Assembly (NCBI RefSeq): GCF_038957035.1
Contig: NZ_CP152412.1
Location: 496,001 to 560,000, forward strand
Direction of reading: 5' to 3'
Origin: Bradyrhizobium sp. B097
GTDB lineage: Bacteria; Pseudomonadota; Alphaproteobacteria; Rhizobiales; Xanthobacteraceae
DNA length: 64,000 nucleotides
Position numbers and translations under genes: made by a program. This document shows, piece by piece, positions 1 to 64,000 of this stretch; positions within the stretch are counted from its first letter, which is position 1; each line of letters opens with the position of its first letter. The notes under the pieces are model-generated. The model saw nothing but the letters and a program-made list of their open reading frames with translations. It had not been told where the DNA came from and searched no databases.

Positions 1-1004
1 CCGCCGTTCGCCCAGCCGCGGTGGTCTTTCGTCGCTGGCAGGACGGCCGTGTGCTGGGGCGCGAGGAATTGGGCGACGTCCTCGAGGACCGCTACGGTTC
101 GCCCTACTACCATTTCCACCGGGCGGACCTCATCGCTCTCCTGGCGGACGCGTTCGGCCGCAAGGAGATCAAGCTCGGACGTCGCCTGATCAATGTCGCG
201 CAAGACGATAGCGGCGTGACCGCCCATTTTGACGATGGCACGTCCGCGCGCGGCGATCTCCTGATCGGAGCCGACGGCATCCACTCCAGGGTTCGCGAAT
301 GTCTGTTCGGCGAGGAAAAGCCGAGGTTCTCGGGGCAGATCGCGTATCGCGGGCTTGCGCCTGTGGAACGCGTCGCGCATCTCGACCTGCCGCTCGATGT
401 CACGAACTGGGTGGGGCCGGGCGGACACTTTGTCCATTACTTCGTTGCCGCCGGCCGCTTTCTGAACTTTGTGGCGGTGAGCGAAGCGGCGACCTGGACG
501 CGGGAGCAGTGGTCCGACCGCGGTTCGATCTCCGATGCCGTCAAGATCTATGAAGGGTGGCATCCGCAGATTGCGACGATCCTCAACGCGGTCGACGAGA
601 CGTTCAAATGGGCGCTGTTCGATCGCAATCCATTTCCGGAATGGACGAAGGGGCGCATCGCGCTTGTCGGGGACGCCTGTCATCCCATGCTGCCGTTCAT
701 GGCACAAGGTGCCGCACAGGCCATCGAGGATGGCGCGGCGCTGGCGGCCTGCCTGAAACACGCCGCCTTCGACATTCCGTCCGCGTTTCGCGCTTACGTC
801 ACCTTGCGCAAGCCGCGTGCGACCGAGGTGCAGGAAAGATCCCGTGCCAATTCCACGAGCTTCCACATGCCGGATGGACCGCAGCAGATCGAGCGGGATC
901 ACGTCCTCGCCACGCGCGGCGTGCGCGGCAGCCCCGAGGCAATGAACCGACTTTATGGCTACGACGCAGAAGCCGTCGCGGCGACGCTGGAGGAAAAACC
1001 ATGA
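1..1004 (+). CDS. FAD-dependent aromatic-ring monooxygenase, salicylate / 3-hydroxybenzoate hydroxylase type (5' end cut by window)
   Basis: Class A flavin monooxygenase that would hydroxylate an aromatic acid using NAD(P)H and O2 in the cytoplasm. The frame stays open to the left edge, so the N-terminal dinucleotide-binding GxGxxG is outside the window and the GTG at 21 is not the true start. Visible family motifs are the DG motif (GADGIHSRVR, about 80 residues in) and the GD motif (ALVGDACHPMLPFMAQGAAQ, about residues 210-230), which bind the FAD and the pyrophosphate/ribityl part. Its stop overlaps the start of the VOC gene (ATGA at 1001-1004), so the two are translationally coupled and probably act in one aromatic pathway. 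The exact substrate cannot be read from sequence. Confidence 0.85.
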   Translation, partial: AVRPAAVVFRRWQDGRVLGREELGDVLEDRYGSPYYHFHRADLIALLADAFGRKEIKLGRRLINVAQDDSGVTAHFDDGTSARGDLLIGADGIHSRVRECLFGEEKPRFSGQIAYRGLAPVERVAHLDLPLDVTNWVGPGGHFVHYFVAAGRFLNFVAVSEAATWTREQWSDRGSISDAVKIYEGWHPQIATILNAVDETFKWALFDRNPFPEWTKGRIALVGDACHPMLPFMAQGAAQAIEDGAALAACLKHAAFDIPSAFRAYVTLRKPRATEVQERSRANSTSFHMPDGPQQIERDHVLATRGVRGSPEAMNRLYGYDAEAVAATLEEKP

Positions 1005-1876
1005 CCCGCGCTTTCCAAATCGCCTATGTCGATCTCGATACGCCCGCCGCAGAACAGGAGATCGCCTATTATGATCGCGTGATCGGCGCAACTCAGACCG
1101 AGCGTGGTTCCGACGGCCGCACCTATTTCAGCCTCGGTGTCGATCACCACAACATCACCATCAAGCCGGCGTCCGATAAACGCCTCACCGCGCTCGGCCT
1201 GAGGATCGGTCAAGAAGCGGTCGACGAGACCATCCGCTCCCTGCGCGATCTCGGACTTTCTGCGGAAAGGAAGAGCGATGCGCGGCCGGGCGTTCCGGAG
1301 CTGGTGGAGGTCGTCGTCGCCGGGCACACACTTCACCTGGTGCCGGAGATGGCGATGCCCGGTCCCGGCTTCCGCACCTCGGGCGTCATTCCGACGCGCC
1401 TCGGGCATGTCGCCCTGATGGCGCCGGAGGCGGACAAGCTGATCAAATTCTGTTCGGCGATCGGGTTTCGTGCGACCGATTGGTTCGAGGGCATAGCGAC
1501 GTTCCTGACCTGCAACCACGATCACCACGTGCTCAATATCATCGCGGCACCGGAGGCACGCGTTCACCATCTCGCCTTTGAGCTGCGCAGCCGCGCCGCG
1601 CATCACGATGCGGCGGATTTTCTCGCGACGACAGGGCATCCGATGCTTTGGGGCCCGACGCGGCACACCGCGGGCCACAACCTTGCCTCCTATCACTATG
1701 ACCCCAGCCGCTTTCTGATCGAGCTCTACTCCGACATGGACGTGCTCGTTCCAGAACTCAATATTTTCCAACCGCGGCCGTGGCACGATGCATTTCCGCA
1801 ACGCCCTCGGGTGTGGACGATCGATCAGCTCACGACGTGGGGAACCCGCTTCGAGTTCGACTTGAAGACGGCGTAG
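1001..1876 (+). CDS. VOC-superfamily protein, probable extradiol ring-cleavage dioxygenase (catechol 2,3-dioxygenase-like)
   Basis: 291 residues with two vicinal-oxygen-chelate halves, the length of type I extradiol dioxygenases. The C-terminal half carries a plausible 2-His-1-carboxylate iron site: H136 in LGHVALMA, H190 in VHHLAFEL and E241 in FLIELYSD. The conserved DP and Tyr of the family (YHYDPSRF) lie just before the Glu. It would cleave the ring of a dihydroxylated product made by the overlapping upstream monooxygenase. A non-dioxygenase VOC role cannot be excluded, but the full ligand triad argues for an active Fe(II) enzyme. Start at 1001 is set by the ATGA overlap. Confidence 0.8.
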   Translation: MTRAFQIAYVDLDTPAAEQEIAYYDRVIGATQTERGSDGRTYFSLGVDHHNITIKPASDKRLTALGLRIGQEAVDETIRSLRDLGLSAERKSDARPGVPELVEVVVAGHTLHLVPEMAMPGPGFRTSGVIPTRLGHVALMAPEADKLIKFCSAIGFRATDWFEGIATFLTCNHDHHVLNIIAAPEARVHHLAFELRSRAAHHDAADFLATTGHPMLWGPTRHTAGHNLASYHYDPSRFLIELYSDMDVLVPELNIFQPRPWHDAFPQRPRVWTIDQLTTWGTRFEFDLKTA

Positions 1877-1921
1877 CGCCCGGCAGCTTGCCGATTGAAT
1901 ATCAAAATCGCGAGGAAAGAG

Positions 1922-3169
1922 ATGCCACGGCACGCGCGCGAGGCGAGATCCGCTTGTTTTGGGGTCGCGCTGACGATCCTGACCGGCCTGGCGGTTGCGG
2001 CGCCGGGCTCGGCTCACGAAGAGAAGCGCTACGATCCCGGCGCATCCGACACGGCGATCAAGATCGGCAACACGGCTCCCTATAGTGGGCCGTTGTCCTC
2101 GAATGGCATCATCGCCAGGACCGAAGCCGCCTACTTCAAGATGATCAACGATCAAGGCGGGGTGAACGGCCGCAAGATCGAGTTCATCTCCTATGACGAT
2201 GCTTATAGTCCCCCGAAGACCGTCGAGCAGACCCGCAAGTTGATCGAGAGCGACGAGGTGCTGCTGCTCTTCAATCAACTCGGTACGCCGACCACCATGT
2301 CGGTCATCAAATATGTCAACGCCAAAAAGGTGCCGCAGCTGTTCATCGCGGCCGGAGCAACGGTCTTCGGCGATCACACGGCACATCCCTGGTCGATGGG
2401 CTTTCAGCCAAGCTACCAGAGCGAAACGCGCATCTACGGGAAATACCTGCGCGACAACTATCCCGACGGGAAGATTGCCGTGTTGTCGTCCAATGACGAC
2501 TTCGGACGGGACAACATCAAGGGCTTGAAAGACGGTCTGGGCGATGCGGCCGGCAACATCGTCGCCGAGGTCACCTACGAGACGAGCGCGCCGACCATCG
2601 ATTCCGAGCTCGTGAAGCTGAAATTCTCGGGCGCGAGCATCTTCGTCAATTTCGCCTCCGCGAAATTTGCGGCGCAAGCCATCAAGAAAGCGGCGGAGAT
2701 TGGCTGGAGGCCCGTGCATATCCTGCATGGAAACTCGCAGTCAATCAGCGCCGTGCTGAAGCCCGCCGGCCTCGAGAACGCCAGGGACATCATCACCGCA
2801 AGTTACAGCAAGGACCCCGCGGATGCGGCCTGGAAGGATGACCCCGGCCTGAAGAAATTCTCCGATTTCATGGCCGAGCACATGCCGGGCGAGGATAGAG
2901 ATAACTCTTACGTGGTCTATGGATACAACGCTGCGCAGGCGCTGGTCGAAGTGCTCAACCAATGCGGGGATGACCTGACGCGCGCCAACGTCATGAGGCA
3001 GGCCGAGGCTTTGAACGGGGCTCACCTCGACATGCTGCTTCCGGATATCGCGTTGACGACATCGCCGAGCGACCACTATCCGATCGAGCGAATGCAATTG
3101 CAGAAGTTCGATGGGCGGAACTGGGTGCGATTTGGCGCCGGCGTTGAAGGCGCGCTGGACAAGAAGTGA
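1922..3169 (+). CDS. ABC transporter substrate-binding protein, branched-chain amino acid (PBP1) type
   Basis: Periplasmic binding protein of the Leu/Ile/Val type-I fold, 415 residues. An N-terminal signal peptide (hydrophobic segment CFGVALTILTGLAVAAPGSA) is followed by the typical mature start of this subfamily (DTAIKIGNTAPYSGPLSSNG). I chose ATG 1922 over TTG 1895 because GAGGAAAG lies directly in front and the signal peptide then has normal length. It follows the monooxygenase/VOC pair by 45 nt and probably captures the aromatic or a related acid. No permease or ATPase gene is nearby, so it must share a transporter encoded elsewhere. Two further relatives with the same signature lie at 46229 and 53603. 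Confidence 0.88.
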   Translation: MPRHAREARSACFGVALTILTGLAVAAPGSAHEEKRYDPGASDTAIKIGNTAPYSGPLSSNGIIARTEAAYFKMINDQGGVNGRKIEFISYDDAYSPPKTVEQTRKLIESDEVLLLFNQLGTPTTMSVIKYVNAKKVPQLFIAAGATVFGDHTAHPWSMGFQPSYQSETRIYGKYLRDNYPDGKIAVLSSNDDFGRDNIKGLKDGLGDAAGNIVAEVTYETSAPTIDSELVKLKFSGASIFVNFASAKFAAQAIKKAAEIGWRPVHILHGNSQSISAVLKPAGLENARDIITASYSKDPADAAWKDDPGLKKFSDFMAEHMPGEDRDNSYVVYGYNAAQALVEVLNQCGDDLTRANVMRQAEALNGAHLDMLLPDIALTTSPSDHYPIERMQLQKFDGRNWVRFGAGVEGALDKK

Positions 3170-3351
3170 AGGGCCATTGGCGGAGGTTCGAGACGGCGTC
3201 CCGGGTGGTGATGCTTGCGCGTACGCCTGACGATGTCGGCAAGGCAGCCCGGCATTGGGTCGCCATGTCGCCGGATCCGGCCAGCGCACTCTGGACGGAC
3301 GATTACTCGAATCTCCTTGGCCCCATGCTGCGGGCGAAGTTCGGCTCCTGA
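3170..3351 (+). pseudogene. Possible 3' remnant of a spermidine-synthase-like gene
   Basis: A 60-codon open frame directly after the binding-protein stop ends in the peptide PASALWTDDYSNLLGPML. To my memory this resembles the C-terminal tail of fused membrane/spermidine-synthase-like proteins (WTDD-aromatic-x-N-L). No start codon with a ribosome site and no upstream body of such a gene is present, so if real it is a fragment. The rest of the gap to 3542 shows nothing recognisable beyond being upstream DNA of the Tad genes. Confidence 0.3.
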
Positions 3352-3542
3352 GCGCGCGTAGAGCTGCGCGCGGCCAACTTCTACGGTCATGTTTGCTGCG
3401 GCACGACAGAGGATCGGAAAGCCTGGATTGGCTAAAGGAGTGTTAAGAGCCACGTCCGACTTTCGTTGATCGCGCTGAACTGACATTAAATTGTCATGCT
3501 GTAGGAATTGGGGAGGCTTGCCACAAGCGGCGTGAGGACAAC

Positions 3543-4853
3543 ATGACGGCCTTCATCACTTGGAAGGCGGAAGTTGGAATACCCTCGCAAATGAGGTCGG
3601 CACCGGATGAGTGCCAAGTGTGCCCGGATGGTCTTCTAAAGCGCTTTGCGCGCGACCAGTCCGGCAGCTACGCAATTATCATCGCGTTGCTGATGCCAGT
3701 CCTGGTGGGAACCGCAGGACTCGGTACCGAGGTCGCGTGGTGGTTCTACAAGCACAAGAATATGATGAGTGCGGCCGACTCGGCGGCGGTCAGTGCAGCC
3801 ACCGCCGGCACCAATTTCGCGACCGAAGCCAACGCCATCACGACGTTCTACGGCTACGCGAACGGGATCGGCAACGTCACTGTCACCGTGAACCAGCCGC
3901 CGTCCACGGGAAGCTTCACTTCCAGCTCCCAGGCGGTCGAAGTCATCATCACCCAACCGCAAGCGCGGCTCATGTCGGCGTTGTTTGGCTCCGGGGCGGT
4001 GCGGGTCACGGCCCGTTCCGTCGCACTGGGCAATGTCGGGACAGGCTGCGTGCTGGCGCTCGACCCGACCGCCAATCCCGCCGTGACGGTGAAGGGCAAC
4101 ACCCAGCTCAACCTGATCAACTGCAACCTCTATGACAACTCCAACGGCGGCTCGGCACTCAATGTCAGCGGGACGGCAACGATATCCGCGGCCATGGTTG
4201 GCGTCGTCGGCGGGGTTTCCGGCACGAGCAGCATCACGGCGACCAACGGCATTCGGACCGGCATCAGGGCGATCGCGGATCCCTATGCCAACGTCACGCC
4301 CACGATGCCGACATGGTGCGACTACTCGAACAAGTTCAACGTGAAGGGGACGACGACCCTCAGTCCGGGCAGCTATTGCGGCGACATCTCGGTGGCGGCA
4401 GGTGCCACGCTGACATTCAATCCGGGGATTTACTATTTCAACGGCGCGAACCTGTCGGTGGCCGGCAACGCCACGATCACGGGAACGGGCGTCACCTTGG
4501 TGTTTACCGGCTCGGCCGGCAACTGGGGCTCGGCGACGATCGGAAGCAACGCCAATGTCAGCCTCACGGCGCCGACGAGCGGAACGACTGCGGGAATCGC
4601 AATCTATGGCGATCGCAGGATGCCGGTCGGTAGCAGCTTCAATCTGACGGGCGGCGGTACGCAAAATCTGCAGGGAGCGGTCTACCTGCCGAAAGGGGCG
4701 CTGAGCTTCAGTGGCGGTAACGGCACGAGCACGACATGTACGCAAATCATCGCCGACACGGTCTCGATCGTCGGAAATTCCAATGTCCAGGTCAATTGCG
4801 CTGCGATGGGCGGTAATGCCATCGGTACGGCGACAGCGCAGCTTGTCGAGTAA
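3543..4853 (+). CDS. TadG-type pilus assembly protein (Tad/Flp secretion-associated)
   Basis: 436 residues. An N-terminal pseudopilin-like segment (RFARDQSGSYAIIIALLMPV, residues about 35-55) begins with the charged-then-hydrophobic pattern of TadE/TadG proteins, followed by EVAWWFYKHKNMMSAADSAA, a hallmark of the TadG N-terminal domain. The remaining 350 residues are Gly/Ser/Thr/Asn-rich with alternating short hydrophobics (many TIT, SGT and NGT steps), which suggests a repetitive beta-solenoid-like extracytoplasmic part. It heads a three-gene unit with two TadE-like genes. No Flp pilin, TadA ATPase or RcpA secretin lies in the window, so the rest of the machinery must be elsewhere. RBS GAGGAC precedes ATG 3543. 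Confidence 0.82.
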   Translation: MTAFITWKAEVGIPSQMRSAPDECQVCPDGLLKRFARDQSGSYAIIIALLMPVLVGTAGLGTEVAWWFYKHKNMMSAADSAAVSAATAGTNFATEANAITTFYGYANGIGNVTVTVNQPPSTGSFTSSSQAVEVIITQPQARLMSALFGSGAVRVTARSVALGNVGTGCVLALDPTANPAVTVKGNTQLNLINCNLYDNSNGGSALNVSGTATISAAMVGVVGGVSGTSSITATNGIRTGIRAIADPYANVTPTMPTWCDYSNKFNVKGTTTLSPGSYCGDISVAAGATLTFNPGIYYFNGANLSVAGNATITGTGVTLVFTGSAGNWGSATIGSNANVSLTAPTSGTTAGIAIYGDRRMPVGSSFNLTGGGTQNLQGAVYLPKGALSFSGGNGTSTTCTQIIADTVSIVGNSNVQVNCAAMGGNAIGTATAQLVE

Positions 4854-4867
4854 GCTGGAGGGATGAG

Positions 4868-5365
4868 ATGAAAACGGGCATGATAGGTAGTGAGCGTCGT
4901 TCTCAACGCCGCCGCACACTCTTCCGTCGCAGGTTCGGAAATGACACGCGCGGTGTCGCGGCGATCGAATTCGGCGTCCTGGTTCCGCTGCTTTCGCTGA
5001 TGGTCGTCTCTGTGACCGATATCGGCCTTGCGATCTACCGCAAGATGCAGGTGGAGGGTTCGTCGCAAGCAGGCGTCGAGTATGCCATCGCACATGGGTT
5101 CGACGCCAATGCGATTTCGACCGCCGTGACAGCCGCGACGAATTCCAATGTGATCAACGCCTCGCCTGTTCCGATCAAGTTTTGCGGGTGTGCGACCAGC
5201 TCGGGCGTCACCAGCATGACCTGCGGGGGAGTGTGTCCCGGAGGCGGAATGGCGGGCACATACACCATCGTCTCCGCGCAAGGCAGCTACTCGACCATCA
5301 TCAACTATCAGGTCGTTCCGAACACCTATGTCATCAGCACGCAGTCGACAGCGAGGCTGCAGTGA
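4868..5365 (+). CDS. TadE-family minor pseudopilin
   Basis: 165 residues. After a basic N-terminus the segment RGVAAIEFGVLVPLLSLMVV gives the TadE signature, including the Glu five or six residues into the hydrophobic stretch needed for prepilin processing. The rest is a small extracytoplasmic domain with a Cys-containing loop (KFCGCATSS, TCGGVCPGGG). GGAGGGATGAG precedes the ATG, which is 14 nt after the TadG stop. It overlaps the next TadE gene by GTGA at 5362-5365. It would anchor or prime assembly of the Flp-type pilus in the inner membrane. Confidence 0.85.
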   Translation: MKTGMIGSERRSQRRRTLFRRRFGNDTRGVAAIEFGVLVPLLSLMVVSVTDIGLAIYRKMQVEGSSQAGVEYAIAHGFDANAISTAVTAATNSNVINASPVPIKFCGCATSSGVTSMTCGGVCPGGGMAGTYTIVSAQGSYSTIINYQVVPNTYVISTQSTARLQ

Positions 5366-5742
5366 AACGCGCATTCTGGCCCGACCGGAGCGGGGCGTCG
5401 GCGCTTGAATTCGGCCTGATCGCGCCGCTCTTCTTCGCGTTCCTGTTCGGCGTGATCGAGTTCGGGCTGTTGATGTGGACGCAGGTGGGAATGCAACACG
5501 CGGTCGCGGTCACGGCGCGATGTGCCAGCGTCAACACCGCGCTTTGCCCGACCAGCAATCCGAGCGCGATCGCCACCTACGCAACCCAGCAGGCGTTTGG
5601 ACTGAGCCTGCCGTCCTCGACGTTCACCTACAGCGCCGCGGCGTGCGGCAGCCAGGTGAGCGCGAACTATCAATTCCAGTTTCCCCAGATCCTCAATCTG
5701 GCGCCGTTCACGCTGACGGCCGCGGCCTGCTTCCCGGCCTAA
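5362..5742 (+). CDS. TadE-family minor pseudopilin (second copy)
   Basis: 126 residues starting with GTG that overlaps the previous stop (GTGA). The N-terminus RSGASALEFGLIAPLFFAFL has the same basic residue / Ala / Leu-Glu-Phe / hydrophobic order as the preceding TadE protein, so the two look like diverged paralogues (TadE/TadF-like pair). The C-terminal part has four Cys that may form disulfides. The overlap shows co-translation with the upstream gene. An in-frame extension upstream to 5182 is not used because it would lie inside the previous gene. Confidence 0.82.
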   Translation: MKRAFWPDRSGASALEFGLIAPLFFAFLFGVIEFGLLMWTQVGMQHAVAVTARCASVNTALCPTSNPSAIATYATQQAFGLSLPSSTFTYSAAACGSQVSANYQFQFPQILNLAPFTLTAAACFPA

Positions 5743-5784
5743 GGCATGATGAGACCAGGTTGATCGGGTACGGCGGCGGAAGTG

Positions 5785-5959
5785 CACCTCTCCCTTGGGA
5801 GAGGCATAGGCCGCCTGCGGCGGCCGTCCACGAAGAGAACGCCGAAGCGAAGCTTCGGCTATGGCGCAGCGCCGGGTGAGGGGTTACGCTCTCTCCTTGG
5901 AGCCGCGGCCCCTCACCCGATTTGCTGCGCAAATCGACCTCTCCCCAATGGGGAGAGGG
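5785..5959. repeat. Composite palindromic intergenic repeat (CTCTCCC...GGGAGAGG family)
   Basis: The 359-nt gap between the TadE gene and the convergent phosphodiesterase gene holds this element and no gene. Its ends are inverted (CACCTCTCCC near 5785 and GGGGAGAGGG near 5951), with internal hairpins GGCCGCCTGCGGCGGCC and CGAAGCGAAGCTTCG and two GGGTGAGGGG/CCCCTCACCC halves. The same end motif recurs around 31559-31681. Its position between converging genes fits a REP/RIME-like element. Confidence 0.7.
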
Positions 5960-6101
5960 AAACCCAGTCCGCGGATCCACTTCAACCCAAACTCATCCCA
6001 CGTTAGGAGTTCGTCTCCAGAGGCGCGCCGCAAAGATATCGGCGCCCCATGCCCGGGGCGCCGATAAGTTAAGCCATTCGGTGCGTTGCTCGCTTTGCGC
6101 T

Positions 6102-7760
6102 TTACTTCAGCTTCAGGGCCTCGACACCTTCGTCGCGAACCGCTTGGAGGCTGCGCGGATTGAGGTCGAGCGCATGAAGGATCGTCGGCGCGATCTGGGT
6201 GGTGAAAGCCGTCTCCTCGACGACCCTCGCGTGCTTGATGTGCGGCGAAGAGAGCAGCAGCAGCACGTTGCGATCGTCGTTGGAGAAGCCGCCATGCTCG
6301 GCAAGCTTGCTGCCGCCGGTGCAGATGACGCCATGATCGGTGATGGCGATGAAGTCCGGCACCCGGCTGTTGTGGAACGGATCCTCGTAGAGCTTGGTCA
6401 GTTCGTCGCGGTCGAGCAGCTTCTGGATATGCAGATCGGCGGCGTGGGCGAGGATGTAGGCCTTGGCATCTGCATAATAGGGATGGCCGGTCGCCGGATT
6501 GGTCGCCTGCTGCAGCTCAGGCGACAACCAGACCAGCGCCTCGTCGTCGCAGATCTCGAAGCCGTTGGTGCCGAAACCGGGCGCGTTGCTGTACAGGGCG
6601 TCGGAGATCGCCACGCGGTCCTTGACGTCGATCGGTGACTGGCCGTGCTTCGCGCTGACGATGATCAGCGTCGAATCGTAGAGGTTTTGCGCCTTGAGTT
6701 CATTGACGAACTTGCCGAGCGCGTCGTCCACGAACTGGAATTGCAGCGTGAGCGCATTGCCGGGCGTTGCCTTGCCGTCGGCATAGCCGCCGACGAGCGA
6801 CTTGTCGGCATCCGCATGGCCGGCCTTGGCGAGCTTCTGGCCGACGCTGACCGCCTGGAAGTTCATGCCGAAGATCGCGGGCACCGGCTGACGCTGGGTT
6901 CGCGTGCCGTCATAGCCGTCGATCCAGTTCAACACCGCCTTCACTTTCAGCGAGTCGTAGGAGCGGACACCGGTGTAGCTCTTGGTGTAGTCGTCGCCGG
7001 GCTGGGCGCCGGCGTCGATGGTGTCCTGCGAATTGATCTCCGGCGTGAAGAGCTCGTCGAGGCCCTTGCCCGACGGGCCTGCGAGGTCCTCGTAGGCTGG
7101 GTGCTTGTCGGACCAGGCCGTGCGCATTCCGGCTTCCTTGATGACTTCGAAGACCGTGTTGGTGCGTACGTATTCGTGGGGATAGACCGGCACGCACTGG
7201 CCGTTCACGAGCTTGCGCTGCATGTGATCCGGATCGAGCTGGGTGTAGACCTGACCCAGCGTTCCGCCGGCGGTGTAATCGGCGACCAGTCCGCTGGAGT
7301 AATTGTAGGTCTTGTCGAGCGCTTCGAAGTTGGTGAGCTCGGTTCCCGCCGGGCCGACGCAACCGGGGTCCGCAAGACCCTGGCTGGTATAGAAGGCCTT
7401 GGCCGGATATTCGGTGCGGTCATAGCTGTCGTCATAGAACAGGCCGCCGCCCTTCGGCGTGGCGCCCGTGACCTGCGCGAGCATGCCGGGAAAGCTGTCG
7501 GATGGTGCGGTGGTCAAAGCGTTCGGATAGACGACGCCCTTTCCGGTGAGCTGGGCGAAGTTGCCGCCGGGGCGGCTTTCGACCCAACGCTTCAAATCGA
7601 CGGCGTGCATGCCGTCGACGCTGATCAGCAGGACGTGCTTGTAGCCATGTCGCTGCGCATGATCATTGTCATCATCTGCATGTGCGACGGCGACGCCGCA
7701 AGCCAACATGGCCGCCGCGATCGCGGCAGTTGACAAGAAATAGTCACGAAAGCCACTCAT
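6102..7760 (-). CDS. Secreted type I phosphodiesterase / nucleotide pyrophosphatase (alkaline phosphatase superfamily)
   Basis: 552 residues with a signal peptide (STAAIAAAMLACGVAVAHA). Alkaline-phosphatase-fold metal motifs are visible: LISVDGMHAVDL (first metal Asp, about residue 46), the nucleophile region LTTAPSDSFPG, SDKHPAYE, VSAKHGQSPID (Asp/His ligands region) and KLAEHGGFSNDDRNVLLLLS near the C-terminus. This is the PF01663 layout, so it hydrolyses phosphodiester or pyrophosphate bonds in the periplasm. Start 7760 is chosen because AGGGGCG stands in front and a signal peptide follows; the open frame runs on to 8360 but that part has no coding look. A 19-bp perfect palindrome lies 49 nt upstream. 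Confidence 0.82.
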   Translation of the reverse strand: MSGFRDYFLSTAAIAAAMLACGVAVAHADDDNDHAQRHGYKHVLLISVDGMHAVDLKRWVESRPGGNFAQLTGKGVVYPNALTTAPSDSFPGMLAQVTGATPKGGGLFYDDSYDRTEYPAKAFYTSQGLADPGCVGPAGTELTNFEALDKTYNYSSGLVADYTAGGTLGQVYTQLDPDHMQRKLVNGQCVPVYPHEYVRTNTVFEVIKEAGMRTAWSDKHPAYEDLAGPSGKGLDELFTPEINSQDTIDAGAQPGDDYTKSYTGVRSYDSLKVKAVLNWIDGYDGTRTQRQPVPAIFGMNFQAVSVGQKLAKAGHADADKSLVGGYADGKATPGNALTLQFQFVDDALGKFVNELKAQNLYDSTLIIVSAKHGQSPIDVKDRVAISDALYSNAPGFGTNGFEICDDEALVWLSPELQQATNPATGHPYYADAKAYILAHAADLHIQKLLDRDELTKLYEDPFHNSRVPDFIAITDHGVICTGGSKLAEHGGFSNDDRNVLLLLSSPHIKHARVVEETAFTTQIAPTILHALDLNPRSLQAVRDEGVEALKLK

Positions 7761-7808
7761 GAGTTCGCCCCTCTCTATTTTCGGTAAGTTTGGAATCGCC
7801 TGCATTGG

Positions 7809-7827
7809 CCGCGACAACTTGTCGCGG
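7809..7827. promoter_or_regulatory. 19-bp perfect palindrome, candidate operator
   Basis: CCGCGACAACTTGTCGCGG: two 9-nt arms around one central C, in the 289-nt region between the divergent phosphodiesterase and Bug genes, 49 nt before the phosphodiesterase start. Position and symmetry fit a dimeric repressor site. No matching regulator lies next to it and the binding protein is unknown. Confidence 0.45.
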
Positions 7828-8049
7828 TCAATTGACGGCGGGATGACGCTTTGATGCGAGTTCGATGACCGTGGTCGGGGCTGACCGGCATCCAATGGTT
7901 GCAGGATTTCCCAATTTGGGTGACGCGCCGGCCGGGCGACGCCGCGCAACGGCAAGCTTTGCCGTTCAAATACGGATATCGCGTCTCTGACGTCTGACGC
8001 TGGACCGCGCGACACTGCCGGCTCTATGAGAGCATGAGGGGGAACGCGC

Positions 8050-9036
8050 ATGCCCAACATGTCTCGCCGGCCATTCCTGCAACTCGCGCTCGGCGCGGCG
8101 ACGCTGCCGCTTGCTTCCCGCGGCACGCGCGCGGAAACGCTTGCGCGCCCGATCACGATGATCGTGCCGTTCGCCGCGGGCGGCCCGACCGACGTGCTGG
8201 CGCGGATCCTCGCCGAATATATGCGCAATACGCTCGGGCATCCCGTCATCATCGAGAATGTCACGGGCGCCTCCGGCACGGTCGCGGGCCTGCGCGCCTC
8301 GCGCGCGGCGCCGGACGGCACCACGATCACGATCGGGCATTGGGGTACGCATTGCCTCAACGGCGCGATCTATCAGCTGCAATATGACGTGCGCGAATTC
8401 GCACCGATTGCACTAATCGCGAGCGGACCGCAGCTCATCATCGGACGGCCCGATCTGCCGGCGACAAATCTGAAGGAGCTGATCGCCTGGCTCAAGACCA
8501 ATGGCGACAAGGCGACGGCCGGCACCGCGGGCCCGGGTTCGGGCGCGCATGTCGCGGGCGTGTTCTTCCAGCAGCTGACGGGCACGAAGTTCTCCTTCGT
8601 GCCGTATCGCGGCGCCGGTCCCGCGCTGAACGATTTGATGGCCGGGCATATCGACATCATGTTCGATCAGGCCTCCAACTCGCTGCCGCAGGTGAAGAGC
8701 GGGACCGTGAAGGCTTTTGCGGTGACCGCATCATCGCGGCTCGCATCGGCACCCGAGATTCCGACGGTCGACGAAGCCGGATTGCCGGGCCTCTATATCG
8801 CCTATTGGCACGGCATCTGGGCGCCGAAGGGAACGCCGGCCGATATCGTGTCGACGTTGTCGAAGGCGGTGACGTCGGCGCTCGCCGAGCCGGTCGTTCG
8901 GCAACGCTTCGCCGAGCTCGGCCAGGAGATCCCGTCACCGGACAGACAGAGCCCCGCTGCGCTGCGCGACCATCAAGCCGCCGAGGTCGAGAAATGGTGG
9001 CCGATCGTCAAGTCGGCCAACATCAAGGCGGAATAG
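8050..9036 (+). CDS. Tripartite tricarboxylate transporter substrate-binding protein (TctC / Bug family)
   Basis: 328 residues. A Tat-like signal (SRRPFLQLALGAATLPLA) leads into the Bug-family first strand (PITMIVPFAAGGPTDVLARI), the ligand-loop motif ENVTGASGTVAG, the second loop GPGSGAHVAG and VPYRGAGPALNDLMAGHIDIMF, all diagnostic of TctC/Bug periplasmic receptors. These bind small carboxylates and deliver them to TctAB; no tctA or tctB is present here, as is usual for the expanded Bug family. A GAGGGGGA ribosome site precedes ATG 8050. A TetR regulator gene follows on the same strand after 107 nt and might control it. Confidence 0.87.
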   Translation: MPNMSRRPFLQLALGAATLPLASRGTRAETLARPITMIVPFAAGGPTDVLARILAEYMRNTLGHPVIIENVTGASGTVAGLRASRAAPDGTTITIGHWGTHCLNGAIYQLQYDVREFAPIALIASGPQLIIGRPDLPATNLKELIAWLKTNGDKATAGTAGPGSGAHVAGVFFQQLTGTKFSFVPYRGAGPALNDLMAGHIDIMFDQASNSLPQVKSGTVKAFAVTASSRLASAPEIPTVDEAGLPGLYIAYWHGIWAPKGTPADIVSTLSKAVTSALAEPVVRQRFAELGQEIPSPDRQSPAALRDHQAAEVEKWWPIVKSANIKAE

Positions 9037-9115
9037 GCGCAATCGTCTGATTCAAAAAGTGTTTTTGACCGGCCCCGATCCGGGCTCGTTGCCTTGAAAA
9101 GGCGGTTCATGCTCC

Positions 9116-9137
9116 TATATGTGCAATCGTACATATA
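9116..9137. promoter_or_regulatory. Inverted repeat TATATGT-N8-ACATATA, probable TetR operator
   Basis: Seven-base perfect inverted arms spaced by eight bases, ending six bases before the start of the TetR-family gene at 9144. The spacing and symmetry are typical of a TetR-dimer operator, and its AT-rich halves could double as the -10 region, which suggests autoregulation. Confidence 0.6.
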
Positions 9138-9143
9138 AGAGCG

Positions 9144-9863
9144 ATGATGACTGATCCGAGTAAATTGGTGGCGGCGCCGGCCTCCCGGCCCAAGGGACGC
9201 CGCAGCAGGGATCTGCCCGACGGCCGCCAGGCGCTGCTGATCGCGGCGACCGAGGCCTTTGCGAGTCTCGGCTTCGACGGCGCCGACCTGCGCAGCGTCG
9301 CCGCGGCGGCGGGCGTCGCGCCGAACCTCGTGCGCGTCCACTTCGGTAACAAGGCCGCGCTGTGGGAGGCCTGCCTCGACCGCGTCGTGACGTTTGCGGA
9401 GCCTGTGATGGCCGAGGTGCACACCATCGCCACCGACACGCGCCGTTCGCTGGCTGACCGGCTGCGCGATCTCATCATCCGCGTCGCCACGTTCTATGCC
9501 GCGCATCCGCAGGTGAGGGACTTCGTGGTTCGCCACGGCGCGGAAGCGCCGGAGCGCTCCGCGATGGTGACCGAAAAGCTGCTGCGTCCGGCCTATGAGA
9601 GCGCGCGCGAACTCTTCGAGGCCGGCATCGCGGCGGGCATCATCCGCAGCAGCCATCCGGCGCTGTTCTTTGCGCTGCTCAACGCGGCGCTCAACCAGCC
9701 GCCGGCCTTTCCGATGCTGCTCGGCCGGTTCGCGCCCGAGATCGATCCCGAGACAGCGCGGGCGCAGCTGCTCGATACGACGATCGCAACGCTTCTGCAT
9801 CTTCCGCCGTCGCAAGCCGACGCCGAACCCGCAGCCGGCAACGGCCGCACGCCGCCGTCGTGA
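9144..9863 (+). CDS. TetR/AcrR-family transcriptional regulator
   Basis: 239 residues. An N-terminal helix-turn-helix (about residues 30-75: ALLIAATEAFASLGFDGADL, then RSVAAAAGVAPNLVRVHFGN, ending in the family signature HFGNKAALWEA) is followed by an all-helical ligand-binding part ending in a Pro/Ala-rich tail. It probably represses itself through the palindrome at 9116-9137 and may act on the TctC gene upstream or the small secreted protein downstream. The inducer is unknown. Two consecutive ATGs (9144 and 9147) are possible starts, both with a weak ribosome site. Confidence 0.88.
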   Translation: MMTDPSKLVAAPASRPKGRRSRDLPDGRQALLIAATEAFASLGFDGADLRSVAAAAGVAPNLVRVHFGNKAALWEACLDRVVTFAEPVMAEVHTIATDTRRSLADRLRDLIIRVATFYAAHPQVRDFVVRHGAEAPERSAMVTEKLLRPAYESARELFEAGIAAGIIRSSHPALFFALLNAALNQPPAFPMLLGRFAPEIDPETARAQLLDTTIATLLHLPPSQADAEPAAGNGRTPPS

Positions 9864-9910
9864 CATCCAGTCTCGACCAACACTTCGACCTGCCAGTGAG
9901 AGAGTGATCC

Positions 9911-10162
9911 ATGAAACTTCGTCTTGCCCTCGTGCTTCTCAGTGCGACCGTCGCGCCCGTTATGGCCCAGTCCGGTCCAAACGAATCGATGCAGCGTCAG
10001 GCCTGCATGGGTGACGCGGTGCGCTTGTGTGGCGCCTACATTCCGGATCGCGGCCGGATCAGGGATTGCATGGCCTCGCAAGTCGAGCAGCTCAGCCCGT
10101 CATGCCGCGCGGTGTTCGATGCATCCGTGCAGGCCGAACGGTCGCCGTCGTTGCGGCGGTGA
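9911..10162 (+). CDS. Small secreted cysteine-containing protein
   Basis: 83 residues: a clear signal peptide (MKLRLALVLLSATVAPVMAQ) and a roughly 60-residue mature part with four Cys in the order QACMGDAVRLCG...IRDCMASQ...SPSCRAVF. This looks like one copy of a short Cys-rich repeat seen in rhizobial exported proteins; the four Cys could form two disulfides in the periplasm. It lies 47 nt after the TetR gene, preceded by GAGAGTG. Function unknown. Confidence 0.7.
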   Translation: MKLRLALVLLSATVAPVMAQSGPNESMQRQACMGDAVRLCGAYIPDRGRIRDCMASQVEQLSPSCRAVFDASVQAERSPSLRR

Positions 10163-10267
10163 TCCGCGCCCGCCGGTCTCAGAATCATGCGTCCAGGCAA
10201 CAGGTCGCAGCCAGCGGCGATTGCGGGAGGGGCAGCCCTCGCAAATCCGTGAAAACACCCCCCTCTG

Positions 10268-10302
10268 TTAACCTTTGGTTAACCATGCGGTCCGATTGTT
10301 AA
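10268..10302 (+). promoter_or_regulatory. CtrA-type box (TTAA-N7-TTAA) plus extra half-site upstream of minC
   Basis: TTAA at 10268-10271, seven bases, TTAA at 10279-10282: exactly the full CtrA consensus spacing. A third TTAACC half-site begins at 10299. The sites lie 31-65 nt before the minC start. CtrA is the cell-cycle response regulator of alphaproteobacteria, and min genes are known CtrA targets in some Rhizobiales, so this likely couples MinCDE synthesis to the cell cycle. Confidence 0.65.
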
Positions 10303-10332
10303 CCATTCGACAAGACAACCGAGTCAGAGGCG

Positions 10333-11049
10333 ATGGACGCAACTCCACAGGTGGCACGTCAGCAGGTCCGCATGCGCGGCCGTTCCTATGTTGCGTTCGT
10401 TTTCTCGCCCGTCGTGCCTGTGGTGTCCTGGCTGGCCGAGATCGACGCGACGCTGGGGAAGTCGCCGGGCTTCTTCACCGGCAAGCCTGTGGTGCTGGAC
10501 CTCTCGGCGGTCGACCTCAGCCAGGCCGCGATCGCGCATCTGGTCGGCAGCCTCGCTGAACGCAATATCCGCATTCTCGGCATCGAAGGCGTCGACGAAT
10601 CCAGGCTCGGCGCCAACCTGCCGCCGCTTCTGACCGGCGGCCGCGCCTGCGCGATCACCCATGTCGAGCCGAAGACGCCGCCGGCGCAGGAAAAGAACAA
10701 AGACAAGGACAAGACCAAGCTGCCGTCGCTGCTGCTGGAGAGCCCGGTGCGTTCCGGCCAGTCGATCGTGTTTGCCGAGGGCGATGTCACCGTGCTCGGC
10801 TCGGTCGGCTCCGGCGCCGAGATCGTCGCGGGCGGCTCGATCCATGTCTACGGCACGCTGCGCGGCCGCGCGATGGCCGGCATCAACGGCAATTCGGCGG
10901 CCCGGATCTTCTGCCAGAAGATCGAGGCCGAACTGCTCGCCATCGACGGCTACTACCAGACCGCAGATGAAATCGCCGACAGCTTGCGCAACCGGCCCGC
11001 CCAGGCGTGGCTCGAGGGCGAAATGCTGCGCATCACAGCTTTGAACTGA
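10333..11049 (+). CDS. minC: Septum-site determining protein MinC
   Basis: 238 residues with the two MinC parts: an N-terminal domain (about 1-105) that blocks FtsZ, a highly charged Lys/Asp linker (KNKDKDKTK, about 120-130) and the C-terminal beta-helix (GQSIVFAEGDVTVLGSVGSG ... GGSIHVYGTLRGRAMAGING ... ARIFCQKIEAELLAIDGYY), which dimerises and binds MinD. It inhibits polar Z-ring formation at the membrane together with MinD. First gene of minCDE, 21 nt before minD. GAGGCG precedes the ATG and a CtrA-type box lies upstream. Confidence 0.96.
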   Translation: MDATPQVARQQVRMRGRSYVAFVFSPVVPVVSWLAEIDATLGKSPGFFTGKPVVLDLSAVDLSQAAIAHLVGSLAERNIRILGIEGVDESRLGANLPPLLTGGRACAITHVEPKTPPAQEKNKDKDKTKLPSLLLESPVRSGQSIVFAEGDVTVLGSVGSGAEIVAGGSIHVYGTLRGRAMAGINGNSAARIFCQKIEAELLAIDGYYQTADEIADSLRNRPAQAWLEGEMLRITALN

Positions 11050-11070
11050 TCGACCACAAGGAGAGAGAGA

Positions 11071-11886
11071 ATGGCCAAGGTATTGGTCGTGACGTCTGGG
11101 AAGGGCGGGGTCGGCAAGACGACCTCCACCGCTGCGCTTGGCGCGGCGCTCGCGCAAATGGGCCAGAGCGTCGTCGTCATCGATTTCGACGTCGGCCTGC
11201 GTAACCTCGATTTGGTGATGGGCGCGGAACGGCGGGTCGTGTTCGACCTCATCAACGTGGTGCAGGGCGTCGCCAAGCTGCCGCAGGCGCTGATCCGCGA
11301 CAAGCGGCTGGAGAATCTCTGGCTGCTGCCGGCGTCGCAGACCCGCGACAAGGACGCGCTGACCGAAGAAGGCGTCAAGCGCGTGATCGCCGATCTCAAG
11401 ACCAAGTTCGACTGGATCCTGTGCGACAGCCCGGCCGGCATCGAGCGCGGCGCGACGCTCGCGATGCGCTATGCCGACGAGGCCATCATCGTCACCAATC
11501 CGGAAGTGTCGTCGGTGCGCGATTCCGACCGCATCATCGGCATGCTGGATTCCAAGACGGCCCGCGCCGAGCGCGGCGAGCGGGTCGAGAAGCATCTGCT
11601 GGTCACCCGCTACGACAGCGCCCGTGCCGCGCGCGGCGAGATGCTGTCGATCGACGATATCCTGGAAATCCTTGCCACGCCGCTGCTCGGCATCGTCCCG
11701 GAAAGCCAGGACGTGCTGCGCGCCTCCAATGTCGGCTGCCCGGTCACGCTGAACGCTGCGAGCAGCGCGCCGGCGCGGGCCTATACCGACGCGGTGCGGC
11801 GCCTGATGGGCGAGCAGGTGGAGATGACCGTGCCGGTCGAGCGCAAGGGATTGATGGACCGGCTGCTGCGACGGAGGGCGGCATGA
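11071..11886 (+). CDS. minD: Septum-site determining ATPase MinD
   Basis: 271 residues, normal MinD length. Deviant Walker A (SGKGGVGKTTSTAALG, residues about 8-23), switch I/II regions (VIDFDVGLRNLDLVMGAERR; CDSPAGIERGA) and a C-terminal basic amphipathic helix (ERKGLMDRLLRRR), the membrane-targeting sequence. ATP-bound MinD dimerises on the inner membrane and recruits MinC; MinE stimulates its ATPase to create pole-to-pole oscillation. AGGAGAGAGA ribosome site; its stop overlaps the minE start (ATGA). Confidence 0.97.
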   Translation: MAKVLVVTSGKGGVGKTTSTAALGAALAQMGQSVVVIDFDVGLRNLDLVMGAERRVVFDLINVVQGVAKLPQALIRDKRLENLWLLPASQTRDKDALTEEGVKRVIADLKTKFDWILCDSPAGIERGATLAMRYADEAIIVTNPEVSSVRDSDRIIGMLDSKTARAERGERVEKHLLVTRYDSARAARGEMLSIDDILEILATPLLGIVPESQDVLRASNVGCPVTLNAASSAPARAYTDAVRRLMGEQVEMTVPVERKGLMDRLLRRRAA

Positions 11887-12164
11887 TGAACGTAATGCGG
11901 CTGTTCGGCGGCCGCTCTGCATCGGCGCCCGTCGCGCGGGAGCGGTTGCAGATCCTGCTGTCGCATGAGCGCGGCCGGACCGGCACGCCGGACCTTCTGG
12001 AGATGCTCCGCTCGGAAATCCTGGGCGTGGTCTCCAAGCATATCGACGTCGATCCCGACAAGGTCGTGGTTCGGATGGACCGGGGCAAGTTTGTCTCGAT
12101 GCTGGAAGTCGACATCGAGGTTCCCAACGGCGTGCAACGATCGAAGATGGTGGCGGCCACATGA
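11883..12164 (+). CDS. minE: Cell division topological specificity factor MinE
   Basis: 93 residues. N-terminal amphipathic segment (MNVMRLFGGR), then the anti-MinCD region (VARERLQILLSHERG) and the topological-specificity beta/alpha domain (LLEMLRSEILGVVSKHIDVD ... VVRMDRGKFVSMLEVDIEVP). It activates MinD ATPase and restricts MinC to the poles. The start overlaps the minD stop and a second ATG sits at 11886; its own stop overlaps the next small gene. Confidence 0.95.
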   Translation: MMNVMRLFGGRSASAPVARERLQILLSHERGRTGTPDLLEMLRSEILGVVSKHIDVDPDKVVVRMDRGKFVSMLEVDIEVPNGVQRSKMVAAT

Positions 12165-12457
12165 CAGCAGACAGCAACAGTCACATTGCCTGGCAGCGCG
12201 CGCAGCTCAAGAAGCTGCGTGCGGCGTTGAAGGCGATCGAGGTCGATCAGCTCGGCAAGGCCAATTGCGGCCGCGCGACGCAGATGACGATCGACGAATT
12301 GCAGCGCAAGATCGGCGAATCCGGCCGCTGCATCGCCGAGTACGAGCGCCGCACGCGTCGTCCGTTGGCAACGGACCGGGGCAGCCTCGCCAGCGTCAGC
12401 TGGACGCACTGGAACGCCAACATGCCGATGGCCAAGTCGCAGCGCCATCGCGCGTGA
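12161..12457 (+). CDS. Small helical protein co-translated with minE, function unknown
   Basis: 98 residues; its ATG overlaps the minE stop (ATGACA at 12161), so it is the fourth gene of the min operon. The sequence is strongly helical and basic (QRAQLKKLRAALKAIEVDQL ... TIDELQRKIGESGRCIAEYE), probably a short coiled coil, with no membrane segment or catalytic motif. I do not recognise the family. Overlap with minE suggests a cell-division or Min-related role, but this is context only. Confidence 0.7.
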   Translation: MTADSNSHIAWQRAQLKKLRAALKAIEVDQLGKANCGRATQMTIDELQRKIGESGRCIAEYERRTRRPLATDRGSLASVSWTHWNANMPMAKSQRHRA

Positions 12458-12476
12458 CGGGATAATCTATCCCGTC

Positions 12477-12561
12477 GTCATTGCGAGGAGCGACAGCGAC
12501 GAAGCAATCCATGCTTCAACGTGTGCGGCACGATGGATTGCTTCGCTTCGCTCGCAATGAC
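12477..12561. repeat. Palindromic repeat, GTCATTGCGAG family (copy 1)
   Basis: Long imperfect inverted repeat: GTCATTGCGAGGAGCG ... GAAGCAATCCAT / ATGGATTGCTTCGCTTCG ... CTCGCAATGAC, with a variable loop. Fills the gap between the min operon and the convergent sirtuin gene. Further copies at 42602-42686 and 55920-56005. Confidence 0.8.
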
Positions 12562-12578
12562 GTGGAGAGTGCGGCGCG

Positions 12579-13382
12579 CTACAGCAAAAACGCCAGCGCG
12601 GTCTCGCAACTATCCTCGACCTTGAGCGTGAGCAGATCGTCGGCGCGGGTCCGGCCGAGATTGACCGCGGCGATCGGCAAGCCGCGCTGCTCCGCCATCC
12701 GGACGAAGCGAAACCCGGAATAGACCATCAGCGAGGAGCCGACGATCAGAAGAGCGTCGGCCTGTTCGAGATGCGCCTGCGCCGACGCGACGGTATCGCG
12801 CGGCACGTTCTCGCCGAAGAACACCACGTCGGGTTTCAGCACGCCGCCGCAAGCCTCGCAGGCTGGCACCACGAACGACGAAAAATCCTGCTCGAGATCG
12901 GCATCGCCGTCAGGGGCATCGACGGCATCGAGCGTGAGCCAGGCGGGATTCAGCCGCGTCAACTGACCCTGAAACTGCTCGCGTGGCGTCGTCGCGCCGC
13001 AGCCGAGGCAGCGCACCACATCGAGCCGGCCGTGCAGGTCGATCACGCGCTGGCTGCCCGCGGCCTGGTGCAGGCGGTCGACATTCTGCGTCAAGAGCAG
13101 CTCGCAGCGGCCTTGTTGTTCGAGCTTCGCCAGGGCGCGATGCGCACCGTTCGGCGCCGCGCGGCCGAATCGTCGCCAGCCGACCATGCTGCGCGCCCAG
13201 TAGCGCTGGCGCGTCGCTGCCTCACCCAAAAATGCCTGGATCGTCACCGGCCGCGTCCGCTTCCAGTTGCCGTCGCTGTCGCGATAATCGGGAATGCCGG
13301 AATTGGTGCTGCAGCCGGCCCCGGTCAGGACAAACAGGCGCTGGTGGCCGGCGACGAAATCCTCGAGGGCGGGGTGCTGCAT
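12579..13382 (-). CDS. NAD-dependent protein deacetylase of the SIR2 family (sirtuin)
   Basis: 267 residues. NAD-binding signature LTGAGCSTNSGIPDYRD (about 19-35), TQNVDRLHQAAGS with the catalytic neighbourhood followed by DLHGRL, and the zinc module with two CxxC pairs (RCLGCGATT and PACEACGGVLKPDVVFFGE), then VVGSSLMVYSG-type nucleotide contacts (read here as IVGSSLMVYSG). It removes acyl groups from lysine using NAD+, giving O-acetyl-ADP-ribose. The GAGCSTNSGIPDYR form with Tyr-Arg matches class II (SIRT4-like) bacterial sirtuins, so other acyl groups or ADP-ribosylation are possible. Start chosen at MQHPALEDF; the open frame extends 22 residues further. Confidence 0.9.
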   Translation of the reverse strand: MQHPALEDFVAGHQRLFVLTGAGCSTNSGIPDYRDSDGNWKRTRPVTIQAFLGEAATRQRYWARSMVGWRRFGRAAPNGAHRALAKLEQQGRCELLLTQNVDRLHQAAGSQRVIDLHGRLDVVRCLGCGATTPREQFQGQLTRLNPAWLTLDAVDAPDGDADLEQDFSSFVVPACEACGGVLKPDVVFFGENVPRDTVASAQAHLEQADALLIVGSSLMVYSGFRFVRMAEQRGLPIAAVNLGRTRADDLLTLKVEDSCETALAFLL

Positions 13383-13491
13383 GGCAGCACATCTAGTGTG
13401 GCGCGCGCGCGTGCGCCAGACCTGCCACACCGCCAAGGACGGCAACAACCGGGGTGGCCCTGCGGCAGGGATCGATGGCGGAATGTTGGCC

Positions 13492-14625
13492 TTACCGAGC
13501 CGGCAGGACGAACACCTGGCCGGGATAGATCAAATTGGGATTGCGGATCTGCTGCATGTTGGCCCGGTAGATCACCGCGTAGCGCTGGCCGGCACCCAAT
13601 GCGCGCTGGCTGATCCGCCACAGGCTGTCGCCACGGGCGACGGTGGTGGTGGTGATCTTCGGCACGATCACGGCGGAGGGGGAGCTCAATGCGGCGGTGG
13701 TTGCCGCCGCGAGCCGCTGCGTGGTCCCATCCGTACGGCCGGACGATGCCGCAGGCGCCCGGATCGATGCGGTCGTCGTCGTGTCCGGAACGTTGAACGG
13801 CACTTCGGCACGCGCGCGGACCTTGCCGGAGCCGGGGTCGACGTCGTCAAGCCGGATCCGATAATCGCCGGTCGTTACGCCCTTGTTGATCGTGACCGAG
13901 AGGTGCCCCGCCGCGTCGGCAGTCGCGGATGTGATCAGACTGTCGTTGAGATAGAGCCTGACGTTCGCGCCGGGAGTTGCCTGCGCGCTGACATGGAGCT
14001 TGCCGCCCGGTTCGGTCTCGACGGCCTCGACAGCCACCTTCCCGTGCGTCGCCGCCGCAGGTTGCGACAGCACGCGGATCGGCTTGTCCGGCGCCATCAG
14101 CGCCACCATCGGCCGCTCGCTGGCCGCAGCGTCGAGCGCCACTGCCACACTCTGCTTGGAAGTCACCTGCTTGCCGTCATGCGTGATGCGCAGGGTGAGG
14201 TCGTAGTTTCCCGGCGGAAGCGGGCGCGGCACCATGACGAACTGGCCGGACTTGTCCGCCACGGCGCGATCGTGCACCTCGCCATTGCGCAGCAATTCCA
14301 CCGTCGCGCCAGGGAGCGCACGGCCGGCGACAACGGTCTCACCGGTCGGCTCGATGCTCACGACGTCGAACTCCGGCACCGCGTTGCCGCCCGGTGTTGG
14401 CGACGGTCCTGCCAACGCGTTGGCCAGCGCCGCGGTCTCGGTCTGCGTCTTTGCCAGCGCAGTCTTGTCTTGGTTTCCCGCGGGAGCCGCTGGCGCCGTC
14501 GCGATCAAGCGGGTGTTTACGCCCAGGATCTGCTGGGTTTGGTGGATGCCGAAGATGAACGCAGCGGTTCCGCCGGCCGCAAGTGCCAGCAACGGTATGG
14601 CCAGTCTCATCGCCGTGACGTTCAT
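13492..14625 (-). CDS. LysM-domain cell-wall-binding protein with Ig-like repeats
   Basis: 377 residues: short cytoplasmic start, one membrane segment (AMRLAIPLLALAAGGTAAFI), a Pro/Ala-rich stretch, then beta-rich Ig-like/Big repeats (EPTGETVVAGRALPGATVEL; RLYLNDSLITSATADAAGHL) and a C-terminal LysM (VARGDSLWRISQRALGAGQR ... NPNLIYPGQVFVLP, last 50 residues) that binds peptidoglycan. An envelope protein anchored in the inner membrane with the LysM in the periplasm. The same layout occurs in many rhizobial LysM proteins. Start at 14625 has GGGGA nine bases upstream; 14634 is an alternative. Confidence 0.82.
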   Translation of the reverse strand: MNVTAMRLAIPLLALAAGGTAAFIFGIHQTQQILGVNTRLIATAPAAPAGNQDKTALAKTQTETAALANALAGPSPTPGGNAVPEFDVVSIEPTGETVVAGRALPGATVELLRNGEVHDRAVADKSGQFVMVPRPLPPGNYDLTLRITHDGKQVTSKQSVAVALDAAASERPMVALMAPDKPIRVLSQPAAATHGKVAVEAVETEPGGKLHVSAQATPGANVRLYLNDSLITSATADAAGHLSVTINKGVTTGDYRIRLDDVDPGSGKVRARAEVPFNVPDTTTTASIRAPAASSGRTDGTTQRLAAATTAALSSPSAVIVPKITTTTVARGDSLWRISQRALGAGQRYAVIYRANMQQIRNPNLIYPGQVFVLPAR

Positions 14626-14819
14626 GACTGTCATCCCCGGATGAATCGACCCGCGCATCGGCGCGCGCGACCCAGCGGCTCTGTGGGGAGTCCGGGAGAG
14701 ACTGCGCCGATTTGCGCGGCCCATCAAGTCGAATGAAAGGACTACTCCTCTCGGGCAGGCTGGCCGACGCAGCAGCTGTTGGGGATCGCGTCTGGCTCAG
14801 ACCTCCGGCGCCGCGTTGC

Positions 14820-15026
14820 CTATTGCGAGTACGTCAGCTGCTCTTCCGTTACCACGCGCTCGATATTGCCTGCCTTGCTCCTGATTCGGTATCGAAGCCG
14901 CCCGTCGGCTTCAATCGGCATGCGTTGAATGATGGTGTAGACCGCCGGCTCATCGGCCTCGGCACGACCTTGCGGCCCCTGGGCCCGGTGGTGAACGTCT
15001 TCATTCAGCTTGTAGGCATATGACAT
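14820..15026 (-). CDS. Conserved small protein of unknown function
   Basis: 68 residues, hydrophilic, starting MSYAYKLNEDVHHRAQGPQG and ending ERVVTEEQLTYSQ. GAGGTGG at good distance before ATG 15026 supports translation. No signal, membrane segment or known motif. The tail (RLRYRIRSKAGNIERVVTEE) looks like a small beta-barrel/SH3-like strand pattern as in other short rhizobial proteins, but this is a guess. Stands alone between the LysM gene and another small gene. Confidence 0.65.
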   Translation of the reverse strand: MSYAYKLNEDVHHRAQGPQGRAEADEPAVYTIIQRMPIEADGRLRYRIRSKAGNIERVVTEEQLTYSQ

Positions 15027-15320
15027 CTGTCCACCTCTGCAGTTGGGGGTGCTCTCACGCAGGACTGTGCTGTGACGCAATGGAGCTGTGGCTTCCCGTA
15101 TGGACGCGGCTTGCTGTTCGATGGCCGCGTCAGGCCTCTCCGGAGTCCGCAGGAGCACGTTGGTTACATTGACCGAATACGCCGCAAATAGCCACCGAAT
15201 ACTCGCCTTCGACCAAGGATGGGTGAGAGCGCTGGGTGGGTTCCCGGCCGTTTGCGGCCTCAATTGCCATTTGATCTCCGCAGGCAGATGCTGCCGGCCA
15301 ATGACACAAGGGAGAGCAAC

Positions 15321-15563
15321 ATGAGCAAGGCAGGTCTCGACCACCGGCATCCCAACAAGGATGGCGAAATCAGCGGCAAGCACGGAAACACGCTGCTCCG
15401 CACCTTGCGCAAGGTTTACGGACCAGGTTTCGCGGCGGGTTATCCCGAAACCGAGAAGCTGAGCGATGTCCTGGCTGCGTTGAACGAGACCTCGCTGAGC
15501 CAACTCCGCAGAGATCATCAGACCGGCCATCTCGCGCACAAGATCGCCAAAGCTTCGAAGTAG
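15321..15563 (+). CDS. Conserved small protein of unknown function
   Basis: 80 residues, hydrophilic and partly helical (HPNKDGEISGKHGNTLLRTL RKVYGPGFAA, then LSDVLAALNETSLSQLRRDH). GGGAGAGCAAC stands in front of ATG 15321. Proteins of this sort, with a Lys/Gly-rich start and a later Leu-rich helix, are frequent in Bradyrhizobium and their role is not known. An in-frame upstream extension to 15219 lacks a ribosome site and was not used. Confidence 0.65.
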   Translation: MSKAGLDHRHPNKDGEISGKHGNTLLRTLRKVYGPGFAAGYPETEKLSDVLAALNETSLSQLRRDHQTGHLAHKIAKASK

Positions 15564-15584
15564 GTTGCCGAGCGGAACTAAAGC

Positions 15585-16049
15585 TCAGAACTCCAGCTCC
15601 GCATTGTCCACCACCTCCTTCATCACGAAGAAGGTACGCGTCTGCCGCACGCCGGGCAGCGCGATCAGCTGGTCGCCATGGATGCGGTTGAAGTCCTCCA
15701 TGTCGCCGACGCGGATCTTGAGGAAATAATCGAAGTCGCCGGCGACGAGGTGACAGTCGAGCACGAACTTCAGCTTCGCCACTGCCTGCTCGAAGCTCGC
15801 AAAGCTCTCCGGCGTCGAGCGGTCGAGCACGACGCCGACCATCACCAGCGCGCCCTTGCCGACCTTGCGCGGCGCCACCATGGCGCGGACGCCGCTGAGA
15901 AAGCCCTCGTCGAACAGCGCCTGGGTCCGGCGATGGCAGGTGGCGGGGCTGACGCCGACCTGGTCGGCCAGCTCGGCGTTGCTGAGCCGGCCGTTCTTTT
16001 GCAGCAATCTCAACATCTTGAGGTCGATGCGGTCGAGTCGGGCGGACAT
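15585..16049 (-). CDS. acdR: Lrp/AsnC-family regulator, probable AcdR controlling acdS
   Basis: 154 residues: N-terminal winged HTH (LDRIDLKMLRLLQKNGRLSN ... VGVSPATCHRRTQAL, residues 5-50) and a C-terminal RAM ligand-sensing domain (FVLDCHLVAGDFDYFLKIRV, then LPGVRQTRTFFVMKEVV). It is divergent from the ACC deaminase gene, the known acdR-acdS arrangement, so it probably activates acdS in response to ACC or amino acids and represses itself. Start 16049 has GAGAGA eight bases upstream; the alternative ATG at 16064 lies inside the inverted repeat at 16057-16086 and has no ribosome site. Confidence 0.85.
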   Translation of the reverse strand: MSARLDRIDLKMLRLLQKNGRLSNAELADQVGVSPATCHRRTQALFDEGFLSGVRAMVAPRKVGKGALVMVGVVLDRSTPESFASFEQAVAKLKFVLDCHLVAGDFDYFLKIRVGDMEDFNRIHGDQLIALPGVRQTRTFFVMKEVVDNAELEF

Positions 16050-16056
16050 GGAAGAA

Positions 16057-16086
16057 TCTCTCATTATTGGCCGGTAATGTGAGAGA
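16057..16086. promoter_or_regulatory. Inverted repeat TCTCTCATTA-N8-TAATGTGAGAGA, candidate AcdR operator
   Basis: Near-perfect inverted repeat with a two-base insertion in one arm, placed 8-37 nt upstream of the acdR start and 125 nt before acdS in the 161-nt divergent promoter region. The symmetrical half-sites next to an Lrp-family gene suggest the binding site of AcdR itself. Confidence 0.5.
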
Positions 16087-16210
16087 AAACATATCATCTG
16101 GTGAAAATTCAGCAATCTTCGACGATCGGGTGGCCTGACTTAGAGAGCACCTTTCGCAGCTGGAGTGATAGTTCTGACCACCGTTCCAGACCACCAAAGA
16201 GGATGCCAGT

Positions 16211-17224
16211 ATGCTGGAGAAGTTCGCACGCTACCCGCTCACCTTCGGGCCGACCGCCATCGAGAAGCTCGATCGGCTGTCAAAGCACCTCGGCGGCAAG
16301 GTCGAGCTCTATGCCAAGCGTGAGGATTGCAATTCCGGGCTCGCCTTCGGCGGCAACAAGCTGCGCAAGCTCGAATACATCATCCCCGACGCGATCGCCT
16401 CCAACGCCGACACGCTGGTGTCGATCGGCGGCGTGCAGTCGAACCACACGCGCATGGTTGCGGCGGTTGCGGCCAAGATCGGCATGAAGTGCCGGCTGGT
16501 GCAGGAAAGCTGGGTGCCGCATGAGGACGCAGTCTATGACCGCGTCGGCAACATCCTGCTCTCGCGCGTGATGGGCGCGGATGTGCGCCTGGTCGACGAA
16601 GGTTTTGACATCGGCATTCGCCAGAGTTGGGAGCAGGCGATCGAGGAAGTGAAGGCGGCGGGCGGCAAGCCCTACGCGATCCCGGCCGGCGCCTCCGTGC
16701 ACAAATATGGTGGGCTCGGCTATGTCGGCTTCGCCGAAGAGGTGCGCGCGCAGGAGCGCCAGCTCGGCGTCAAGTTCGACTACATCATCGTCTGCACGGT
16801 GACCGGCTCCACCCATGCCGGCATGCTGGTCGGCTTCGCCGCCGACGGGCGCGCGCGCAACGTGATCGGCATCGATGGTTCGTTCACGCCTGCGCAGACC
16901 AAGGCACAGGTGCTGTCGATCGCGCAGAACACCGCTGATTTGGTCGAACTCGGCCGCGACATCGTCGAGGATGATGTCGTGCTGATCGAGGACTACGCCT
17001 ATCCCGCCTATGGCGTGCCGTCGGAGGAGACCAAGGCGGCGATCCGGCTCAGCGCACGGCTGGAAGGCATGATCACCGACCCTGTCTACGAGGGGAAATC
17101 GATGCAGGGCATGATCGATCTGGTGCAGAAGGGTTTCTTCCCGGCCGGGTCGAAGGTGCTCTACGCCCATCTCGGCGGCGCGCCGGCGCTCAACGGCTAC
17201 GCCTACGCGTTCAGGAACGGCTGA
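16211..17224 (+). CDS. acdS: 1-aminocyclopropane-1-carboxylate (ACC) deaminase
   Basis: 337 residues of a PLP enzyme of the tryptophan-synthase-beta fold. It cleaves ACC, the plant ethylene precursor, to 2-oxobutanoate and ammonia. The PLP lysine is K50 ([10 protein letters not shown]). The residues that separate true ACC deaminase from D-cysteine desulfhydrase are present: Glu294 ([10 protein letters not shown]) and Leu321 ([12 protein letters not shown]), equal to E295 and L322 of the Pseudomonas enzyme with a one-residue shift. Cytoplasmic. In rhizobia it lowers ethylene around infected roots and aids nodulation. Divergent from the Lrp-type regulator. Confidence 0.95.
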
Positions 17225-17247
17225 GGCGGGCCAGAGTTTTCGATTTC

Positions 17248-17366
17248 GTAGCCCGGATGGAGCGAAGCGAAATCCGGGATTCTCGCCACGGAGAGATTGC
17301 CCCGGATTACGCGGAGCCTGTCATCGGGCGCGCGTTCGCGCGACCCGTTGGCTTCATCCGGGCTAC
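17248..17366. repeat. Palindromic repeat, GTAGCCCGGATGAAGCG family (copy 1)
   Basis: Terminal inverted arms GTAGCCCGGATGGAGCG and CATCCGGGCTAC, with an internal 44-nt module (17311-17354, starting GCGGAGCCTGTCATCGGGC) that also sits inside a different repeat at 53433-53602. Same terminal family at 31469-31554. It lies directly after acdS. Confidence 0.75.
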
Positions 17367-17446
17367 GCCCCTACCACGTCAGGTCGGCGTCAGCTTCTCC
17401 CGATATCCTGCCCAGGCCGGGCGAGTCGGGAGACCTTCGCGTGAGG

Positions 17447-17692
17447 ATGATGAATGCGGCCGGCCGAGCCATCGCCGCGCTCGGCGTCGGCATCGTCGCG
17501 GTGGGGCATTGGTTTTGGGCTTACCCGGGCCACGGCGCCGTGTTGCGCGCCCGCCTGCTGGCGCTGAACCACGCGGTCGAACTCTATGCCGGCATTTTCC
17601 TGATCGGTGTCGGCGTTCATGGGCTGGCATCCCGCTACTGGTTCAGCGATCCAAATCCGCCGGCGCAGTCTTCGGTTCGGGAGCCGCAATAG
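17447..17692 (+). CDS. Small two-helix membrane protein, unknown function
   Basis: 81 residues: a first hydrophobic segment (AIAALGVGIVAVGHWFWAY) and a second (LYAGIFLIGVGVHGLASRYW), then a short Pro-rich tail. GTGAGG stands just before the paired ATGs at 17447/17450. No known domain. It may be an inner-membrane accessory protein. The short neighbouring frames in the gap are not coding. Confidence 0.5.
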   Translation: MMNAAGRAIAALGVGIVAVGHWFWAYPGHGAVLRARLLALNHAVELYAGIFLIGVGVHGLASRYWFSDPNPPAQSSVREPQ

Positions 17693-17897
17693 CGTCCGCT
17701 TGGCGCGGCGGCTGGAATGTGTCCGGGTTGACATTTTAGGAACATAATAGGAACATGCCATCTGTAACCAGAGGGTGTGGCGATCGCCTCATCTGCGGCG
17801 GTATTGCGTGGCCGCTGGACCAAAGGCCAAGCCGCGCACCACTTGCGGATGAATTTCTCCGCCTCCTATAAGGGGTTGTGGCTGGGGAGTGCATGTC

Positions 17898-19163
17898 ATG
17901 AGAGTTGCGATCTGGGCGGCCGTTGTGGCCGTGTGGCTGTTTGCGTCCGCAACTCCATCGAGCGCCCGCGGTCCCTACGGCTCGATCACGGTCGGCAATT
18001 GGAAGGGCGGCGCCTTTACCGACGACAAGAGCGGTGCGTTCACGCATTGCTCGGCGGGGAGCACCTACCAGAGCGGCATCTTCTTCATGGTGGCGGTTGC
18101 CGCGAATGGCAGCTGGCGGCTGGGCTTGGCCCATGACAGCTGGCGTTTGACGCCGGGCGAAGCCTTTCCGCTTGCGCTGACCTTCGACGGCCAGCCCGCG
18201 TTCAATGTCTACGGCATGCCGCTCGGCGAGAAGCTCGTGAATGTCGAGATGCCGGTGAATTCGGCGCTGATCAATCAGTTCCGCAAGGCGCGCCAGATGA
18301 CGGCGTTCGCGCAGGGGCAATTGTTTCAGTTCAATCTCAATCAGACCGCGCAGCTGCTGCCGGCACTGCTCAACTGCGTCGTCTCGGTGAAGAAGAACGG
18401 CGTCTCCAGTGCCGGTGAATTTGCGGTCGCGACAAAGCCTGCGGCCGCGCCGCCGCAGCAGGCTGCTGCACCCAACACGCCGCCCGCGAAGCAGGCGAGA
18501 TCAGGCACCGGCACCGGCTTCGTCGTCAGCGATAGCGGCCACGTCGTTACTAACCATCATGTGGTCGATGGTTGCAGCGAGATCACGGGCAATCTGAGCG
18601 GCGCGGCGGCGGTCAAATTGCGGTTAGTGTCCGACGACGAGACCAACGATCTCGCGCTGCTGCAGGCGCCGTCCCCGTTCAAGGATGTCGCGAGCATCCG
18701 GCAGAACTCGATTCGGGTTGGCGACGGAGTCGTGGCAATCGGCTATCCCTATCACGGCCTGCTGACATCCGATTTCACCGTGACCACGGGCATCGTCTCG
18801 TCGCTGAGCGGCATCCTCAACGACACGCGTCATCTGCAGATCAGCGCCGCGGTCCAGCCCGGCAACAGCGGCGGACCGCTGTTCGATCTCGGCGGCGCCG
18901 TGGTCGGCGTGGTGGCCGCGAAGCTCGACGCGGTCAGGATGGCGCGGGCCACGGGATCGATCCCGGAAAACATCAACTTCGCCATCAAGACCGGGGCGCT
19001 GCGCGATTTCCTCGACAACAGCGCGGTGATGTACCGGACCGCCGAATGGCGCGACGGGACGAAGAAGGAGACGTCCGATATCGCCAAGGATGCGCGCGGC
19101 TACACGCTGTTGATCACCTGCACGGTGAACGAGCAGAGCGCGACCGCGAAACGGGGAAATTGA
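17898..19163 (+). CDS. Secreted trypsin-like serine protease (S1C / HtrA-type) with novel N-terminal domain
   Basis: 421 residues. Signal peptide (AIWAAVVAVWLFASATPSSA), an N-terminal about 150-residue domain with no clear family, a Pro/Ala linker (about 180-200) and a chymotrypsin-fold protease. The HtrA-type triad is H221 (TNHHVVDGC), D251 (NDLALLQ) and S324 (QPGNSGGPLF). No PDZ domain follows, unlike DegP. It probably works in the periplasm on misfolded or specific proteins. The start is ATG 17898 rather than GTG 17889 because GGGGAG is nine bases upstream of the ATG and abuts the GTG. Confidence 0.85.
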   Translation: MRVAIWAAVVAVWLFASATPSSARGPYGSITVGNWKGGAFTDDKSGAFTHCSAGSTYQSGIFFMVAVAANGSWRLGLAHDSWRLTPGEAFPLALTFDGQPAFNVYGMPLGEKLVNVEMPVNSALINQFRKARQMTAFAQGQLFQFNLNQTAQLLPALLNCVVSVKKNGVSSAGEFAVATKPAAAPPQQAAAPNTPPAKQARSGTGTGFVVSDSGHVVTNHHVVDGCSEITGNLSGAAAVKLRLVSDDETNDLALLQAPSPFKDVASIRQNSIRVGDGVVAIGYPYHGLLTSDFTVTTGIVSSLSGILNDTRHLQISAAVQPGNSGGPLFDLGGAVVGVVAAKLDAVRMARATGSIPENINFAIKTGALRDFLDNSAVMYRTAEWRDGTKKETSDIAKDARGYTLLITCTVNEQSATAKRGN

Positions 19164-19243
19164 GACCTCCGCCGGCTCCTTTGTATGCGGTCGTTTTTCG
19201 AAATTTTGGCTATGCGTCGCCTGCGACGGCACGGCGGGTCGTT

Positions 19244-19327
19244 CGTAGGATGGTTAGAACGAAGCGAAACCCATCATCGTTCCGCGTGTGAGATCGATGG
19301 GTTTCGCTTCGCTCTACCCATCCTACG
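19244..19327. repeat. Palindromic repeat (CGTAGGATGG ... CCATCCTACG)
   Basis: Inverted arms CGTAGGATGGTTAGAACGAAGCGAAACCCA (as separate 10-base blocks) and their complement GGGTTTCGCTTCG ... CCATCCTACG, with a short loop. Sits between the protease gene and the convergent metallophosphoesterase gene. Single copy in this window. Confidence 0.7.
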
Positions 19328-19355
19328 CCTGCAACGTACGGGCGGATATCGGAGC

Positions 19356-20297
19356 TCAGCCGAGCCGCCGCAGCGTATGCACGGTGATCTCGGCCGGGCA
19401 GTTGAGCCGCACCGGCGCGAGGCTGGTGCCGGCGCCGGTTGACGTGTATCCGGCGAGCGTCTCGAAACGCCAGGCGCCCCGGCCCATCCTGCGCGGCAGC
19501 CGCGCCTCCAGCTTGATCGCGATGCCGCCGGGCAGGCAGAGCTGGCCGCCATGGGTATGGCCGCTCAGCATCAGGTCGAAGCCTACCGCTGCGGCCTCGC
19601 GATAGGATTCCGGCGTATGCGCGAGCAGGATCGAGAACGCATCGCGCGGGATCGCTGCGGCAGACTTTGCAATGTCGTCGGTGCGATAGAAATGCGCATC
19701 GTCGATGCCGGCGAGATGGATCGTCGCGCCATCGCGCGTGATCGGCTCCTGCTCGTTGAACAGCATCCTGATGCCCATCGCCTCCAGCGCCGGCGTCATG
19801 CGGATGCTGTCATGATTGCCGAGGATGCCGTAGAGCGGCAGCTTGATCCGTGCGCAGAGATCCCTCATCAGCGCGAGGCTGGTCTCGAACGGGCCGAACG
19901 TCTTGCCGCGATAATCGCCGGTCAGGACGCAGACGTCGCAGGCGACATAGCGCACGATGTCCGTCAGATGCCGCATCGCGCCCTGGCTGATGTCGGCGTG
20001 GAGATCGCTGAGCTGCAGGATGGTGAAGCCGTCGAACGCCTCCGGCAGGCGCGTTGACGTCACCAGGTTGCGCCGGATCTCGACCCGGTCGGCGTTGCGG
20101 CGCGCGCGGCCATACAGGCCGGCGACCTTCAGCGCGGTCTCGACGACCCACGGCGCCAGCTTCCAGTTCTCGACGTTGAACACGAGCGTGCCCTGGCCGA
20201 ACAGCTGCTTCTCATGCGCGGCCTCGATTCCAAGCCGGCGCACGACGTGATCCGCGCCGATCCGCTCGACCAATCCCTGCAATGCCGTGTCGGCCAT
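19356..20297 (-). CDS. Calcineurin-like metallophosphoesterase (YaeI-type)
   Basis: 313 residues. Metallophosphoesterase metal motifs in order: LQLSDLHAD (DxH, about residue 95), LTGDYRGKTF (GDxx), YGILGNHDSI (GNHD), ILLAHTPE and LMLSGHTHGGQLCLPGG (GHTH). The GHTHGGQ form is shared with the YaeI/UDP-diacylglucosamine-like group acting on phospholipid-type substrates. Di-metal hydrolase, probably cytoplasmic or peripheral. The first 75 residues are extra, with no clear signal. It would cleave a phosphoester; the substrate is unknown. Confidence 0.85.
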   Translation of the reverse strand: MADTALQGLVERIGADHVVRRLGIEAAHEKQLFGQGTLVFNVENWKLAPWVVETALKVAGLYGRARRNADRVEIRRNLVTSTRLPEAFDGFTILQLSDLHADISQGAMRHLTDIVRYVACDVCVLTGDYRGKTFGPFETSLALMRDLCARIKLPLYGILGNHDSIRMTPALEAMGIRMLFNEQEPITRDGATIHLAGIDDAHFYRTDDIAKSAAAIPRDAFSILLAHTPESYREAAAVGFDLMLSGHTHGGQLCLPGGIAIKLEARLPRRMGRGAWRFETLAGYTSTGAGTSLAPVRLNCPAEITVHTLRRLG

Positions 20298-20380
20298 CGT
20301 CCCCCGTGCGGCCCGCGGTGCGAAACGCGGGGCGGCAACGACACTATCACGCGCAATCCCGGCCGGGATACCGCTGAGGC

Positions 20381-22129
<1,749 letters not shown>

Positions 22130-22493
22130 GGCCCGTCTCTTCCCTATCTTTTGTCGTTATGTCTTGTCGGCAAGTCTTGTCGTTAGGTCTTGGCCGCGCC
22201 TCGTTGGACGCGACGACCGAAAGATTAGGGCGAGGGCGGCGCGGCCCGCAAGCGCATGCGTTGCCGCGCCGGGTATGGCTCCTATGCCGGGCCGAGGGTC
22301 CGAAGGTGGTTCGGTACGGGCTCTCTTGTGCGGGCTGTTCGACACGCAAAGGCCAAGTTCCATAAGAAGGGAAGAGTTGGAGACTGCCCTCGGCCCGTCG
22401 ATAATGCGGTTGGAAACCTGCAAGTTGTGTCGAGACGCGAGCGTGCGATGGTTATAATGAAACGAACGAAGCTCGATCAGTGTTCAGGGGCCC
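22130..22493. other. Intergenic region, promoter space of two divergent genes
   Basis: No gene, tRNA or clear terminator seen. It holds two imperfect GTCTTGTCG direct repeats (about 22157-22195). The open frames here are short, differ in composition from nearby genes and lack ribosome sites. Confidence 0.4.
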
Positions 22494-24236
22494 ATGCCAA
22501 TGGTGCAAACGCCGGGGCGCGCTCTCCTCAAGAGCGGAGCTGTCACTCGGTTCGATGTCGCTGTATTGCGGGACGCCGTCGGCGAAAAGGCCTTCGAGCG
22601 AGGACACGCCTATCATCTGGACGGGCGGGTCGAGATCATCGCGATCGACGAAGCCCGCGTCGTGGCACGGGTTGTCGGTACCGATGTCTATCGATGCGAG
22701 GTCAAAGGCCAAGGCAGGACGCTTTCCGGCAACTGCACATGTCGGGCTTACGGCGACTGGGGCTCATGCAAGCATATGGCTGCAACCGCTCTGGCCGCCA
22801 ACAGTCTTGAGCCGGCTGCTGCGGAGCATGCTTCCAGTCGTCTTGACAAGATTCGCAATCATCTGCGTGCCAAGGGCGTCGAGAATCTCGTCGAGATGAT
22901 TCTGCAGCTCGCTGAGAAAGATACCAAGCTGTTTGAACAATTGGGACTGTCGGCCGAATTGGACACGGGCGACGAGACTACGCTGCTCGCGGGCTTCAAG
23001 AAGGCTATCACCGATGCGACCCGTGTTCGTGGCTACATCGAATATCGCGATATGCGCGATTGGACCCGTTCGATTGACGGAGTCCTTGATCGCATTTCGG
23101 GGCTGCTCGAAGGTGGGAGAGCCTCGCTTGTCCTGGAGCTGCTCGATCATTTTTTCGCGCGAATGGACGATGCGCTGACCAAGGTCGATGATTCTGACGG
23201 TGGCGGAGGGGCGTGCTACGTGCGGGCCTGCGAGATTCACGTAAGTGCTTGTGAGAAGTCGGGGCCCGATCCTATTGAACTGGCGCGAACGCTGTTCGCG
23301 CGCGAAGTCGACTCGGACTCTGATTTCTTCTTCGGCGCAAGCGAGACCTACGCCGATATACTCGGTGAGGCTGGTCTTGCCGAGTATCGCAAGCTCGCAA
23401 CCATGGCATGGCAAAAGGTGAAGTCCAGGCGGGGAAGAGGAGCGGAGACCCGTCGGGCTCGTGAATATGCGATCCGAACCATGTTGGAGCGCTTTGCCGA
23501 AAGAGACAACGACATCGATGCGATCATCGCCATTCGATCGAACGATTTGTCGAGCGCCGGTGACTATCTTGGCATTGCTCAGGTTTGTCTCGATGACGGG
23601 CGGGAGCAAGAGGCGTTGAAATGGGCCGAAGAGGGGCTGTGGAAGTTCGAGGACGACCCCGACCGGCGTCTGGTTCTCTTTGCTTGCGATCTCCTTGGGC
23701 GCAATGGACGGAACGAAGACGTCGACAGGCTGCTTTGGAGAATGTTCAGCAGGGAGCCCAGCGTCGAACTGTACCAGCGATTGAAATCTACCGCCCGCGA
23801 TCGCAAGCAACAGAGTTTGGTTCGCGACGGGGCCCTTACCGTCCTGAACGACCGAGCTGCAAAATCGGGCCCGCAGACGGAATGGGTTTGGCTAAGGGCG
23901 GCCGATATTCTCGTTCGAGTGCTGATGTTGGAAGGGCTGCTGGCGGACGCATGGGCGGCCGTGGGCAAGCATGGGTGCCGCGAAGATCTCATGGAAGAGC
24001 TCGCCAGAGCCAGCGAACCGGACCTTCCCGCTGAGGCGCTGAAGGCCTATGCCTACCTGGTAGAACGCAAGGTTCGGATGGGAGGGCAGGCCAACTACGG
24101 CTCCGCACATGCCCTGATCAAACGCATGCGGCGGCTTGATGGAGCCGCTCAACATTCGACCTATCTCGCCGATCTCATGATGCGCCACAAGGCGAAGCGG
24201 AATTTTATCAAGTTGTTGACGTCCAAGCCTTCCTGA
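22494..24236 (+). CDS. SWIM zinc-finger domain protein (DUF6880-type C-terminal region)
   Basis: 580 residues. The SWIM finger (CTCRAYGDWGSCKH, C-x-C-x(n)-C-x-H, about residues 81-94) sits after a beta domain (HLDGRVEIIAIDEARVVARV). Helical repeats make up the rest (HARMDDAL-type hydrophobic spacing, Arg/Glu-rich helices, TPR/HEAT-like), ending in VRMGGQANYGSAHALIKRMR, a region shared by DUF6880 proteins. SWIM fingers bind DNA or protein; bacterial members accompany helicases or stand alone, often with a small zinc-like partner, as here (24298). Biological role unknown. Confidence 0.75.
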   Translation: MPMVQTPGRALLKSGAVTRFDVAVLRDAVGEKAFERGHAYHLDGRVEIIAIDEARVVARVVGTDVYRCEVKGQGRTLSGNCTCRAYGDWGSCKHMAATALAANSLEPAAAEHASSRLDKIRNHLRAKGVENLVEMILQLAEKDTKLFEQLGLSAELDTGDETTLLAGFKKAITDATRVRGYIEYRDMRDWTRSIDGVLDRISGLLEGGRASLVLELLDHFFARMDDALTKVDDSDGGGGACYVRACEIHVSACEKSGPDPIELARTLFAREVDSDSDFFFGASETYADILGEAGLAEYRKLATMAWQKVKSRRGRGAETRRAREYAIRTMLERFAERDNDIDAIIAIRSNDLSSAGDYLGIAQVCLDDGREQEALKWAEEGLWKFEDDPDRRLVLFACDLLGRNGRNEDVDRLLWRMFSREPSVELYQRLKSTARDRKQQSLVRDGALTVLNDRAAKSGPQTEWVWLRAADILVRVLMLEGLLADAWAAVGKHGCREDLMEELARASEPDLPAEALKAYAYLVERKVRMGGQANYGSAHALIKRMRRLDGAAQHSTYLADLMMRHKAKRNFIKLLTSKPS

Positions 24237-24297
24237 GACGAGCAGATTTTGTGAGGCGACGTATGTCGTTGCCAAATTCCTATTCGAGGAGATCGCG

Positions 24298-24681
24298 ATG
24301 AAAATCGGTTGGCAACCACAGAAATGGCTGGAAAAGAAGAGCAAATCAGGCTTTCGCGGTTATCCGGTGGGGACCGTGGCGTTCTACGGGCCTGACAATA
24401 CCCGTGGCAGTAAGGTTGCAGTTGCGGTGATCACGGCGCCGGAGGCGCCGCCATTCGCGTTGCGCAGATGGGTTGTCGAAACTGGTGACATCCGCGCCAA
24501 TTCGACGATCATGGAAGAGGTCGCCACCTTTCTTCGGGCCGAGGAGGTTCGTTCGGTGGCGCTGACTTCTGAGCTGCTGGGATGCCCTCACGAGGAGGGA
24601 ACTGATTATCCCGAAGGTGAGGTCTGTCCTCAATGTCCTTACTGGGCCAATCGGGAGCGGCCATGCCCAAGTGACGGATGA
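24298..24681 (+). CDS. Small protein with C-terminal CPH...CxxC zinc-binding-like motif
   Basis: 127 residues. The N-terminal about 85 residues are a mixed alpha/beta domain. The tail LLGCPHEEGTDYPEGEVCPQ CPYW looks like a C-x-H ... C-x2-C metal-binding knuckle. It follows the SWIM gene after 61 nt with AGGAGA before the ATG, and I infer it works with the SWIM protein. I recall similar small proteins next to SWIM-domain genes elsewhere but cannot confirm. It ends nine bases before the convergent recQ stop. Confidence 0.6.
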   Translation: MKIGWQPQKWLEKKSKSGFRGYPVGTVAFYGPDNTRGSKVAVAVITAPEAPPFALRRWVVETGDIRANSTIMEEVATFLRAEEVRSVALTSELLGCPHEEGTDYPEGEVCPQCPYWANRERPCPSDG

Positions 24682-24690
24682 TTAGGGCAA

Positions 24691-26559
24691 TCAGCCGTCG
24701 TTGGACTTCACGATCCGGATCAGCTCGTCGCCGTAATGCTCGAGCTTCTTGTCGCCGATCCCGGCGATGTTGCGCAGTTCGCCCAGCGTATCGGGACGCA
24801 TCGCGGCGATGCCGTCGATGGTCGAATCATGCAGCACCACATAGGCCGGCACGCCGCGCTGGCGCGCGACCTCCGAGCGCCAGGCGCGCAAGGCCGCATG
24901 CAGGGCGGGGTTGGCGATCCCGCCGGGGCTGTCGGCTGCGGGCGCGAGCTCGCCGCGGCGTGACTTGCCGCGCACCGCGCGGTTGCGCGCGCCTTCCGGC
25001 TGCTCGCGCAGCATCACCGCGGTCTCGCCCTTCAGCACGCCGCGGGCGCTGTCGGTCAGCTTCAGCGCGCCAAAGGCGTCGCTGTCGGCGCGCAGATGGC
25101 CCATCGCCACCAGCTGGCGCAGCACCGCGCGCCATTGCTTCTCATTGAGCTCGCGGCCGATGCCGAACACCGACAATTGGTCGTGACTGAACTGCTTGAC
25201 GCGTTCGGTCAGCCGCCCGACCAGCACGTCGATCAGGTGCATGGCGCCAAACCGCTGCCCGGTGCGATAGACGCAGGACAATAGCTTCTGTGCGAGCACC
25301 TTGCCGTCGCGGACCCGCGGCGGAGTCAGGCAGTTGTCGCAATTGCCGCAATTTTCGTGCGCGTCCGTCTCGCCGAAATAGCCGAGCAGGCGTTGCCGCC
25401 GGCAATGCACGGTCTCGGCAAGCGCAACCAGCGCATCGAGCTTGCCGATCGAGACGCGCTTGAAGGCGTCGGAGCCCGTCGATTCGTCGATCATGCGGCG
25501 CTGCTGCACGATGTCGGAAAGGCCATAGGCCATCCACGCCGCCGATGGCTTGCCGTCACGGCCGGCGCGTCCGGTTTCCTGGTAGTAGGCCTCGATGCTC
25601 TTCGGCAAATCGAGATGCGCGACGAAGCGCACGTCGGGCTTGTCGATGCCCATGCCGAACGCGATCGTGGCAACGATCACGATGCCGTCCTCATTGAGGA
25701 AGCGGTCCTGATGCCGGGCACGCACGCTGGCGTCGAGCCCGGCGTGATAGGGCAGCGCGGGAATGCCGGCCTCGCTCAGCGAAGCCGCGACGTCCTCGAC
25801 CTTGGCGCGCGACAGGCAATAGACCACGCCGGCATCGCCGGCATGCCGCTCCTTGATGAAGTTCTTCAGCTGCGTGGTGGCGTTCTGCTTGTCGATGATC
25901 TCATAGCGGATGTTGGGGCGGTCGAAGCTTGCGACGAACTCCGGCGCGTCGGTGAGTGACAGCCGCTCGGCGATCTCCTTTCGCGTCAGCGCGTCCGCGG
26001 TTGCGGTCAGCGCGATACGCGGCACCTTGGGGAAGCGCTCGGCGAGTGCGGACAGGCCGATATATTCCGGACGGAAATCATGGCCCCATTGCGAGACGCA
26101 ATGCGCCTCGTCGATCGCAAACAGCGCGATCTGCGCCTGGCCGAGCAGGTTGAGGCAGCGCGGCGTCAGCAGCCGTTCCGGCGCGACATAGAGCAAATCG
26201 AGATCGCCGGCGAGCAGCCGCCGCTCGACCTCGGAGGCTTCCTGATAGGACAGCGTCGAGTTCAGCACCGCCGCGTTGACGCCGGCCTCGGTGAGGCCCG
26301 CGACCTGGTCGCGCATCAGCGCGATCAAGGGCGACACCACGATGCCGCAGCCGTCGCGCAGCAGCGACGGCAGCTGGTAGCACAGCGACTTGCCGCCGCC
26401 GGTCGGCATCAGCACCAGGCAATTGCCACCATCGGTGACGTGGCGGACGATCTTCTCCTGCGCGCCGCGGAAGCCCGACAGGCCGAACACGGAACTGAGC
26501 ACGGACCGCGCGTCGCGAGGCGAAGCGGATGCATGATCGAGGGCTGGTTGGGCGGTCAT
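24691..26559 (-). CDS. recQ: ATP-dependent DNA helicase RecQ
   Basis: 622 residues, normal RecQ length. The helicase core has motif I (LVLMPTGGGKSLCYQLP), DEAH (FAIDEAHCVSQWGHDFRPEY), motif III (IALTATAD) and motif VI (YYQETGRAGRDG). A RecQ-C-terminal zinc region (ETDAHENCGNCDNC) and a winged helix follow, then an HRDC domain (LPADSPGGIANPALHAALRA-like region and MRPDTLGELRNIAGIGDKKL). 3'-to-5' unwinding in recombination and fork repair. Start at 26559 fits the AGGGATC ribosome site and conserved length; the frame continues 31 codons upstream. Confidence 0.95.
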   Translation of the reverse strand: MTAQPALDHASASPRDARSVLSSVFGLSGFRGAQEKIVRHVTDGGNCLVLMPTGGGKSLCYQLPSLLRDGCGIVVSPLIALMRDQVAGLTEAGVNAAVLNSTLSYQEASEVERRLLAGDLDLLYVAPERLLTPRCLNLLGQAQIALFAIDEAHCVSQWGHDFRPEYIGLSALAERFPKVPRIALTATADALTRKEIAERLSLTDAPEFVASFDRPNIRYEIIDKQNATTQLKNFIKERHAGDAGVVYCLSRAKVEDVAASLSEAGIPALPYHAGLDASVRARHQDRFLNEDGIVIVATIAFGMGIDKPDVRFVAHLDLPKSIEAYYQETGRAGRDGKPSAAWMAYGLSDIVQQRRMIDESTGSDAFKRVSIGKLDALVALAETVHCRRQRLLGYFGETDAHENCGNCDNCLTPPRVRDGKVLAQKLLSCVYRTGQRFGAMHLIDVLVGRLTERVKQFSHDQLSVFGIGRELNEKQWRAVLRQLVAMGHLRADSDAFGALKLTDSARGVLKGETAVMLREQPEGARNRAVRGKSRRGELAPAADSPGGIANPALHAALRAWRSEVARQRGVPAYVVLHDSTIDGIAAMRPDTLGELRNIAGIGDKKLEHYGDELIRIVKSNDG

Positions 26560-26801
26560 GATCCCTGGGAGGGCGATTCGGGTTCCCGGATCGAACGATT
26601 CCGGAACGAAACGTGTTAATACACCGTCCTGCGATAAACTCAATTGAGGCAATGGCTGCCGCCATCGCGCGCGCCGATGCGTCGGCTGAGCTCAGCCGCA
26701 TGCGGATCAAGGATACCGATCGATGCGCAAAGCGCTTTCCAGCGAAGCGGATGCCGGCTCGCGTAAAGAAGAGCGCCTCAAGATGGGAAACTCTGACGTT
26801 G

Positions 26802-28022
26802 TCAGGCGGTCGGAGCGGGCCGCGCCGGCGGCGGCGTCATTGGCTCGACCTTGTAGGTCTTCGGCAGGTTGATCGGCCGGTAGGCCGGATCCTTCTCCAT
26901 GCGCTCCAGCACCGAGGCGTGGATGGTCGCCCCTTCCGGTATAGGCCGCGGCTCGCCGCGTGGCAGATAGAAGCCGAGGAAGGACTTCCGCTCCGGCCAT
27001 TCCTTCCATTTGTCGCTCTTCGGAATCCATTCCAGGATTTCCCAGGCGGCGGTCAGCGAATTGTGCAGCGGGGCCGTCGCGCTCGGCGGCACATAGTCGT
27101 GCTTGTGCGGCGGCAGCGGCATCCCCCAGGCGAGATGATCGATCAGCGCCTGATCCATGTGCAGCCCGGCGGACCCGGCCTGCTCGAGCATCCAGATCAG
27201 CGGAAATTTTGACGGCCCGCTCTGGTCCTCGGGATAGCCGCCGCCGACGTCGGAGTGCACGCCGGCGAACCAGACCTGGCGAATGTCCTGCTCCACCTCC
27301 CTTGCCGGATTGAACGGATCGGAGCGGAATTTCTGCGGTTCAATCCAGCGGTTGAGGCGGAACATGCGCCTGCGTTCATCGATCGAGATCGCCTGGCGGA
27401 ATCGCCTGACGCTGGAATTGGTGCGGGTGAACAGCAGCGTCTGGATGTCGAACAGGAAGTTGTCCTGCCGCGGCACGATGATCGAGGCCACGGTGTCCCA
27501 GACCCCGACGAACTCGATGTCGATGTTGCGCCCCCCGGCGATCTGGCTGAAGTGCCAGGCTTCCTTCAGCGGGGCATCGTCGAAAGTGCCGTCCGATTTC
27601 TGGGAGTCGGAGCTGGCTTTCTTGTAGGTGTTGAACGCGTAGTCCGCGATATCGAGCTGGTCGACCGGCAACAGGCCCATCACATGGACGAAGGCCGCCA
27701 GCGTGCGCACGGTATAGGCGCCGCGGCTGAAGCCGAACATCCAGACCCGGTCGCCGGGCTCCCAGAGCCGGCACAAAAACCGGTAGGCGCCAAGCGTGTC
27801 CTCGTCGAGACCGGCGCCGAAGGCCAGCCCGAAAAGGCCGCGCACCTCCTGCTTGAAGCGGCCCCAGCTGTTCTGCAGGCCGATCGTGCCGAGACCCGGA
27901 TGATAGTAGATCCGCTGCCGGTCGTCCTTGTCGGCGACGCGAAACAGCTTCAGGACGTTGGAAATATTGGCGCCGATCTCGTTGCCGGTGCCATCGCAAC
28001 AAATCACAAGATCCTTCGGCAT
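26802..28022 (-). CDS. DUF2235 alpha/beta-hydrolase domain protein (Tle1-like)
   Basis: 406 residues. Starts with KDLVICCDGTGNE and carries the nucleophile elbow GFSRGAYTVRT (G-x-S-x-G, about residue 105), GVWDTVAS and GVHSDVGGGY (DUF2235 markers with the catalytic Asp/His near the end). Related to the phospholipase-like Tle1 effectors of type VI secretion and to fungal/bacterial uncharacterised hydrolases. No secretion genes lie beside it, so its role (lipase or other esterase) is open. The start with RGQRMPKDL is set at 28022; the long upstream frame has no coding look. Confidence 0.8.
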   Translation of the reverse strand: MPKDLVICCDGTGNEIGANISNVLKLFRVADKDDRQRIYYHPGLGTIGLQNSWGRFKQEVRGLFGLAFGAGLDEDTLGAYRFLCRLWEPGDRVWMFGFSRGAYTVRTLAAFVHVMGLLPVDQLDIADYAFNTYKKASSDSQKSDGTFDDAPLKEAWHFSQIAGGRNIDIEFVGVWDTVASIIVPRQDNFLFDIQTLLFTRTNSSVRRFRQAISIDERRRMFRLNRWIEPQKFRSDPFNPAREVEQDIRQVWFAGVHSDVGGGYPEDQSGPSKFPLIWMLEQAGSAGLHMDQALIDHLAWGMPLPPHKHDYVPPSATAPLHNSLTAAWEILEWIPKSDKWKEWPERKSFLGFYLPRGEPRPIPEGATIHASVLERMEKDPAYRPINLPKTYKVEPMTPPPARPAPTA

Positions 28023-28355
28023 CCGTTGCCCCCGCGGCCGCCGTGAAAATTCGTGACCTCTATGTACGGCAGAATACGGGGAGGATTCAATCTCCAATTG
28101 AAGACGGTTCTGTGTACGCGGCATGAACGCCGATCGTCGTTCTGGAGTCTGCGGCCGGCATCGGGCGCGCGTGCGCGCACTCCGCAGTGATCCGCAGAAT
28201 TCAATTGCAACACTTCGGAAAAGGTGGAAATCTCATCGTAAGTCATTGCGATATTGCGTTGATATTCTTCTCCCCTTCAGGATTTCGCCGGTGCGCGCGA
28301 TCATCTTGTCCGCTGCCTTCCGCAGCTTCCGCAGCCCTAACAGGAATGGATCGGC
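28023..28355. other. Intergenic region between divergent genes
   Basis: No gene, RNA or repeat recognised in 333 nt. It must hold the promoters of the DUF2235 gene (leftward) and the four-helix membrane gene (rightward). Confidence 0.4.
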
Positions 28356-28883
28356 ATGAGCCACCAAGCTCTCGTGACGATCATTCTCGCGGGATTGGTG
28401 GTGAGTGCGTTCGGACTGTTCTGGTGGGTCGGCCGCTACTCCGATCGCGTTTTCGTGGGCAGATTCCGAACCCGCTTTCCGGAGAAGACGCTGAGCTACA
28501 CCGGCGATCAGCTCGGCGAGCTGGTGCAATCCGATCTGCGGATGAAATATGTCTTCCCGATTCTGTTCCCGCTCGATCTTATCGTCATGCTGGCGCTGGC
28601 GGGCGCAATGGGCGCGGCGTCATCATACTGGCTCAACCAGATCTATCCGGCTGCAGCGTGGCTCGGCCTGGTCGTGCCGGCGGTGTATCTGCTCAGCGAC
28701 CTGATCGAGGATTGCTTGCTGGCCTGGTTGTTGCTGCACGGCGACCCGCATGCGGCGGCACGTTCCGTCTCGATCCTGAAGGCGATCACGACGATCAAGC
28801 TCGTCAGCATCTTTGCCTCGATCGCGCTGACGCTGGTTGCGTTCGCCGGATGGCTATTTCACGGCGACTCGCTTCGCCTCTAG
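28356..28883 (+). CDS. Four-helix membrane protein, unknown function
   Basis: 175 residues with about four hydrophobic segments: VTIILAGLVVSAFGLFWWVG, ILFPLDLIVMLALAGAMGAA, AAWLGLVVPAVYLLSDLIED and KLVSIFASIALTLVAFAGWL. No conserved catalytic signature. An inner-membrane protein of unknown role. A strong stem-loop with a T-run follows right after its stop. Confidence 0.6.
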   Translation: MSHQALVTIILAGLVVSAFGLFWWVGRYSDRVFVGRFRTRFPEKTLSYTGDQLGELVQSDLRMKYVFPILFPLDLIVMLALAGAMGAASSYWLNQIYPAAAWLGLVVPAVYLLSDLIEDCLLAWLLLHGDPHAAARSVSILKAITTIKLVSIFASIALTLVAFAGWLFHGDSLRL

Positions 28884-28926
28884 AGCTTCGGTTCTGATTG
28901 AATCAGAACCGAAGCTCTGGATTTTT
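28882..28926 (+). terminator. Intrinsic terminator of the 28356 gene (within a longer repeat)
   Basis: Perfect 18-bp stem (AGAGCTTCGG... / ...CCGAAGCTCT) starting in the stop codon at 28882, one-base loop, then GGATTTTTG. Long GC-containing stem plus T-run suits a Rho-independent terminator, although this sequence is also the left arm of the repeat that runs to 28979. Confidence 0.65.
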
Positions 28927-28979
28927 GTTTGACGCGTTTTTCTTCACGCGAACCGTTGTCTACTTCGCTCGAAAATGCT
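28882..28979. repeat. Bradyrhizobium-type intergenic repeat (hairpin plus GACGCG tail)
   Basis: The 37-nt hairpin is followed by a tail starting TTTGACGCGTTTTTCTTCAC and continuing ACGCGAACCGTTGTC. I recall this combination as a frequent repeat in Bradyrhizobium and Rhodopseudomonas genomes. It separates convergent genes. Only one copy in this window. Confidence 0.6.
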
Positions 28980-28985
28980 GGCGAT

Positions 28986-30362
28986 CTACTGATAGGTCGC
29001 CACGATGTCGGAGACGGCGCGCTCGAGCTGCCGGGCGGTCGCGCATTGGCGCACCACGGTGCAGAAGGTCGCGTAGCGCGGCATCTCTGAATCGCCGAAG
29101 CCCCAGACCATGCGGCCTTCGGGGTTGAGCCATACCAACCGCTTGGAACGTTCGCCGATGCGGCGCAGGATGTCGGCGCGCGGGTCGAGATTGTTGCTGC
29201 GGGCGTCGCCGAGCACGATCACCGTGGTCTGCGGCGTGATCGCGCTCATCCAATTGTGCTCGAAATCGGCGAAGGAATTGCCGTAGTCGGACGAGCCGAA
29301 GCCGACCTTGGACATGATCTCCTTCATCGCCTCTTCCGGCGATTTCGATTCCAGGATGTCGCTGACCTCGATCAAATGGCCCGAGAAGGCGAACGAGCGG
29401 ACGTCGTCGACCACCTCGTGCAGGCTGTGGATCAGGAGCAGGAAGAAGTCCGAGACGCGGGCGACCGAACCCGAGACGTCGCACAGCGCTATGATCTTCG
29501 GCCGGTCGCGATGCTTGCGCTTCCACGCGGTGAGGAACGGCACGCCGCCCCAGGCCGCGTTCCGGCGCAGCGTGCGGCGGACGTCGAGATGGCCGCGGCG
29601 CTGACGCTTGCGCGGTTTGGAATAGCGCTCGCGCAGCCGGCGCGCGATCTGGCGGATCAGCGCGCGCATCTGCTCGACCTGACGCGGCTCGATCCGCGCC
29701 AGCGGGGCGTTGCGCAGGATCTCGTTGCGCAGGTTTTCGGTCTCTTCGCGCCCGTAGAGCAGCAAGGCTTGCGAGACCGCGTCGCGAACCGTGCCGCGCA
29801 GGCCGTTGAGCGCCTCCTGCAGCCGCTCGGCGAGCGCCGGATTGCGCGTAGTCTGCTCGTCGATGTCGTCGCGCAGGCGCTGGATGCCCATCGCATCGAG
29901 GATGCGGGTCTGGAAGATGCCGCGCTGGGTAAAGTAGCGGATATCGGGCAGCGAGGCGGCGCCGGAGGCATTGGCGATCGCCGTCGATATCGCGGCGCGA
30001 TCTTGCGACAGCAGCATCTGCGCCAGCGGCCCGACATTCTCGTTGGCGGCGCCGCCTGCCGTATCGCCATGCTCATCGGCCGACGGGTTGGCGCCGGATT
30101 CGCTGTTGTCGTCGGTCTTGTTCTGCTCGGCGCTTTCCTGCTGCGGCTCGGGCTGGCTGAAGAACAGGTCAAAGCACTCGCCGAGCGAGCGCTTCTCGTC
30201 CTGGGTCTTGGCAAGCGTCAGCAGGAATGTGTCGCGCAGGATGTCGCGGTCGGCAAAGCCGACCTGAGCGACCGCCCGCATCGCATCGATGCTTTCGGCG
30301 GGCGAGACCCGGACCCCGGCTCCCCGCGCCGCACGAAAGAAGCGATGCAGGTTCTCGCGCAT
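28986..30362 (-). CDS. VWA-domain protein of the CoxE type (partner of MoxR ATPase)
   Basis: 458 residues. N-terminal helical part (RFFRAARGAGVRVSPAESID, reminiscent of CoxE), a Gln/Glu/Asp-rich middle (PEPQQESAEQNKTDDNSESG, about 105-130), long Arg-rich helices, then the von Willebrand A domain with its MIDAS DxSxS (CDVSGSVARV) and Asp in the third strand (VLGDARSNN). Together with the MoxR ATPase six bases upstream it forms the MoxR/VWA pair that remodels protein complexes, as CoxD/CoxE do for CO dehydrogenase. No cox gene is nearby, so the client is unknown. Confidence 0.85.
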   Translation of the reverse strand: MRENLHRFFRAARGAGVRVSPAESIDAMRAVAQVGFADRDILRDTFLLTLAKTQDEKRSLGECFDLFFSQPEPQQESAEQNKTDDNSESGANPSADEHGDTAGGAANENVGPLAQMLLSQDRAAISTAIANASGAASLPDIRYFTQRGIFQTRILDAMGIQRLRDDIDEQTTRNPALAERLQEALNGLRGTVRDAVSQALLLYGREETENLRNEILRNAPLARIEPRQVEQMRALIRQIARRLRERYSKPRKRQRRGHLDVRRTLRRNAAWGGVPFLTAWKRKHRDRPKIIALCDVSGSVARVSDFFLLLIHSLHEVVDDVRSFAFSGHLIEVSDILESKSPEEAMKEIMSKVGFGSSDYGNSFADFEHNWMSAITPQTTVIVLGDARSNNLDPRADILRRIGERSKRLVWLNPEGRMVWGFGDSEMPRYATFCTVVRQCATARQLERAVSDIVATYQ

Positions 30363-30368
30363 CTTGGT

Positions 30369-31316
30369 CTAGCTGAACACGCCTTGGCGCGACGCCTTGG
30401 CGATGAAGGACGAAATCTGCGGCGTCGCGGCCTCGATATCGGCCTCGTATTTCAGGAGCACGTTGAGCGTGTCCTTGACGATCTCGTGGTCGAGCTCGCT
30501 CGCCTGTAGCAGCACCAGCACGCGCGCCCAGTCGATCGCCTCGCTGACCGAGGGCAGCTTCTTCAGATCCAGCGAGCGGATCTCGTGGATGAAGCCGATC
30601 ATCTGCTTGCGCAATGTCTGCGAGATGCCGGGCACCCGGCTCTCGACGATACGCTCCTCCAGCTTCTGCTCCGGAAAGCCGATATGCAGATGCAGGCAGC
30701 GCCGCTTCAAGGCATCGCCGAGATCGCGTTCGCTGTTCGAGGTCAGGATCACGGTCGGCGGCGCCACCGCGGAGACGGTGCCGAGCTCGGGGATCGTGAC
30801 CTGGAAGTCGGAGAGGATTTCCAGCAGCAGTGATTCGAATTCGGCGTCCGACTTGTCGATCTCGTCGATCAGCAGCACGCAGCCGGCCTCTTGCTCCAGC
30901 GCCTGCAGCAGCGGCCGCGGCTCGACGAATTCCTTGGAGAAGAACACGTCGCCGAAGGTGTGGAGCTGGTCGAGCGCCGCAGCCAACGTCTGCGCGCCGC
31001 CGAGCACCTCGCCGAGCTTGTCCTTCAGGATCTGGGTGTAGAGCAGCTGCTTGGCATATTTCCACTCATACAGCGCCTTGGCTTCGTCGAGGCCTTCATA
31101 GCATTGCAGGCGAATCATCTTCAGGCCGCGCCAGGCCGCGATCGCCTTCGCAAGCTCGGTCTTGCCGACGCCGGCAGGACCTTCGACCAGGATCGGCTTC
31201 TCGATCTGCTGCGACAGATAGACCGCGGTCGCGATCTGCCGGCTCGCAATATAGCCTTGCGCGGCGAGGCCGCTTTCCACGGCCTCGATCGAGGCGGTGG
31301 GCCTAGTGTCAGCCAC
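30369..31316 (-). CDS. MoxR-family AAA+ ATPase
   Basis: 315 residues. Walker A GPAGVGKT (46-53), Walker B LLIDEIDKSD, sensor 1 SNSERDLGDALKRR with the Arg finger context, typical of MoxR ATPases that act as hexameric chaperones with a VWA partner. The stop lies six bases before the VWA gene start, so they form one transcription unit. GTG at 31316 is chosen (GGAG nine bases upstream and a normal N-terminus ADTRPTASIE). An ATG at 31379 would add 21 residues with no obvious homology. Confidence 0.85.
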   Translation of the reverse strand: MADTRPTASIEAVESGLAAQGYIASRQIATAVYLSQQIEKPILVEGPAGVGKTELAKAIAAWRGLKMIRLQCYEGLDEAKALYEWKYAKQLLYTQILKDKLGEVLGGAQTLAAALDQLHTFGDVFFSKEFVEPRPLLQALEQEAGCVLLIDEIDKSDAEFESLLLEILSDFQVTIPELGTVSAVAPPTVILTSNSERDLGDALKRRCLHLHIGFPEQKLEERIVESRVPGISQTLRKQMIGFIHEIRSLDLKKLPSVSEAIDWARVLVLLQASELDHEIVKDTLNVLLKYEADIEAATPQISSFIAKASRQGVFS

Positions 31317-31468
31317 GAGGATCAGCTCCGAATTTGCCTTGAACTCGGACCTGTTCTGCTCCCGTTGCGGGCAAAGCACAAGGCTCGTTTGGCCCGCAAC
31401 GGCATGGGGTTAAGGGCTGGGGTAGCGCATAGTTCCGGGATATTTCCGCCGAGCGCAATACGGGGAGC

Positions 31469-31554
31469 GTAGCCCGGATGAAGCGAAGCGCAATCCGGGA
31501 AGGTCTCTCCGCGGATAATCTGTCCCGGATTTCGCTTCGCTTCATCCGGGCTAC
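31469..31554. repeat. Palindromic repeat, GTAGCCCGGATGAAGCG family (copy 2)
   Basis: Arms GTAGCCCGGATGAAGCGAAG and CTTCGCTTCATCCGGGCTAC around a short variable centre; same terminal sequence as 17248-17366. Lies in the 391-nt gene-free stretch after moxR (31317-31707), along with the next element. Confidence 0.8.
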
Positions 31555-31558
31555 GGAA

Positions 31559-31681
31559 CCTCCCCTTGAAAAGGGGAGGTCGCTTTGCTCGCCAGAGCAA
31601 AGCGGGGGGATCTGCTCTCTCCATAAACACCGGCGTCTGCGGCTGACCCCCATCCCGACCTTCCCCCTTTCAGGGGGAAGG
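31559..31681. repeat. Composite repeat with CCTCCCC/GGGGAGG and CCTTCCCCC/GGGGGAAGG ends
   Basis: Starts with the hairpin CCTCCCCTTGAAAAGGGGAGG, contains GCTTTGCTCGCCAGAGCAAAGC and ends CCTTCCCCCTTTCAGGGGGAAGG. It looks like two or three stacked short palindromes, related to the element at 5785-5959 by its CTCCCC/GGGGAG ends. Confidence 0.65.
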
Positions 31682-31707
31682 AGAAGAATCTCGTAGCCCG
31701 GCTACCG

Positions 31708-32019
31708 TCAGCCCGCGCAGCTCTTCACGAAATCCTTGCGCTGTGGGCCGACGATCTTCTGGTCGATCGCCTGCTTCAGGCAGTCGAGATGCGCCTGCGC
31801 CATGCAGAGCTGCATCTGGTCATGCCGGTCCTGTCCCTTCAGCGCCTTCGCCGCGCTCTGGCAGGCCGCGCGCTTGGCACCGGGGACGGGCGCTGCCGCC
31901 GACGTGTTCTCTTGCGCGGGAGCCGCCGGCGGCGCGGGGGTTGAAGTCGATTGCGCGAACGCTGCGACCGAGACCAGCAGCGAACCAGCCGAGACCAGGG
32001 CGACGACGAGATGTTTCAT
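31708..32019 (-). CDS. Small secreted PsiF-like repeat protein
   Basis: 103 residues: signal peptide (VVALVSAGSLLVSVAAFAQ), a Pro/Ala-rich spacer and a C-terminal domain with four Cys in the order KRAACQSAAKALKGQDRHDQ, LCMAQAHLDCL, FVKSCAG. This resembles PsiF repeats (PF07769), which are periplasmic and of unknown role. GGAGG is eight bases before ATG 32019, so the longer frame to 32115 is not used. Probably an envelope protein. Confidence 0.7.
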   Translation of the reverse strand: MKHLVVALVSAGSLLVSVAAFAQSTSTPAPPAAPAQENTSAAAPVPGAKRAACQSAAKALKGQDRHDQMQLCMAQAHLDCLKQAIDQKIVGPQRKDFVKSCAG

Positions 32020-32193
32020 GGGATGTGCCTCCGCGGGCATGATCCGGAGAAGTGAACGTCGGCTTTTCCGGAACGTCATGCTCAGACCAGGAATGGGATC
32101 ACGATGCGATTTCATCGTCGCGCCGTGACCCAGGGGAGGCTGAGAATTAGCGACTGCCGCCTGAATGCGGAGTGAATATGCCGGGAGGCTGTT

Positions 32194-32826
32194 TCACCTC
32201 AGCGTGACGCCGGTCGCCGCTTCGAGTTCGGAGATCGCCTGCGCGGCGTTCGTGACCTTGATCGTGGTCATGCCCATCTCGCGCGCCGGCTTCAGGTTGA
32301 CGCCGAGATCGTCGAGATAGACGCAGTTCTTCGGGTTCACCTGCAGCGTCTCCACCATCATCTGGTAGATGCGCGGATCGGGCTTGCGCAGGCCGATCTT
32401 CGCGGACTCGATGACATGGTCGAACAGCGACATCACTTCGGCAACATAGAGCGTGCGTCCGCTGTGGCTGCCGATTGCATTCGACGGCAGATTGTTGGTG
32501 ATGCAGCCGGTCTTGAACTTCGCCTTGATGCGCTTCAGCGCCTCGACCATTTCCGGGCGCAGGTCGCCGGAGAGCAGCGGCAGCACGTCCTTGCCGCGCA
32601 CCTCGGCGCCGAGCGCCTTCGATTCCGTGGCGAACAGCTCGTCGAACGCGTCGATTCCGATCTCGGCGCGCTCGAACTTGGCCCAGGCGTTTTCGAGATG
32701 GTTGGCTGCGTTGGTGCGGCGGATGATGTCGACCGGCAGGCCGCGCTCGGTCTCGTAGCGTGCGAAGGCCTCGAACGGCGAGGTGGTCAACACGCCGCCG
32801 AAATCCCAGATCACTGCCTCGATCAT
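32194..32826 (-). CDS. HAD-superfamily hydrolase (HAD-IA, epoxide hydrolase N-terminal / phosphatase-like)
   Basis: 210 residues. Motif I DFGGVLTTSP (Asp nucleophile, with Gly in place of the second Asp), motif II ITNN, motif III K in IGLRKPDPRIY and motif IV LDDLGVNL. The DFGG form occurs in HAD-IA members related to ACAD10/epoxide-hydrolase N-terminal domains. It may be a phosphatase with a missing acid Asp or a different catalyst. The start is ATG 32826 with AGGA five bases upstream; TTG 32829 is less likely. Single gene. Confidence 0.85.
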   Translation of the reverse strand: MIEAVIWDFGGVLTTSPFEAFARYETERGLPVDIIRRTNAANHLENAWAKFERAEIGIDAFDELFATESKALGAEVRGKDVLPLLSGDLRPEMVEALKRIKAKFKTGCITNNLPSNAIGSHSGRTLYVAEVMSLFDHVIESAKIGLRKPDPRIYQMMVETLQVNPKNCVYLDDLGVNLKPAREMGMTTIKVTNAAQAISELEAATGVTLR

Positions 32827-32981
32827 CAATGTCCTGCCCGTTGCAAAGCGGCGGCTTCGCCTCGGGTCGTCCGGCCATTTTGGCCGAAGACAGGGAAACG
32901 CGCGTTCAGCCTTCTTTATTGGAATTGCCGCCGATCAGGCAAGCCGCCAGTTTGCGGCAAACTCCGCCATACGGAACGGTC

Positions 32982-33680
32982 TCACCAGACCATCGGAACC
33001 AGGCGGTAGCGCACGCGCCCGAGATATTCGGCATAGCCGTCGAGCTCGGCGGCGAGCATCCGCTCCTCCATCATGGACCTCAGGCCGAGCAGCGCCGCCA
33101 TGACAGGCACGATGCCAAGGCCCCACCAGGATCCGAGCAGCAGCGGGGTGCCGACATAGGTCAACAGGCCACTGGCATAGATCGGGTGCCGCACATAGGC
33201 GTACGGCCCCGTGGTCACCGCAGCATGCCCGCGCTCGCGCTGGATCTTCACGACCGGGGCGGCGTAGCTGTTTTCCTGGTAGGTCCGGTAGACGATGTAG
33301 AACGATGCGGCGATCATCACCGCGCCGGCGCATTGCAGCCAGAACGGGATGAACGATGTCTGGTAGCGCACCGCGTCGAGCGCCATCAGCGGCAACCATG
33401 TCAGCCACAACAGCGGCATGATCGTCGTGATGGCGCGATCCCACCCGGCCTGGCCGCGCGCCGTGCGGCGCTCCGCCAGCAGCCCCGGATCATGTCTGGC
33501 GAGCCATGCCTCGGTGATCAGTCCACCGATCGTGATCTCGAGCAGGAACATCCAGGCGCCGGCCCATCGCAGGGTGCCGGCCGCGAGAAACAGGAGGGTC
33601 CCGAGGCCCACGAATGTGCCGGCGGCACGGCGCAGATTGATGCCAGGGGGATTGCCGTTAGGATTGCCGTTCTGGTTCAT
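32982..33680 (-). CDS. Isoprenylcysteine carboxyl methyltransferase-family membrane protein
   Basis: 232 residues with about four to five membrane segments and the ICMT/PEMT signature: GPYAYVRHPIYASGLLTYVG followed by EERMLAAELDGYAEYLGRVR YRLVPMVW, which binds S-adenosylmethionine. Bacterial members methylate phospholipids, small molecules or unknown acceptors. It is on the same strand as, and 99 nt downstream of, the small-ORF cluster that follows the PatA/PatG-like protease, so a role in the same locus is possible but unproven. Confidence 0.85.
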   Translation of the reverse strand: MNQNGNPNGNPPGINLRRAAGTFVGLGTLLFLAAGTLRWAGAWMFLLEITIGGLITEAWLARHDPGLLAERRTARGQAGWDRAITTIMPLLWLTWLPLMALDAVRYQTSFIPFWLQCAGAVMIAASFYIVYRTYQENSYAAPVVKIQRERGHAAVTTGPYAYVRHPIYASGLLTYVGTPLLLGSWWGLGIVPVMAALLGLRSMMEERMLAAELDGYAEYLGRVRYRLVPMVW

Positions 33681-33779
33681 GTCTCTCTCCGACGAGCGGC
33701 AACGGCCGCGCCGCCGGATCGGGCGGGCCGTTGCATATCCGGGTAGCGGATCGAAGCGCCGCTCAGTGCGTGGACCTGG

Positions 33780-34118
33780 TTACGGTCTGCGGGTCCAGTT
33801 TCGTGCCTGTCCGGAATAGACCTTGCTCGGCAATCCGCGGGCTGCGGGATCGAGCAGGATCTTCATCGCGGTGTTGAGCCGCTCCTCCGAGCGCGGCGAG
33901 CCATCATGGCGCATCTGCTGCGGAGCACCGGGGCCCTGCGGCGGCGCCATGTAGGCCGACGTTGTCGGCGGGGCGGGCGTGGTGGCGATCTTCGGACGGG
34001 CGACAACGGCCGCCTCCAACGGGCGCCGCGCGTCGGCAAGGCTTGACGCTGCGGATGCTTCCGCGGGCGGCGGAGAGGCGGCGCTGTCGGATCCGGATTT
34101 GCGGGGCGGTTTTGCCAT
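33780..34118 (-). CDS. Pro/Ala-rich small protein downstream of the PatA/PatG-like protease
   Basis: 112 residues, hydrophilic, low complexity in the first 75 (ASPPPAEASAASSL; APPTTSAYMAPPQGPGAPQQ) with a more regular tail (RSEERLNTAMKILLDPAARGLPS). No signal peptide or Cys. GGAG eight bases before ATG 34118. Third of three tiny genes on the protease strand. Might be an accessory or precursor protein, but I see no leader/core pattern. Confidence 0.55.
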   Translation of the reverse strand: MAKPPRKSGSDSAASPPPAEASAASSLADARRPLEAAVVARPKIATTPAPPTTSAYMAPPQGPGAPQQMRHDGSPRSEERLNTAMKILLDPAARGLPSKVYSGQARNWTRRP

Positions 34119-34154
34119 GGCATCGGCTCCATAGGTTGGGTGATGACGACGACG

Positions 34155-34334
34155 TCAGGATTTGTCTTCGTCGGATGTGGTGCGTTTGGCGATGATCGGG
34201 TTGCGGTCGCTGATCGCGGCGAGCAGCGAGGCGTGGGTCACGACTGACGACACGACGATCTTTCCGGAGGGCTCGATCCGGCGACCGTTCTTCTGCTGTT
34301 GCTGTGGGCTTCCGGCGGTGGATTTCTGCATCAT
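34155..34334 (-). CDS. 59-residue peptide of the PatA/PatG-like locus
   Basis: Starts MMQKSTAGSPQQQQ, then a basic stretch and a middle hydrophobic/beta segment (GKIVVSSVVTHASLLAAISD), with a charged tail (AKRTTSDEDKS). No Cys. Very good ribosome site GAGGAGG. It follows the 63-residue ORF after 58 nt containing a hairpin. Candidate substrate or regulator of the protease; function unknown. Confidence 0.5.
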   Translation of the reverse strand: MMQKSTAGSPQQQQKNGRRIEPSGKIVVSSVVTHASLLAAISDRNPIIAKRTTSDEDKS

Positions 34335-34358
34335 GTCGGCCTCCTCGAGGACAGGGGT

Positions 34359-34381
34359 GGGGCCCGACTGCGCCGGGCCCC
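34359..34381 (-). other. GC-rich hairpin GGGGCCCG-N7-CGGGCCCC
   Basis: Perfect 8-bp stem with a 7-nt loop, 12 bases after the stop of the 63-residue ORF and 25 bases before the 59-residue ORF. There is no T-run, so termination is uncertain; it could stabilise or process the mRNA. Confidence 0.55.
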
Positions 34382-34392
34382 GAGTTTGGCGA

Positions 34393-34584
34393 TCAGATGC
34401 CGAAGGCACCGAGGACGCCCGGCAGCGCCTGCACGGCCGTACCGAGGATGTCCTGCCAACCCTGCGGGTTGACCGACCCGTTGGTCGCCACTTCGGCAAT
34501 CCGCTTCGGACCGCGCTCGATGCCCTCACACTGGATCGGGCTACGCACGCTGCCGAAGGTCTCAAAGTCGTTCCTTGCGTACAT
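34393..34584 (-). CDS. 63-residue peptide, best candidate precursor of the PatA/PatG-like locus
   Basis: Starts MYARNDFETFGSVRSPIQCE, then a charged part and a hydrophobic end (DILGTAVQALPGVLGAFGI), i.e. a leader-like front and an amphipathic/hydrophobic tail with one Cys. Ideal Shine-Dalgarno AAGGAG six bases before ATG 34584. It is the first ORF after the protease, on the same strand, with a perfect 11-bp hairpin between. The classic cyanobactin cleavage signal (AYDG/SYDG) is not present, so substrate status is inference. Confidence 0.5.
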   Translation of the reverse strand: MYARNDFETFGSVRSPIQCEGIERGPKRIAEVATNGSVNPQGWQDILGTAVQALPGVLGAFGI

Positions 34585-34665
34585 GTTCAGCTCCTTCTTT
34601 CGGTTTGAATTGACGGCAACTACGGGAGGTGGGCACCGACCGGGGCAGCCGTCGCTGGACGTCGC

Positions 34666-34697
34666 CCAGGGGATCGCTCATCGCGTCGATCCCCTGG
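34666..34697 (-). other. Hairpin between the protease gene and the small ORFs
   Basis: Perfect inverted repeat CCAGGGGATCG - 10 nt - CGATCCCCTGG in the 174-nt gap after the protease stop. On the minus strand no T-run follows, so it may act as a leaky terminator, RNase stop or processing site that separates expression of the protease and small ORFs. Confidence 0.6.
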
Positions 34698-34758
34698 ACC
34701 ACGTGACGCTAATTCGCGCCACGTTCTGATCTCCTCCGGACGCAGAGGAGCAATCGCG

Positions 34759-37218
34759 TCAATAGACCTGCCACTGCCGCAGCGGCCCGACCGCCACCGG
34801 CACCACGTCGCTCACGTCGATCGTGTACTGATAGACTTCGCGCGCCTGGGTCAGGACCTGCGTCGGGTTGAAGAAGCGGTAGGTCACGTCGTGGCAAATC
34901 GATTCCGGACGGCAGATGAGACTCTGGTCGACCTCGACGGTGTCGAGCCGCAAGCCCTTCTTGGCGACGTCGGTGAAGATCTTCCGCGTATTGTAGGCAT
35001 TCATCGCCGAGTAGTTCAGCGCGCGATCCTGCGGCGAAAGGCCGACATTGCGGAATTCGTTGTAGATGCGGTCGAGGAAGCCCTCGGCGCCGTCCGGCCA
35101 AGTGGTGGGGTCGGGCCCGAACAGCGTGTAGAGATCCCACTGGTAGAAGCCGCGCCAATCGGTCACCAGCGTCGGAACGACCGTGCCGTTGAGCAGTTTG
35201 GTCGTGTTGGTGCTGTCGACCCAACCGGCCATCGAGACCCGCGCGACGCCGCCGCGCGGCGGGAATGCGGGGGGCGTGATCGGTCGTGCGTCAGCGCCGG
35301 CGGCAGCCGCATTCGCCAGCACCACGGTGCGGGTCGTCGCGGGATCGTCATGCGAGACTTCCTGATGCCACAGCGCCAGGATCAGCGCGGCGAAGAACCC
35401 GAGACCGAACACGTCGAGCGGCTTGATCGCATAGATCGGGATCGAATCGATCGTCATCGTCCAAGTGATGGCGTCGGCGTCCGGGAAGTTGTTGCCGGCC
35501 CCGGCCGGTGTCGCGGTCTCGCCTTCGGCCTGATTCAGCAGATAGCGCGCCATGATCGCCGGATTGTACGGCGCCGAGGTATCGCCGGAGTGGTCGCGCT
35601 CGGGCCCGAACGCCGGATCGCCACGTCCGATCAGGCTGTCGCGCCAGTTGGCGATCGCCTGCACGAAGTAGTCGAGGCGGGCTTCCTTGCCGAAATCGTA
35701 GAACAGCCGGCCGATCGGGAAGGCGAGCTGACCGGTGGACTCGGCCGTCGCGCCCCGCGGACGCATGCCGCCGCCACAGCCGCAGTTCTTCTCGCTGGTT
35801 CGAACCGCGGGCGCTTCATACATCGGCAGCGCCTGGGGCATTGCGACGGGAAGCGCATTGCTCGGCATCAGCGCGTGCAGCTGCTGCGGCTGCAGCCAGG
35901 TTTGCGGCATCATGCCGGCCGTTGGCATTGCCATCTGCGGCATCATCATCGGCGGCATCACCATCTGGGGTGCCGGTGCAGGCATCCAGACCATGTCGCC
36001 GCCCGCATGGGGGGCGTGATACGGATAAGGCGCGGGTGCGGCGATCGGCGCGGCGACGACGCCGTGATCAACTGAAGCGGCCATGGCCGCAGGTGCCGTC
36101 GGCGCGGCGGGCTGCGCCTCGCTTGGCATGATCCCGGCGTTGCTTCGCAGGACCGAGCCGTCCGGCCCGAATATGCGCGGAGCCGATGGTGCAGACATTG
36201 CTGATAGATCTCCCATGGAACCCTCTCTGGTTGCAGTTGGCTGAGCGGCGGATGACGGTTGGACGAAAGGGCGCGCGGACACTCCCCAGAAGCGGGGAGG
36301 CGCGGCCGTGGTACCCGACGGCATGACGGCGTCCGCCTGCTCGCCAAGCAGGGCGGCGACAGCCGCGGGAATATCGAGCCGTCCGGCGAGACAGCGCGAG
36401 GCGCTGCCGTCGTTGCGGCACGGCGCCGCGCTTTCGAGCAGCGCGGCACGGACGGCTTGCGGATCGGCCTTGCGTCCGTTCTGGCGCAGGCATGAAAGCA
36501 GCAGCGCGACGACGCCGGTGACGATCGGCGCCGCGTAGCTCGTTCCGGAACGCAGGCTGACGTTGCGGACCGGCGAGGCGCCGGCGATGTTGTCGCCCGG
36601 CGCCAGGATGCCGTTCTCGAGATAGGCGTCGCCGAAATTGCTGAACGGCAGCGGGTTGCCGGCCAGATCGCACGCGCCGACCGCAAGCACCGAAGCGAGG
36701 CTGCCCGGCACCTGGACGCAGCGGCAGCCATCATTGCCGGCGGCGGCGACGATCAGCTTGCCGGCGCGCTCGCAGGCCCGCACCGCGTCGACCAGAATGC
36801 GATCGGCCTGTCCCGTCGCGGATTGCTGACCGCTGCTGATGTTGATGATGTCGGCGCCCACCGCCAGCGCCTGGTTGATTGCGAGCGCCAAGGTGCTTTG
36901 CGAGGACGGCTCGATCTGTCCGGCGGCATTCTCGCGATAGATCGAGAACACGGTTGCGCTGCAGTTCGGCGCGACGCCGAGCACCGGGCTGCCGGGTGTC
37001 CCCATCAGCACGCTCGTGACATGCGTGCCGTGCTCGGACTGGATGATCGACGACGACGGCGCGACGAACTCGCCGCCCATGGCGACACGGGCCTGCCTGA
37101 GCGAGGGATGATTGAGATCGACGGGGCCGTCGATGATTGCGATCTTCACCGCGGGGTCGCCACCCGACGTTCTCTGCCACAAGGCAGCCAGACCAGCGAT
37201 GTCGGCAACTGGATTCAT
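34759..37218 (-). CDS. Subtilisin-type protease of the cyanobactin PatA/PatG maturation family
   Basis: 819 residues, no clear signal peptide. The S8 protease domain spans residues 1-300 with the triad D30 (IAIIDGPVDL), H63 (SEHGTHVTSVLMG), S227 (RSGTSYAAPIVTG) and oxyanion Asn162 (AAAGND). A Pro/Met/Ala-rich low-complexity part (about 330-475) and a Cys cluster (NCGCGGG, about 476-482) follow. The C-terminal domain (about 490-819) matches PatA/PatG: RLFYDFGKEARLDYFVQA, ITWTMTIDSIPIYAIKP, EFRNVGLSPQDRALNYSAMN, LICRPESICHDVTYRFFNPT and YTIDVSDVVPVAVGPLRQW. PatA cleaves and PatG cleaves/macrocyclises cyanobactin precursors. Start 37218 has AGGA nine bases upstream; the open frame begins at 37311. 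Confidence 0.88.
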   Translation of the reverse strand: MNPVADIAGLAALWQRTSGGDPAVKIAIIDGPVDLNHPSLRQARVAMGGEFVAPSSSIIQSEHGTHVTSVLMGTPGSPVLGVAPNCSATVFSIYRENAAGQIEPSSQSTLALAINQALAVGADIINISSGQQSATGQADRILVDAVRACERAGKLIVAAAGNDGCRCVQVPGSLASVLAVGACDLAGNPLPFSNFGDAYLENGILAPGDNIAGASPVRNVSLRSGTSYAAPIVTGVVALLLSCLRQNGRKADPQAVRAALLESAAPCRNDGSASRCLAGRLDIPAAVAALLGEQADAVMPSGTTAAPPRFWGVSARPFVQPSSAAQPTATREGSMGDLSAMSAPSAPRIFGPDGSVLRSNAGIMPSEAQPAAPTAPAAMAASVDHGVVAAPIAAPAPYPYHAPHAGGDMVWMPAPAPQMVMPPMMMPQMAMPTAGMMPQTWLQPQQLHALMPSNALPVAMPQALPMYEAPAVRTSEKNCGCGGGMRPRGATAESTGQLAFPIGRLFYDFGKEARLDYFVQAIANWRDSLIGRGDPAFGPERDHSGDTSAPYNPAIMARYLLNQAEGETATPAGAGNNFPDADAITWTMTIDSIPIYAIKPLDVFGLGFFAALILALWHQEVSHDDPATTRTVVLANAAAAGADARPITPPAFPPRGGVARVSMAGWVDSTNTTKLLNGTVVPTLVTDWRGFYQWDLYTLFGPDPTTWPDGAEGFLDRIYNEFRNVGLSPQDRALNYSAMNAYNTRKIFTDVAKKGLRLDTVEVDQSLICRPESICHDVTYRFFNPTQVLTQAREVYQYTIDVSDVVPVAVGPLRQWQVY

Positions 37219-37378
37219 GAAATCGATCCTGGCCGATCTGCTGCGAATGCGTGCAGCCGATCCGTCTTCCACGGCAATCTGCAACCGGGCAGCGAACGAA
37301 AAGAGCGGCATGTCGCTGCGTTGCTGCTATTGTGGCAGGTGTGCCGCGAAAGGCCTATTCACCGCGGTGGATCAGAAA

Positions 37379-37466
37379 GGATCGAGCCGATGATACGGAT
37401 CGACCGATCCATGAGATCGATCCTGCGCCTCGAAGGATCGATCAAAGGGTTTAGTCGGGATCGATC
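37379..37466. repeat. Cluster of GGATCGA / CGATCC motifs upstream of the PatA/PatG-like protease
   Basis: Within 88 bases the GGATCG core occurs six times in both orientations (at 37379, 37397, 37405 inverted, 37415 as GATCGATCC, 37435 and 37458). It lies in the 352-nt gap between the LuxR-type gene and the protease (37219-37570), which otherwise holds no gene. Probably a multi-site regulator region; GATC-rich chance cannot be fully excluded. Confidence 0.45.
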
Positions 37467-37570
37467 TCGCGGCGTGATGCGGCGCGCATGCGTGCAAAGC
37501 CGCGCAGCATCTGCGCACCAATGCGTGCGCGCGCTGCGGTCAGTCGAATACGGAATTCAGGTCGCTGGTG

Positions 37571-38248
37571 TCAGTCGAGCTCGCGGCGACGATCGAGAGC
37601 CGGCGCAGATGATGCGAGCCACGGCGCTTCGCGGACCCGCCGCATCGCCTGCGCCCGGCGCGGCAGGCCGAGCTTTTGCAGCACGTGATGGACGTGATGC
37701 TTGACGGTTGCAAGACTGAGTTTGAGATCGCGTGCGATCTCCTTGTTCGACATGCCCTGCCCGATGAGCTTGAGAACCTCGCCTTCGCGGCGCGTCAGTC
37801 CCTGGTCGGTATCGATCGTATCCGTCTGACGTTCCATGCAAAACAGCGCGCGCAGCAAGCCGCCGGAAATCTCGGCGCTGCAGGCAAGCCGCCCTGACGC
37901 CACGTCCGACAGTGCGCGGCACAGCTCGTCGAAGCTGGCATTCCGGGAAATGTAGCCGCTGAACCCGGCCCGACCGCAGCGGACCACGTCGCGCCGGTCC
38001 TCGTTGAGGCCGAGCGCCACCAGCGCGATCTCCGCATGCTCGCTCGCAATCACGCGCACCTCGTCGAGATCGATGCCCTGTGTGACGTCGATCAGAATGA
38101 CGCTCACACTTCCGGTCTCGAGGGTCGCGCGCAGGCCGGCAAGATCGGCGACCGCCGCCTCGACGGCAAACTCGGCGTGGTTTTGGAAACTCGAGGCAAG
38201 CCCCTCGCTGAACAGCCTGATCGGCGTGACGACCGCGATCCTCATCAT
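37571..38248 (-). CDS. LuxR/FixJ-type response regulator
   Basis: 225 residues. Receiver domain with the phospho-acceptor Asp in VILIDVTQGID and the Lys/Thr region largely replaced (GFSGYISRNASFDEL keeps the conserved Tyr-Ile-x-K-type loop as Ser), so phosphorylation may be altered. A long linker and a C-terminal LuxR HTH (GLTRREGEVLKLIGQGMSNK ... IARDLKLSLATVKHHVHHVL) follow. Adjacent histidine kinase absent. Same strand and just upstream of the PatA/PatG-like protease: probably controls the locus through the GGATCG cluster. Start 38248 or 38245 (GAGGATA in front). Confidence 0.85.
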   Translation of the reverse strand: MMRIAVVTPIRLFSEGLASSFQNHAEFAVEAAVADLAGLRATLETGSVSVILIDVTQGIDLDEVRVIASEHAEIALVALGLNEDRRDVVRCGRAGFSGYISRNASFDELCRALSDVASGRLACSAEISGGLLRALFCMERQTDTIDTDQGLTRREGEVLKLIGQGMSNKEIARDLKLSLATVKHHVHHVLQKLGLPRRAQAMRRVREAPWLASSAPALDRRRELD

Positions 38249-38361
38249 TATCCTCGAAACTCAACGAAATGGCGGATGAAAAGCCGTCTGTAAGTCAACG
38301 GCACCGGCATCCAGAAAGTCATGAAGGTAAGTATGCGGTATGCTGCCAGAGGTTGTATTAT

Positions 38362-38388
38362 TATCGGGTCGAAACTACGGCCCCGATA
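38362..38388. promoter_or_regulatory. Inverted repeat TATCGGG-N13-CCCGATA in the divergent promoter region
   Basis: Seven-base perfect arms in the 434-nt gene-free region (38249-38682) between the LuxR-type gene and the divergent protease gene. It could be a regulator site or a hairpin. The rest of this region shows no gene or RNA that I can recognise. Confidence 0.35.
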
Positions 38389-38682
38389 GGCGCGTGATCA
38401 AGAGATACAGTTCACATTCGAACGTTATGCCGGCAACGCGACGCAGGATACGATGTGATGGAGATCGCGGCAAGGCGGCGACACGCAGCGCGTGCGCACC
38501 ATGGGCTGCAGGAAATCTCGTGGCGACTTCAACGCCGTAGTGATCGACGCCTAGATATTTAGATAATTGACGCGTGCGGGCCCGGATGCTCTGTACAAGA
38601 TTGTGTGTTCTTCGGCCGAGTGTGAGCGACGCAATGCCGCGCCTCGGATGTGCTCAATACAGATGCAGATCGACAGGGTTCC

Positions 38683-39444
38683 ATGACGAGCGTGATTCGA
38701 GCGACAGCCTTTCTGACCCTGTTGATGGCAACGCCGGCCTTCGCGATCGTCGGTGGTGGCGCGCCGTCGACCGATGGCGTCGCGCGCGCCGTCGTCACCA
38801 TCGTCGGCTCGCGTGGCAATTTCTGCACCGGCGCGCTGATCGCGCCGAAGGTGGTGCTGACCGCGGCGCATTGCGTACAGCCCGGTGCCGACTACAAGAT
38901 CGTCGACTATGGGCCGGATCGGCAGCCGAAGCTGCAGGACGTCAAGACGGTTGCGATCCATCCCGGCTTTCGGATGCAGGCGATGACCAATCATGTGGCG
39001 ACCGCCGATGTCGCGCTGCTGCAGCTTGCGGACCCGGCCGCAGGCAAGGCGCCGGCCGTGCTCGGCATGCCCAACATTCCGATCCTGGTCGGCGGCCGCT
39101 TCACCGTCGCAGGCGTCGGTGTCACCGTGCGCGGCGACGGCAAGAGCGGCGGCAGCATTCGCGTCGCCGGCCTGATCGCGAGCGGCAAGCCCGGCACGCT
39201 GCAGATCCGCCTGGTCGATCCGGTCGGGCAGGGCGTGCGCGACGGGCTCGGCGCCTGCACCGGCGATTCCGGTGCGCCCGTGTTCGAGGACAAGCCAGGC
39301 GGGCCCGTCATCGTCGGCGTGGTGAGCTGGTCCACCGGCCCGAACGGCACCACGGGCTGCGGCGGCATCACCGGGGTGACGCCGCTCACGCTCTATCGCG
39401 ACTGGGTGATGCAGACCGCGCGGCAGTGGGGCGCGAGCTTTTAG
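38683..39444 (+). CDS. Secreted chymotrypsin-fold serine protease (S1A)
   Basis: 253 residues. Signal peptide (TSVIRATAFLTLLMATPAFA) whose predicted cut leaves the mature N-terminus IVGGG, the form that trypsin-like enzymes need after zymogen activation. Triad H63 (LTAAHCV), D109 (TADVALLQL), S196 (CTGDSGAPVF); Cys pairs in the normal places. The residue equal to trypsin Asp189 is Gly, so it should not prefer Arg/Lys. It would be secreted or periplasmic and active at once. Divergent from the LuxR-type gene, so possibly part of the PatA/PatG-like locus. Start at MTSVI has an AGGG in front. Confidence 0.85.
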   Translation: MTSVIRATAFLTLLMATPAFAIVGGGAPSTDGVARAVVTIVGSRGNFCTGALIAPKVVLTAAHCVQPGADYKIVDYGPDRQPKLQDVKTVAIHPGFRMQAMTNHVATADVALLQLADPAAGKAPAVLGMPNIPILVGGRFTVAGVGVTVRGDGKSGGSIRVAGLIASGKPGTLQIRLVDPVGQGVRDGLGACTGDSGAPVFEDKPGGPVIVGVVSWSTGPNGTTGCGGITGVTPLTLYRDWVMQTARQWGASF

Positions 39445-39484
39445 CCGAGCGGTGGCGGGCGAAGCGCTGACGCGCTCATAGTTC

Positions 39485-39587
39485 CGTCATCCTGAGGAGC
39501 CGCGAAGCGGCGTCTCGAAGGATCGACGGCCACCAGCCGGGCCGTGCATCCTTCGAGGCTCGCTCCGCTCGCACCTCAGGATGACGG
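39485..39587. repeat. Palindromic repeat, CGTCATCCTGAGG family (copy 1)
   Basis: Arms CGTCATCCTGAGGAGCCGCG and CACCTCAGGATGACGG, with inner CGAAGGATC...GCATCCTTCGAGGCTCGC. It sits between the protease gene and the convergent synthetase gene. A second copy in the opposite internal order is at 46045-46147. Confidence 0.8.
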
Positions 39588-39606
39588 TGATGAATTCGCG
39601 ATCAAC

Positions 39607-41829
39607 CTAATGCCCCGCCGCCTTGTTCGCGGCGGCGTTGTTCAGCACGATCAGGCCATCGACGGCGACGCCGAGCTTGCTGTTGATCAGGAACGGGTTG
39701 ACGTCGATCGAGGCGATGCGGCCATTGGCGTCGGCCATCAGGTTGGAGAGCCCGACCAGCGCCTTCACCGCCGACGGCTCGTGCAGCGCGGGCTTGCCGC
39801 GATAGCCCTTCAGCTTGACGCCGGCCTTGGTCTTGGCGATCAGTTCTTTGGCCTCGGCAGCGTCGAGCGGCGCGCCGGCAAGGGCGACGTCTTTCAGCAG
39901 CTCGATATCGACGCCGCCGGTGCCGAACAGCACCACGGGGCCCATCTCGGCATCGAGCGAGGCGCCGACCACGAGCTCGAGGTCGGCCTTGACCTGTTGC
40001 GCAATCAGGATGCCCTCAAGCTTCGGCTTGCCCTTCAGCTTCCTCACGCGCGCGGTGATGTCGTTGAACGCCTTCTTCACCTCGGCGGCGTTGGCAAGGT
40101 TTAGCACCACGCCGCCGATATCCGACTTGTGCAGGATATCGGGGCTGACGACTTTCGCGACCACCGGGAAGCCGATCGCCTTGGCGATCTTGACGGCCTC
40201 CGCCGCGGTCTGCGCGACGTCCTCCTTGGAGATCGGGATGCCATAGGCCTTGAGCAGCTGCTTCGAGGCAACCTCGTCGAGCGCGGCGGCGCCGTTGGCG
40301 GCCTTCAGCGTCTTCTCCAGCACCGCGCGCGCGGACGCCTTCGAGCTCGACACGATGTCGGGCACTTCCTTGCGCAGACCGGCATATTCGATCAGCGACT
40401 TGATCGCGCCGACCGCGCGGTCGAGCCCCTGCATGACGGCGATATCGGGCAGCGACTTGCGCAGTCCCTTGGTGAATTCAGTGAAGCCGATCGACATCGC
40501 GCTGATATAGATCACCGGCTTGTTGGCCTGGCCCGCCATCTCGTTGACGATGCGCAGATTGCGCTCGCGCAGCTCATGCGGCGCCTTCGGCAGCTCGGCA
40601 TCGATGATGACGATGTCGGTGTCAGGATCGTCGATCATGATCTTGATCGACTTCATGTAGACGGAGGGATCGACCACCGCGGCGAAGCCGGCGTCGAGCG
40701 GGTTGCCGACGATGCTGCCGGGCCCGAGCATCTTCGCCAGCTGCTCCGTCGCGTTCGGGCTCAGCGGCGCGAAGTTCAGGCCGGCGGAATAGAACGCGTC
40801 GATCAGCAGCCCGCGCTTGCCGCCCGACAGCGACACCGCCGCGAGGCGGTTGCCCTTCGGCGGATCGGCATGGACGAAGCACTCGGTGGTCTCGATCAAT
40901 TCATCCAGCCCGCGCACGCGGATCACGCCTTCGCGGGTCGAGATCGCATCGAATGTCTCGATCGAGCCGGCGAGCGCGCCGGTATGGGCCATCGCGGCGG
41001 CGCGCCCGCCTTCGGAGGCACCGAGCTTGAGCGCGATCACCGGCTTGCCCGCGGCGCGCGCGGCCTTGCAGGCTTCGCGGAACACTTTTGTGTTCCTGAC
41101 GCCCTCGAGATAGACCACGATGACGCGGATGCTAGGATCGGCGGCGAAATAGCTCATCAGGTCCGGGGTCTCGAGGCCGGATTCGTTGCCGGTCGTGACC
41201 ATGTAGCCGACGCCGACGCCGCGATCCTCCAGAGCCTGGCGGATCGCCATCACGATCGCGCCGGATTGGCCGGCGATCGCCACCGCACCCGGCTCCATGG
41301 TGACGATGCGGTCGTCGATATTGGTGAACAGGTTCTCGCCGGCGCTGAGATTGCCGAGGCAATTCGGACCGGTAACCGCAAGTCCGGTCTCCTTGATCGC
41401 CTGCTTCAGCTCCTCCGCAAGCCGCTGGCTTTCCTCATCCTGCAGCTCGCTGAAGCCGGAGGTGACGATGGTCGCCGAGCGGGCGCCGGCAGCGGCCGCG
41501 TCGCGGATCACCTGCACGGCAAAGCGGGCCGGTACCAGCACCAGCACATGGTCCGGCTTTTCGGGAAGGCTGGCGAAATCTTTGTAGCAGGTGACGCCCC
41601 AGATGGTTTCGCGCTTGGCGTTGATCGGAAACAGGCCGCCGGCATATTGGTATTTGATCAGATTGTTCCAGATCCGTTCGGCGTAGTTGCCGGGCTTGTC
41701 GGTGGCGCCGACCAGCACGATGTTGCGCGGGTGCAGCATCGCATGGATGCTCTTGACGATGTCGCTGGCGTCAGCGGGCGGTGCCCATTTGCGGGACGAA
41801 TGTGACGCGGTGCCTGCGAAAGCTTCCAT
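39607..41829 (-). CDS. Acyl-CoA synthetase (NDP-forming), acetate-CoA ligase / ACD family
   Basis: 740 residues, one chain holding both alpha- and beta-type parts. CoA-binding Rossmann domain (HPRNIVLVGATDKPGNYAER), succinyl-CoA-ligase-like part with the phosphohistidine region (MAHTGALAGSIETFDAI), and the ATP-grasp domain (LLKAYGIPISKEDVAQTAAE ... GFPVVAKVVSPDILHKSDIG GVVLNL). It makes an acyl-CoA from a carboxylic acid with NTP/NDP turnover, or the reverse. Substrate cannot be told. Start 41829 has AAGGGCAGG in front; the longer frame to 41985 is not needed. Confidence 0.9.
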   Translation of the reverse strand: MEAFAGTASHSSRKWAPPADASDIVKSIHAMLHPRNIVLVGATDKPGNYAERIWNNLIKYQYAGGLFPINAKRETIWGVTCYKDFASLPEKPDHVLVLVPARFAVQVIRDAAAAGARSATIVTSGFSELQDEESQRLAEELKQAIKETGLAVTGPNCLGNLSAGENLFTNIDDRIVTMEPGAVAIAGQSGAIVMAIRQALEDRGVGVGYMVTTGNESGLETPDLMSYFAADPSIRVIVVYLEGVRNTKVFREACKAARAAGKPVIALKLGASEGGRAAAMAHTGALAGSIETFDAISTREGVIRVRGLDELIETTECFVHADPPKGNRLAAVSLSGGKRGLLIDAFYSAGLNFAPLSPNATEQLAKMLGPGSIVGNPLDAGFAAVVDPSVYMKSIKIMIDDPDTDIVIIDAELPKAPHELRERNLRIVNEMAGQANKPVIYISAMSIGFTEFTKGLRKSLPDIAVMQGLDRAVGAIKSLIEYAGLRKEVPDIVSSSKASARAVLEKTLKAANGAAALDEVASKQLLKAYGIPISKEDVAQTAAEAVKIAKAIGFPVVAKVVSPDILHKSDIGGVVLNLANAAEVKKAFNDITARVRKLKGKPKLEGILIAQQVKADLELVVGASLDAEMGPVVLFGTGGVDIELLKDVALAGAPLDAAEAKELIAKTKAGVKLKGYRGKPALHEPSAVKALVGLSNLMADANGRIASIDVNPFLINSKLGVAVDGLIVLNNAAANKAAGH

Positions 41830-41997
41830 GGAGCCTGCCCTTATCCTTGTTCTGTTCGTTTCCTGTGGCCCACGGCGGATTACCGCAGAACGCGATTTTT
41901 CATTGTTTTTATGGCTGATGGAAGGGGGTGGCAACTCACGCTGCTGCAAGTCAGGGCATCGCTTGCAATATCCCGGCAGGCGCAAAATCGATGCGGA

Positions 41998-42588
41998 TCA
42001 GGAACCTGATTCGGGTCGGCTCGAATTCGGGTCGATCATGGTCGCGTGCAGCAGATAGCGCTCGGGGCCGGACGTCAGCGCGTCGAACGGCCAGCAGGTC
42101 GACAGCACCAGCTCATACCGGTTGGTGAGCGGATCGATGCCGGACTGGTCGAAGCGGACGATCGAGCTGCGATCGGCGAGGTAGCGAAACATCTTGCCGT
42201 CGCTTCTCGTGACGTCGATCTCGTCACCGATTGTGACATCCTTCAGAAATCGGAAATGGGTGTCGCGATGCGCGGAATAGACCGCAACGCCCGGCTCGCC
42301 GGCATCGACGGTCTCTTCGACATGGCCGGGGCCGAACGCCAGCGCCTGACCGCTGCTGCCGGCAAGCGCAACCGCGGACGCGTGCAGGCGCTTCACCTCG
42401 ATCCGCGCCACCGGCCAGGTATCGGCCCAGCGCCAGGGCTTCACGGGATGGCCGGTCGCGATGCTCTGCGCGAAAGCGCGCTCCAGTAGCACCTGCGCGA
42501 GCACCGCCTTGGCGTGGATATAGGCGCCCTGGCCGAACAGGATCAGGCCGATGAGGGCGAAGGCGAGGGGGAGGATGAAGCGGTGCAT
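41998..42588 (-). CDS. Class GN sortase (proteobacterial sortase)
   Basis: 196 residues. N-terminal membrane anchor (FILPLAFALIGLILFGQGAY) then the sortase beta-barrel with H107 (YSAHRDTHFRFL), Cys165 (LVLSTCWPFDA) and Arg177 (GPERYLLHA). This is the type known as class GN or marine-proteobacterial sortase, which cleaves at an LPxT-like signal of one partner protein. The partner is encoded next door (42788-45061). GGAG stands in front of ATG 42588, so the TTG at 42597 is not used. Inner-membrane enzyme facing the periplasm. Confidence 0.9.
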   Translation of the reverse strand: MHRFILPLAFALIGLILFGQGAYIHAKAVLAQVLLERAFAQSIATGHPVKPWRWADTWPVARIEVKRLHASAVALAGSSGQALAFGPGHVEETVDAGEPGVAVYSAHRDTHFRFLKDVTIGDEIDVTRSDGKMFRYLADRSSIVRFDQSGIDPLTNRYELVLSTCWPFDALTSGPERYLLHATMIDPNSSRPESGS

Positions 42589-42601
42589 GTTCTCCAATCC
42601 T

Positions 42602-42686
42602 CGTCATTGCGAGGAGAGTAGCGACGAAGCAATCCATACTTCCCCGCGCGGTGACATGGATTGCTTCGCTTCGCTCGCAATGACGG
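42602..42686. repeat. Palindromic repeat, GTCATTGCGAG family (copy 2)
   Basis: CGTCATTGCGAGGAG ... GAAGCAATCCAT and ATGGATTGCTTCGCTTCG ... CTCGCAATGACGG, as at 12477-12561. It lies between the sortase gene and its target gene. Confidence 0.8.
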
Positions 42687-42787
42687 TTGAGAAAGAGTGG
42701 CGCGCGCGGCCCCCGGGGGGACGGGTGAGAAGGCCGCGCGCGCTCTTGAAAGAGGAGGTCGGGGGCACCTCCTCCTTTCATCCGACG

Positions 42788-45061
42788 TCAGTGGGACGAC
42801 GTCTGACGTCGGTTGAACACCAGAAGCAGAAGGCTGACCGTGAGCAGGATCACACCCGCGATCATCTTCAATTCGGCATCGGTCGCGGTCTTCGGCAGCC
42901 GGATCGTGCCGGGACCTGGCGTCGCGACCGGTGACCGCTTCAGTGCGGCGAGCTGCACCTTGCCGTCGCCGGCGTCGGCGCGGCGTTCGGTCGGTGCAAC
43001 CGGCAGGCGCGGACGCTCGCCGAATACCTTTGCGAACTCCCAGCCCGCGGGCAGGTTGAGCGGCAGTTCAGCAAGCTTCAGCGGCTCGCCTTCGGGACGG
43101 CTCGGCGTCTTGTCGACCGCAACCAGGCTGGTCAGCCGCGTCACAAGCTGATGCTCCAGCGCCAGTGCAAGGATGGTCTTGTCGGCATCCTCCGGGCTCG
43201 CCTGCCGCGTGGTGCGCGCAACCTCGGCATCCGCGATCTTGCGGCGCGCCCACAGCTTGGAGAGGCCCTTGCCTTCGGCGGCATTCGCGAGCGGCAGCGT
43301 CACGCTCCACGGACGATCGCCGATGCGGCCCTTGATCTCGACCGAGCCGGCAAGCTTGTCGAGCTTCGCGGCCAGCACCAGCGGCTCGTCGCGGTAGACA
43401 TCGGGCAGTGCCGACGGCGTCAGGTCGGCCGCCGCCGCGGAGAACTTTGCGGACAGGTTGGTCACCGCCGGATTCTCCAGCTTGGCGAACAGGTCGCGCA
43501 TCCGCTCGTCGACCTGCTCGACCGAGCCGATATGGGTGAAGGTGCCGCGGCCGAGCTCGGCGGCGCGCGTCATTAAATAGGTGTTCGGCGCCGAGCCGAT
43601 GCCGACCATGAAAACGCGCGAGCGGCCGCGCAGCGCGCTGATGGTCTCGAACAATTGCTGCTCGTTGCCGATGGCGCCGTCGGTCAGGAACACGACCTGG
43701 CGGACGTGGTCGGCATCGTCATGGTTGGTGTCGGAGAGCGCTGCGCGCATTGCCGCTACCATTTCGGTGCCGCCGCGCGCCTGCAACGCGCTGACGAACG
43801 CCGTCGCGTTGCCGATATTGGCACTGTTGGCCGCAACCGGCGCCGGGAACAGCGTGTCCATGGTGTCGTCGAAGCGGATCACGTTGAAGCGGTCGGTCGG
43901 CTGCAGGCGGCCGAGCGCGTAGATGAGGCTCGCCTTGGCCTGGATGATCGAGGTGCCGCCCATCGAGCCGGAATTGTCGATCACGAAGATCACTTCACGC
44001 GGCAGGGCCTTCTGTTGCGCCTGTTCGACCGATGGCGGGGTGACGAAGGCCAGCAGATAGTCGGAATTGCCGACATGCTCGCGGAACAGCCCGACCGACG
44101 GCGCCTTCTCGGCGGTCGGCTTCCAGCTCAGCTCGAAATCGCGATCGGCCGGCACCGGGCCTTCGGCGAGCTTGACGATGCGCGTGGTGCTGTCGGGGCT
44201 CTCGATCCTGACCTGGTGGAAATGGCTTTTCACTTCGCCGAGCGCGAAGCCGGCGTTGAGGTGCACCGTGATGTTGGTTGGATTGACCGGGGCGTTCGTT
44301 GCGGGATCGAGCACTTCGGAGGTGATGCGATCGCGATCCGAAACGGGATCGGTCGTGGTGGCGCCCCAGCCGCTGCCATCGGCGCGGAGGTCGACGCTCT
44401 GCACCACCGGCCGCGGATTGTAGCGCGGGCCGACCACCATCGGCACCCGCAGCGAGAACTCGTTGCCGTTCTGCTGCACCGGCTCCTGATATTCGATCTG
44501 CACCAGCACGGTCTCGCCGGGGCCGATATTGGCGACCGAATTGGTGAAGATGTTCGGCCGCTCCTGCTCGGTGAGCGCGGCCTTCTGGCCATTCTGTTTG
44601 GCCTGTTCGTAGATCGCGCGGGCCTGCTGCCGTTCTTTGATGTCGCCGACCACGATGCGGTCGCCGACCACCATCTTCAGCGTGTCGACCGCGCCGCCGG
44701 CCGGCAGCGGATAGACATAGGTCGCTTCCACCCAGTCCTTGGTCGGATTGCGGAAGATCTGCGTGACGCGGGCACGGACCGTCGGACCGGACACGGTGAG
44801 GTCGACATCGATGCCGAGCCTGGTCGCGTCGGCATAGCCGTCGTCGGTCTCGAACAGCAGCGAGCCGGAGCGCGCCTCGCTCGGCCGCAGCACCGCCTGC
44901 TGCGGCAACTCGGCCGACCACACCGGATCAAAGCTCACGAACAGCGCCGCGAAGCCGATCACCAGCGCGGCGACACCTTCCACCAGGAAGAACAGCGCGA
45001 TGCGCATCCGGCGCGATAGGCGGATCTGCGGGCTGCTCTCACATGCATCGTAAATCGTCAT
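42788..45061 (-). CDS. Sortase target: VIT / von Willebrand A protein with C-terminal LPKTA signal
   Basis: 757 residues. N-terminal membrane segment (residues about 18-40, signal/anchor), VIT domain (RARVTQIFRNPTKDWVEATY VYPLPAGGAVDTLKMVVGDR, about 80-190), then a VWA domain with DNSGSMGG (MIDAS) and TDGAIGNE. The end carries the sorting signal LPKTA (722-726), a hydrophobic helix and an RR-containing tail, exactly a sortase substrate layout. This is the family always found with class GN sortase, presumably anchored to the envelope and binding protein or metal. GGAG nine bases before ATG 45061. Confidence 0.9.
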   Translation of the reverse strand: MTIYDACESSPQIRLSRRMRIALFFLVEGVAALVIGFAALFVSFDPVWSAELPQQAVLRPSEARSGSLLFETDDGYADATRLGIDVDLTVSGPTVRARVTQIFRNPTKDWVEATYVYPLPAGGAVDTLKMVVGDRIVVGDIKERQQARAIYEQAKQNGQKAALTEQERPNIFTNSVANIGPGETVLVQIEYQEPVQQNGNEFSLRVPMVVGPRYNPRPVVQSVDLRADGSGWGATTTDPVSDRDRITSEVLDPATNAPVNPTNITVHLNAGFALGEVKSHFHQVRIESPDSTTRIVKLAEGPVPADRDFELSWKPTAEKAPSVGLFREHVGNSDYLLAFVTPPSVEQAQQKALPREVIFVIDNSGSMGGTSIIQAKASLIYALGRLQPTDRFNVIRFDDTMDTLFPAPVAANSANIGNATAFVSALQARGGTEMVAAMRAALSDTNHDDADHVRQVVFLTDGAIGNEQQLFETISALRGRSRVFMVGIGSAPNTYLMTRAAELGRGTFTHIGSVEQVDERMRDLFAKLENPAVTNLSAKFSAAAADLTPSALPDVYRDEPLVLAAKLDKLAGSVEIKGRIGDRPWSVTLPLANAAEGKGLSKLWARRKIADAEVARTTRQASPEDADKTILALALEHQLVTRLTSLVAVDKTPSRPEGEPLKLAELPLNLPAGWEFAKVFGERPRLPVAPTERRADAGDGKVQLAALKRSPVATPGPGTIRLPKTATDAELKMIAGVILLTVSLLLLVFNRRQTSSH

Positions 45062-45260
45062 TTTCGTCACTCCCGAGCGAGGCTTTCGCTGCTTCGCGAT
45101 CATGGAGAGCGGCGGTTTTGGCGCGAGCAGAATGATCGGCAATGATTGGCCGCCGTCCGGCGCGGCCCGCCGCCGTCCGAGGCGGGTTTGTGCGGCTTTG
45201 TGATGGATTGTCCGGTCTGCTAGACTGCGCGGATTGATGGGGAATCAGCGCAGGACCACG

Positions 45261-46025
45261 ATGCCGACGCCGGACAAGCAGCTTTCCGCCGAGCAGAGCC
45301 AGCAGGTCGCGGAGACCATCCGGGAGGAAATCGCGCGCCGCCGCATCTCGCGGCAGACGCTTGCCGAGCAGGCGAAGCTCAGCTTGTCGACACTGGAGAA
45401 GGTGCTCGGCGGCCGCCGCCCGTTCACGCTGGCGACCACCGTGCGGCTCGAGCAGGCGCTCGGCGTGTCCCTGCGCAAGCTGCCGGAGGCGATCAGCTTG
45501 GCCGCGCCTGCCAATGGCGGGATCGCACCCGACAGCCTCGGATCCTATTCGCGCCGCTCGGTGGCGCGGATCGAAGGGACTTACATCACGGTGCGCCCGT
45601 CGTTCGGCGAGCAAGGCTCGTTCTATGCCTATCGGACCGAGATCGCCTGGGACGATGCGGCGTCATCGCTCGGCTTCCGCGAGGGCGAGCGGCAGGATGC
45701 CGATTACACCCAGTATGGCGAGGTGGCGGTGCCCAATGAATCGGGCTTCGTCTATCTCGTCACCAACCGACAGGGCCAGCATCGCGTGATCACGGTCTCG
45801 CGCCCGCGCAATTCCGGTGAGATGTACGGCATCATCACGACGCTGCTCGCCGGCCGCGGCTCGCTCCTGACGCCGGTCGCCGCGGCGATCGCATTCCTGC
45901 CGGTGAAGAACGTGCCGAAGCCGAGCCTCGGCCGGGTATCGGCCGACGATGCCAACTACGCCCTCTATCGCGAGCATCTGCGCCGCACGATCGACGAGCC
46001 GTTCGCGATCTTCCTGCCGGGCTGA
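45261..46025 (+). CDS. XRE-type HTH transcriptional regulator
   Basis: 254 residues. Helix-turn-helix at about residues 18-70 (IREEIARRRISRQTLAEQAK LSLSTLEKVLGGRRPFTLAT). The C-terminal about 160 residues form an unfamiliar beta-rich domain (RSVARIEGTYITVRPSFGEQ; YGEVAVPNESGFVYLVTNRQ) that may sense a ligand. Divergent from the sortase-target gene, so it may control that pair. ATG 45261 has AGGA six bases upstream and is preferred over ATG 45237 and TTG 45234. Cytoplasmic DNA-binding protein. Confidence 0.75.
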   Translation: MPTPDKQLSAEQSQQVAETIREEIARRRISRQTLAEQAKLSLSTLEKVLGGRRPFTLATTVRLEQALGVSLRKLPEAISLAAPANGGIAPDSLGSYSRRSVARIEGTYITVRPSFGEQGSFYAYRTEIAWDDAASSLGFREGERQDADYTQYGEVAVPNESGFVYLVTNRQGQHRVITVSRPRNSGEMYGIITTLLAGRGSLLTPVAAAIAFLPVKNVPKPSLGRVSADDANYALYREHLRRTIDEPFAIFLPG

Positions 46026-46044
46026 CGTCGACAAAAACTTGCCC

Positions 46045-46147
46045 CGTCATCCTGAGGTGCGAGCGCAGCGAGCCTCGAGGGATGCACGGCCACCTATCGG
46101 GCCGTCGACCCCTCGAGACGCCGCTTCGCGGCTCCTCAGGGTGACGG
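46045..46147. repeat. Palindromic repeat, CGTCATCCTGAGG family (copy 2)
   Basis: CGTCATCCTGAGGTGCGAGC ... and GGCTCCTCAGGGTGACGG, with GCATCGC-like blocks reversed against 39485-39587: the GCGAGC and GCCGCG halves have changed places. It lies between convergent genes. Confidence 0.8.
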
Positions 46148-46170
46148 TGAGAGTGCTCGCCGAAACAACG

Positions 46171-46192
46171 AAGCCGCCCGGATGGGCGGCTT
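46171..46192 (-). terminator. Probable terminator of the 46229 binding-protein gene
   Basis: Perfect 9-bp stem AAGCCGCCC / GGGCGGCTT around a 4-base loop, 36 nt beyond the stop of the minus-strand gene. On that strand it is followed by CGTTGTTTC, a short T-rich run, so moderate support for intrinsic termination. Confidence 0.6.
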
Positions 46193-46228
46193 CGCGGTAC
46201 CTGATGCTCGCTGTTCGAGCGCGTGGCG

Positions 46229-47449
46229 CTAGCCGCCGGTCTCGGCGCTGATGATGTCGCCGAACAGCTCCCACTGTCCGTTCTTGAACTGCATCATCTT
46301 GAGCTGCTCGACCGGGGCGAAGTCGGTCGCGCTGGTGTTGATCCGGATGCCGGGGATCAGCGTGTCGGGCGTGAAGTCCTTCAGGCTGGCGGCCTGCTTC
46401 ATCACGTTCTCACGCGTCAAATTGTCACCGGCCTGCTTCAGCACCTGCACCATGGTCTGTGCCGCGGCGTAGCCATAGACCAGATTGGCGTCGGACAGAT
46501 TGGCGCCCGGCATGTACTTCTCGGCGAAGGCCATGAACTTCTTCATGCCCTCGTCATTCTTCCACTGCGGATCGGACGCGTCCTTGAGATAGCCGGCCGA
46601 CAGCACGCCTTCGGAAGCCTCGAGTCCGGCGGGCTTCATGACAGCGCCGATCGAGATCGAGACGTCGGTCATCACGTGCATCGGTTTCCAGCCGAGCTCC
46701 GCGATCTTCTTGATCGCCTGCGCGGCGAATTTCGGCGTCGAGATGTTGACGAACACGTCGGCGCCGGTGTCCTTCAGCTTGACGATGTGGGAATCGATCG
46801 ACGGCTCTGTGGTCTCGTAGCTTTCCTCGGCGACGATCTTGACGCTCGATTTGTCGAGCACCTCCTTGAGGCCGACCAGGTAGTCCTTGCCGAAATCGTC
46901 ATTGGCATAGAAGATCACGACCTTGGCATCCGGCTTGGCCTTGAGGATGTACTTGCCGAAGATCCGCGCCTCGACGCGATAGCTCGGCTGGAAGCCCATG
47001 GTCCACGGAAAATCCTTCGGATCGTTCCACTTGCTGGCGCCGGTGGCGAGGAACAGCTGCGGTACCTTCTTGGCGTTGTGATACTTCTGCACCGCGGTCT
47101 GGGTCGGCGTGCCCAGCGCGTTGAACACCAGGAACACCTCGTCGCTTTCGATCAGCTTGCGGATCTGCTCCACGGTCTTCGGCGGCGAGTAGCCGTCGTC
47201 ATAGGAGATCCAGTTGATCTTGCGGCCGTTGATGCCGCCCTGATCGTTGATCATCTTGAAATAGGCTTCTTCGGTCTTGCCGATGATGCCGTAGGCGGAG
47301 GCGGGACCGCTATAGGCCTCGACATTGCCGATCTTGATCTCGGTGTCGGAGGCGCCGGTGTCATACTTCTTTTGTGCAAAGGCGGCCTGGGTGGAGAGCA
47401 GGCAGAGCGCCGCGGCGGCGGCCAGCAGCGACAATTTTGTGGTTTTCAT
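46229..47449 (-). CDS. ABC transporter substrate-binding protein, branched-chain amino acid (PBP1) type
   Basis: 406 residues, with a signal peptide (LSLLAAAAALCLLSTQAAFA) and the PBP1 start (DTEIKIGNVEAYSGPASAYG). Shares with the proteins at 1922 and 53603 the blocks YFKMINDQGGINGRKI, YDDGYSPPKTVEQIRKLIES and YHNAKKVPQLFL, so they form one paralogous group. Periplasmic receptor for an acid or amide. It lies downstream of, and on the same strand as, an acyl-CoA ligase gene (127-nt gap) and probably delivers that enzyme's substrate. No transporter genes nearby. Confidence 0.9.
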   Translation of the reverse strand: MKTTKLSLLAAAAALCLLSTQAAFAQKKYDTGASDTEIKIGNVEAYSGPASAYGIIGKTEEAYFKMINDQGGINGRKINWISYDDGYSPPKTVEQIRKLIESDEVFLVFNALGTPTQTAVQKYHNAKKVPQLFLATGASKWNDPKDFPWTMGFQPSYRVEARIFGKYILKAKPDAKVVIFYANDDFGKDYLVGLKEVLDKSSVKIVAEESYETTEPSIDSHIVKLKDTGADVFVNISTPKFAAQAIKKIAELGWKPMHVMTDVSISIGAVMKPAGLEASEGVLSAGYLKDASDPQWKNDEGMKKFMAFAEKYMPGANLSDANLVYGYAAAQTMVQVLKQAGDNLTRENVMKQAASLKDFTPDTLIPGIRINTSATDFAPVEQLKMMQFKNGQWELFGDIISAETGG

Positions 47450-47576
47450 AAAGGCAATTTCCTCGATTGATTCTGGTTGGGGACTTACGCAACGAACCCG
47501 CAGCCGGTCCCGGCAGACGGTTGCGGGCAACACTTCTCTCGATATGGCCAGGGAGACGCGACACGCGTCCCCGGGC

Positions 47577-49118
47577 TTATGCGGCCGTATCAGTTGGCTT
47601 CGGCCGGCTGAATTGCTGCCGGAGCGTCGGCTTATGAATTTTGCCTGTCGCATTCCGCGGCAGGGCATCGATGAATTCGATCAGGCGCGGGCACTTGAAC
47701 CGCGCCAGATTGGCTTGGCAATGCGCGTGAATCTCGGCCGGCGTCAGCGTATGGCCCGGCTTCACGGCGATCACGGCCATCCCGACCTCGCCCCATTGCT
47801 CGTTCGGGATGCCAATGACGGCGGCCTCGGCGACGGCTGTCAATTGATGCAGCACGCTCTCGACCTCGGCCGGATAGACGTTCTCGCCGCCGGAGATGTA
47901 CATGTCCTTCCAGCGGTCGACGATGTAGTAGAAGCCTTCTTCGTCGATCCGCGTGGCGTCGCCGGTGTGCAGCCAGCCGTCGGTGAAGGACGAGGCGTTG
48001 GCGTCCGGCCGGTTCCAGTAACCCGGCGTGATGTTCGGGCCCTTGACCCAGAGCTCGCCGAGTTCACCGACCGCCGCATCGCTGCCGTCGGGCCGCACGA
48101 TTCTCACTTCCGTGTGCAGCACCGGCTTGCCGGACGAGCCGGCCTTGCGCGCGGCATCCTCGCGGTCGAGCACCATCACCGCAGGCGAGGTTTCGGTCAT
48201 GCCGTAGCCCTGCTGCAGCGCGACGCCGCGCGCCTCCCAGGTTTTCAGCAGCGGCACCGGCATAGGCGCGCCGCCGACCCCGCCGATCATCAGGCGGCTG
48301 AAATCCACTGATGCGAAGGCCGGATGCTGCGCCATGAACTGGTAGATCGCGGGCACGCCGAAGAACACGTTGATGCCTTGCGCGGGATCGCCGATCAGCT
48401 TCAGCGCCTCGCCGGGATCGAACGCGCGCATGATCAGCACCGTGCCGCCGGCATGCAGCACCGGATTGGTGTAGCAATTCAGCCCGCCGGTGTGGAACAG
48501 CGGCAGCACGGTCAGCAGCACCGAGGCCGGTGAGATGTAGGCGGGGCCGCCGAGATTGACGCAATTCCAGAACGTCATCCCATGCGTGATGATCGCGCCC
48601 TTGGGCTGGCCCGTGGTGCCCGAGGTGTACATGATGGTCGAGATGTCATCGAGCGTGACCTCCTCGAACCGTTCGAGCGGTTTCGCCGCCGCGATGCCGG
48701 CCTCATAGGCACCGCCCGGGCCGAGCCGCACGGTCGATGCGACATCGCAGAGTTTGGCGACCGCAAGTGCGGTCTCGGCGAGCTCGTCGTCATGGATCAT
48801 CACCTTGGGCGCGGCATCGCCGGTGATGTAGCGCAGCTCAGGAACGGTGAGGCGGGTGTTGAGCGGTAGGAAGACCGCCCCGATCCGGAAGCAGGCGAAC
48901 TGCACCTCCAGCGTATCGGTCGTGTTCAGCGCCAGCACCGCGACCCGGTCGCCACTGGCGACCTTGAGGGTGTCGCGCAGATAGCCCGCCAGCCGCGACA
49001 CGCGGGCGTCGAGTTCCGCATAGCTGAAGCGGCGACCGCTCGCGAGATCGACAAGCGCCATCTTGTCCGGCGTGCGCCGGCGATGATGCGCGATCCAGTC
49101 GTAATAACGAACCGGCAA
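47577..49118 (-). CDS. Acyl-CoA synthetase (AMP-forming), fatty/aromatic acid type
   Basis: 513 residues. Adenylation motifs: P-loop-like YTSGTTGQPKGAIITHG (A3, about residue 165-181), GYGMTETSPAV (A5), YIVDRWKDMYISGGENVYPA EVE (A7-A8 with hinge Asp) and the catalytic lysine PRNATGKIHKP (A10). It forms an acyl-AMP then acyl-CoA. The start is TTG 49118: GGAGGGAAA lies just before it and the sequence LPVRYYDWIAHHRRRTPDKM fits the family N-terminus; no ATG/GTG with a ribosome site is near. Divergent from the acyl-CoA dehydrogenase at 49334, so it belongs to the same catabolic set. Confidence 0.87.
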   Translation of the reverse strand: MPVRYYDWIAHHRRRTPDKMALVDLASGRRFSYAELDARVSRLAGYLRDTLKVASGDRVAVLALNTTDTLEVQFACFRIGAVFLPLNTRLTVPELRYITGDAAPKVMIHDDELAETALAVAKLCDVASTVRLGPGGAYEAGIAAAKPLERFEEVTLDDISTIMYTSGTTGQPKGAIITHGMTFWNCVNLGGPAYISPASVLLTVLPLFHTGGLNCYTNPVLHAGGTVLIMRAFDPGEALKLIGDPAQGINVFFGVPAIYQFMAQHPAFASVDFSRLMIGGVGGAPMPVPLLKTWEARGVALQQGYGMTETSPAVMVLDREDAARKAGSSGKPVLHTEVRIVRPDGSDAAVGELGELWVKGPNITPGYWNRPDANASSFTDGWLHTGDATRIDEEGFYYIVDRWKDMYISGGENVYPAEVESVLHQLTAVAEAAVIGIPNEQWGEVGMAVIAVKPGHTLTPAEIHAHCQANLARFKCPRLIEFIDALPRNATGKIHKPTLRQQFSRPKPTDTAA

Positions 49119-49333
49119 ATTTCCCTCCTCTGGAACGGCAGTCTTGCGCCGCCTGTTCCTGGCTCGATTGATGCCATGAATTGGCAGTGGAGGGGGCGTA
49201 TTAGGATACTGTCTTGCGTTTAGTGGCTGGCGAGTGGCCAGATGGAAACCCGATCCGGCGAACAGCGACTCGACGCAAGTGAACAGGGAAAAATCCGGAC
49301 ATCGTCGGAGGCGGGAATCAACGGAGCACGCGG

Positions 49334-50470
49334 ATGGCAAACCCGTTCTACACCAGCGAGCATGAGGCCTTTCGCGAGGTGATGCGGCGCTTTGTGGCCA
49401 AGGAAATCGAGCCTTATGCCCACCAATGGGACGAAGAGGGCGAGTTTCCACGCGCGCTCTATGCCAAGGCGTCCGAAATCGGGCTGCTCGGCCTCGGGTT
49501 CCCGGAAGAATATGGCGGGATCGCCGCCGACCAGTTCATGAAGATCGTGGCCTCGCAGGAACTGGCGCGCGCCGGCGCCGGCGGCATCTCCGCGAGCCTG
49601 ATGAGCCACACCATCGGCTCGCCGCCGATCGCCCGCGCCGCCCGCCCGGAGGTCAAGGCGCGGGTACTGCCGGAGGTGCTTGCGGGCAAGAAGATCTCCG
49701 CGCTGGCGATCACCGAGCCGAGCGGCGGCTCCGATGTCGCGAACCTGCGCACCAAGGCGCAGCGCGACGGCGACCATTACGTCGTCTCCGGCGAGAAGAC
49801 CTTCATCACCTCGGGGATGCGCGCCGACTATCTGACGGTCGCGGTGCGCACCGGCGGCGAGGGGCCGGGCGGCGTCAGCCTGCTCTTGATCGAGGGCAAT
49901 ACGCCGGGCCTGTCCCGCACCAAGCTGAAGAAGATGGGCTGGTGGGCGTCGGATACCGCCACCTTGAATTTCGACGAATGCCGCGTGCCGGTCGAGAATT
50001 TGATCGGCGAGGAAGGCCAGGGCTTCAAGCAGGTCATGTACAACTTCAACAGCGAGCGCATGGGCATGGCGGCGAGCTGCACCGCCTATGCGCGCGTCTG
50101 CCTCGACGAGGCGATCGCCTATGCCAAGGAGCGCAAGACGTTCGGCAAGCCGATCGCCCAGCACCAGGTGATCCGGCACAAGATCGTCGACATGGCGCAG
50201 AAGGTCGCAGCCTCGCAGGCGATGCTGGAAATGCTGGCGTGGCGGCTCAGCCAAGGCGAAAGCCCGGTCGCCGAGATCTGCATGATGAAGAACCAGGCCA
50301 CACAAACCATGGCGCACTGCGCCTCCGAGGCGGTGCAGATCTTTGGCGGCGCCGGCTTCATGCGCGGCATCAAAGTCGAGCGCATCTACCGCGAGGTCAA
50401 GGTCAACGCCATCGGCGGCGGCACCGAGGAGATCATGAAGGATCTCGCGTCAAGGCAGATGGGGCTCTAA
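49334..50470 (+). CDS. Acyl-CoA dehydrogenase
   Basis: 378 residues, full ACAD fold: N-terminal helices, FAD/acyl site (ALAITEPSGGSDVANLRTKA), LITSGMRAD-like loop (KTFITSGMRADY), beta domain, EYMTNFNSERMGMAA-type helix and a C-terminal ETGTEEIMKD motif (read as AIGGGTEEIMKDLASRQMGL). It oxidises an acyl-CoA at alpha-beta positions, passing electrons to ETF. First of the rightward catabolic genes, 216 nt from the divergent ligase gene. Chain-length specificity unknown. Confidence 0.9.
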   Translation: MANPFYTSEHEAFREVMRRFVAKEIEPYAHQWDEEGEFPRALYAKASEIGLLGLGFPEEYGGIAADQFMKIVASQELARAGAGGISASLMSHTIGSPPIARAARPEVKARVLPEVLAGKKISALAITEPSGGSDVANLRTKAQRDGDHYVVSGEKTFITSGMRADYLTVAVRTGGEGPGGVSLLLIEGNTPGLSRTKLKKMGWWASDTATLNFDECRVPVENLIGEEGQGFKQVMYNFNSERMGMAASCTAYARVCLDEAIAYAKERKTFGKPIAQHQVIRHKIVDMAQKVAASQAMLEMLAWRLSQGESPVAEICMMKNQATQTMAHCASEAVQIFGGAGFMRGIKVERIYREVKVNAIGGGTEEIMKDLASRQMGL

Positions 50471-50489
50471 ATGAACCCGACCCAATCGT

Positions 50490-50593
50490 CGTCATTCCGG
50501 GGCGCGCGTAGCGCGAGCCCGGAATCCATCAGGCCGCAGATTCGATGTGAAATGGATTCCGGGCTCGATGCTTCGCATCGCCCCGGAATGACG
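50490..50593. repeat. Palindromic repeat, CGTCATTCCGGGGCG family (copy 1)
   Basis: Arms CGTCATTCCGGGGCGCGCG ... CCCGGAATCCAT and ATGGATTCCGGGCTCG ... CCCCGGAATGACG. Fills the gap between the two acyl-CoA dehydrogenase genes; the ribosome site (AGGTAAG) of the next gene begins right after it. Copies also at 52437-52519 and 57643-57740. Confidence 0.8.
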
Positions 50594-50604
50594 AGGTAAG
50601 AACA

Positions 50605-51773
<1,169 letters not shown>

Positions 51774-51774
<1 letters not shown>

Positions 51775-52430
51775 TGATCACGCTCTATCACTGCGATGCC
51801 GCGCGCTCGTTCCGTCCGCTGTGGATGCTGGAGGAGCTCGGGCTGCCCTATGAGCTGAAGATGCTGCCGTTCCCGCCGCGCGTGTTCGCCAAGGAATATC
51901 TCGGCATCAATCCGCTCGGCACCATCCCGTTCATGGTCGACGGCGAGACGAAGATGACGGAGTCCTCCGGCATCTGCCACTATCTCGGCACCAAATATGG
52001 CCCGACGCCGTTGATCGTAGGCCCCGACGAGCCGGCCTATGGCGCGTTCCTGAACTGGATGTATTTTTCCGACGCGACGCTGACCTTTCCGCAGACATTG
52101 GTGCTTCGCTACAGCCAGCTCGAGCCGGAGGAGCGGCGCAACCCGCAGGTCGCGGGCGATTATGCCAAATGGTTCCTGGGCCGCCTGCGCGCGGTGGAAG
52201 CCGCCGCCGCGAACTCGGAATTCCTCTGCGCGGAACGCTTCACCGCCGCCGACATTGCCAACGGCTATGCGCTCCGGCTCGCCAGCAATATCGGCCTCGC
52301 CAAGGATTTCGGGCCGAATGTCGCGGCCTATTGGGCGCGGCTGCAGCAGCGCGAAGGTTACAGGCGCGCGGTGGCGTCTGAGCAAAAAGCCGGGCAGGAA
52401 CAGAACGTTGCGCCGCGGGCGCGGCCGTAA
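51774..52430 (+). CDS. Glutathione S-transferase family protein
   Basis: 218 residues: thioredoxin-like N-terminal domain (ITLYHCDAARSFRPLWMLEE; NPLGTIPFMVDGETKMTESS GIC with the glutathione-binding cis-Pro and E-S pair) and an all-helical C-terminal domain. Cytoplasmic; may be a lyase/isomerase or a detoxifying enzyme in the acyl-CoA pathway, as its ATG overlaps the stop of the upstream dehydrogenase gene. Substrate unknown. Confidence 0.88.
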
Positions 52431-52436
52431 CTTCTT

Positions 52437-52519
52437 CGTCATTCCGGGGCGATGCGTTAGCATCGAACCCGGAATCTCGAGATTCCGGGCTCGCATCTTC
52501 GATGCGCCCCGGAATGACG
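52437..52519. repeat. Palindromic repeat, CGTCATTCCGGGGCG family (copy 2)
   Basis: CGTCATTCCGGGGCGATGCG ... GGAATCTCGAGATTCC ... GATGCGCCCCGGAATGACG. Lies between the GST and AraC-type genes. Shorter centre than the copies at 50490 and 57643. Confidence 0.8.
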
Positions 52520-52605
52520 ACGTTTAGCCTCGGTGACAGTCTCCGAATTTGCGCTATGGTAGCCCCGCCGCAGCGGCCCAAAGAGCCGCGCGAGGAGGAA
52601 CCGCC

Positions 52606-53427
52606 ATGGACGCGATCGTGGACGCGAAGTGCCAGAACTCAGGCCAGCCGTCCGGCCACCGGATGCTGATCACGCCGGAACGGGTGTTCTATGCCGGGCT
52701 GCTCGGTCGCCCGCGCGAGCGCTGTCCGGGCGCATTCCATGTCTATGTCGCGATCCGCGACGGCCTGCATCTGTCGACCAGCGAAGGCCGCGAGTCCCAC
52801 GGCGAGCTCGCGGTGACGATGCCGAACCTGCGTCACACCATCACCAGCGAATATCGCTCCGCGATCTGCGTTGCGATCGAACCGGAAAGCGTGCCTGACG
52901 GCACGCTCGAAGCCGTCGCCCGCCGCCTGCAAGGACCCGACTCGCATTTGTTCGCGAACCGGATCCGCAACGCCTATGCGACGCTTGCCGAGATGCAGCA
53001 TCGCGACGCGATCGCGAATGCCGAGTTCGACACCATGTGCTTCGGCGACGCGCTGCCGCAGCGTGTGCTCGATCCGCGGGTGGTGCGCGCGATCAGCCGC
53101 ATCGGGCAGTTCTCCGGCGAGCCGGTAACCGCGGCAGGCTGCGCCACCGAGGCCGGGCTGTCGCCCTCGCGCTTCCTGCATCTGTTCAAGGAGGAGACCG
53201 GAATCTCGTTCCGCTCCTTCCGTGCCTGGAAGCGCGCGCGGCATCTGCTGCATTTCGCCAACCAGGACATCAACCTCGCGCATCTCGCGCAGGATATCGG
53301 CTATCCCGATAGCACGCATTTCAGCCACTCGATCCGCCGCTTCTATGGCTTGAAGCCGCGCGCGATCTTCTCCGGCTCGCGGGATCTCGCGATCTACCGG
53401 ACGGGGCAGGAGCGCGCGCTGACCTGA
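52606..53427 (+). CDS. AraC-family transcriptional regulator
   Basis: 273 residues. C-terminal double HTH (CATEAGLSPSRFLHLFKEET GISFRSFRAWKRARHLLHFA, then DIGYPDSTHFSHSIRRFYGL KPRAIF). The N-terminal about 150 residues are an uncommon sensor, starting with QPSGHRMLITPERVFYAGLL; no known cupin motif is obvious. GAGGAGGAAC stands in front of ATG 52606. Being between the dehydrogenase/GST genes and the binding protein/BKACE genes, it probably activates the surrounding catabolic genes. The inducer is unknown. Confidence 0.85.
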   Translation: MDAIVDAKCQNSGQPSGHRMLITPERVFYAGLLGRPRERCPGAFHVYVAIRDGLHLSTSEGRESHGELAVTMPNLRHTITSEYRSAICVAIEPESVPDGTLEAVARRLQGPDSHLFANRIRNAYATLAEMQHRDAIANAEFDTMCFGDALPQRVLDPRVVRAISRIGQFSGEPVTAAGCATEAGLSPSRFLHLFKEETGISFRSFRAWKRARHLLHFANQDINLAHLAQDIGYPDSTHFSHSIRRFYGLKPRAIFSGSRDLAIYRTGQERALT

Positions 53428-53432
53428 CCGTC

Positions 53433-53602
53433 CGTCGTCCCTGCGAAAGCAGGGACCCATAACCACCGATCTCAGTCGTTTAGACGGCTGCGGCTCCAGC
53501 GGGCTCAAATAACTACCATACGTGGTTGTGGGTCCCGGGTCGCGCGGAGCCTGTCATCGGGCGGCGCTTTGCGCCGACCCGTTGGCTTGCCCGGGACGAC
53601 GG
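53433..53602. repeat. Palindromic repeat, CGTCGTCCCTGCG / CCCGGGACGACG family (copy 1)
   Basis: Outer arms CGTCGTCCCTGCG and CCGGGACGACGG, inner GGGACCCATAACCACC / GGTTGTGGGTCCCGGG. It also contains the module GCGGAGCCTGTCATCGGGC ... GACCCGTTGGCTT (53544-53588) seen in the element at 17248. It ends where the minus-strand binding-protein gene stops. Second copy of the family at 61351-61484. Confidence 0.8.
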
Positions 53603-54826
53603 TCATAAATTCGCGCCTTGGATCACTTCGCCGAACCGCAACCAGCCGGGCCCTTCGATCCGCTGCAGCTGAAGCTGCTGCAGCGGATGGTGATTGGTCG
53701 GGCTGGTGTTGACGCGAATGCCGGGCAACAGCGTCGGGACCTCGACATCTCTGAGATTGTTCGCCTGCGCCATAATGTTGTCGCGGGTGAAGTTGCCCTT
53801 GCACTGCTCGAGCACGATCTTCAGCACCTGCGCCACCGTGTAGGCATAGAGGCTGTAGCCCTCCTTCGGATTGCCGTCCGGGAAGTACTTCGCCATGAAG
53901 GCGAGGAAATCCTTCACGCCGGGGTCGTTGGCCCAGGCCGGATCGGCGACGTCCTTCACATAGGCCGACGAGATCGTGCCCTGCGACTTGTCGAGGCCGA
54001 CAGGCGCAATGGTCGAGGAGATCGAGGCAGCGCCGCTGGCAATGAAATGCATCGGCTTCCAGCCGAGCTCGTAGATCTTGCGGATCGACTGCGCGCAGAA
54101 CTTCGCCGTGGAGCCCGAGATCAGCACGTCGGGGTTGGCGCCGCGCAGCGCGACGATCTGGGAATCGATCGTGGGATCGGTGACCTCGTGCGAGGCCACC
54201 ACCGCCGAGGTCGCGAACCGCTCGCCGAGCACATCCTTGGTGCCGGCGACGAAATCCTTGCCGAGATCGTCATTCTGGTAGAGCACCGCGAACTTCGCGT
54301 CCTTGTTCTGGCTCAGCGCATATTTGACGAACACCTGCGCCTCGGTCCGCGCACTCGGCGCGAAGCCCATGGTCCAGGGATAGCTCTTGTAGTCGCCCCA
54401 TTTGTCGCCGTTCACCGACAGGAACAGATGCGGCACCTTGGCGGCGTTGATGTATTTGACGACCGACGAGTTCGGCGCGGTGCCGAGCATGTTGAACAGG
54501 AAGGCGACATTGTCGCTCTCGATCAGGCGGCGCACCTGCTCGACCGTCTTCGCCGGATTGAAGGCGTCGTCGTAATAGATGTATTTGATCTGCCGGCCGG
54601 CGATGCCGCCCTGCTCGTTCAGCATTTTGAAATAGGCTTCCTGGCAGCGCGCCTGCACGCCGAGCGCGGACACCGGGCCGCTGAGCGAGGTGGTGCTGCC
54701 GATCCTGATCTCGGTCGCGGTGACGCCGGGCGTATCTTCGGCAAGCGCGGGCTTGAGGCCCGCGACCGCGGCAAGTCCCGCGCCTGCGGCGCCGGTGAGC
54801 CAACTGCGCCGGTTGATCGAGACCAT
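53603..54826 (-). CDS. ABC transporter substrate-binding protein, branched-chain amino acid (PBP1) type, Tat-like signal
   Basis: 407 residues. The N-terminus NRRSWLTGAAGAGLAAVAGL contains a twin-Arg motif, so export may be by Tat, unlike its two paralogues. The mature protein starts ATEIRIGSTTSLSGPVSALG and has the same YFKMLNEQGGIAGRQI and YYDDAFNPAKTVEQVRRLIE blocks. It lies divergently beside the BKACE gene and probably supplies its substrate. GGGGAGAAAATC in front of ATG 54826. No permease or ATPase nearby. Confidence 0.9.
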   Translation of the reverse strand: MVSINRRSWLTGAAGAGLAAVAGLKPALAEDTPGVTATEIRIGSTTSLSGPVSALGVQARCQEAYFKMLNEQGGIAGRQIKYIYYDDAFNPAKTVEQVRRLIESDNVAFLFNMLGTAPNSSVVKYINAAKVPHLFLSVNGDKWGDYKSYPWTMGFAPSARTEAQVFVKYALSQNKDAKFAVLYQNDDLGKDFVAGTKDVLGERFATSAVVASHEVTDPTIDSQIVALRGANPDVLISGSTAKFCAQSIRKIYELGWKPMHFIASGAASISSTIAPVGLDKSQGTISSAYVKDVADPAWANDPGVKDFLAFMAKYFPDGNPKEGYSLYAYTVAQVLKIVLEQCKGNFTRDNIMAQANNLRDVEVPTLLPGIRVNTSPTNHHPLQQLQLQRIEGPGWLRFGEVIQGANL

Positions 54827-55041
54827 GATTTTCTCCCCGTGATGCCGGCTTGTTGCGCCGCTTCTGCTTTGCAAGCAAGGCTACGCGCCATATGGCCGTC
54901 ACGTCTTGTGTTAACCGGCTGACGGCGGATTCCGTCGTGAGCGCATCCACTTAGCCAGTCAACGCAAGATGGCGCACAGACAAATTTCTCATCATGGGAA
55001 AATCAACCGCGCAGGTGCGCCGCAACCCGGACGAGAGACCC

Positions 55042-55908
55042 ATGAGCGACAAGGCCGTCATCACCTGCGCGCTGAACGGCGTGCTTACCGACCCGAAGCA
55101 GCACAACGTTCCGGTGACGCCGGAAGAGATGGCGCGCGAGGCCAGGGCCGCGTTCAACGCCGGCGCCAGCATCATGCACATCCATCTGCGTCAGCAGGCG
55201 CCGAACAAGGGCCACCTGCCGTCGTGGGAGGTCGGCGTCAGCAAGGAGATCCAGCAGGCGATCCGCGAGGCCTGCCCCGGCGTGATCATCAACCACACCA
55301 CCGGCACCTCGGGCCCGAACTACCAGGGCGCGCTCGACTGCGTGCGCGAGACAAAACCCGAGATCGCCGCCTGCAACGCCGGCTCGCTGAATTATCTGAA
55401 GGTCAAGGCCGACAACACCTGGGCCTGGCCGCCGATGATGTTCGATAACGCCGTCGAGAAGGTGCAGGACTATCTCGATGTGATGAAGGCCGCCGGCACC
55501 ATTCCCGAATTCGAGTGCTTCGACGTCGGCATCGTGCGCTGCGTCGGCATGTACCGGCAGACCGGCATGTATTCCGGCCCGCTCGAATACAACTTCGTCA
55601 TGGGCGTCGCCTCGGGCATGCCGGCCGATCCGGAACTGCTGCCGATCCTCTTGAAGCTGAAGGCGCCGGATGCGCATTGGCAGGTCACCGCGATCGGCCG
55701 CGCCGAGATCTGGCCGCTGCACCAGCGCGCCGCCGATCTCGGCGGCCATCTGCGCAGCGGGCTGGAAGATACGTTCTATCTCGGCGACGGCACCAAGGTG
55801 ACGTCGAACGGGCAACTCGTTGAAGGCCTCGCCGCGTGCGCGAAACGAGCGGGGCGCGAGATCGCGAGCCCGGCCGAGGCGCGGCAGATTTTTGGGGTCA
55901 GGCATTAG
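55042..55908 (+). CDS. Beta-keto-acid cleavage enzyme (BKACE, 3-keto-5-aminohexanoate cleavage family)
   Basis: 288 residues. TIM-barrel zinc enzyme: NAGASIMHIHLRQQAPNKGH contains the two Zn-binding His, with NHTTGTSG, EFECFDVGI and LEDTFYLGDGTK as further family marks. BKACE enzymes react a beta-keto acid with acetyl-CoA, giving acetoacetate and a new acyl-CoA. This one is followed on the same strand by an acyl-CoA ligase and an acyl-CoA carboxylase, so it likely feeds them. Start 55042 (GAGAG in front) fits the MSDKAVITCALNG family N-terminus; the frame starts at 54994. Confidence 0.88.
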   Translation: MSDKAVITCALNGVLTDPKQHNVPVTPEEMAREARAAFNAGASIMHIHLRQQAPNKGHLPSWEVGVSKEIQQAIREACPGVIINHTTGTSGPNYQGALDCVRETKPEIAACNAGSLNYLKVKADNTWAWPPMMFDNAVEKVQDYLDVMKAAGTIPEFECFDVGIVRCVGMYRQTGMYSGPLEYNFVMGVASGMPADPELLPILLKLKAPDAHWQVTAIGRAEIWPLHQRAADLGGHLRSGLEDTFYLGDGTKVTSNGQLVEGLAACAKRAGREIASPAEARQIFGVRH

Positions 55909-55919
55909 GCCGCACCAGC

Positions 55920-56005
55920 CGTCATTGCGAGCGAAGCGAAGCAATCCATCGTTCCGCAAATGCGGCAGCATGGATTGCTTCGTCGCTTCGCTCCTCGCAA
56001 TGACG
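55920..56005. repeat. Palindromic repeat, GTCATTGCGAG family (copy 3)
   Basis: GTCATTGCGAGCGAAGCG ... GAAGCAATCCAT and ATGGATTGCTTCG ... CTCCTCGCAATGACG, an inverted copy of the family at 12477. Between the BKACE gene and the ligase gene, whose ribosome site GGAGGAAG comes six bases after it. Confidence 0.8.
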
Positions 56006-56021
56006 AGGCAGGAGGAAGCAC

Positions 56022-57623
56022 ATGGACAATCTCGCAGCAACCGGCGGCGTCATCGGCCCGGGCCGCATCGGGCGGGTCGCGATCGGCGACCTCCTGAAGC
56101 GCGCCGCGCGGCGGTTTCCGGAGCGCGTCGCGCTGACCGATGGCGGCAGGCAGGTCACCTTCACCGAGCTCGAGCGCGACGCCAATCGCTTCGCCAATCA
56201 TCTGGTGCAGCGCGGGCTGAAGCCGGGCGAGAAGATCTCGACCATCTGCAACAACTCGGTCGAGTTCGTCAAAGCGCTGTTCGGCATCCACCGCGCCGGC
56301 CTGGTCTGGGTGCCGATCAACACCATGCTCGGTCCGTCGGACATGGATTACATCCTCGGCCATGCCGAGGTGCGCTTCGCCGTCATCGACGACAATCTCC
56401 ACGGTCAGGCTGACCGGCGCGCCGTGCTGGAGGCCCGCGGCATGGAGATGATCGCGATCGATCTGACCGGTAATGTCGGCAAGACCGGCTTGCAGGAGTT
56501 CAACGGCCTCCTCGAAGGGCAATCCGATATCGAGCCCGACGTCGAGATCAGCGACCGCGATCTCGCGATGATCATCTATACGTCAGGTACGACCTCGCGA
56601 CCGAAGGGCGCGATGCATTGCCACCTCGCGGTGGTCATGGCTGTAATGAGCAACTGCATCGAGATGCAGCTTTCGCGCGATGACGGGATCACCGGGCAGT
56701 TTCCGTTGTTCCACTGTGCCGGCCACGTGCTGCTGCTGAGCTATCTCTCGGTCGGCGGCCGCATGGCGCTGATGCGCGGCTTCGATCCGGTGGTCTGCAT
56801 GGAAGCGATCGTCCGCGACCGGTTGACGGTGTTCGTCGGCCTGTCGCTGATGTACCAGGCGATCCTGGATCATCCGCGCCGGCGCGACTACGATCTGTCG
56901 GGCCTGCGCTGCTGCATCTACACGATGGCGCCGATGGGCAAGCCGCTGCTCGAACGCGCGATCGCGGACATGTGTCCGAACTTCGTGCTGACCAGCGGCC
57001 AGACCGAAATGTACCCGGCGACGACGATGTCGCGGCCGGAGGTGCAGCTTGAGCGCTTCGGCAATTACTGGGGCGAGTCGCTGATCGTCAACGAGACCGC
57101 GATCATGGACGACAACGGCAACCTGCTGCCGCGCGGCGAGATCGGCGAGCTGGTGCATCGTGGACCCAACGTGATGATGGGCTATTACAAGGACCCCAAG
57201 TCGACGGAGGAGGCGCGCAAGTTCGGCTGGCACCATACCGGCGATCTTGCCCTGATCGACGCCAATGGCGAGGTGTTGTTCCTCGATCGCAAGAAGGACA
57301 TGATCAAGTCGGGCGGCGAGAATGTCGCGTCCGTCAAGATCGAGGAGACATTGCTGGCGCACCCCGCGGTGCAGAATGCCGCCGTGGTCGGCCTGCCGCA
57401 TCCGCAGTGGGGCGAGGCAGTCTGCGCCTTCGTCAAGCTGAAGCCCGGTGCGGTGGCCGACGAGGCCGGCATCGAGGCGCATTGCAGGAAGCATCTCGGC
57501 GGCTTCCAGGTGCCGAAACTGGTGCGTATTCTCGAGGAGATGCCGATGACCGCGACCGGCAAGCTGCGCAAGGTCGAGCTGCGGCAGCAGTACAGTGCAT
57601 ATTTCGACGGAAAGAGCGCGTGA
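56022..57623 (+). CDS. Acyl-CoA synthetase (AMP-forming)
   Basis: 533 residues. YTSGTTSRPKGAMHCHLAV (A3), SGQTEMYPATTMSR (A5), LFLDRKKDMIKSGGENVASV KIE (A7/A8) and MTATGKLRKVELRQ (A10 lysine). It shares these marks with the ligase at 47577 but the chains differ in most other places, so it is not a recent duplicate. It activates an acid to acyl-CoA in the catabolic set with the BKACE and carboxylase genes. SD GGAGGAAG before the ATG. Confidence 0.88.
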   Translation: MDNLAATGGVIGPGRIGRVAIGDLLKRAARRFPERVALTDGGRQVTFTELERDANRFANHLVQRGLKPGEKISTICNNSVEFVKALFGIHRAGLVWVPINTMLGPSDMDYILGHAEVRFAVIDDNLHGQADRRAVLEARGMEMIAIDLTGNVGKTGLQEFNGLLEGQSDIEPDVEISDRDLAMIIYTSGTTSRPKGAMHCHLAVVMAVMSNCIEMQLSRDDGITGQFPLFHCAGHVLLLSYLSVGGRMALMRGFDPVVCMEAIVRDRLTVFVGLSLMYQAILDHPRRRDYDLSGLRCCIYTMAPMGKPLLERAIADMCPNFVLTSGQTEMYPATTMSRPEVQLERFGNYWGESLIVNETAIMDDNGNLLPRGEIGELVHRGPNVMMGYYKDPKSTEEARKFGWHHTGDLALIDANGEVLFLDRKKDMIKSGGENVASVKIEETLLAHPAVQNAAVVGLPHPQWGEAVCAFVKLKPGAVADEAGIEAHCRKHLGGFQVPKLVRILEEMPMTATGKLRKVELRQQYSAYFDGKSA

Positions 57624-57642
57624 TGATGGCTATCTCTATCCT

Positions 57643-57740
57643 CGTCATTCCGGGGCGCGCGCAGCGCGAGCCCGGAATCCATAACCACGATCGAGAGTAT
57701 GGATTCCGGGCTCAGCCCTTCGGGCTGCCCCGGAATGACG
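57643..57740. repeat. Palindromic repeat, CGTCATTCCGGGGCG family (copy 3)
   Basis: CGTCATTCCGGGGCGCGC ... CCCGGAATCCAT / TATGGATTCCGGGCT ... GGGCTGCCCCGGAATGACG. It fills the gap between the ligase and carboxylase genes; the ribosome site AAGAAGG of the next gene follows at once. Confidence 0.8.
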
Positions 57741-57755
57741 AAGAAGGTTAGAATC

Positions 57756-59372
57756 ATGGCCATCATCGAGAACACCATCGCCACCGGCAGCGCCGCGTTC
57801 CAGGGCAATCGCGACGGCATGCTGGCGCTGATCGCCCGGATGCGGGGGCTGGAGGAGCGCACGCGCGCGGCCTCCGCCGTGGCCAAGGACCGCTTCCACA
57901 AGCGTGGCCAGCTGCTGCCGCGCGAGCGCGTCGCGCTGGTGCTCGATCCCGGCTCGCCGTTCCTCGAGCTCTCGACGCTCGCCGGCTATATGTTCGATGT
58001 GCCGGACGCGGAGAAGAGCGTACCCGGCGGCGGCCTCGTTGCCGGCATCGGCTTCGTCTCCGGCATCCGCTGCATGGTCAGCGCCAATGATGCCGGCATC
58101 GACGCCGGCGCGCTGCAACCCTACGGTCTCGACAAGACGTTGCGGGTGCAGGAGCTCGCGCTGGAGAACAAGCTGCCTTATGTGCAGCTGGTCGAGAGCG
58201 CCGGCGCCAATCTGCTGCGCTACCGGGTCGAGGATTTCGTCCGCGGCGGCAACATCTTCCGCAATTTGGCGCGGCTGTCGGCGGCGGGGCTTCCCGTCGT
58301 CACCGTCACCCACGGCTCCTCGACCGCGGGCGGCGCCTACCAGACGGGGCTCTCCGACTACATCGTGATGGTGCGCGGCCGCACCCGCGCGTTCCTCGCC
58401 GGCCCGCCTTTGCTCAAGGCCGCCACCGGCGAGATCGCGACCGAGGAGGAGCTCGGCGGCGCCGAGATGCACACCCAGATCTCCGGCCTCGGCGACTATC
58501 TCGCCGAGGACGACCGCGATGCCCTGCGCATCGCGCGTGACATCATGGCCAAGCTGCCGTGGGATCGGCCGACACCGGAGACATCCTCGTTCAAGCCGCC
58601 GCGTTATGACGCGGAGGAATTGCTCGGCATCATGCCGATGGACCACAAGCGTCCGGTCGACATGCGCCAGGCGATCGCGCGCTTTATCGACGATTCCGAC
58701 TTCACCGAGTTCGGCGCCAATTACGGCCCGGCCACAGTCTGCGGTCATGCCCGCATCGAAGGGCAGGCGATCGGCATCATTACCAATAACGGGCCGCTCG
58801 ATGTGCCCGGCGCCAACAAGGCGACGCACTTCATCCAGGCCTGCTGCCAGTCGCGCACGCCGATCCTCTACATGAACAACACCACCGGCTACATGGTGGG
58901 CAAGGCCTATGAAGAGGCCGGCATGATCAAGCACGGCTCGAAGATGATCCAGGCCGTGACCTCGGCGACGGTGCCGCAGATCACGCTGTATTGCGGCGCC
59001 TCGTTCGGCGCCGGCAATTACGGCATGTGCGGCCGCGGTTTCCATCCGCGCTTCTGCTTCTCCTGGCCCAACGCCAAGACCGCGGTGATGGGCGGCGAGC
59101 AGGCCGCCGAGACCATGGCGATCGTCACCGAGGCGGCGGCCGCGCGGCGCGGCAAGCCGATCGAGAAGGAGAAGCTGGAGGCGATGAAGGCGCAGATCAC
59201 CGGCGTGTTCGATGGCCAGATGGACGTGTTCTCGACCAGCGCCCGCGTGCTCGACGATGGCGTGATCGATCCGCGCGATACGCGGACGGTGCTGTCAGAG
59301 GTGCTGGCGATCTGTCGCGAGGCCGAGGCACGCAGCCCGCAGCCCATGCAGTTCTCAGTGGCGCGGCCATGA
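57756..59372 (+). CDS. Acyl-CoA carboxylase, carboxyltransferase (beta) subunit
   Basis: 538 residues, two crotonase-like halves. First half with VPGGGLVAGIGFVSGIRCMV and SAGLPVVTVTHGSSTAGGAY QTG; second half with ITNNGPLDVPGANKATHFIQ, NNTTGYMVGKAYEEAGMIKH and ITLYCGASFGAGNYGMCGRG FHP, the methylcrotonyl/geranyl-type acyl-CoA carboxyltransferase signature. It passes the carboxyl from biotin to the acyl-CoA. Coupled to the alpha subunit by ATGA at 59369-59372. SD AAGAAGG in front. Substrate: a branched or unsaturated acyl-CoA is likely; methylcrotonyl-CoA is one option. Confidence 0.92.
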   Translation: MAIIENTIATGSAAFQGNRDGMLALIARMRGLEERTRAASAVAKDRFHKRGQLLPRERVALVLDPGSPFLELSTLAGYMFDVPDAEKSVPGGGLVAGIGFVSGIRCMVSANDAGIDAGALQPYGLDKTLRVQELALENKLPYVQLVESAGANLLRYRVEDFVRGGNIFRNLARLSAAGLPVVTVTHGSSTAGGAYQTGLSDYIVMVRGRTRAFLAGPPLLKAATGEIATEEELGGAEMHTQISGLGDYLAEDDRDALRIARDIMAKLPWDRPTPETSSFKPPRYDAEELLGIMPMDHKRPVDMRQAIARFIDDSDFTEFGANYGPATVCGHARIEGQAIGIITNNGPLDVPGANKATHFIQACCQSRTPILYMNNTTGYMVGKAYEEAGMIKHGSKMIQAVTSATVPQITLYCGASFGAGNYGMCGRGFHPRFCFSWPNAKTAVMGGEQAAETMAIVTEAAAARRGKPIEKEKLEAMKAQITGVFDGQMDVFSTSARVLDDGVIDPRDTRTVLSEVLAICREAEARSPQPMQFSVARP

Positions 59373-61348
59373 GCGGAGCAATCGTGAAGCGGACACCGTT
59401 CTTCAAGATACTGATCGCCAATCGCGGCGAGATCGCGCTGCGCGTCATGCGTACGGCGCGGCGGCTCGGCTACGGCGTCGTTGCGGTCTACTCCGACGCC
59501 GATCGCGACGCGCTGCATGTGCGCGAAGCCGACCAGGCCGTGCGGATCGGCGAGGCGCTGCCGGCGCAATCCTATCTGAAGATCGACGCGATCATCGCCG
59601 CGGCGAAAGCGAGTGGCGCCGGGGCCGTGCATCCCGGCTACGGCTTTCTCGCCGAGAACGAGGACTTTGCACAAGCCTGCCGCGATGCCGGGCTGGTGTT
59701 CATCGGTCCGTCGCCGGAGGCGATCCTCGCGATGGGCAACAAGGCCGGTGCCAAGGAGATCATGCAGAAGGCTGGCGTGCCCTGCGTGCCCGGCTATCAA
59801 GGCGCTGACCAGAGCGACGCCATCATGCTGGCGGAAGCCAAGGCGATTGGTTTTCCGGTCATGATCAAGGCGGTCGCCGGCGGCGGCGGCCGCGGCATGC
59901 GGCTGGTCGCGGATGCCGCGGCATTTCCGGATGCGCTGCGCAGCGCGCGCTCGGAAGCGCAGGGGGCGTTCGGCGATCCCACCGTCATCCTCGAGCGCGC
60001 GATCGTCGATCCCCGCCACATCGAGATTCAGGTGTTCGGCGACCGCTACGGCAACGCCGTCCATCTCGGCGAGCGCGATTGCTCGGTGCAGCGGCGGCAC
60101 CAGAAGCTGATCGAGGAGGCGCCGTCGCCGGCGGTGACGCCGGAGCTGCGCGCGCGGATGGGTGCGGTTGCCGTGCAGGCAGTCAAGGCGATCGGCTATG
60201 AGGGCGCCGGCACGCTGGAGTTCCTGCTCGATCGCGCCGGCAATTTCTACTTCATGGAGATGAACACGCGGCTGCAGGTCGAGCATCCCGTCACCGAGGC
60301 GATCATCGGGCTTGATCTGGTCGAATTGCAGCTCCGCGTCGCCCGCGGCGAGCCGCTCGGCCTGAGGCAAGAGGACATCACCTTCTCCGGTCACGCGATC
60401 GAGGTGCGGCTCTGCTCGGAGGATGCCGGGCATGACTTCATGCCGCAATCCGGCACGATGGCGCGGTGGCAGATGCCGGATGGTATCCGCGTCGAGCACG
60501 CGCTGCAGTCCGGCTCGGAGATTCCGCCGTTTTATGATTCGATGATCGCCAAGGTCATCAGCCACGGCGCAACCCGCGATGAGGCGCGGGGCAGGCTGAT
60601 CTGCGCGCTGGAGCAGGTCACGGCCTTCGGCGTCACCACCAATCAGGGCTTCCTGATCGACTGCCTGCGTCATCCGGTCTTTGCCAAGGGCGAGGCGAAC
60701 ACGGCCTTCATCGGCAACAACCGCGATGTGCTTTTGGCGCCGCGGCCTGATCGCGGCAGCGACCTCGCGCTCGCGGCGTTGTTGCTTTACGTCACCAATC
60801 CGCACGCGCCGCCATGGCAGCGCGGACGGTCGTTGTCAGCGACATTCCCGCTCGGCTTGCGGATCGACCTCGGCCACGGCGTGCAGGAGATCGAGATTGT
60901 CCGCGAGCGCGATGGCAGCTATCGCTCGACCCGCAATGGCGATCGTTTCGGCTTTGTGATCGACGAACTCGATCAGGACCGCATTCGCTTCCACCACGAT
61001 GGCTTGATGGAGCAGGCCAGGTTCCTGCGCGATAGCGACCGGCTCCACATCCTGCATCGCGGCGTCACGCTGTCGGCGCGCGATCTCACGCTGGCGCCGC
61101 CGGAGAACGCGACCGCCGCTGGCGGTGACGGTAAGGTCCGCGCGGCGATGAACGGCCGGGTCGTCGCGGTGCTGGTGAAGGCCGGCGACAAGGTCGCGGC
61201 CGGCCAGCCCGTGATGACGCTGGAGGCGATGAAGATGGAACACGTGCATACGGCGGGTGTCGCGGGCACGGTGTCGTCGATCGACGTCGCCGAGGGCGAG
61301 CAGGTGACGACGGGGAAGATCGTCGTGGAGATCGAGGCGGCGGCGTAA
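59369..61348 (+). CDS. Acyl-CoA carboxylase, biotin carboxylase / biotin carrier (alpha) subunit
   Basis: 659 residues. Biotin carboxylase (1-455) with ILIANRGEIALRVMRTARRL, ATP-grasp KAVAGGGGRGMRLV, FMEMNTRLQVEHPVTE and EDAGHDFMPQSGTM; a linker; and at the end a biotinyl domain with EAMKMEH, biotin on K622. It carboxylates biotin with ATP and bicarbonate for the beta subunit encoded just before. The start overlaps the beta stop (ATGA). Together they form a 3-methylcrotonyl-CoA/geranyl-CoA/propionyl-CoA type carboxylase; the exact substrate is open. Confidence 0.92.
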   Translation: MSGAIVKRTPFFKILIANRGEIALRVMRTARRLGYGVVAVYSDADRDALHVREADQAVRIGEALPAQSYLKIDAIIAAAKASGAGAVHPGYGFLAENEDFAQACRDAGLVFIGPSPEAILAMGNKAGAKEIMQKAGVPCVPGYQGADQSDAIMLAEAKAIGFPVMIKAVAGGGGRGMRLVADAAAFPDALRSARSEAQGAFGDPTVILERAIVDPRHIEIQVFGDRYGNAVHLGERDCSVQRRHQKLIEEAPSPAVTPELRARMGAVAVQAVKAIGYEGAGTLEFLLDRAGNFYFMEMNTRLQVEHPVTEAIIGLDLVELQLRVARGEPLGLRQEDITFSGHAIEVRLCSEDAGHDFMPQSGTMARWQMPDGIRVEHALQSGSEIPPFYDSMIAKVISHGATRDEARGRLICALEQVTAFGVTTNQGFLIDCLRHPVFAKGEANTAFIGNNRDVLLAPRPDRGSDLALAALLLYVTNPHAPPWQRGRSLSATFPLGLRIDLGHGVQEIEIVRERDGSYRSTRNGDRFGFVIDELDQDRIRFHHDGLMEQARFLRDSDRLHILHRGVTLSARDLTLAPPENATAAGGDGKVRAAMNGRVVAVLVKAGDKVAAGQPVMTLEAMKMEHVHTAGVAGTVSSIDVAEGEQVTTGKIVVEIEAAA

Positions 61349-61350
61349 CC

Positions 61351-61484
61351 GCCGTCGTCCCGGGCAAGCGAAGCGCGACCCGGGACCCATAACCACCGAA
61401 CGATGTTGTTGAAAGCGCTGGAGCCGCAGCGTCGCTCAACATCGAGCGGTCGTGGTTATGGGTCCCTGCTTTCGCAGGGACGAC
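61351..61484. repeat. Palindromic repeat, CGTCGTCCCTGCG / CCCGGGACGACG family (copy 2)
   Basis: CGTCGTCCCGGGCAAGCG ... GGGACCCATAACCACC and GGTTATGGGTCCCTGC ... GCAGGGACGAC. Lies between the carboxylase gene and the convergent ABC transporter gene. The centre differs from the copy at 53433 and lacks its extra module. Confidence 0.8.
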
Positions 61485-61490
61485 ATCGAG

Positions 61491-62482
61491 TTACTGATCA
61501 ATCCGCCCCGTCCCGTCATTCAGCCAGCAGGCGACCTGATGCGCGGTGCCGGCCGCCAGCAGCGGCGGGCGTTCGGTCTTGCAGCGATCCATCGCGTAGC
61601 GGCAGCGGGTGTGGAAGGCACAGCCCGAGGGCGGGTTGATCGGGCTCGGCACGTCGCCGTCGATCATCGGCGCCAGCCGCCTGGCCTTGGGGTTGGCGAT
61701 CGGCACCGAGGCGAGCAGTGCCTGGGTGTAGGGATGCCGCGGATTGGCAAACAGCTCGTGCTTGTCGGCGATCTCGACAATGCGGCCGAGATACATTACG
61801 GCGACGCGGTGGCTGATATGGGCGACGACCGCGAGGTCGTGCGCGATGAACAGGTAGGAGAAGTTCTGCTTGCGCTGCAGGTCGATCAACAGATTGATCA
61901 CCTGCGCCTGGATCGAGACGTCGAGCGCGGAAACCGGCTCGTCGCAGACGATCAGCCGCGGGCCGAGCGACAGCGCACGCGCGATGCAAATGCGCTGACG
62001 CTGTCCGCCGGAGAACTGATGCGGAAAGTTCTTCATCTGGTCGGGCCGGAGACCGACCTGCTGGAACAGTTCCGCGACGCGCTCCTGCTTCTTCGCGCCG
62101 GTCGCGAGCCCATGCACGATCAGGGGCTCACCGACGATATCGCCGGCCGTCATGCGTGGATTGAGCGAGGCGAACGGGTCCTGGAACACGATCTGCATCG
62201 AGCGACGGTACGGCCGCAGTGCACTCTTGCTGAGCGGTGCGATGTCCTCGCCATCCAGCTTGATGGCGCCGCTGGTCGGCTCGACCAGCCGCAGCACGGT
62301 GCGCGCCACCGTCGACTTGCCGCAGCCGGATTCGCCGACCAGCCCGAGCGTCTCGCCGGCGCCGAGCGAAAAGCTGACGCCGTCGACCGCATGCACGGTG
62401 CCGACCTGCCGGCGCAGCACGCCGCCGCGCACGGCGTAGTGCTTGACGAGATCGGTCACCTCGAGGAGCGGGCGTTGCTCGG

Positions 62483-62486
<4 letters not shown>
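61491..62486 (-). CDS. Peptide/nickel-type ABC transporter ATP-binding protein (DppF/OppF-like)
   Basis: 331 residues. Walker [10 protein letters not shown], signature [15 protein letters not shown], Walker [13 protein letters not shown] and the C-terminal oligopeptide-transporter zinc/Cys region ([23 protein letters not shown]). It works with the ATPase encoded directly upstream, overlapping it by 4 nt (62483-62486). Energises uptake of a peptide-like or nickel substrate; specificity lies in an absent binding protein. Confidence 0.93.
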
Positions 62487-63495
<1,009 letters not shown>

Positions 63496-63496
<1 letters not shown>

Positions 63497-64000
63497 CAGC
63501 CGCGCTGCCTCGGATCGAGGATGTCGCGCAGCGCGTCGCCGAACAGGTTGGTGCCGAACACCGCGAGACTGATCGCGATACCAGGGAAGATCACCAGCCA
63601 CGGCGCGGTACGGACATATTCAGCGGCGGATTCCGACAGCATGCGGCCCCAGGACGGATACGGCTCGGGAATGCCGAGGCCGAGGAACGACAGCGACGCC
63701 TCGGTCAGGATGGTCGAGCCGAGCTGCGCGGTGGCCAGCACGATCAGCGGCGCCATCGTGTTCGGCAGCACGTGGCGCAGCGCGATGCGCGTCTCGCTCA
63801 TGCCGATCGATTTGGCGGCCTCCACGAACGGTTGCTCGCGCAGCGCCAGCGTGTTGGCGCGGATTACGCGGGCAACCGTCGGGATCAGGGGAATCGCGAT
63901 CGCAAGGATCACGTTCGGCAGCGACGGGCCGAGCGCCGCGGTCATGACAAGCGCGAGCACCAGCAGCGGCAGCGATTGCAGGATGTCGGTCACGCGCTGG
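63496..64000 (-). CDS. Peptide/nickel-type ABC transporter permease (DppC-like), 5' end cut by window
   Basis: At least 165 residues of the C-terminal part of a BPD_transp_1 permease: membrane segments ([29 protein letters not shown]), the EAA loop [21 protein letters not shown] that contacts the ATPases and a final TM ([28 protein letters not shown]). The frame is open at the window end, so the true start is beyond 64000. The stop overlaps the ATPase start. Inner-membrane channel subunit. Confidence 0.9.

Follow-up and report, generated by a model that had tools for sequence, protein, structure and literature searches.

Cyanobactin clusters, the closest described systems, combine an A protease with a G protease, and the hallmark of the PatG macrocyclase is a macrocyclisation insert of two helices (accessible part of PMC4663559). 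PatA recognizes the consensus G(L/V)E(A/P)S (accessible part of PMC10885120). It also carries a C-terminal DUF (PMC4259220); according to the accessible text of PMC4259220, NMR gave no binding of PatE' to PatG-DUF, and the binding tests used PatG-DUF, not PatA-DUF. In Streptomyces scabies, SCAB_66631 is a PatG-DUF homologue 'encoded alongside four short peptides', which the accessible part of that report presents as homologous to the DUF only, drawing neither a leader motif nor a cleavage site (PMC7369419). Closer by, two other Bradyrhizobium genomes (G094, G061) contain cyanobactin-class clusters with a PatA/DUF protease and precursors bearing PQQSAPVxR (8/8 close relatives of the G094 precursor) or PVQIAPVSR (G061).

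The locus described here lies in a 64,000-nucleotide stretch of Bradyrhizobium sp. B097 (NZ_CP152412.1, positions 496,001 to 560,000), hereafter the window. It shares the PatA/DUF protease with G094 and G061, whereas in these genomes YcaO adjoins the protease, PatB is present and the leaders are of the LAELSEE type. The first-pass annotation had suspected an apparently undescribed peptide pathway, and we likewise found no description in the open-access papers searched.

The protease and the cyanobactin partners

The protease gene occupies 34759..37218 on the minus strand (codons 34762-37218) and encodes 819 residues; read on the plus strand, the interval is interrupted by stops. The ATG at 37218 is the better start, because five close orthologues (L007-L011) have stops between it and the upstream ATG at 37311; the latter start was rejected. 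The minus-strand translation contains the complete S8 triad (D30, H63, S227) and all three C-terminal blocks, SPQDRALNYSAMNAYN, VDQSLICRPESICHD and YTIDVSDVVPVAVGPLRQW, quoted in the first-pass annotation. Among 58 aligned sequences, 56 have D, H and S in the triad columns; in the remaining two, gaps cover D or both D and H. The PatA/PatG family assignment of the first-pass annotation also stood: the protein reaches 458.8 bits against TIGR03895 (curated cut-off 421.05), 110.9 bits against PF00082 (cut-off 21.8), 109.2 bits against PF18065 PatG_C (cut-off 25.9) and, barely over the cut-off of 27, 29.8 bits against PF18047 PatG_D. These family matches are far above chance level. Residues ~301-494 form a low-confidence linker, and DUF residues 669-817 match PatG structure 4uvq (2.8e-26; TM 0.83 by target length).

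Does the enzyme resemble the leader peptidase or the macrocyclase of the cyanobactins? Over its whole length, the protease domain aligns with PatA/PagA (4h6w, 4h6v, 3zxx, 3zxy) at 45-46% structural-alignment identity and TM 0.88-0.94 (target length), with 242.7 bits and TM 0.94 for PagA 4h6w, compared with 160.4 bits for PatG 4h6x and TM 0.77 for the PatG macrocyclase 4akt. Asp and His are ~70 residues apart in PatG and 33 apart here, and the structure model has no helix between D30 and H63; by spacing and model, the two-helix insert is absent. Because this insert is missing, we consider the protease PatA-like, acting in leader removal, and not PatG-like, and reject macrocyclisation by it. The oxidase domain of PatG likewise found no match in Pfam/NCBIfam profile searches.

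As the first-pass annotation had noted for the heterocyclase near the protease, YcaO is absent, and a whole-genome search, whose positive control matched in 5 of 14 named genomes, gave no match, so a YcaO elsewhere in the genome was rejected. PatB was not detected either, by a search that was positive in three of seven records (W07, G061, G094), precisely those with YcaO by the protease. The search for PatF-type prenyltransferases returned no matches, its positive controls being likewise silent. The genome holds one PF18065 match and no more than one TIGR03895 protease above the cut-off, and no PatG was detected; one further subtilase remains under the cut-off at 75.7 bits. A macrocyclic cyanobactin-like product, in line with the cyanobacterial activity that the first-pass annotation invoked, would agree with the TIGR03895 and DUF membership. 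However, with the short Asp-His spacing, the lack of a helix between these residues, of a second TIGR03895 protease over the cut-off and of a PatB match, and with no AYDG-like follower on the candidate substrate described below, we regard such a product as highly improbable.

ORF63 and the six-gene cassette

What, then, could the protease cut? The locus had been said to lack a classic precursor, a view we revise: 174 bases downstream of the protease gene lies ORF63 (34393..34584, minus strand, 63 aa, AAGGAG 5' of its ATG), a candidate precursor peptide with a leader-core layout. It co-occurs in 14/14 genomes with a close protease; among 146 Bradyrhizobium genomes, those with a close protease and those with strong ORF63 matches are the same 14. 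The predicted leader (residues 1-41, 34462..34584) is conserved over 18 loci (pN 0.010, pN/pS 0.20) and contains the motif PIQCEGIER (P-x-Q-x3-[VI]-x-R; residues 16-24, 34513..34539), found in 51 of 53 family members. It ends in a predicted cleavage site, GSVNPQ (residues 36-41, 34462..34479), which by its sequence resembles the PatA site G(L/V)E(A/P)S, an RSII-like feature in the presumed substrate, though it departs from the literal RSII consensus. The predicted core GWQDILGTAVQALPGVLGAFGI follows (residues 42-63, 34396..34461), a variable hydrophobic tail of 22 residues with a low-confidence helix (pN 0.139, pN/pS 0.42). The contrast between leader and core shrinks on pN/pS because the leader is conserved at synonymous positions as well. 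A GSVNPQ-like site occurs in 48 of the 53 ORF63 relatives, and these carry 46 distinct cores.

ORF63 differs from PatA/PagA substrates in its C-terminal hydrophobic core and in having neither a LAELSEE-type heterocyclase signal nor an AYDG-like C-terminal follower (RSIII); its C-terminus reads ...PGVLGAFGI. The charge of the window core is -1 (20 listed cores, -3 to +1; whole family, -2 to +10), unlike that of typical cationic antimicrobial peptides. Neither Pfam nor NCBIfam, cyanobactin precursor models included, matched ORF63, and its AlphaFold model is poor and uninformative (pLDDT 57.5). A chance ORF was rejected on the basis of the 53 relatives and purifying selection. Judged from its sequence, the anatomy of ORF63 supports a putative RiPP precursor that the protease would cleave.

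Protease and ORF63 belong to a six-gene cassette, all on the minus strand. Its first gene encodes a LuxR-type response regulator (37571..38248; PF00196, 63.4 bits; 18/18 loci), whose receiver domain PF00072 scores 21.7 bits, under the Pfam cut-off of 30.2. Downstream of ORF63 follow two conserved small proteins, ORF59 (34155..34334; GAGGAG upstream; 18/18 Bradyrhizobium loci) and ORF112 (33780..34118; 18 loci), each with pN/pS 0.27 and no Pfam or NCBIfam match, and an ICMT/PEMT-family membrane methyltransferase (32982..33680; PF04191, PF04140; 18/18 loci) as the last gene. An ORF59-like ORF was also spotted by eye in L047. The flanks are a HAD hydrolase gene (32194..32829, minus strand) and a trypsin-like gene (38650..39444, plus strand). 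Nine non-carrier genomes were located and six inspected; in three of them the HAD hydrolase gene adjoins the trypsin-like gene, and the cassette is missing at these three empty sites. A promoter and terminator scan performed no better than shuffles, and Rfam and tRNA scans were both empty.

The leader motif at other loci

The pattern P-x-Q-x3-[VI]-x-R was drawn solely from the conserved columns of ORF63 and then tried on 22 DUF-bearing ORFs elsewhere, the target being an ORF of 25-160 aa at most 2 kb downstream of a PatA-DUF gene. Outside the ORF63 family, 12/22 PatA-DUF ORFs have such a motif ORF downstream, which corresponds to 12/16 of those without YcaO nearby. The opposite strand gave 0/22, shuffles a mean of 0.38 and a maximum of 2 of 22, and other genes had the motif next to them in 2/136 cases; with the ORF63 family counted in, the score is 17/27. 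A looser P.Q.....R was observed at 15/22, with 4.7 in shuffles and 3 on the opposite strand, so it also arises by chance. The strict motif is missing downstream of four non-YcaO ORFs (L078, L095, L098, L099) and of both proteases of L079, the sole cyanobacterial PatD cluster inspected. L070, L071 and L079 carry YcaO; at L070 and L071, motif peptides lie upstream of all four proteases. The 27-ORF count left out L029 (a near-copy of the window), L076 and L100 (DUF split or truncated, <60 bits) and L091 (plasmid record, short S8 ORF), and the window and L013 represent the near-copies L030-L046, L003-L012 and L014; the 22-ORF test further left out the ORF63-family loci (window, L013, L029, L047-L049). 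Some counted DUF-bearing ORFs are partial (L048, 245 aa; L096, 289 aa; L080, 458 aa), and the plasmid matches number 10, with H7 and H9 left out.

The hosts of motif ORFs behind PatA-DUF genes are other Rhizobiales, cyanobacteria and Streptomyces, which places similar protease-peptide pairs in three bacterial phyla (Pseudomonadota, Actinomycetota and Cyanobacteriota). After the motif, 29 of 35 distinct peptides have an RSII-like site (28% in shuffled sequences), and seven, from four loci, have a strict G[LVI]E[AP][SAN] (0.06% in shuffled sequences). Literal PatA-like sites, GVEPS and GIEPS, precede the variable tail in relatives, and the Streptomyces paralogues at L089 have a common leader and differ nearly exclusively after GVEAN. 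The P, Q and R columns are invariant in a 19-peptide alignment by construction, since possession of the motif was the criterion for inclusion, and the ORF63-family profile matches other leaders, preselected in the same way, weakly (probability 6%, E 0.006). When ten peptides of other loci were compared with NCBIfam, the one from G094 proved to be a true cyanobactin-class precursor (TIGR03678 at 3e-7, under its cut-off; PF19155 over its own); for four of the remaining nine, the sole match is a cyanobactin-related model at E 0.04-0.06, far under the cut-offs. Pfam matched 0/8 of the hypothetical proteins beside Streptomyces and Acaryochloris proteases.

Could ORF63 instead serve the protease as chaperone, inhibitor or immunity protein? 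Co-inheritance and motif sharing, which are what the data show, would fit such a role too, and in Bradyrhizobium ORF59 and ORF112 are co-inherited to the same degree. A conserved head with a variable tail, tandem paralogues and the PatA-like sites directly ahead of that tail in relatives nonetheless speak for a substrate, and we consider a non-substrate role quite unlikely.

A probable route to a linear peptide

Family, domain layout, co-inheritance of precursor and protease, the common leader motif and the cassette unit are computational observations, as are the lack of a YcaO match and of a second TIGR03895 protease over the cut-off. From them we infer cleavage and its exact site, recognition, export, product activity and methylation; the reading we consider probable is a PatA-type maturation free of heterocyclase and macrocyclase, with the protease as leader peptidase, ORF63 as its substrate and a linear, hydrophobic, likely membrane-active product. 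The P-x-Q-x3-[VI]-x-R motif would mark ORF63 as a precursor for the protease, whose subtilase domain would cut after GSVNPQ and free a linear C-terminal peptide of ~22 residues, which would undergo neither heterocyclisation nor macrocyclisation. This peptide would most likely be membrane-active and bacteriocin-like and could be methylated at its C-terminus by the ICMT-like enzyme, with the LuxR-type regulator presumably controlling the cassette. Across loci, the products of such systems are probably linear peptides, either membrane-active or Cys-rich.

Neither an exporter nor a named immunity gene is among the six cassette genes (Pfam/NCBIfam), which counts against our reading, although ORF59 and ORF112 match no family. 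Together with the hydrophobic cores, the patchy occurrence of the cassette with its empty sites and the plasmid location of the Streptomyces copies, in a collection that consists of plasmids only, this lack would suit a protease-triggered killer: the leader would silence a membrane-disrupting peptide until the cytosolic protease frees it on a signal, in programmed cell death or phage defence and not as a secreted bacteriocin. However, when three cassette proteins were run through PADLOC, the best match of the protease was a generic subtilase model (3e-22), with IetS models weak. Variable cores, tandem paralogues and Cys-rich cores appear better suited to secreted peptides. We judge a killer unlikely. 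Slightly less likely still is signalling, with the ORF63 peptide sensed via the LuxR-type response regulator. The regulator gene is present in 18/18 Bradyrhizobium cassettes, and response regulators adjoin the proteases of L047 (by Pfam), L077 (by annotation) and L016/L074 (by eye); yet the cassette contains no sensor kinase, Streptomyces loci have BTAD-type regulators instead, and the tails differ strongly among relatives.

Returning to leader removal by the PatA-like enzyme, we would like to consider the DUF. It is kept in a system without heterocyclase and macrocyclase, which makes the protease or the leader its likelier partner. Tentatively, and with more doubt than confidence, we propose a peptide class spanning three phyla, defined by a lone PatA-DUF protease and a P-x-Q-x3-[VI]-x-R leader that would be a docking tag read by the long-unexplained C-terminal DUF of PatG and PatA. 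The failure of PatG-DUF to bind PatE', cited above, speaks against the DUF part of this proposal. If so, enzyme and tag would outlast the loss of heterocyclase, macrocyclase and their recognition sequences. More broadly, the data suggest a separate existence of the cyanobactin N-terminal protease beyond cyanobactin pathways, with variable peptides of its own in Pseudomonadota, Actinomycetota and Cyanobacteriota. PatG_C with a small downstream ORF bearing P-x-Q-x3-[VI]-x-R offers a simple search handle for more systems; the motif peptides found here that bear any name in their sources are called 'hypothetical proteins'.

Architecture of the protease and its expected activity

The protease gene (34759-37218, minus strand) encodes a subtilase domain (residues ~1-295), a Pro/Ala/Met-rich linker (~301-494) modelled with low confidence, and a C-terminal PatG_D/PatG_C domain (DUF). 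The start at 37218 is favoured because stops lie upstream of it in five orthologues. The first-pass annotation had placed the protein in the PatA/PatG family, and this is borne out by a TIGR03895 score of 458.8 bits, above the cut-off of 421, together with a match to the C-terminal PatG domain models. But does the enzyme also macrocyclise, as that annotation implied? In the AlphaFold model, the DUF resembles the PatG DUF as anticipated (4uvq; TM 0.83, all values by target length), whereas the protease half is nearer to PagA (0.94) than to the PatG macrocyclase (0.77). Among solved structures, the protease half likewise matches PatA-type enzymes best (PagA 4h6w, 6e-71; PatA, ~1e-64), and PatG (4h6x) more weakly (5e-46), with the best stretch beginning at residue 55. 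The Asp-His spacing is 33 residues, about as in PatA, versus ~70 in the PatG alignment. As the macrocyclase domain, with its two-helix insert, is confined to the G protease in the accessible text of a review (PMC4663559), we expect leader removal but not macrocyclisation, leaving the latter half of the proposed role unsupported.

The reported lack of a heterocyclase extends to the entire genome, which yields no YcaO match in a search that detected its positive controls. The genome also contains no second TIGR03895 protease above cut-off, with one subtilase below it, and no PatB match, with three other records positive. A PatF search gave no matches, with its positive control silent as well. 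Elsewhere in the genus, the protease of G118 (L015, L021) reads as two overlapping ORFs, with an ORF63 identical to that of the window, possibly a broken copy; in genome G052 (L076:5591-7758), subtilase and DUF-like domains lie on separate ORFs with a small ORF in between.

A candidate precursor inherited with the protease

Contrary to the initial impression that no classic precursor is present, the protease is followed on the same strand by ORF63 (34393-34584), a candidate precursor with a conserved head and a variable tail that is co-inherited with the protease, and by ORF59 (34155-34334) and ORF112 (33780-34118). All three have a Shine-Dalgarno-like sequence upstream and lack Pfam and NCBIfam matches. 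Among 5.8 billion proteins searched, 53 are relatives of ORF63, with the head consensus PIQCEGIERGPKRIAEVAxSGSVNPQ, invariant P16, Q18, C19, G21, R24, G25 and P40, and divergent tails (46 distinct among the 48 relatives with a GSVNPQ-like site). Some contigs carry two or three paralogues, and six contigs, matched by length, putatively recur among the best 120 of 682 protease matches.

Across 18 Bradyrhizobium loci, amino-acid changes are ~14-fold less frequent in the head of ORF63 (pN 0.010) than in its tail (pN 0.139). Because the head is also poorer in synonymous differences, the contrast in pN/pS shrinks to twofold (0.20 versus 0.42). For the whole of ORF63 pN/pS is 0.33, and ORF59 and ORF112 both have 0.27, so that all three are under purifying selection as proteins. 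In the ORF63 leader (34462-34584), synonymous sites are themselves unusually conserved (pS 0.049 versus 0.332 in the core), which may point to a conserved signal in the nucleotide sequence or to recent exchange.

Among 146 Bradyrhizobium genomes, 19 contain protease relatives at E 1e-20 and 15 ORF63-profile matches at E 0.01, one of them weak (G039, 0.006); the genomes with close proteases are the same 14 that have strong ORF63 matches, G118 among them. The other five (G052, G061, G073, G094, G145) carry more distant proteases without an ORF63-type precursor. The neighbourhood comparison suggested at the outset showed the order response regulator, protease, ORF63, ORF59, ORF112 and ICMT-like methyltransferase in 18/18 Bradyrhizobium loci from a scan of public genomes. 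Six non-carrier regions were fetched; the flanks were absent from three, and the three informative ones (L101, L103, L106) are empty sites with 126-153 bases between the BLAST matches of the flanking HAD and trypsin-like genes. The constant order and the empty sites indicate that the six genes are probably gained and lost as one unit, which argues that the methyltransferase and regulator belong to the system.

A leader motif shared with other solo proteases and cyanobactins

PatG_C is rare, occurring in 2/385 genomes of the class, 2/398 of the phylum and 8/397 of the order (window genome counted in each). A GTDB scan with the ORF63 family gave 21 loci in all, 18 from Bradyrhizobium and three further alphaproteobacterial ones; in L047 and L049, a full protease lies directly upstream of the ORF63 relative, while L048 has only the DUF part in open frame. 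Plasmid records added cyanobacterial and Streptomyces proteases, and small ORFs beside these share the leader element P-x-Q-x3-[VI]-x-R. A motif-bearing ORF (25-160 aa, ≤2 kb downstream) follows 17 of 27 DUF-bearing ORFs, a count that includes ORF63's own family, against none on the opposite strand, 0.7 (maximum 2) in dinucleotide shuffles and four upstream, all from two YcaO-bearing Bradyrhizobium clusters. In a fairer test, a pattern from the conserved columns of ORF63 was applied to loci outside its own family, which have 22 DUF-bearing ORFs. Of these, 12 were positive, compared with none on the opposite strand and a mean of 0.38 (maximum 2) in shuffles; all 12 are among the 16 without YcaO nearby, for which YcaO was searched in the genome or, for plasmids, in the plasmid record alone. 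Beside other genes, the motif ORF occurred in 2/136 cases. The motif is looser in L078 and L099 and possible in L098; no motif peptide was seen in L095. Bradyrhizobium G145, a genome without YcaO matches, has four tandem Cys-bearing peptides with this leader motif after one solo protease (L073:10670-11606).

Ahead of the variable tail, several peptides carry literal or near-literal versions of the PatA consensus G(L/V)E(A/P)S, as given in the available text of a review (PMC10885120): GVEPS (L093), GIEPS (L092), GVEAN (L089) and GLEAA (L090). A strict PatA-like site occurs in 7/35 peptides, from just four loci, versus 0.06% of shuffled ones; GSVNPQ of the window falls in register with it in a profile comparison of weak significance.

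The element extends to cyanobactin-class precursors. PQQSAPVxR precedes LAELSEE or a variant in 8/8 relatives of the G094 DUF5837 precursor, which at 70-100% identity are hardly independent, and the G061 precursor carries PVQIAPVSR. In L079, a cyanobacterial PatD cluster, the PatB protein starts with a similar head, MRLPKLAPPVKR; no strict-motif peptide lies ≤2 kb from either protease on the same strand. Solo systems thus retain the leader part that has no tie to the heterocyclase or macrocyclase, an indication that this part works for the protease or its DUF. Against simple docking on the DUF, at least for PatG, PatG-DUF did not bind PatE' by NMR in the accessible part of Mann et al. (PMC4259220). 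The G094 and G061 clusters themselves (L070, L071) combine YcaO, PatB-like proteins and LAELSEE-type precursors in Bradyrhizobium; the 2015 review (PMC4663559), in the text available, places such clusters in cyanobacteria only.

Likely products, earlier notices and neighbouring genes

Hydrophobic, nearly uncharged, helix-like tails are found in the window, most ORF63 relatives, L074 and most Streptomyces peptides, and Cys-rich tails in L073, L077, L080, L093, L094 and L097. By analogy, bacteriocin-like activity would be the likeliest function of the product. A Cys/Ala-rich core of the GCNVFKAAACAVALAACG...CVQCLAALGASGCIDCI type with eight Cys recurs in L093, L094, L097 and L073, without a convincing family match (only a sub-cut-off Acanthaporin hit for L093).

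We found no account of a solo PatA-type system in the accessible open-access literature (subscription papers and preprints lay outside the search), and regard its novelty as provisional. In the nearest notices, as far as the available texts go, a 2020 review (PMC7369419) remarks on S. scabies SCAB_66631, which adjoins four short peptides; Saccharopolyspora is reported to carry 'cyanobactin-like' genes (PMC10145562), and Roseomonas oryzae a gene for a cyanobactin peptidase (PMC8776678).

Elsewhere in the window, a sortase-domain gene adjoins one for a VIT/VWA-domain protein (41998-45142), a pair unusual for a Gram-negative, and a Tle1-like phospholipase catalytic domain (PF09994) is encoded at 26802-28124.
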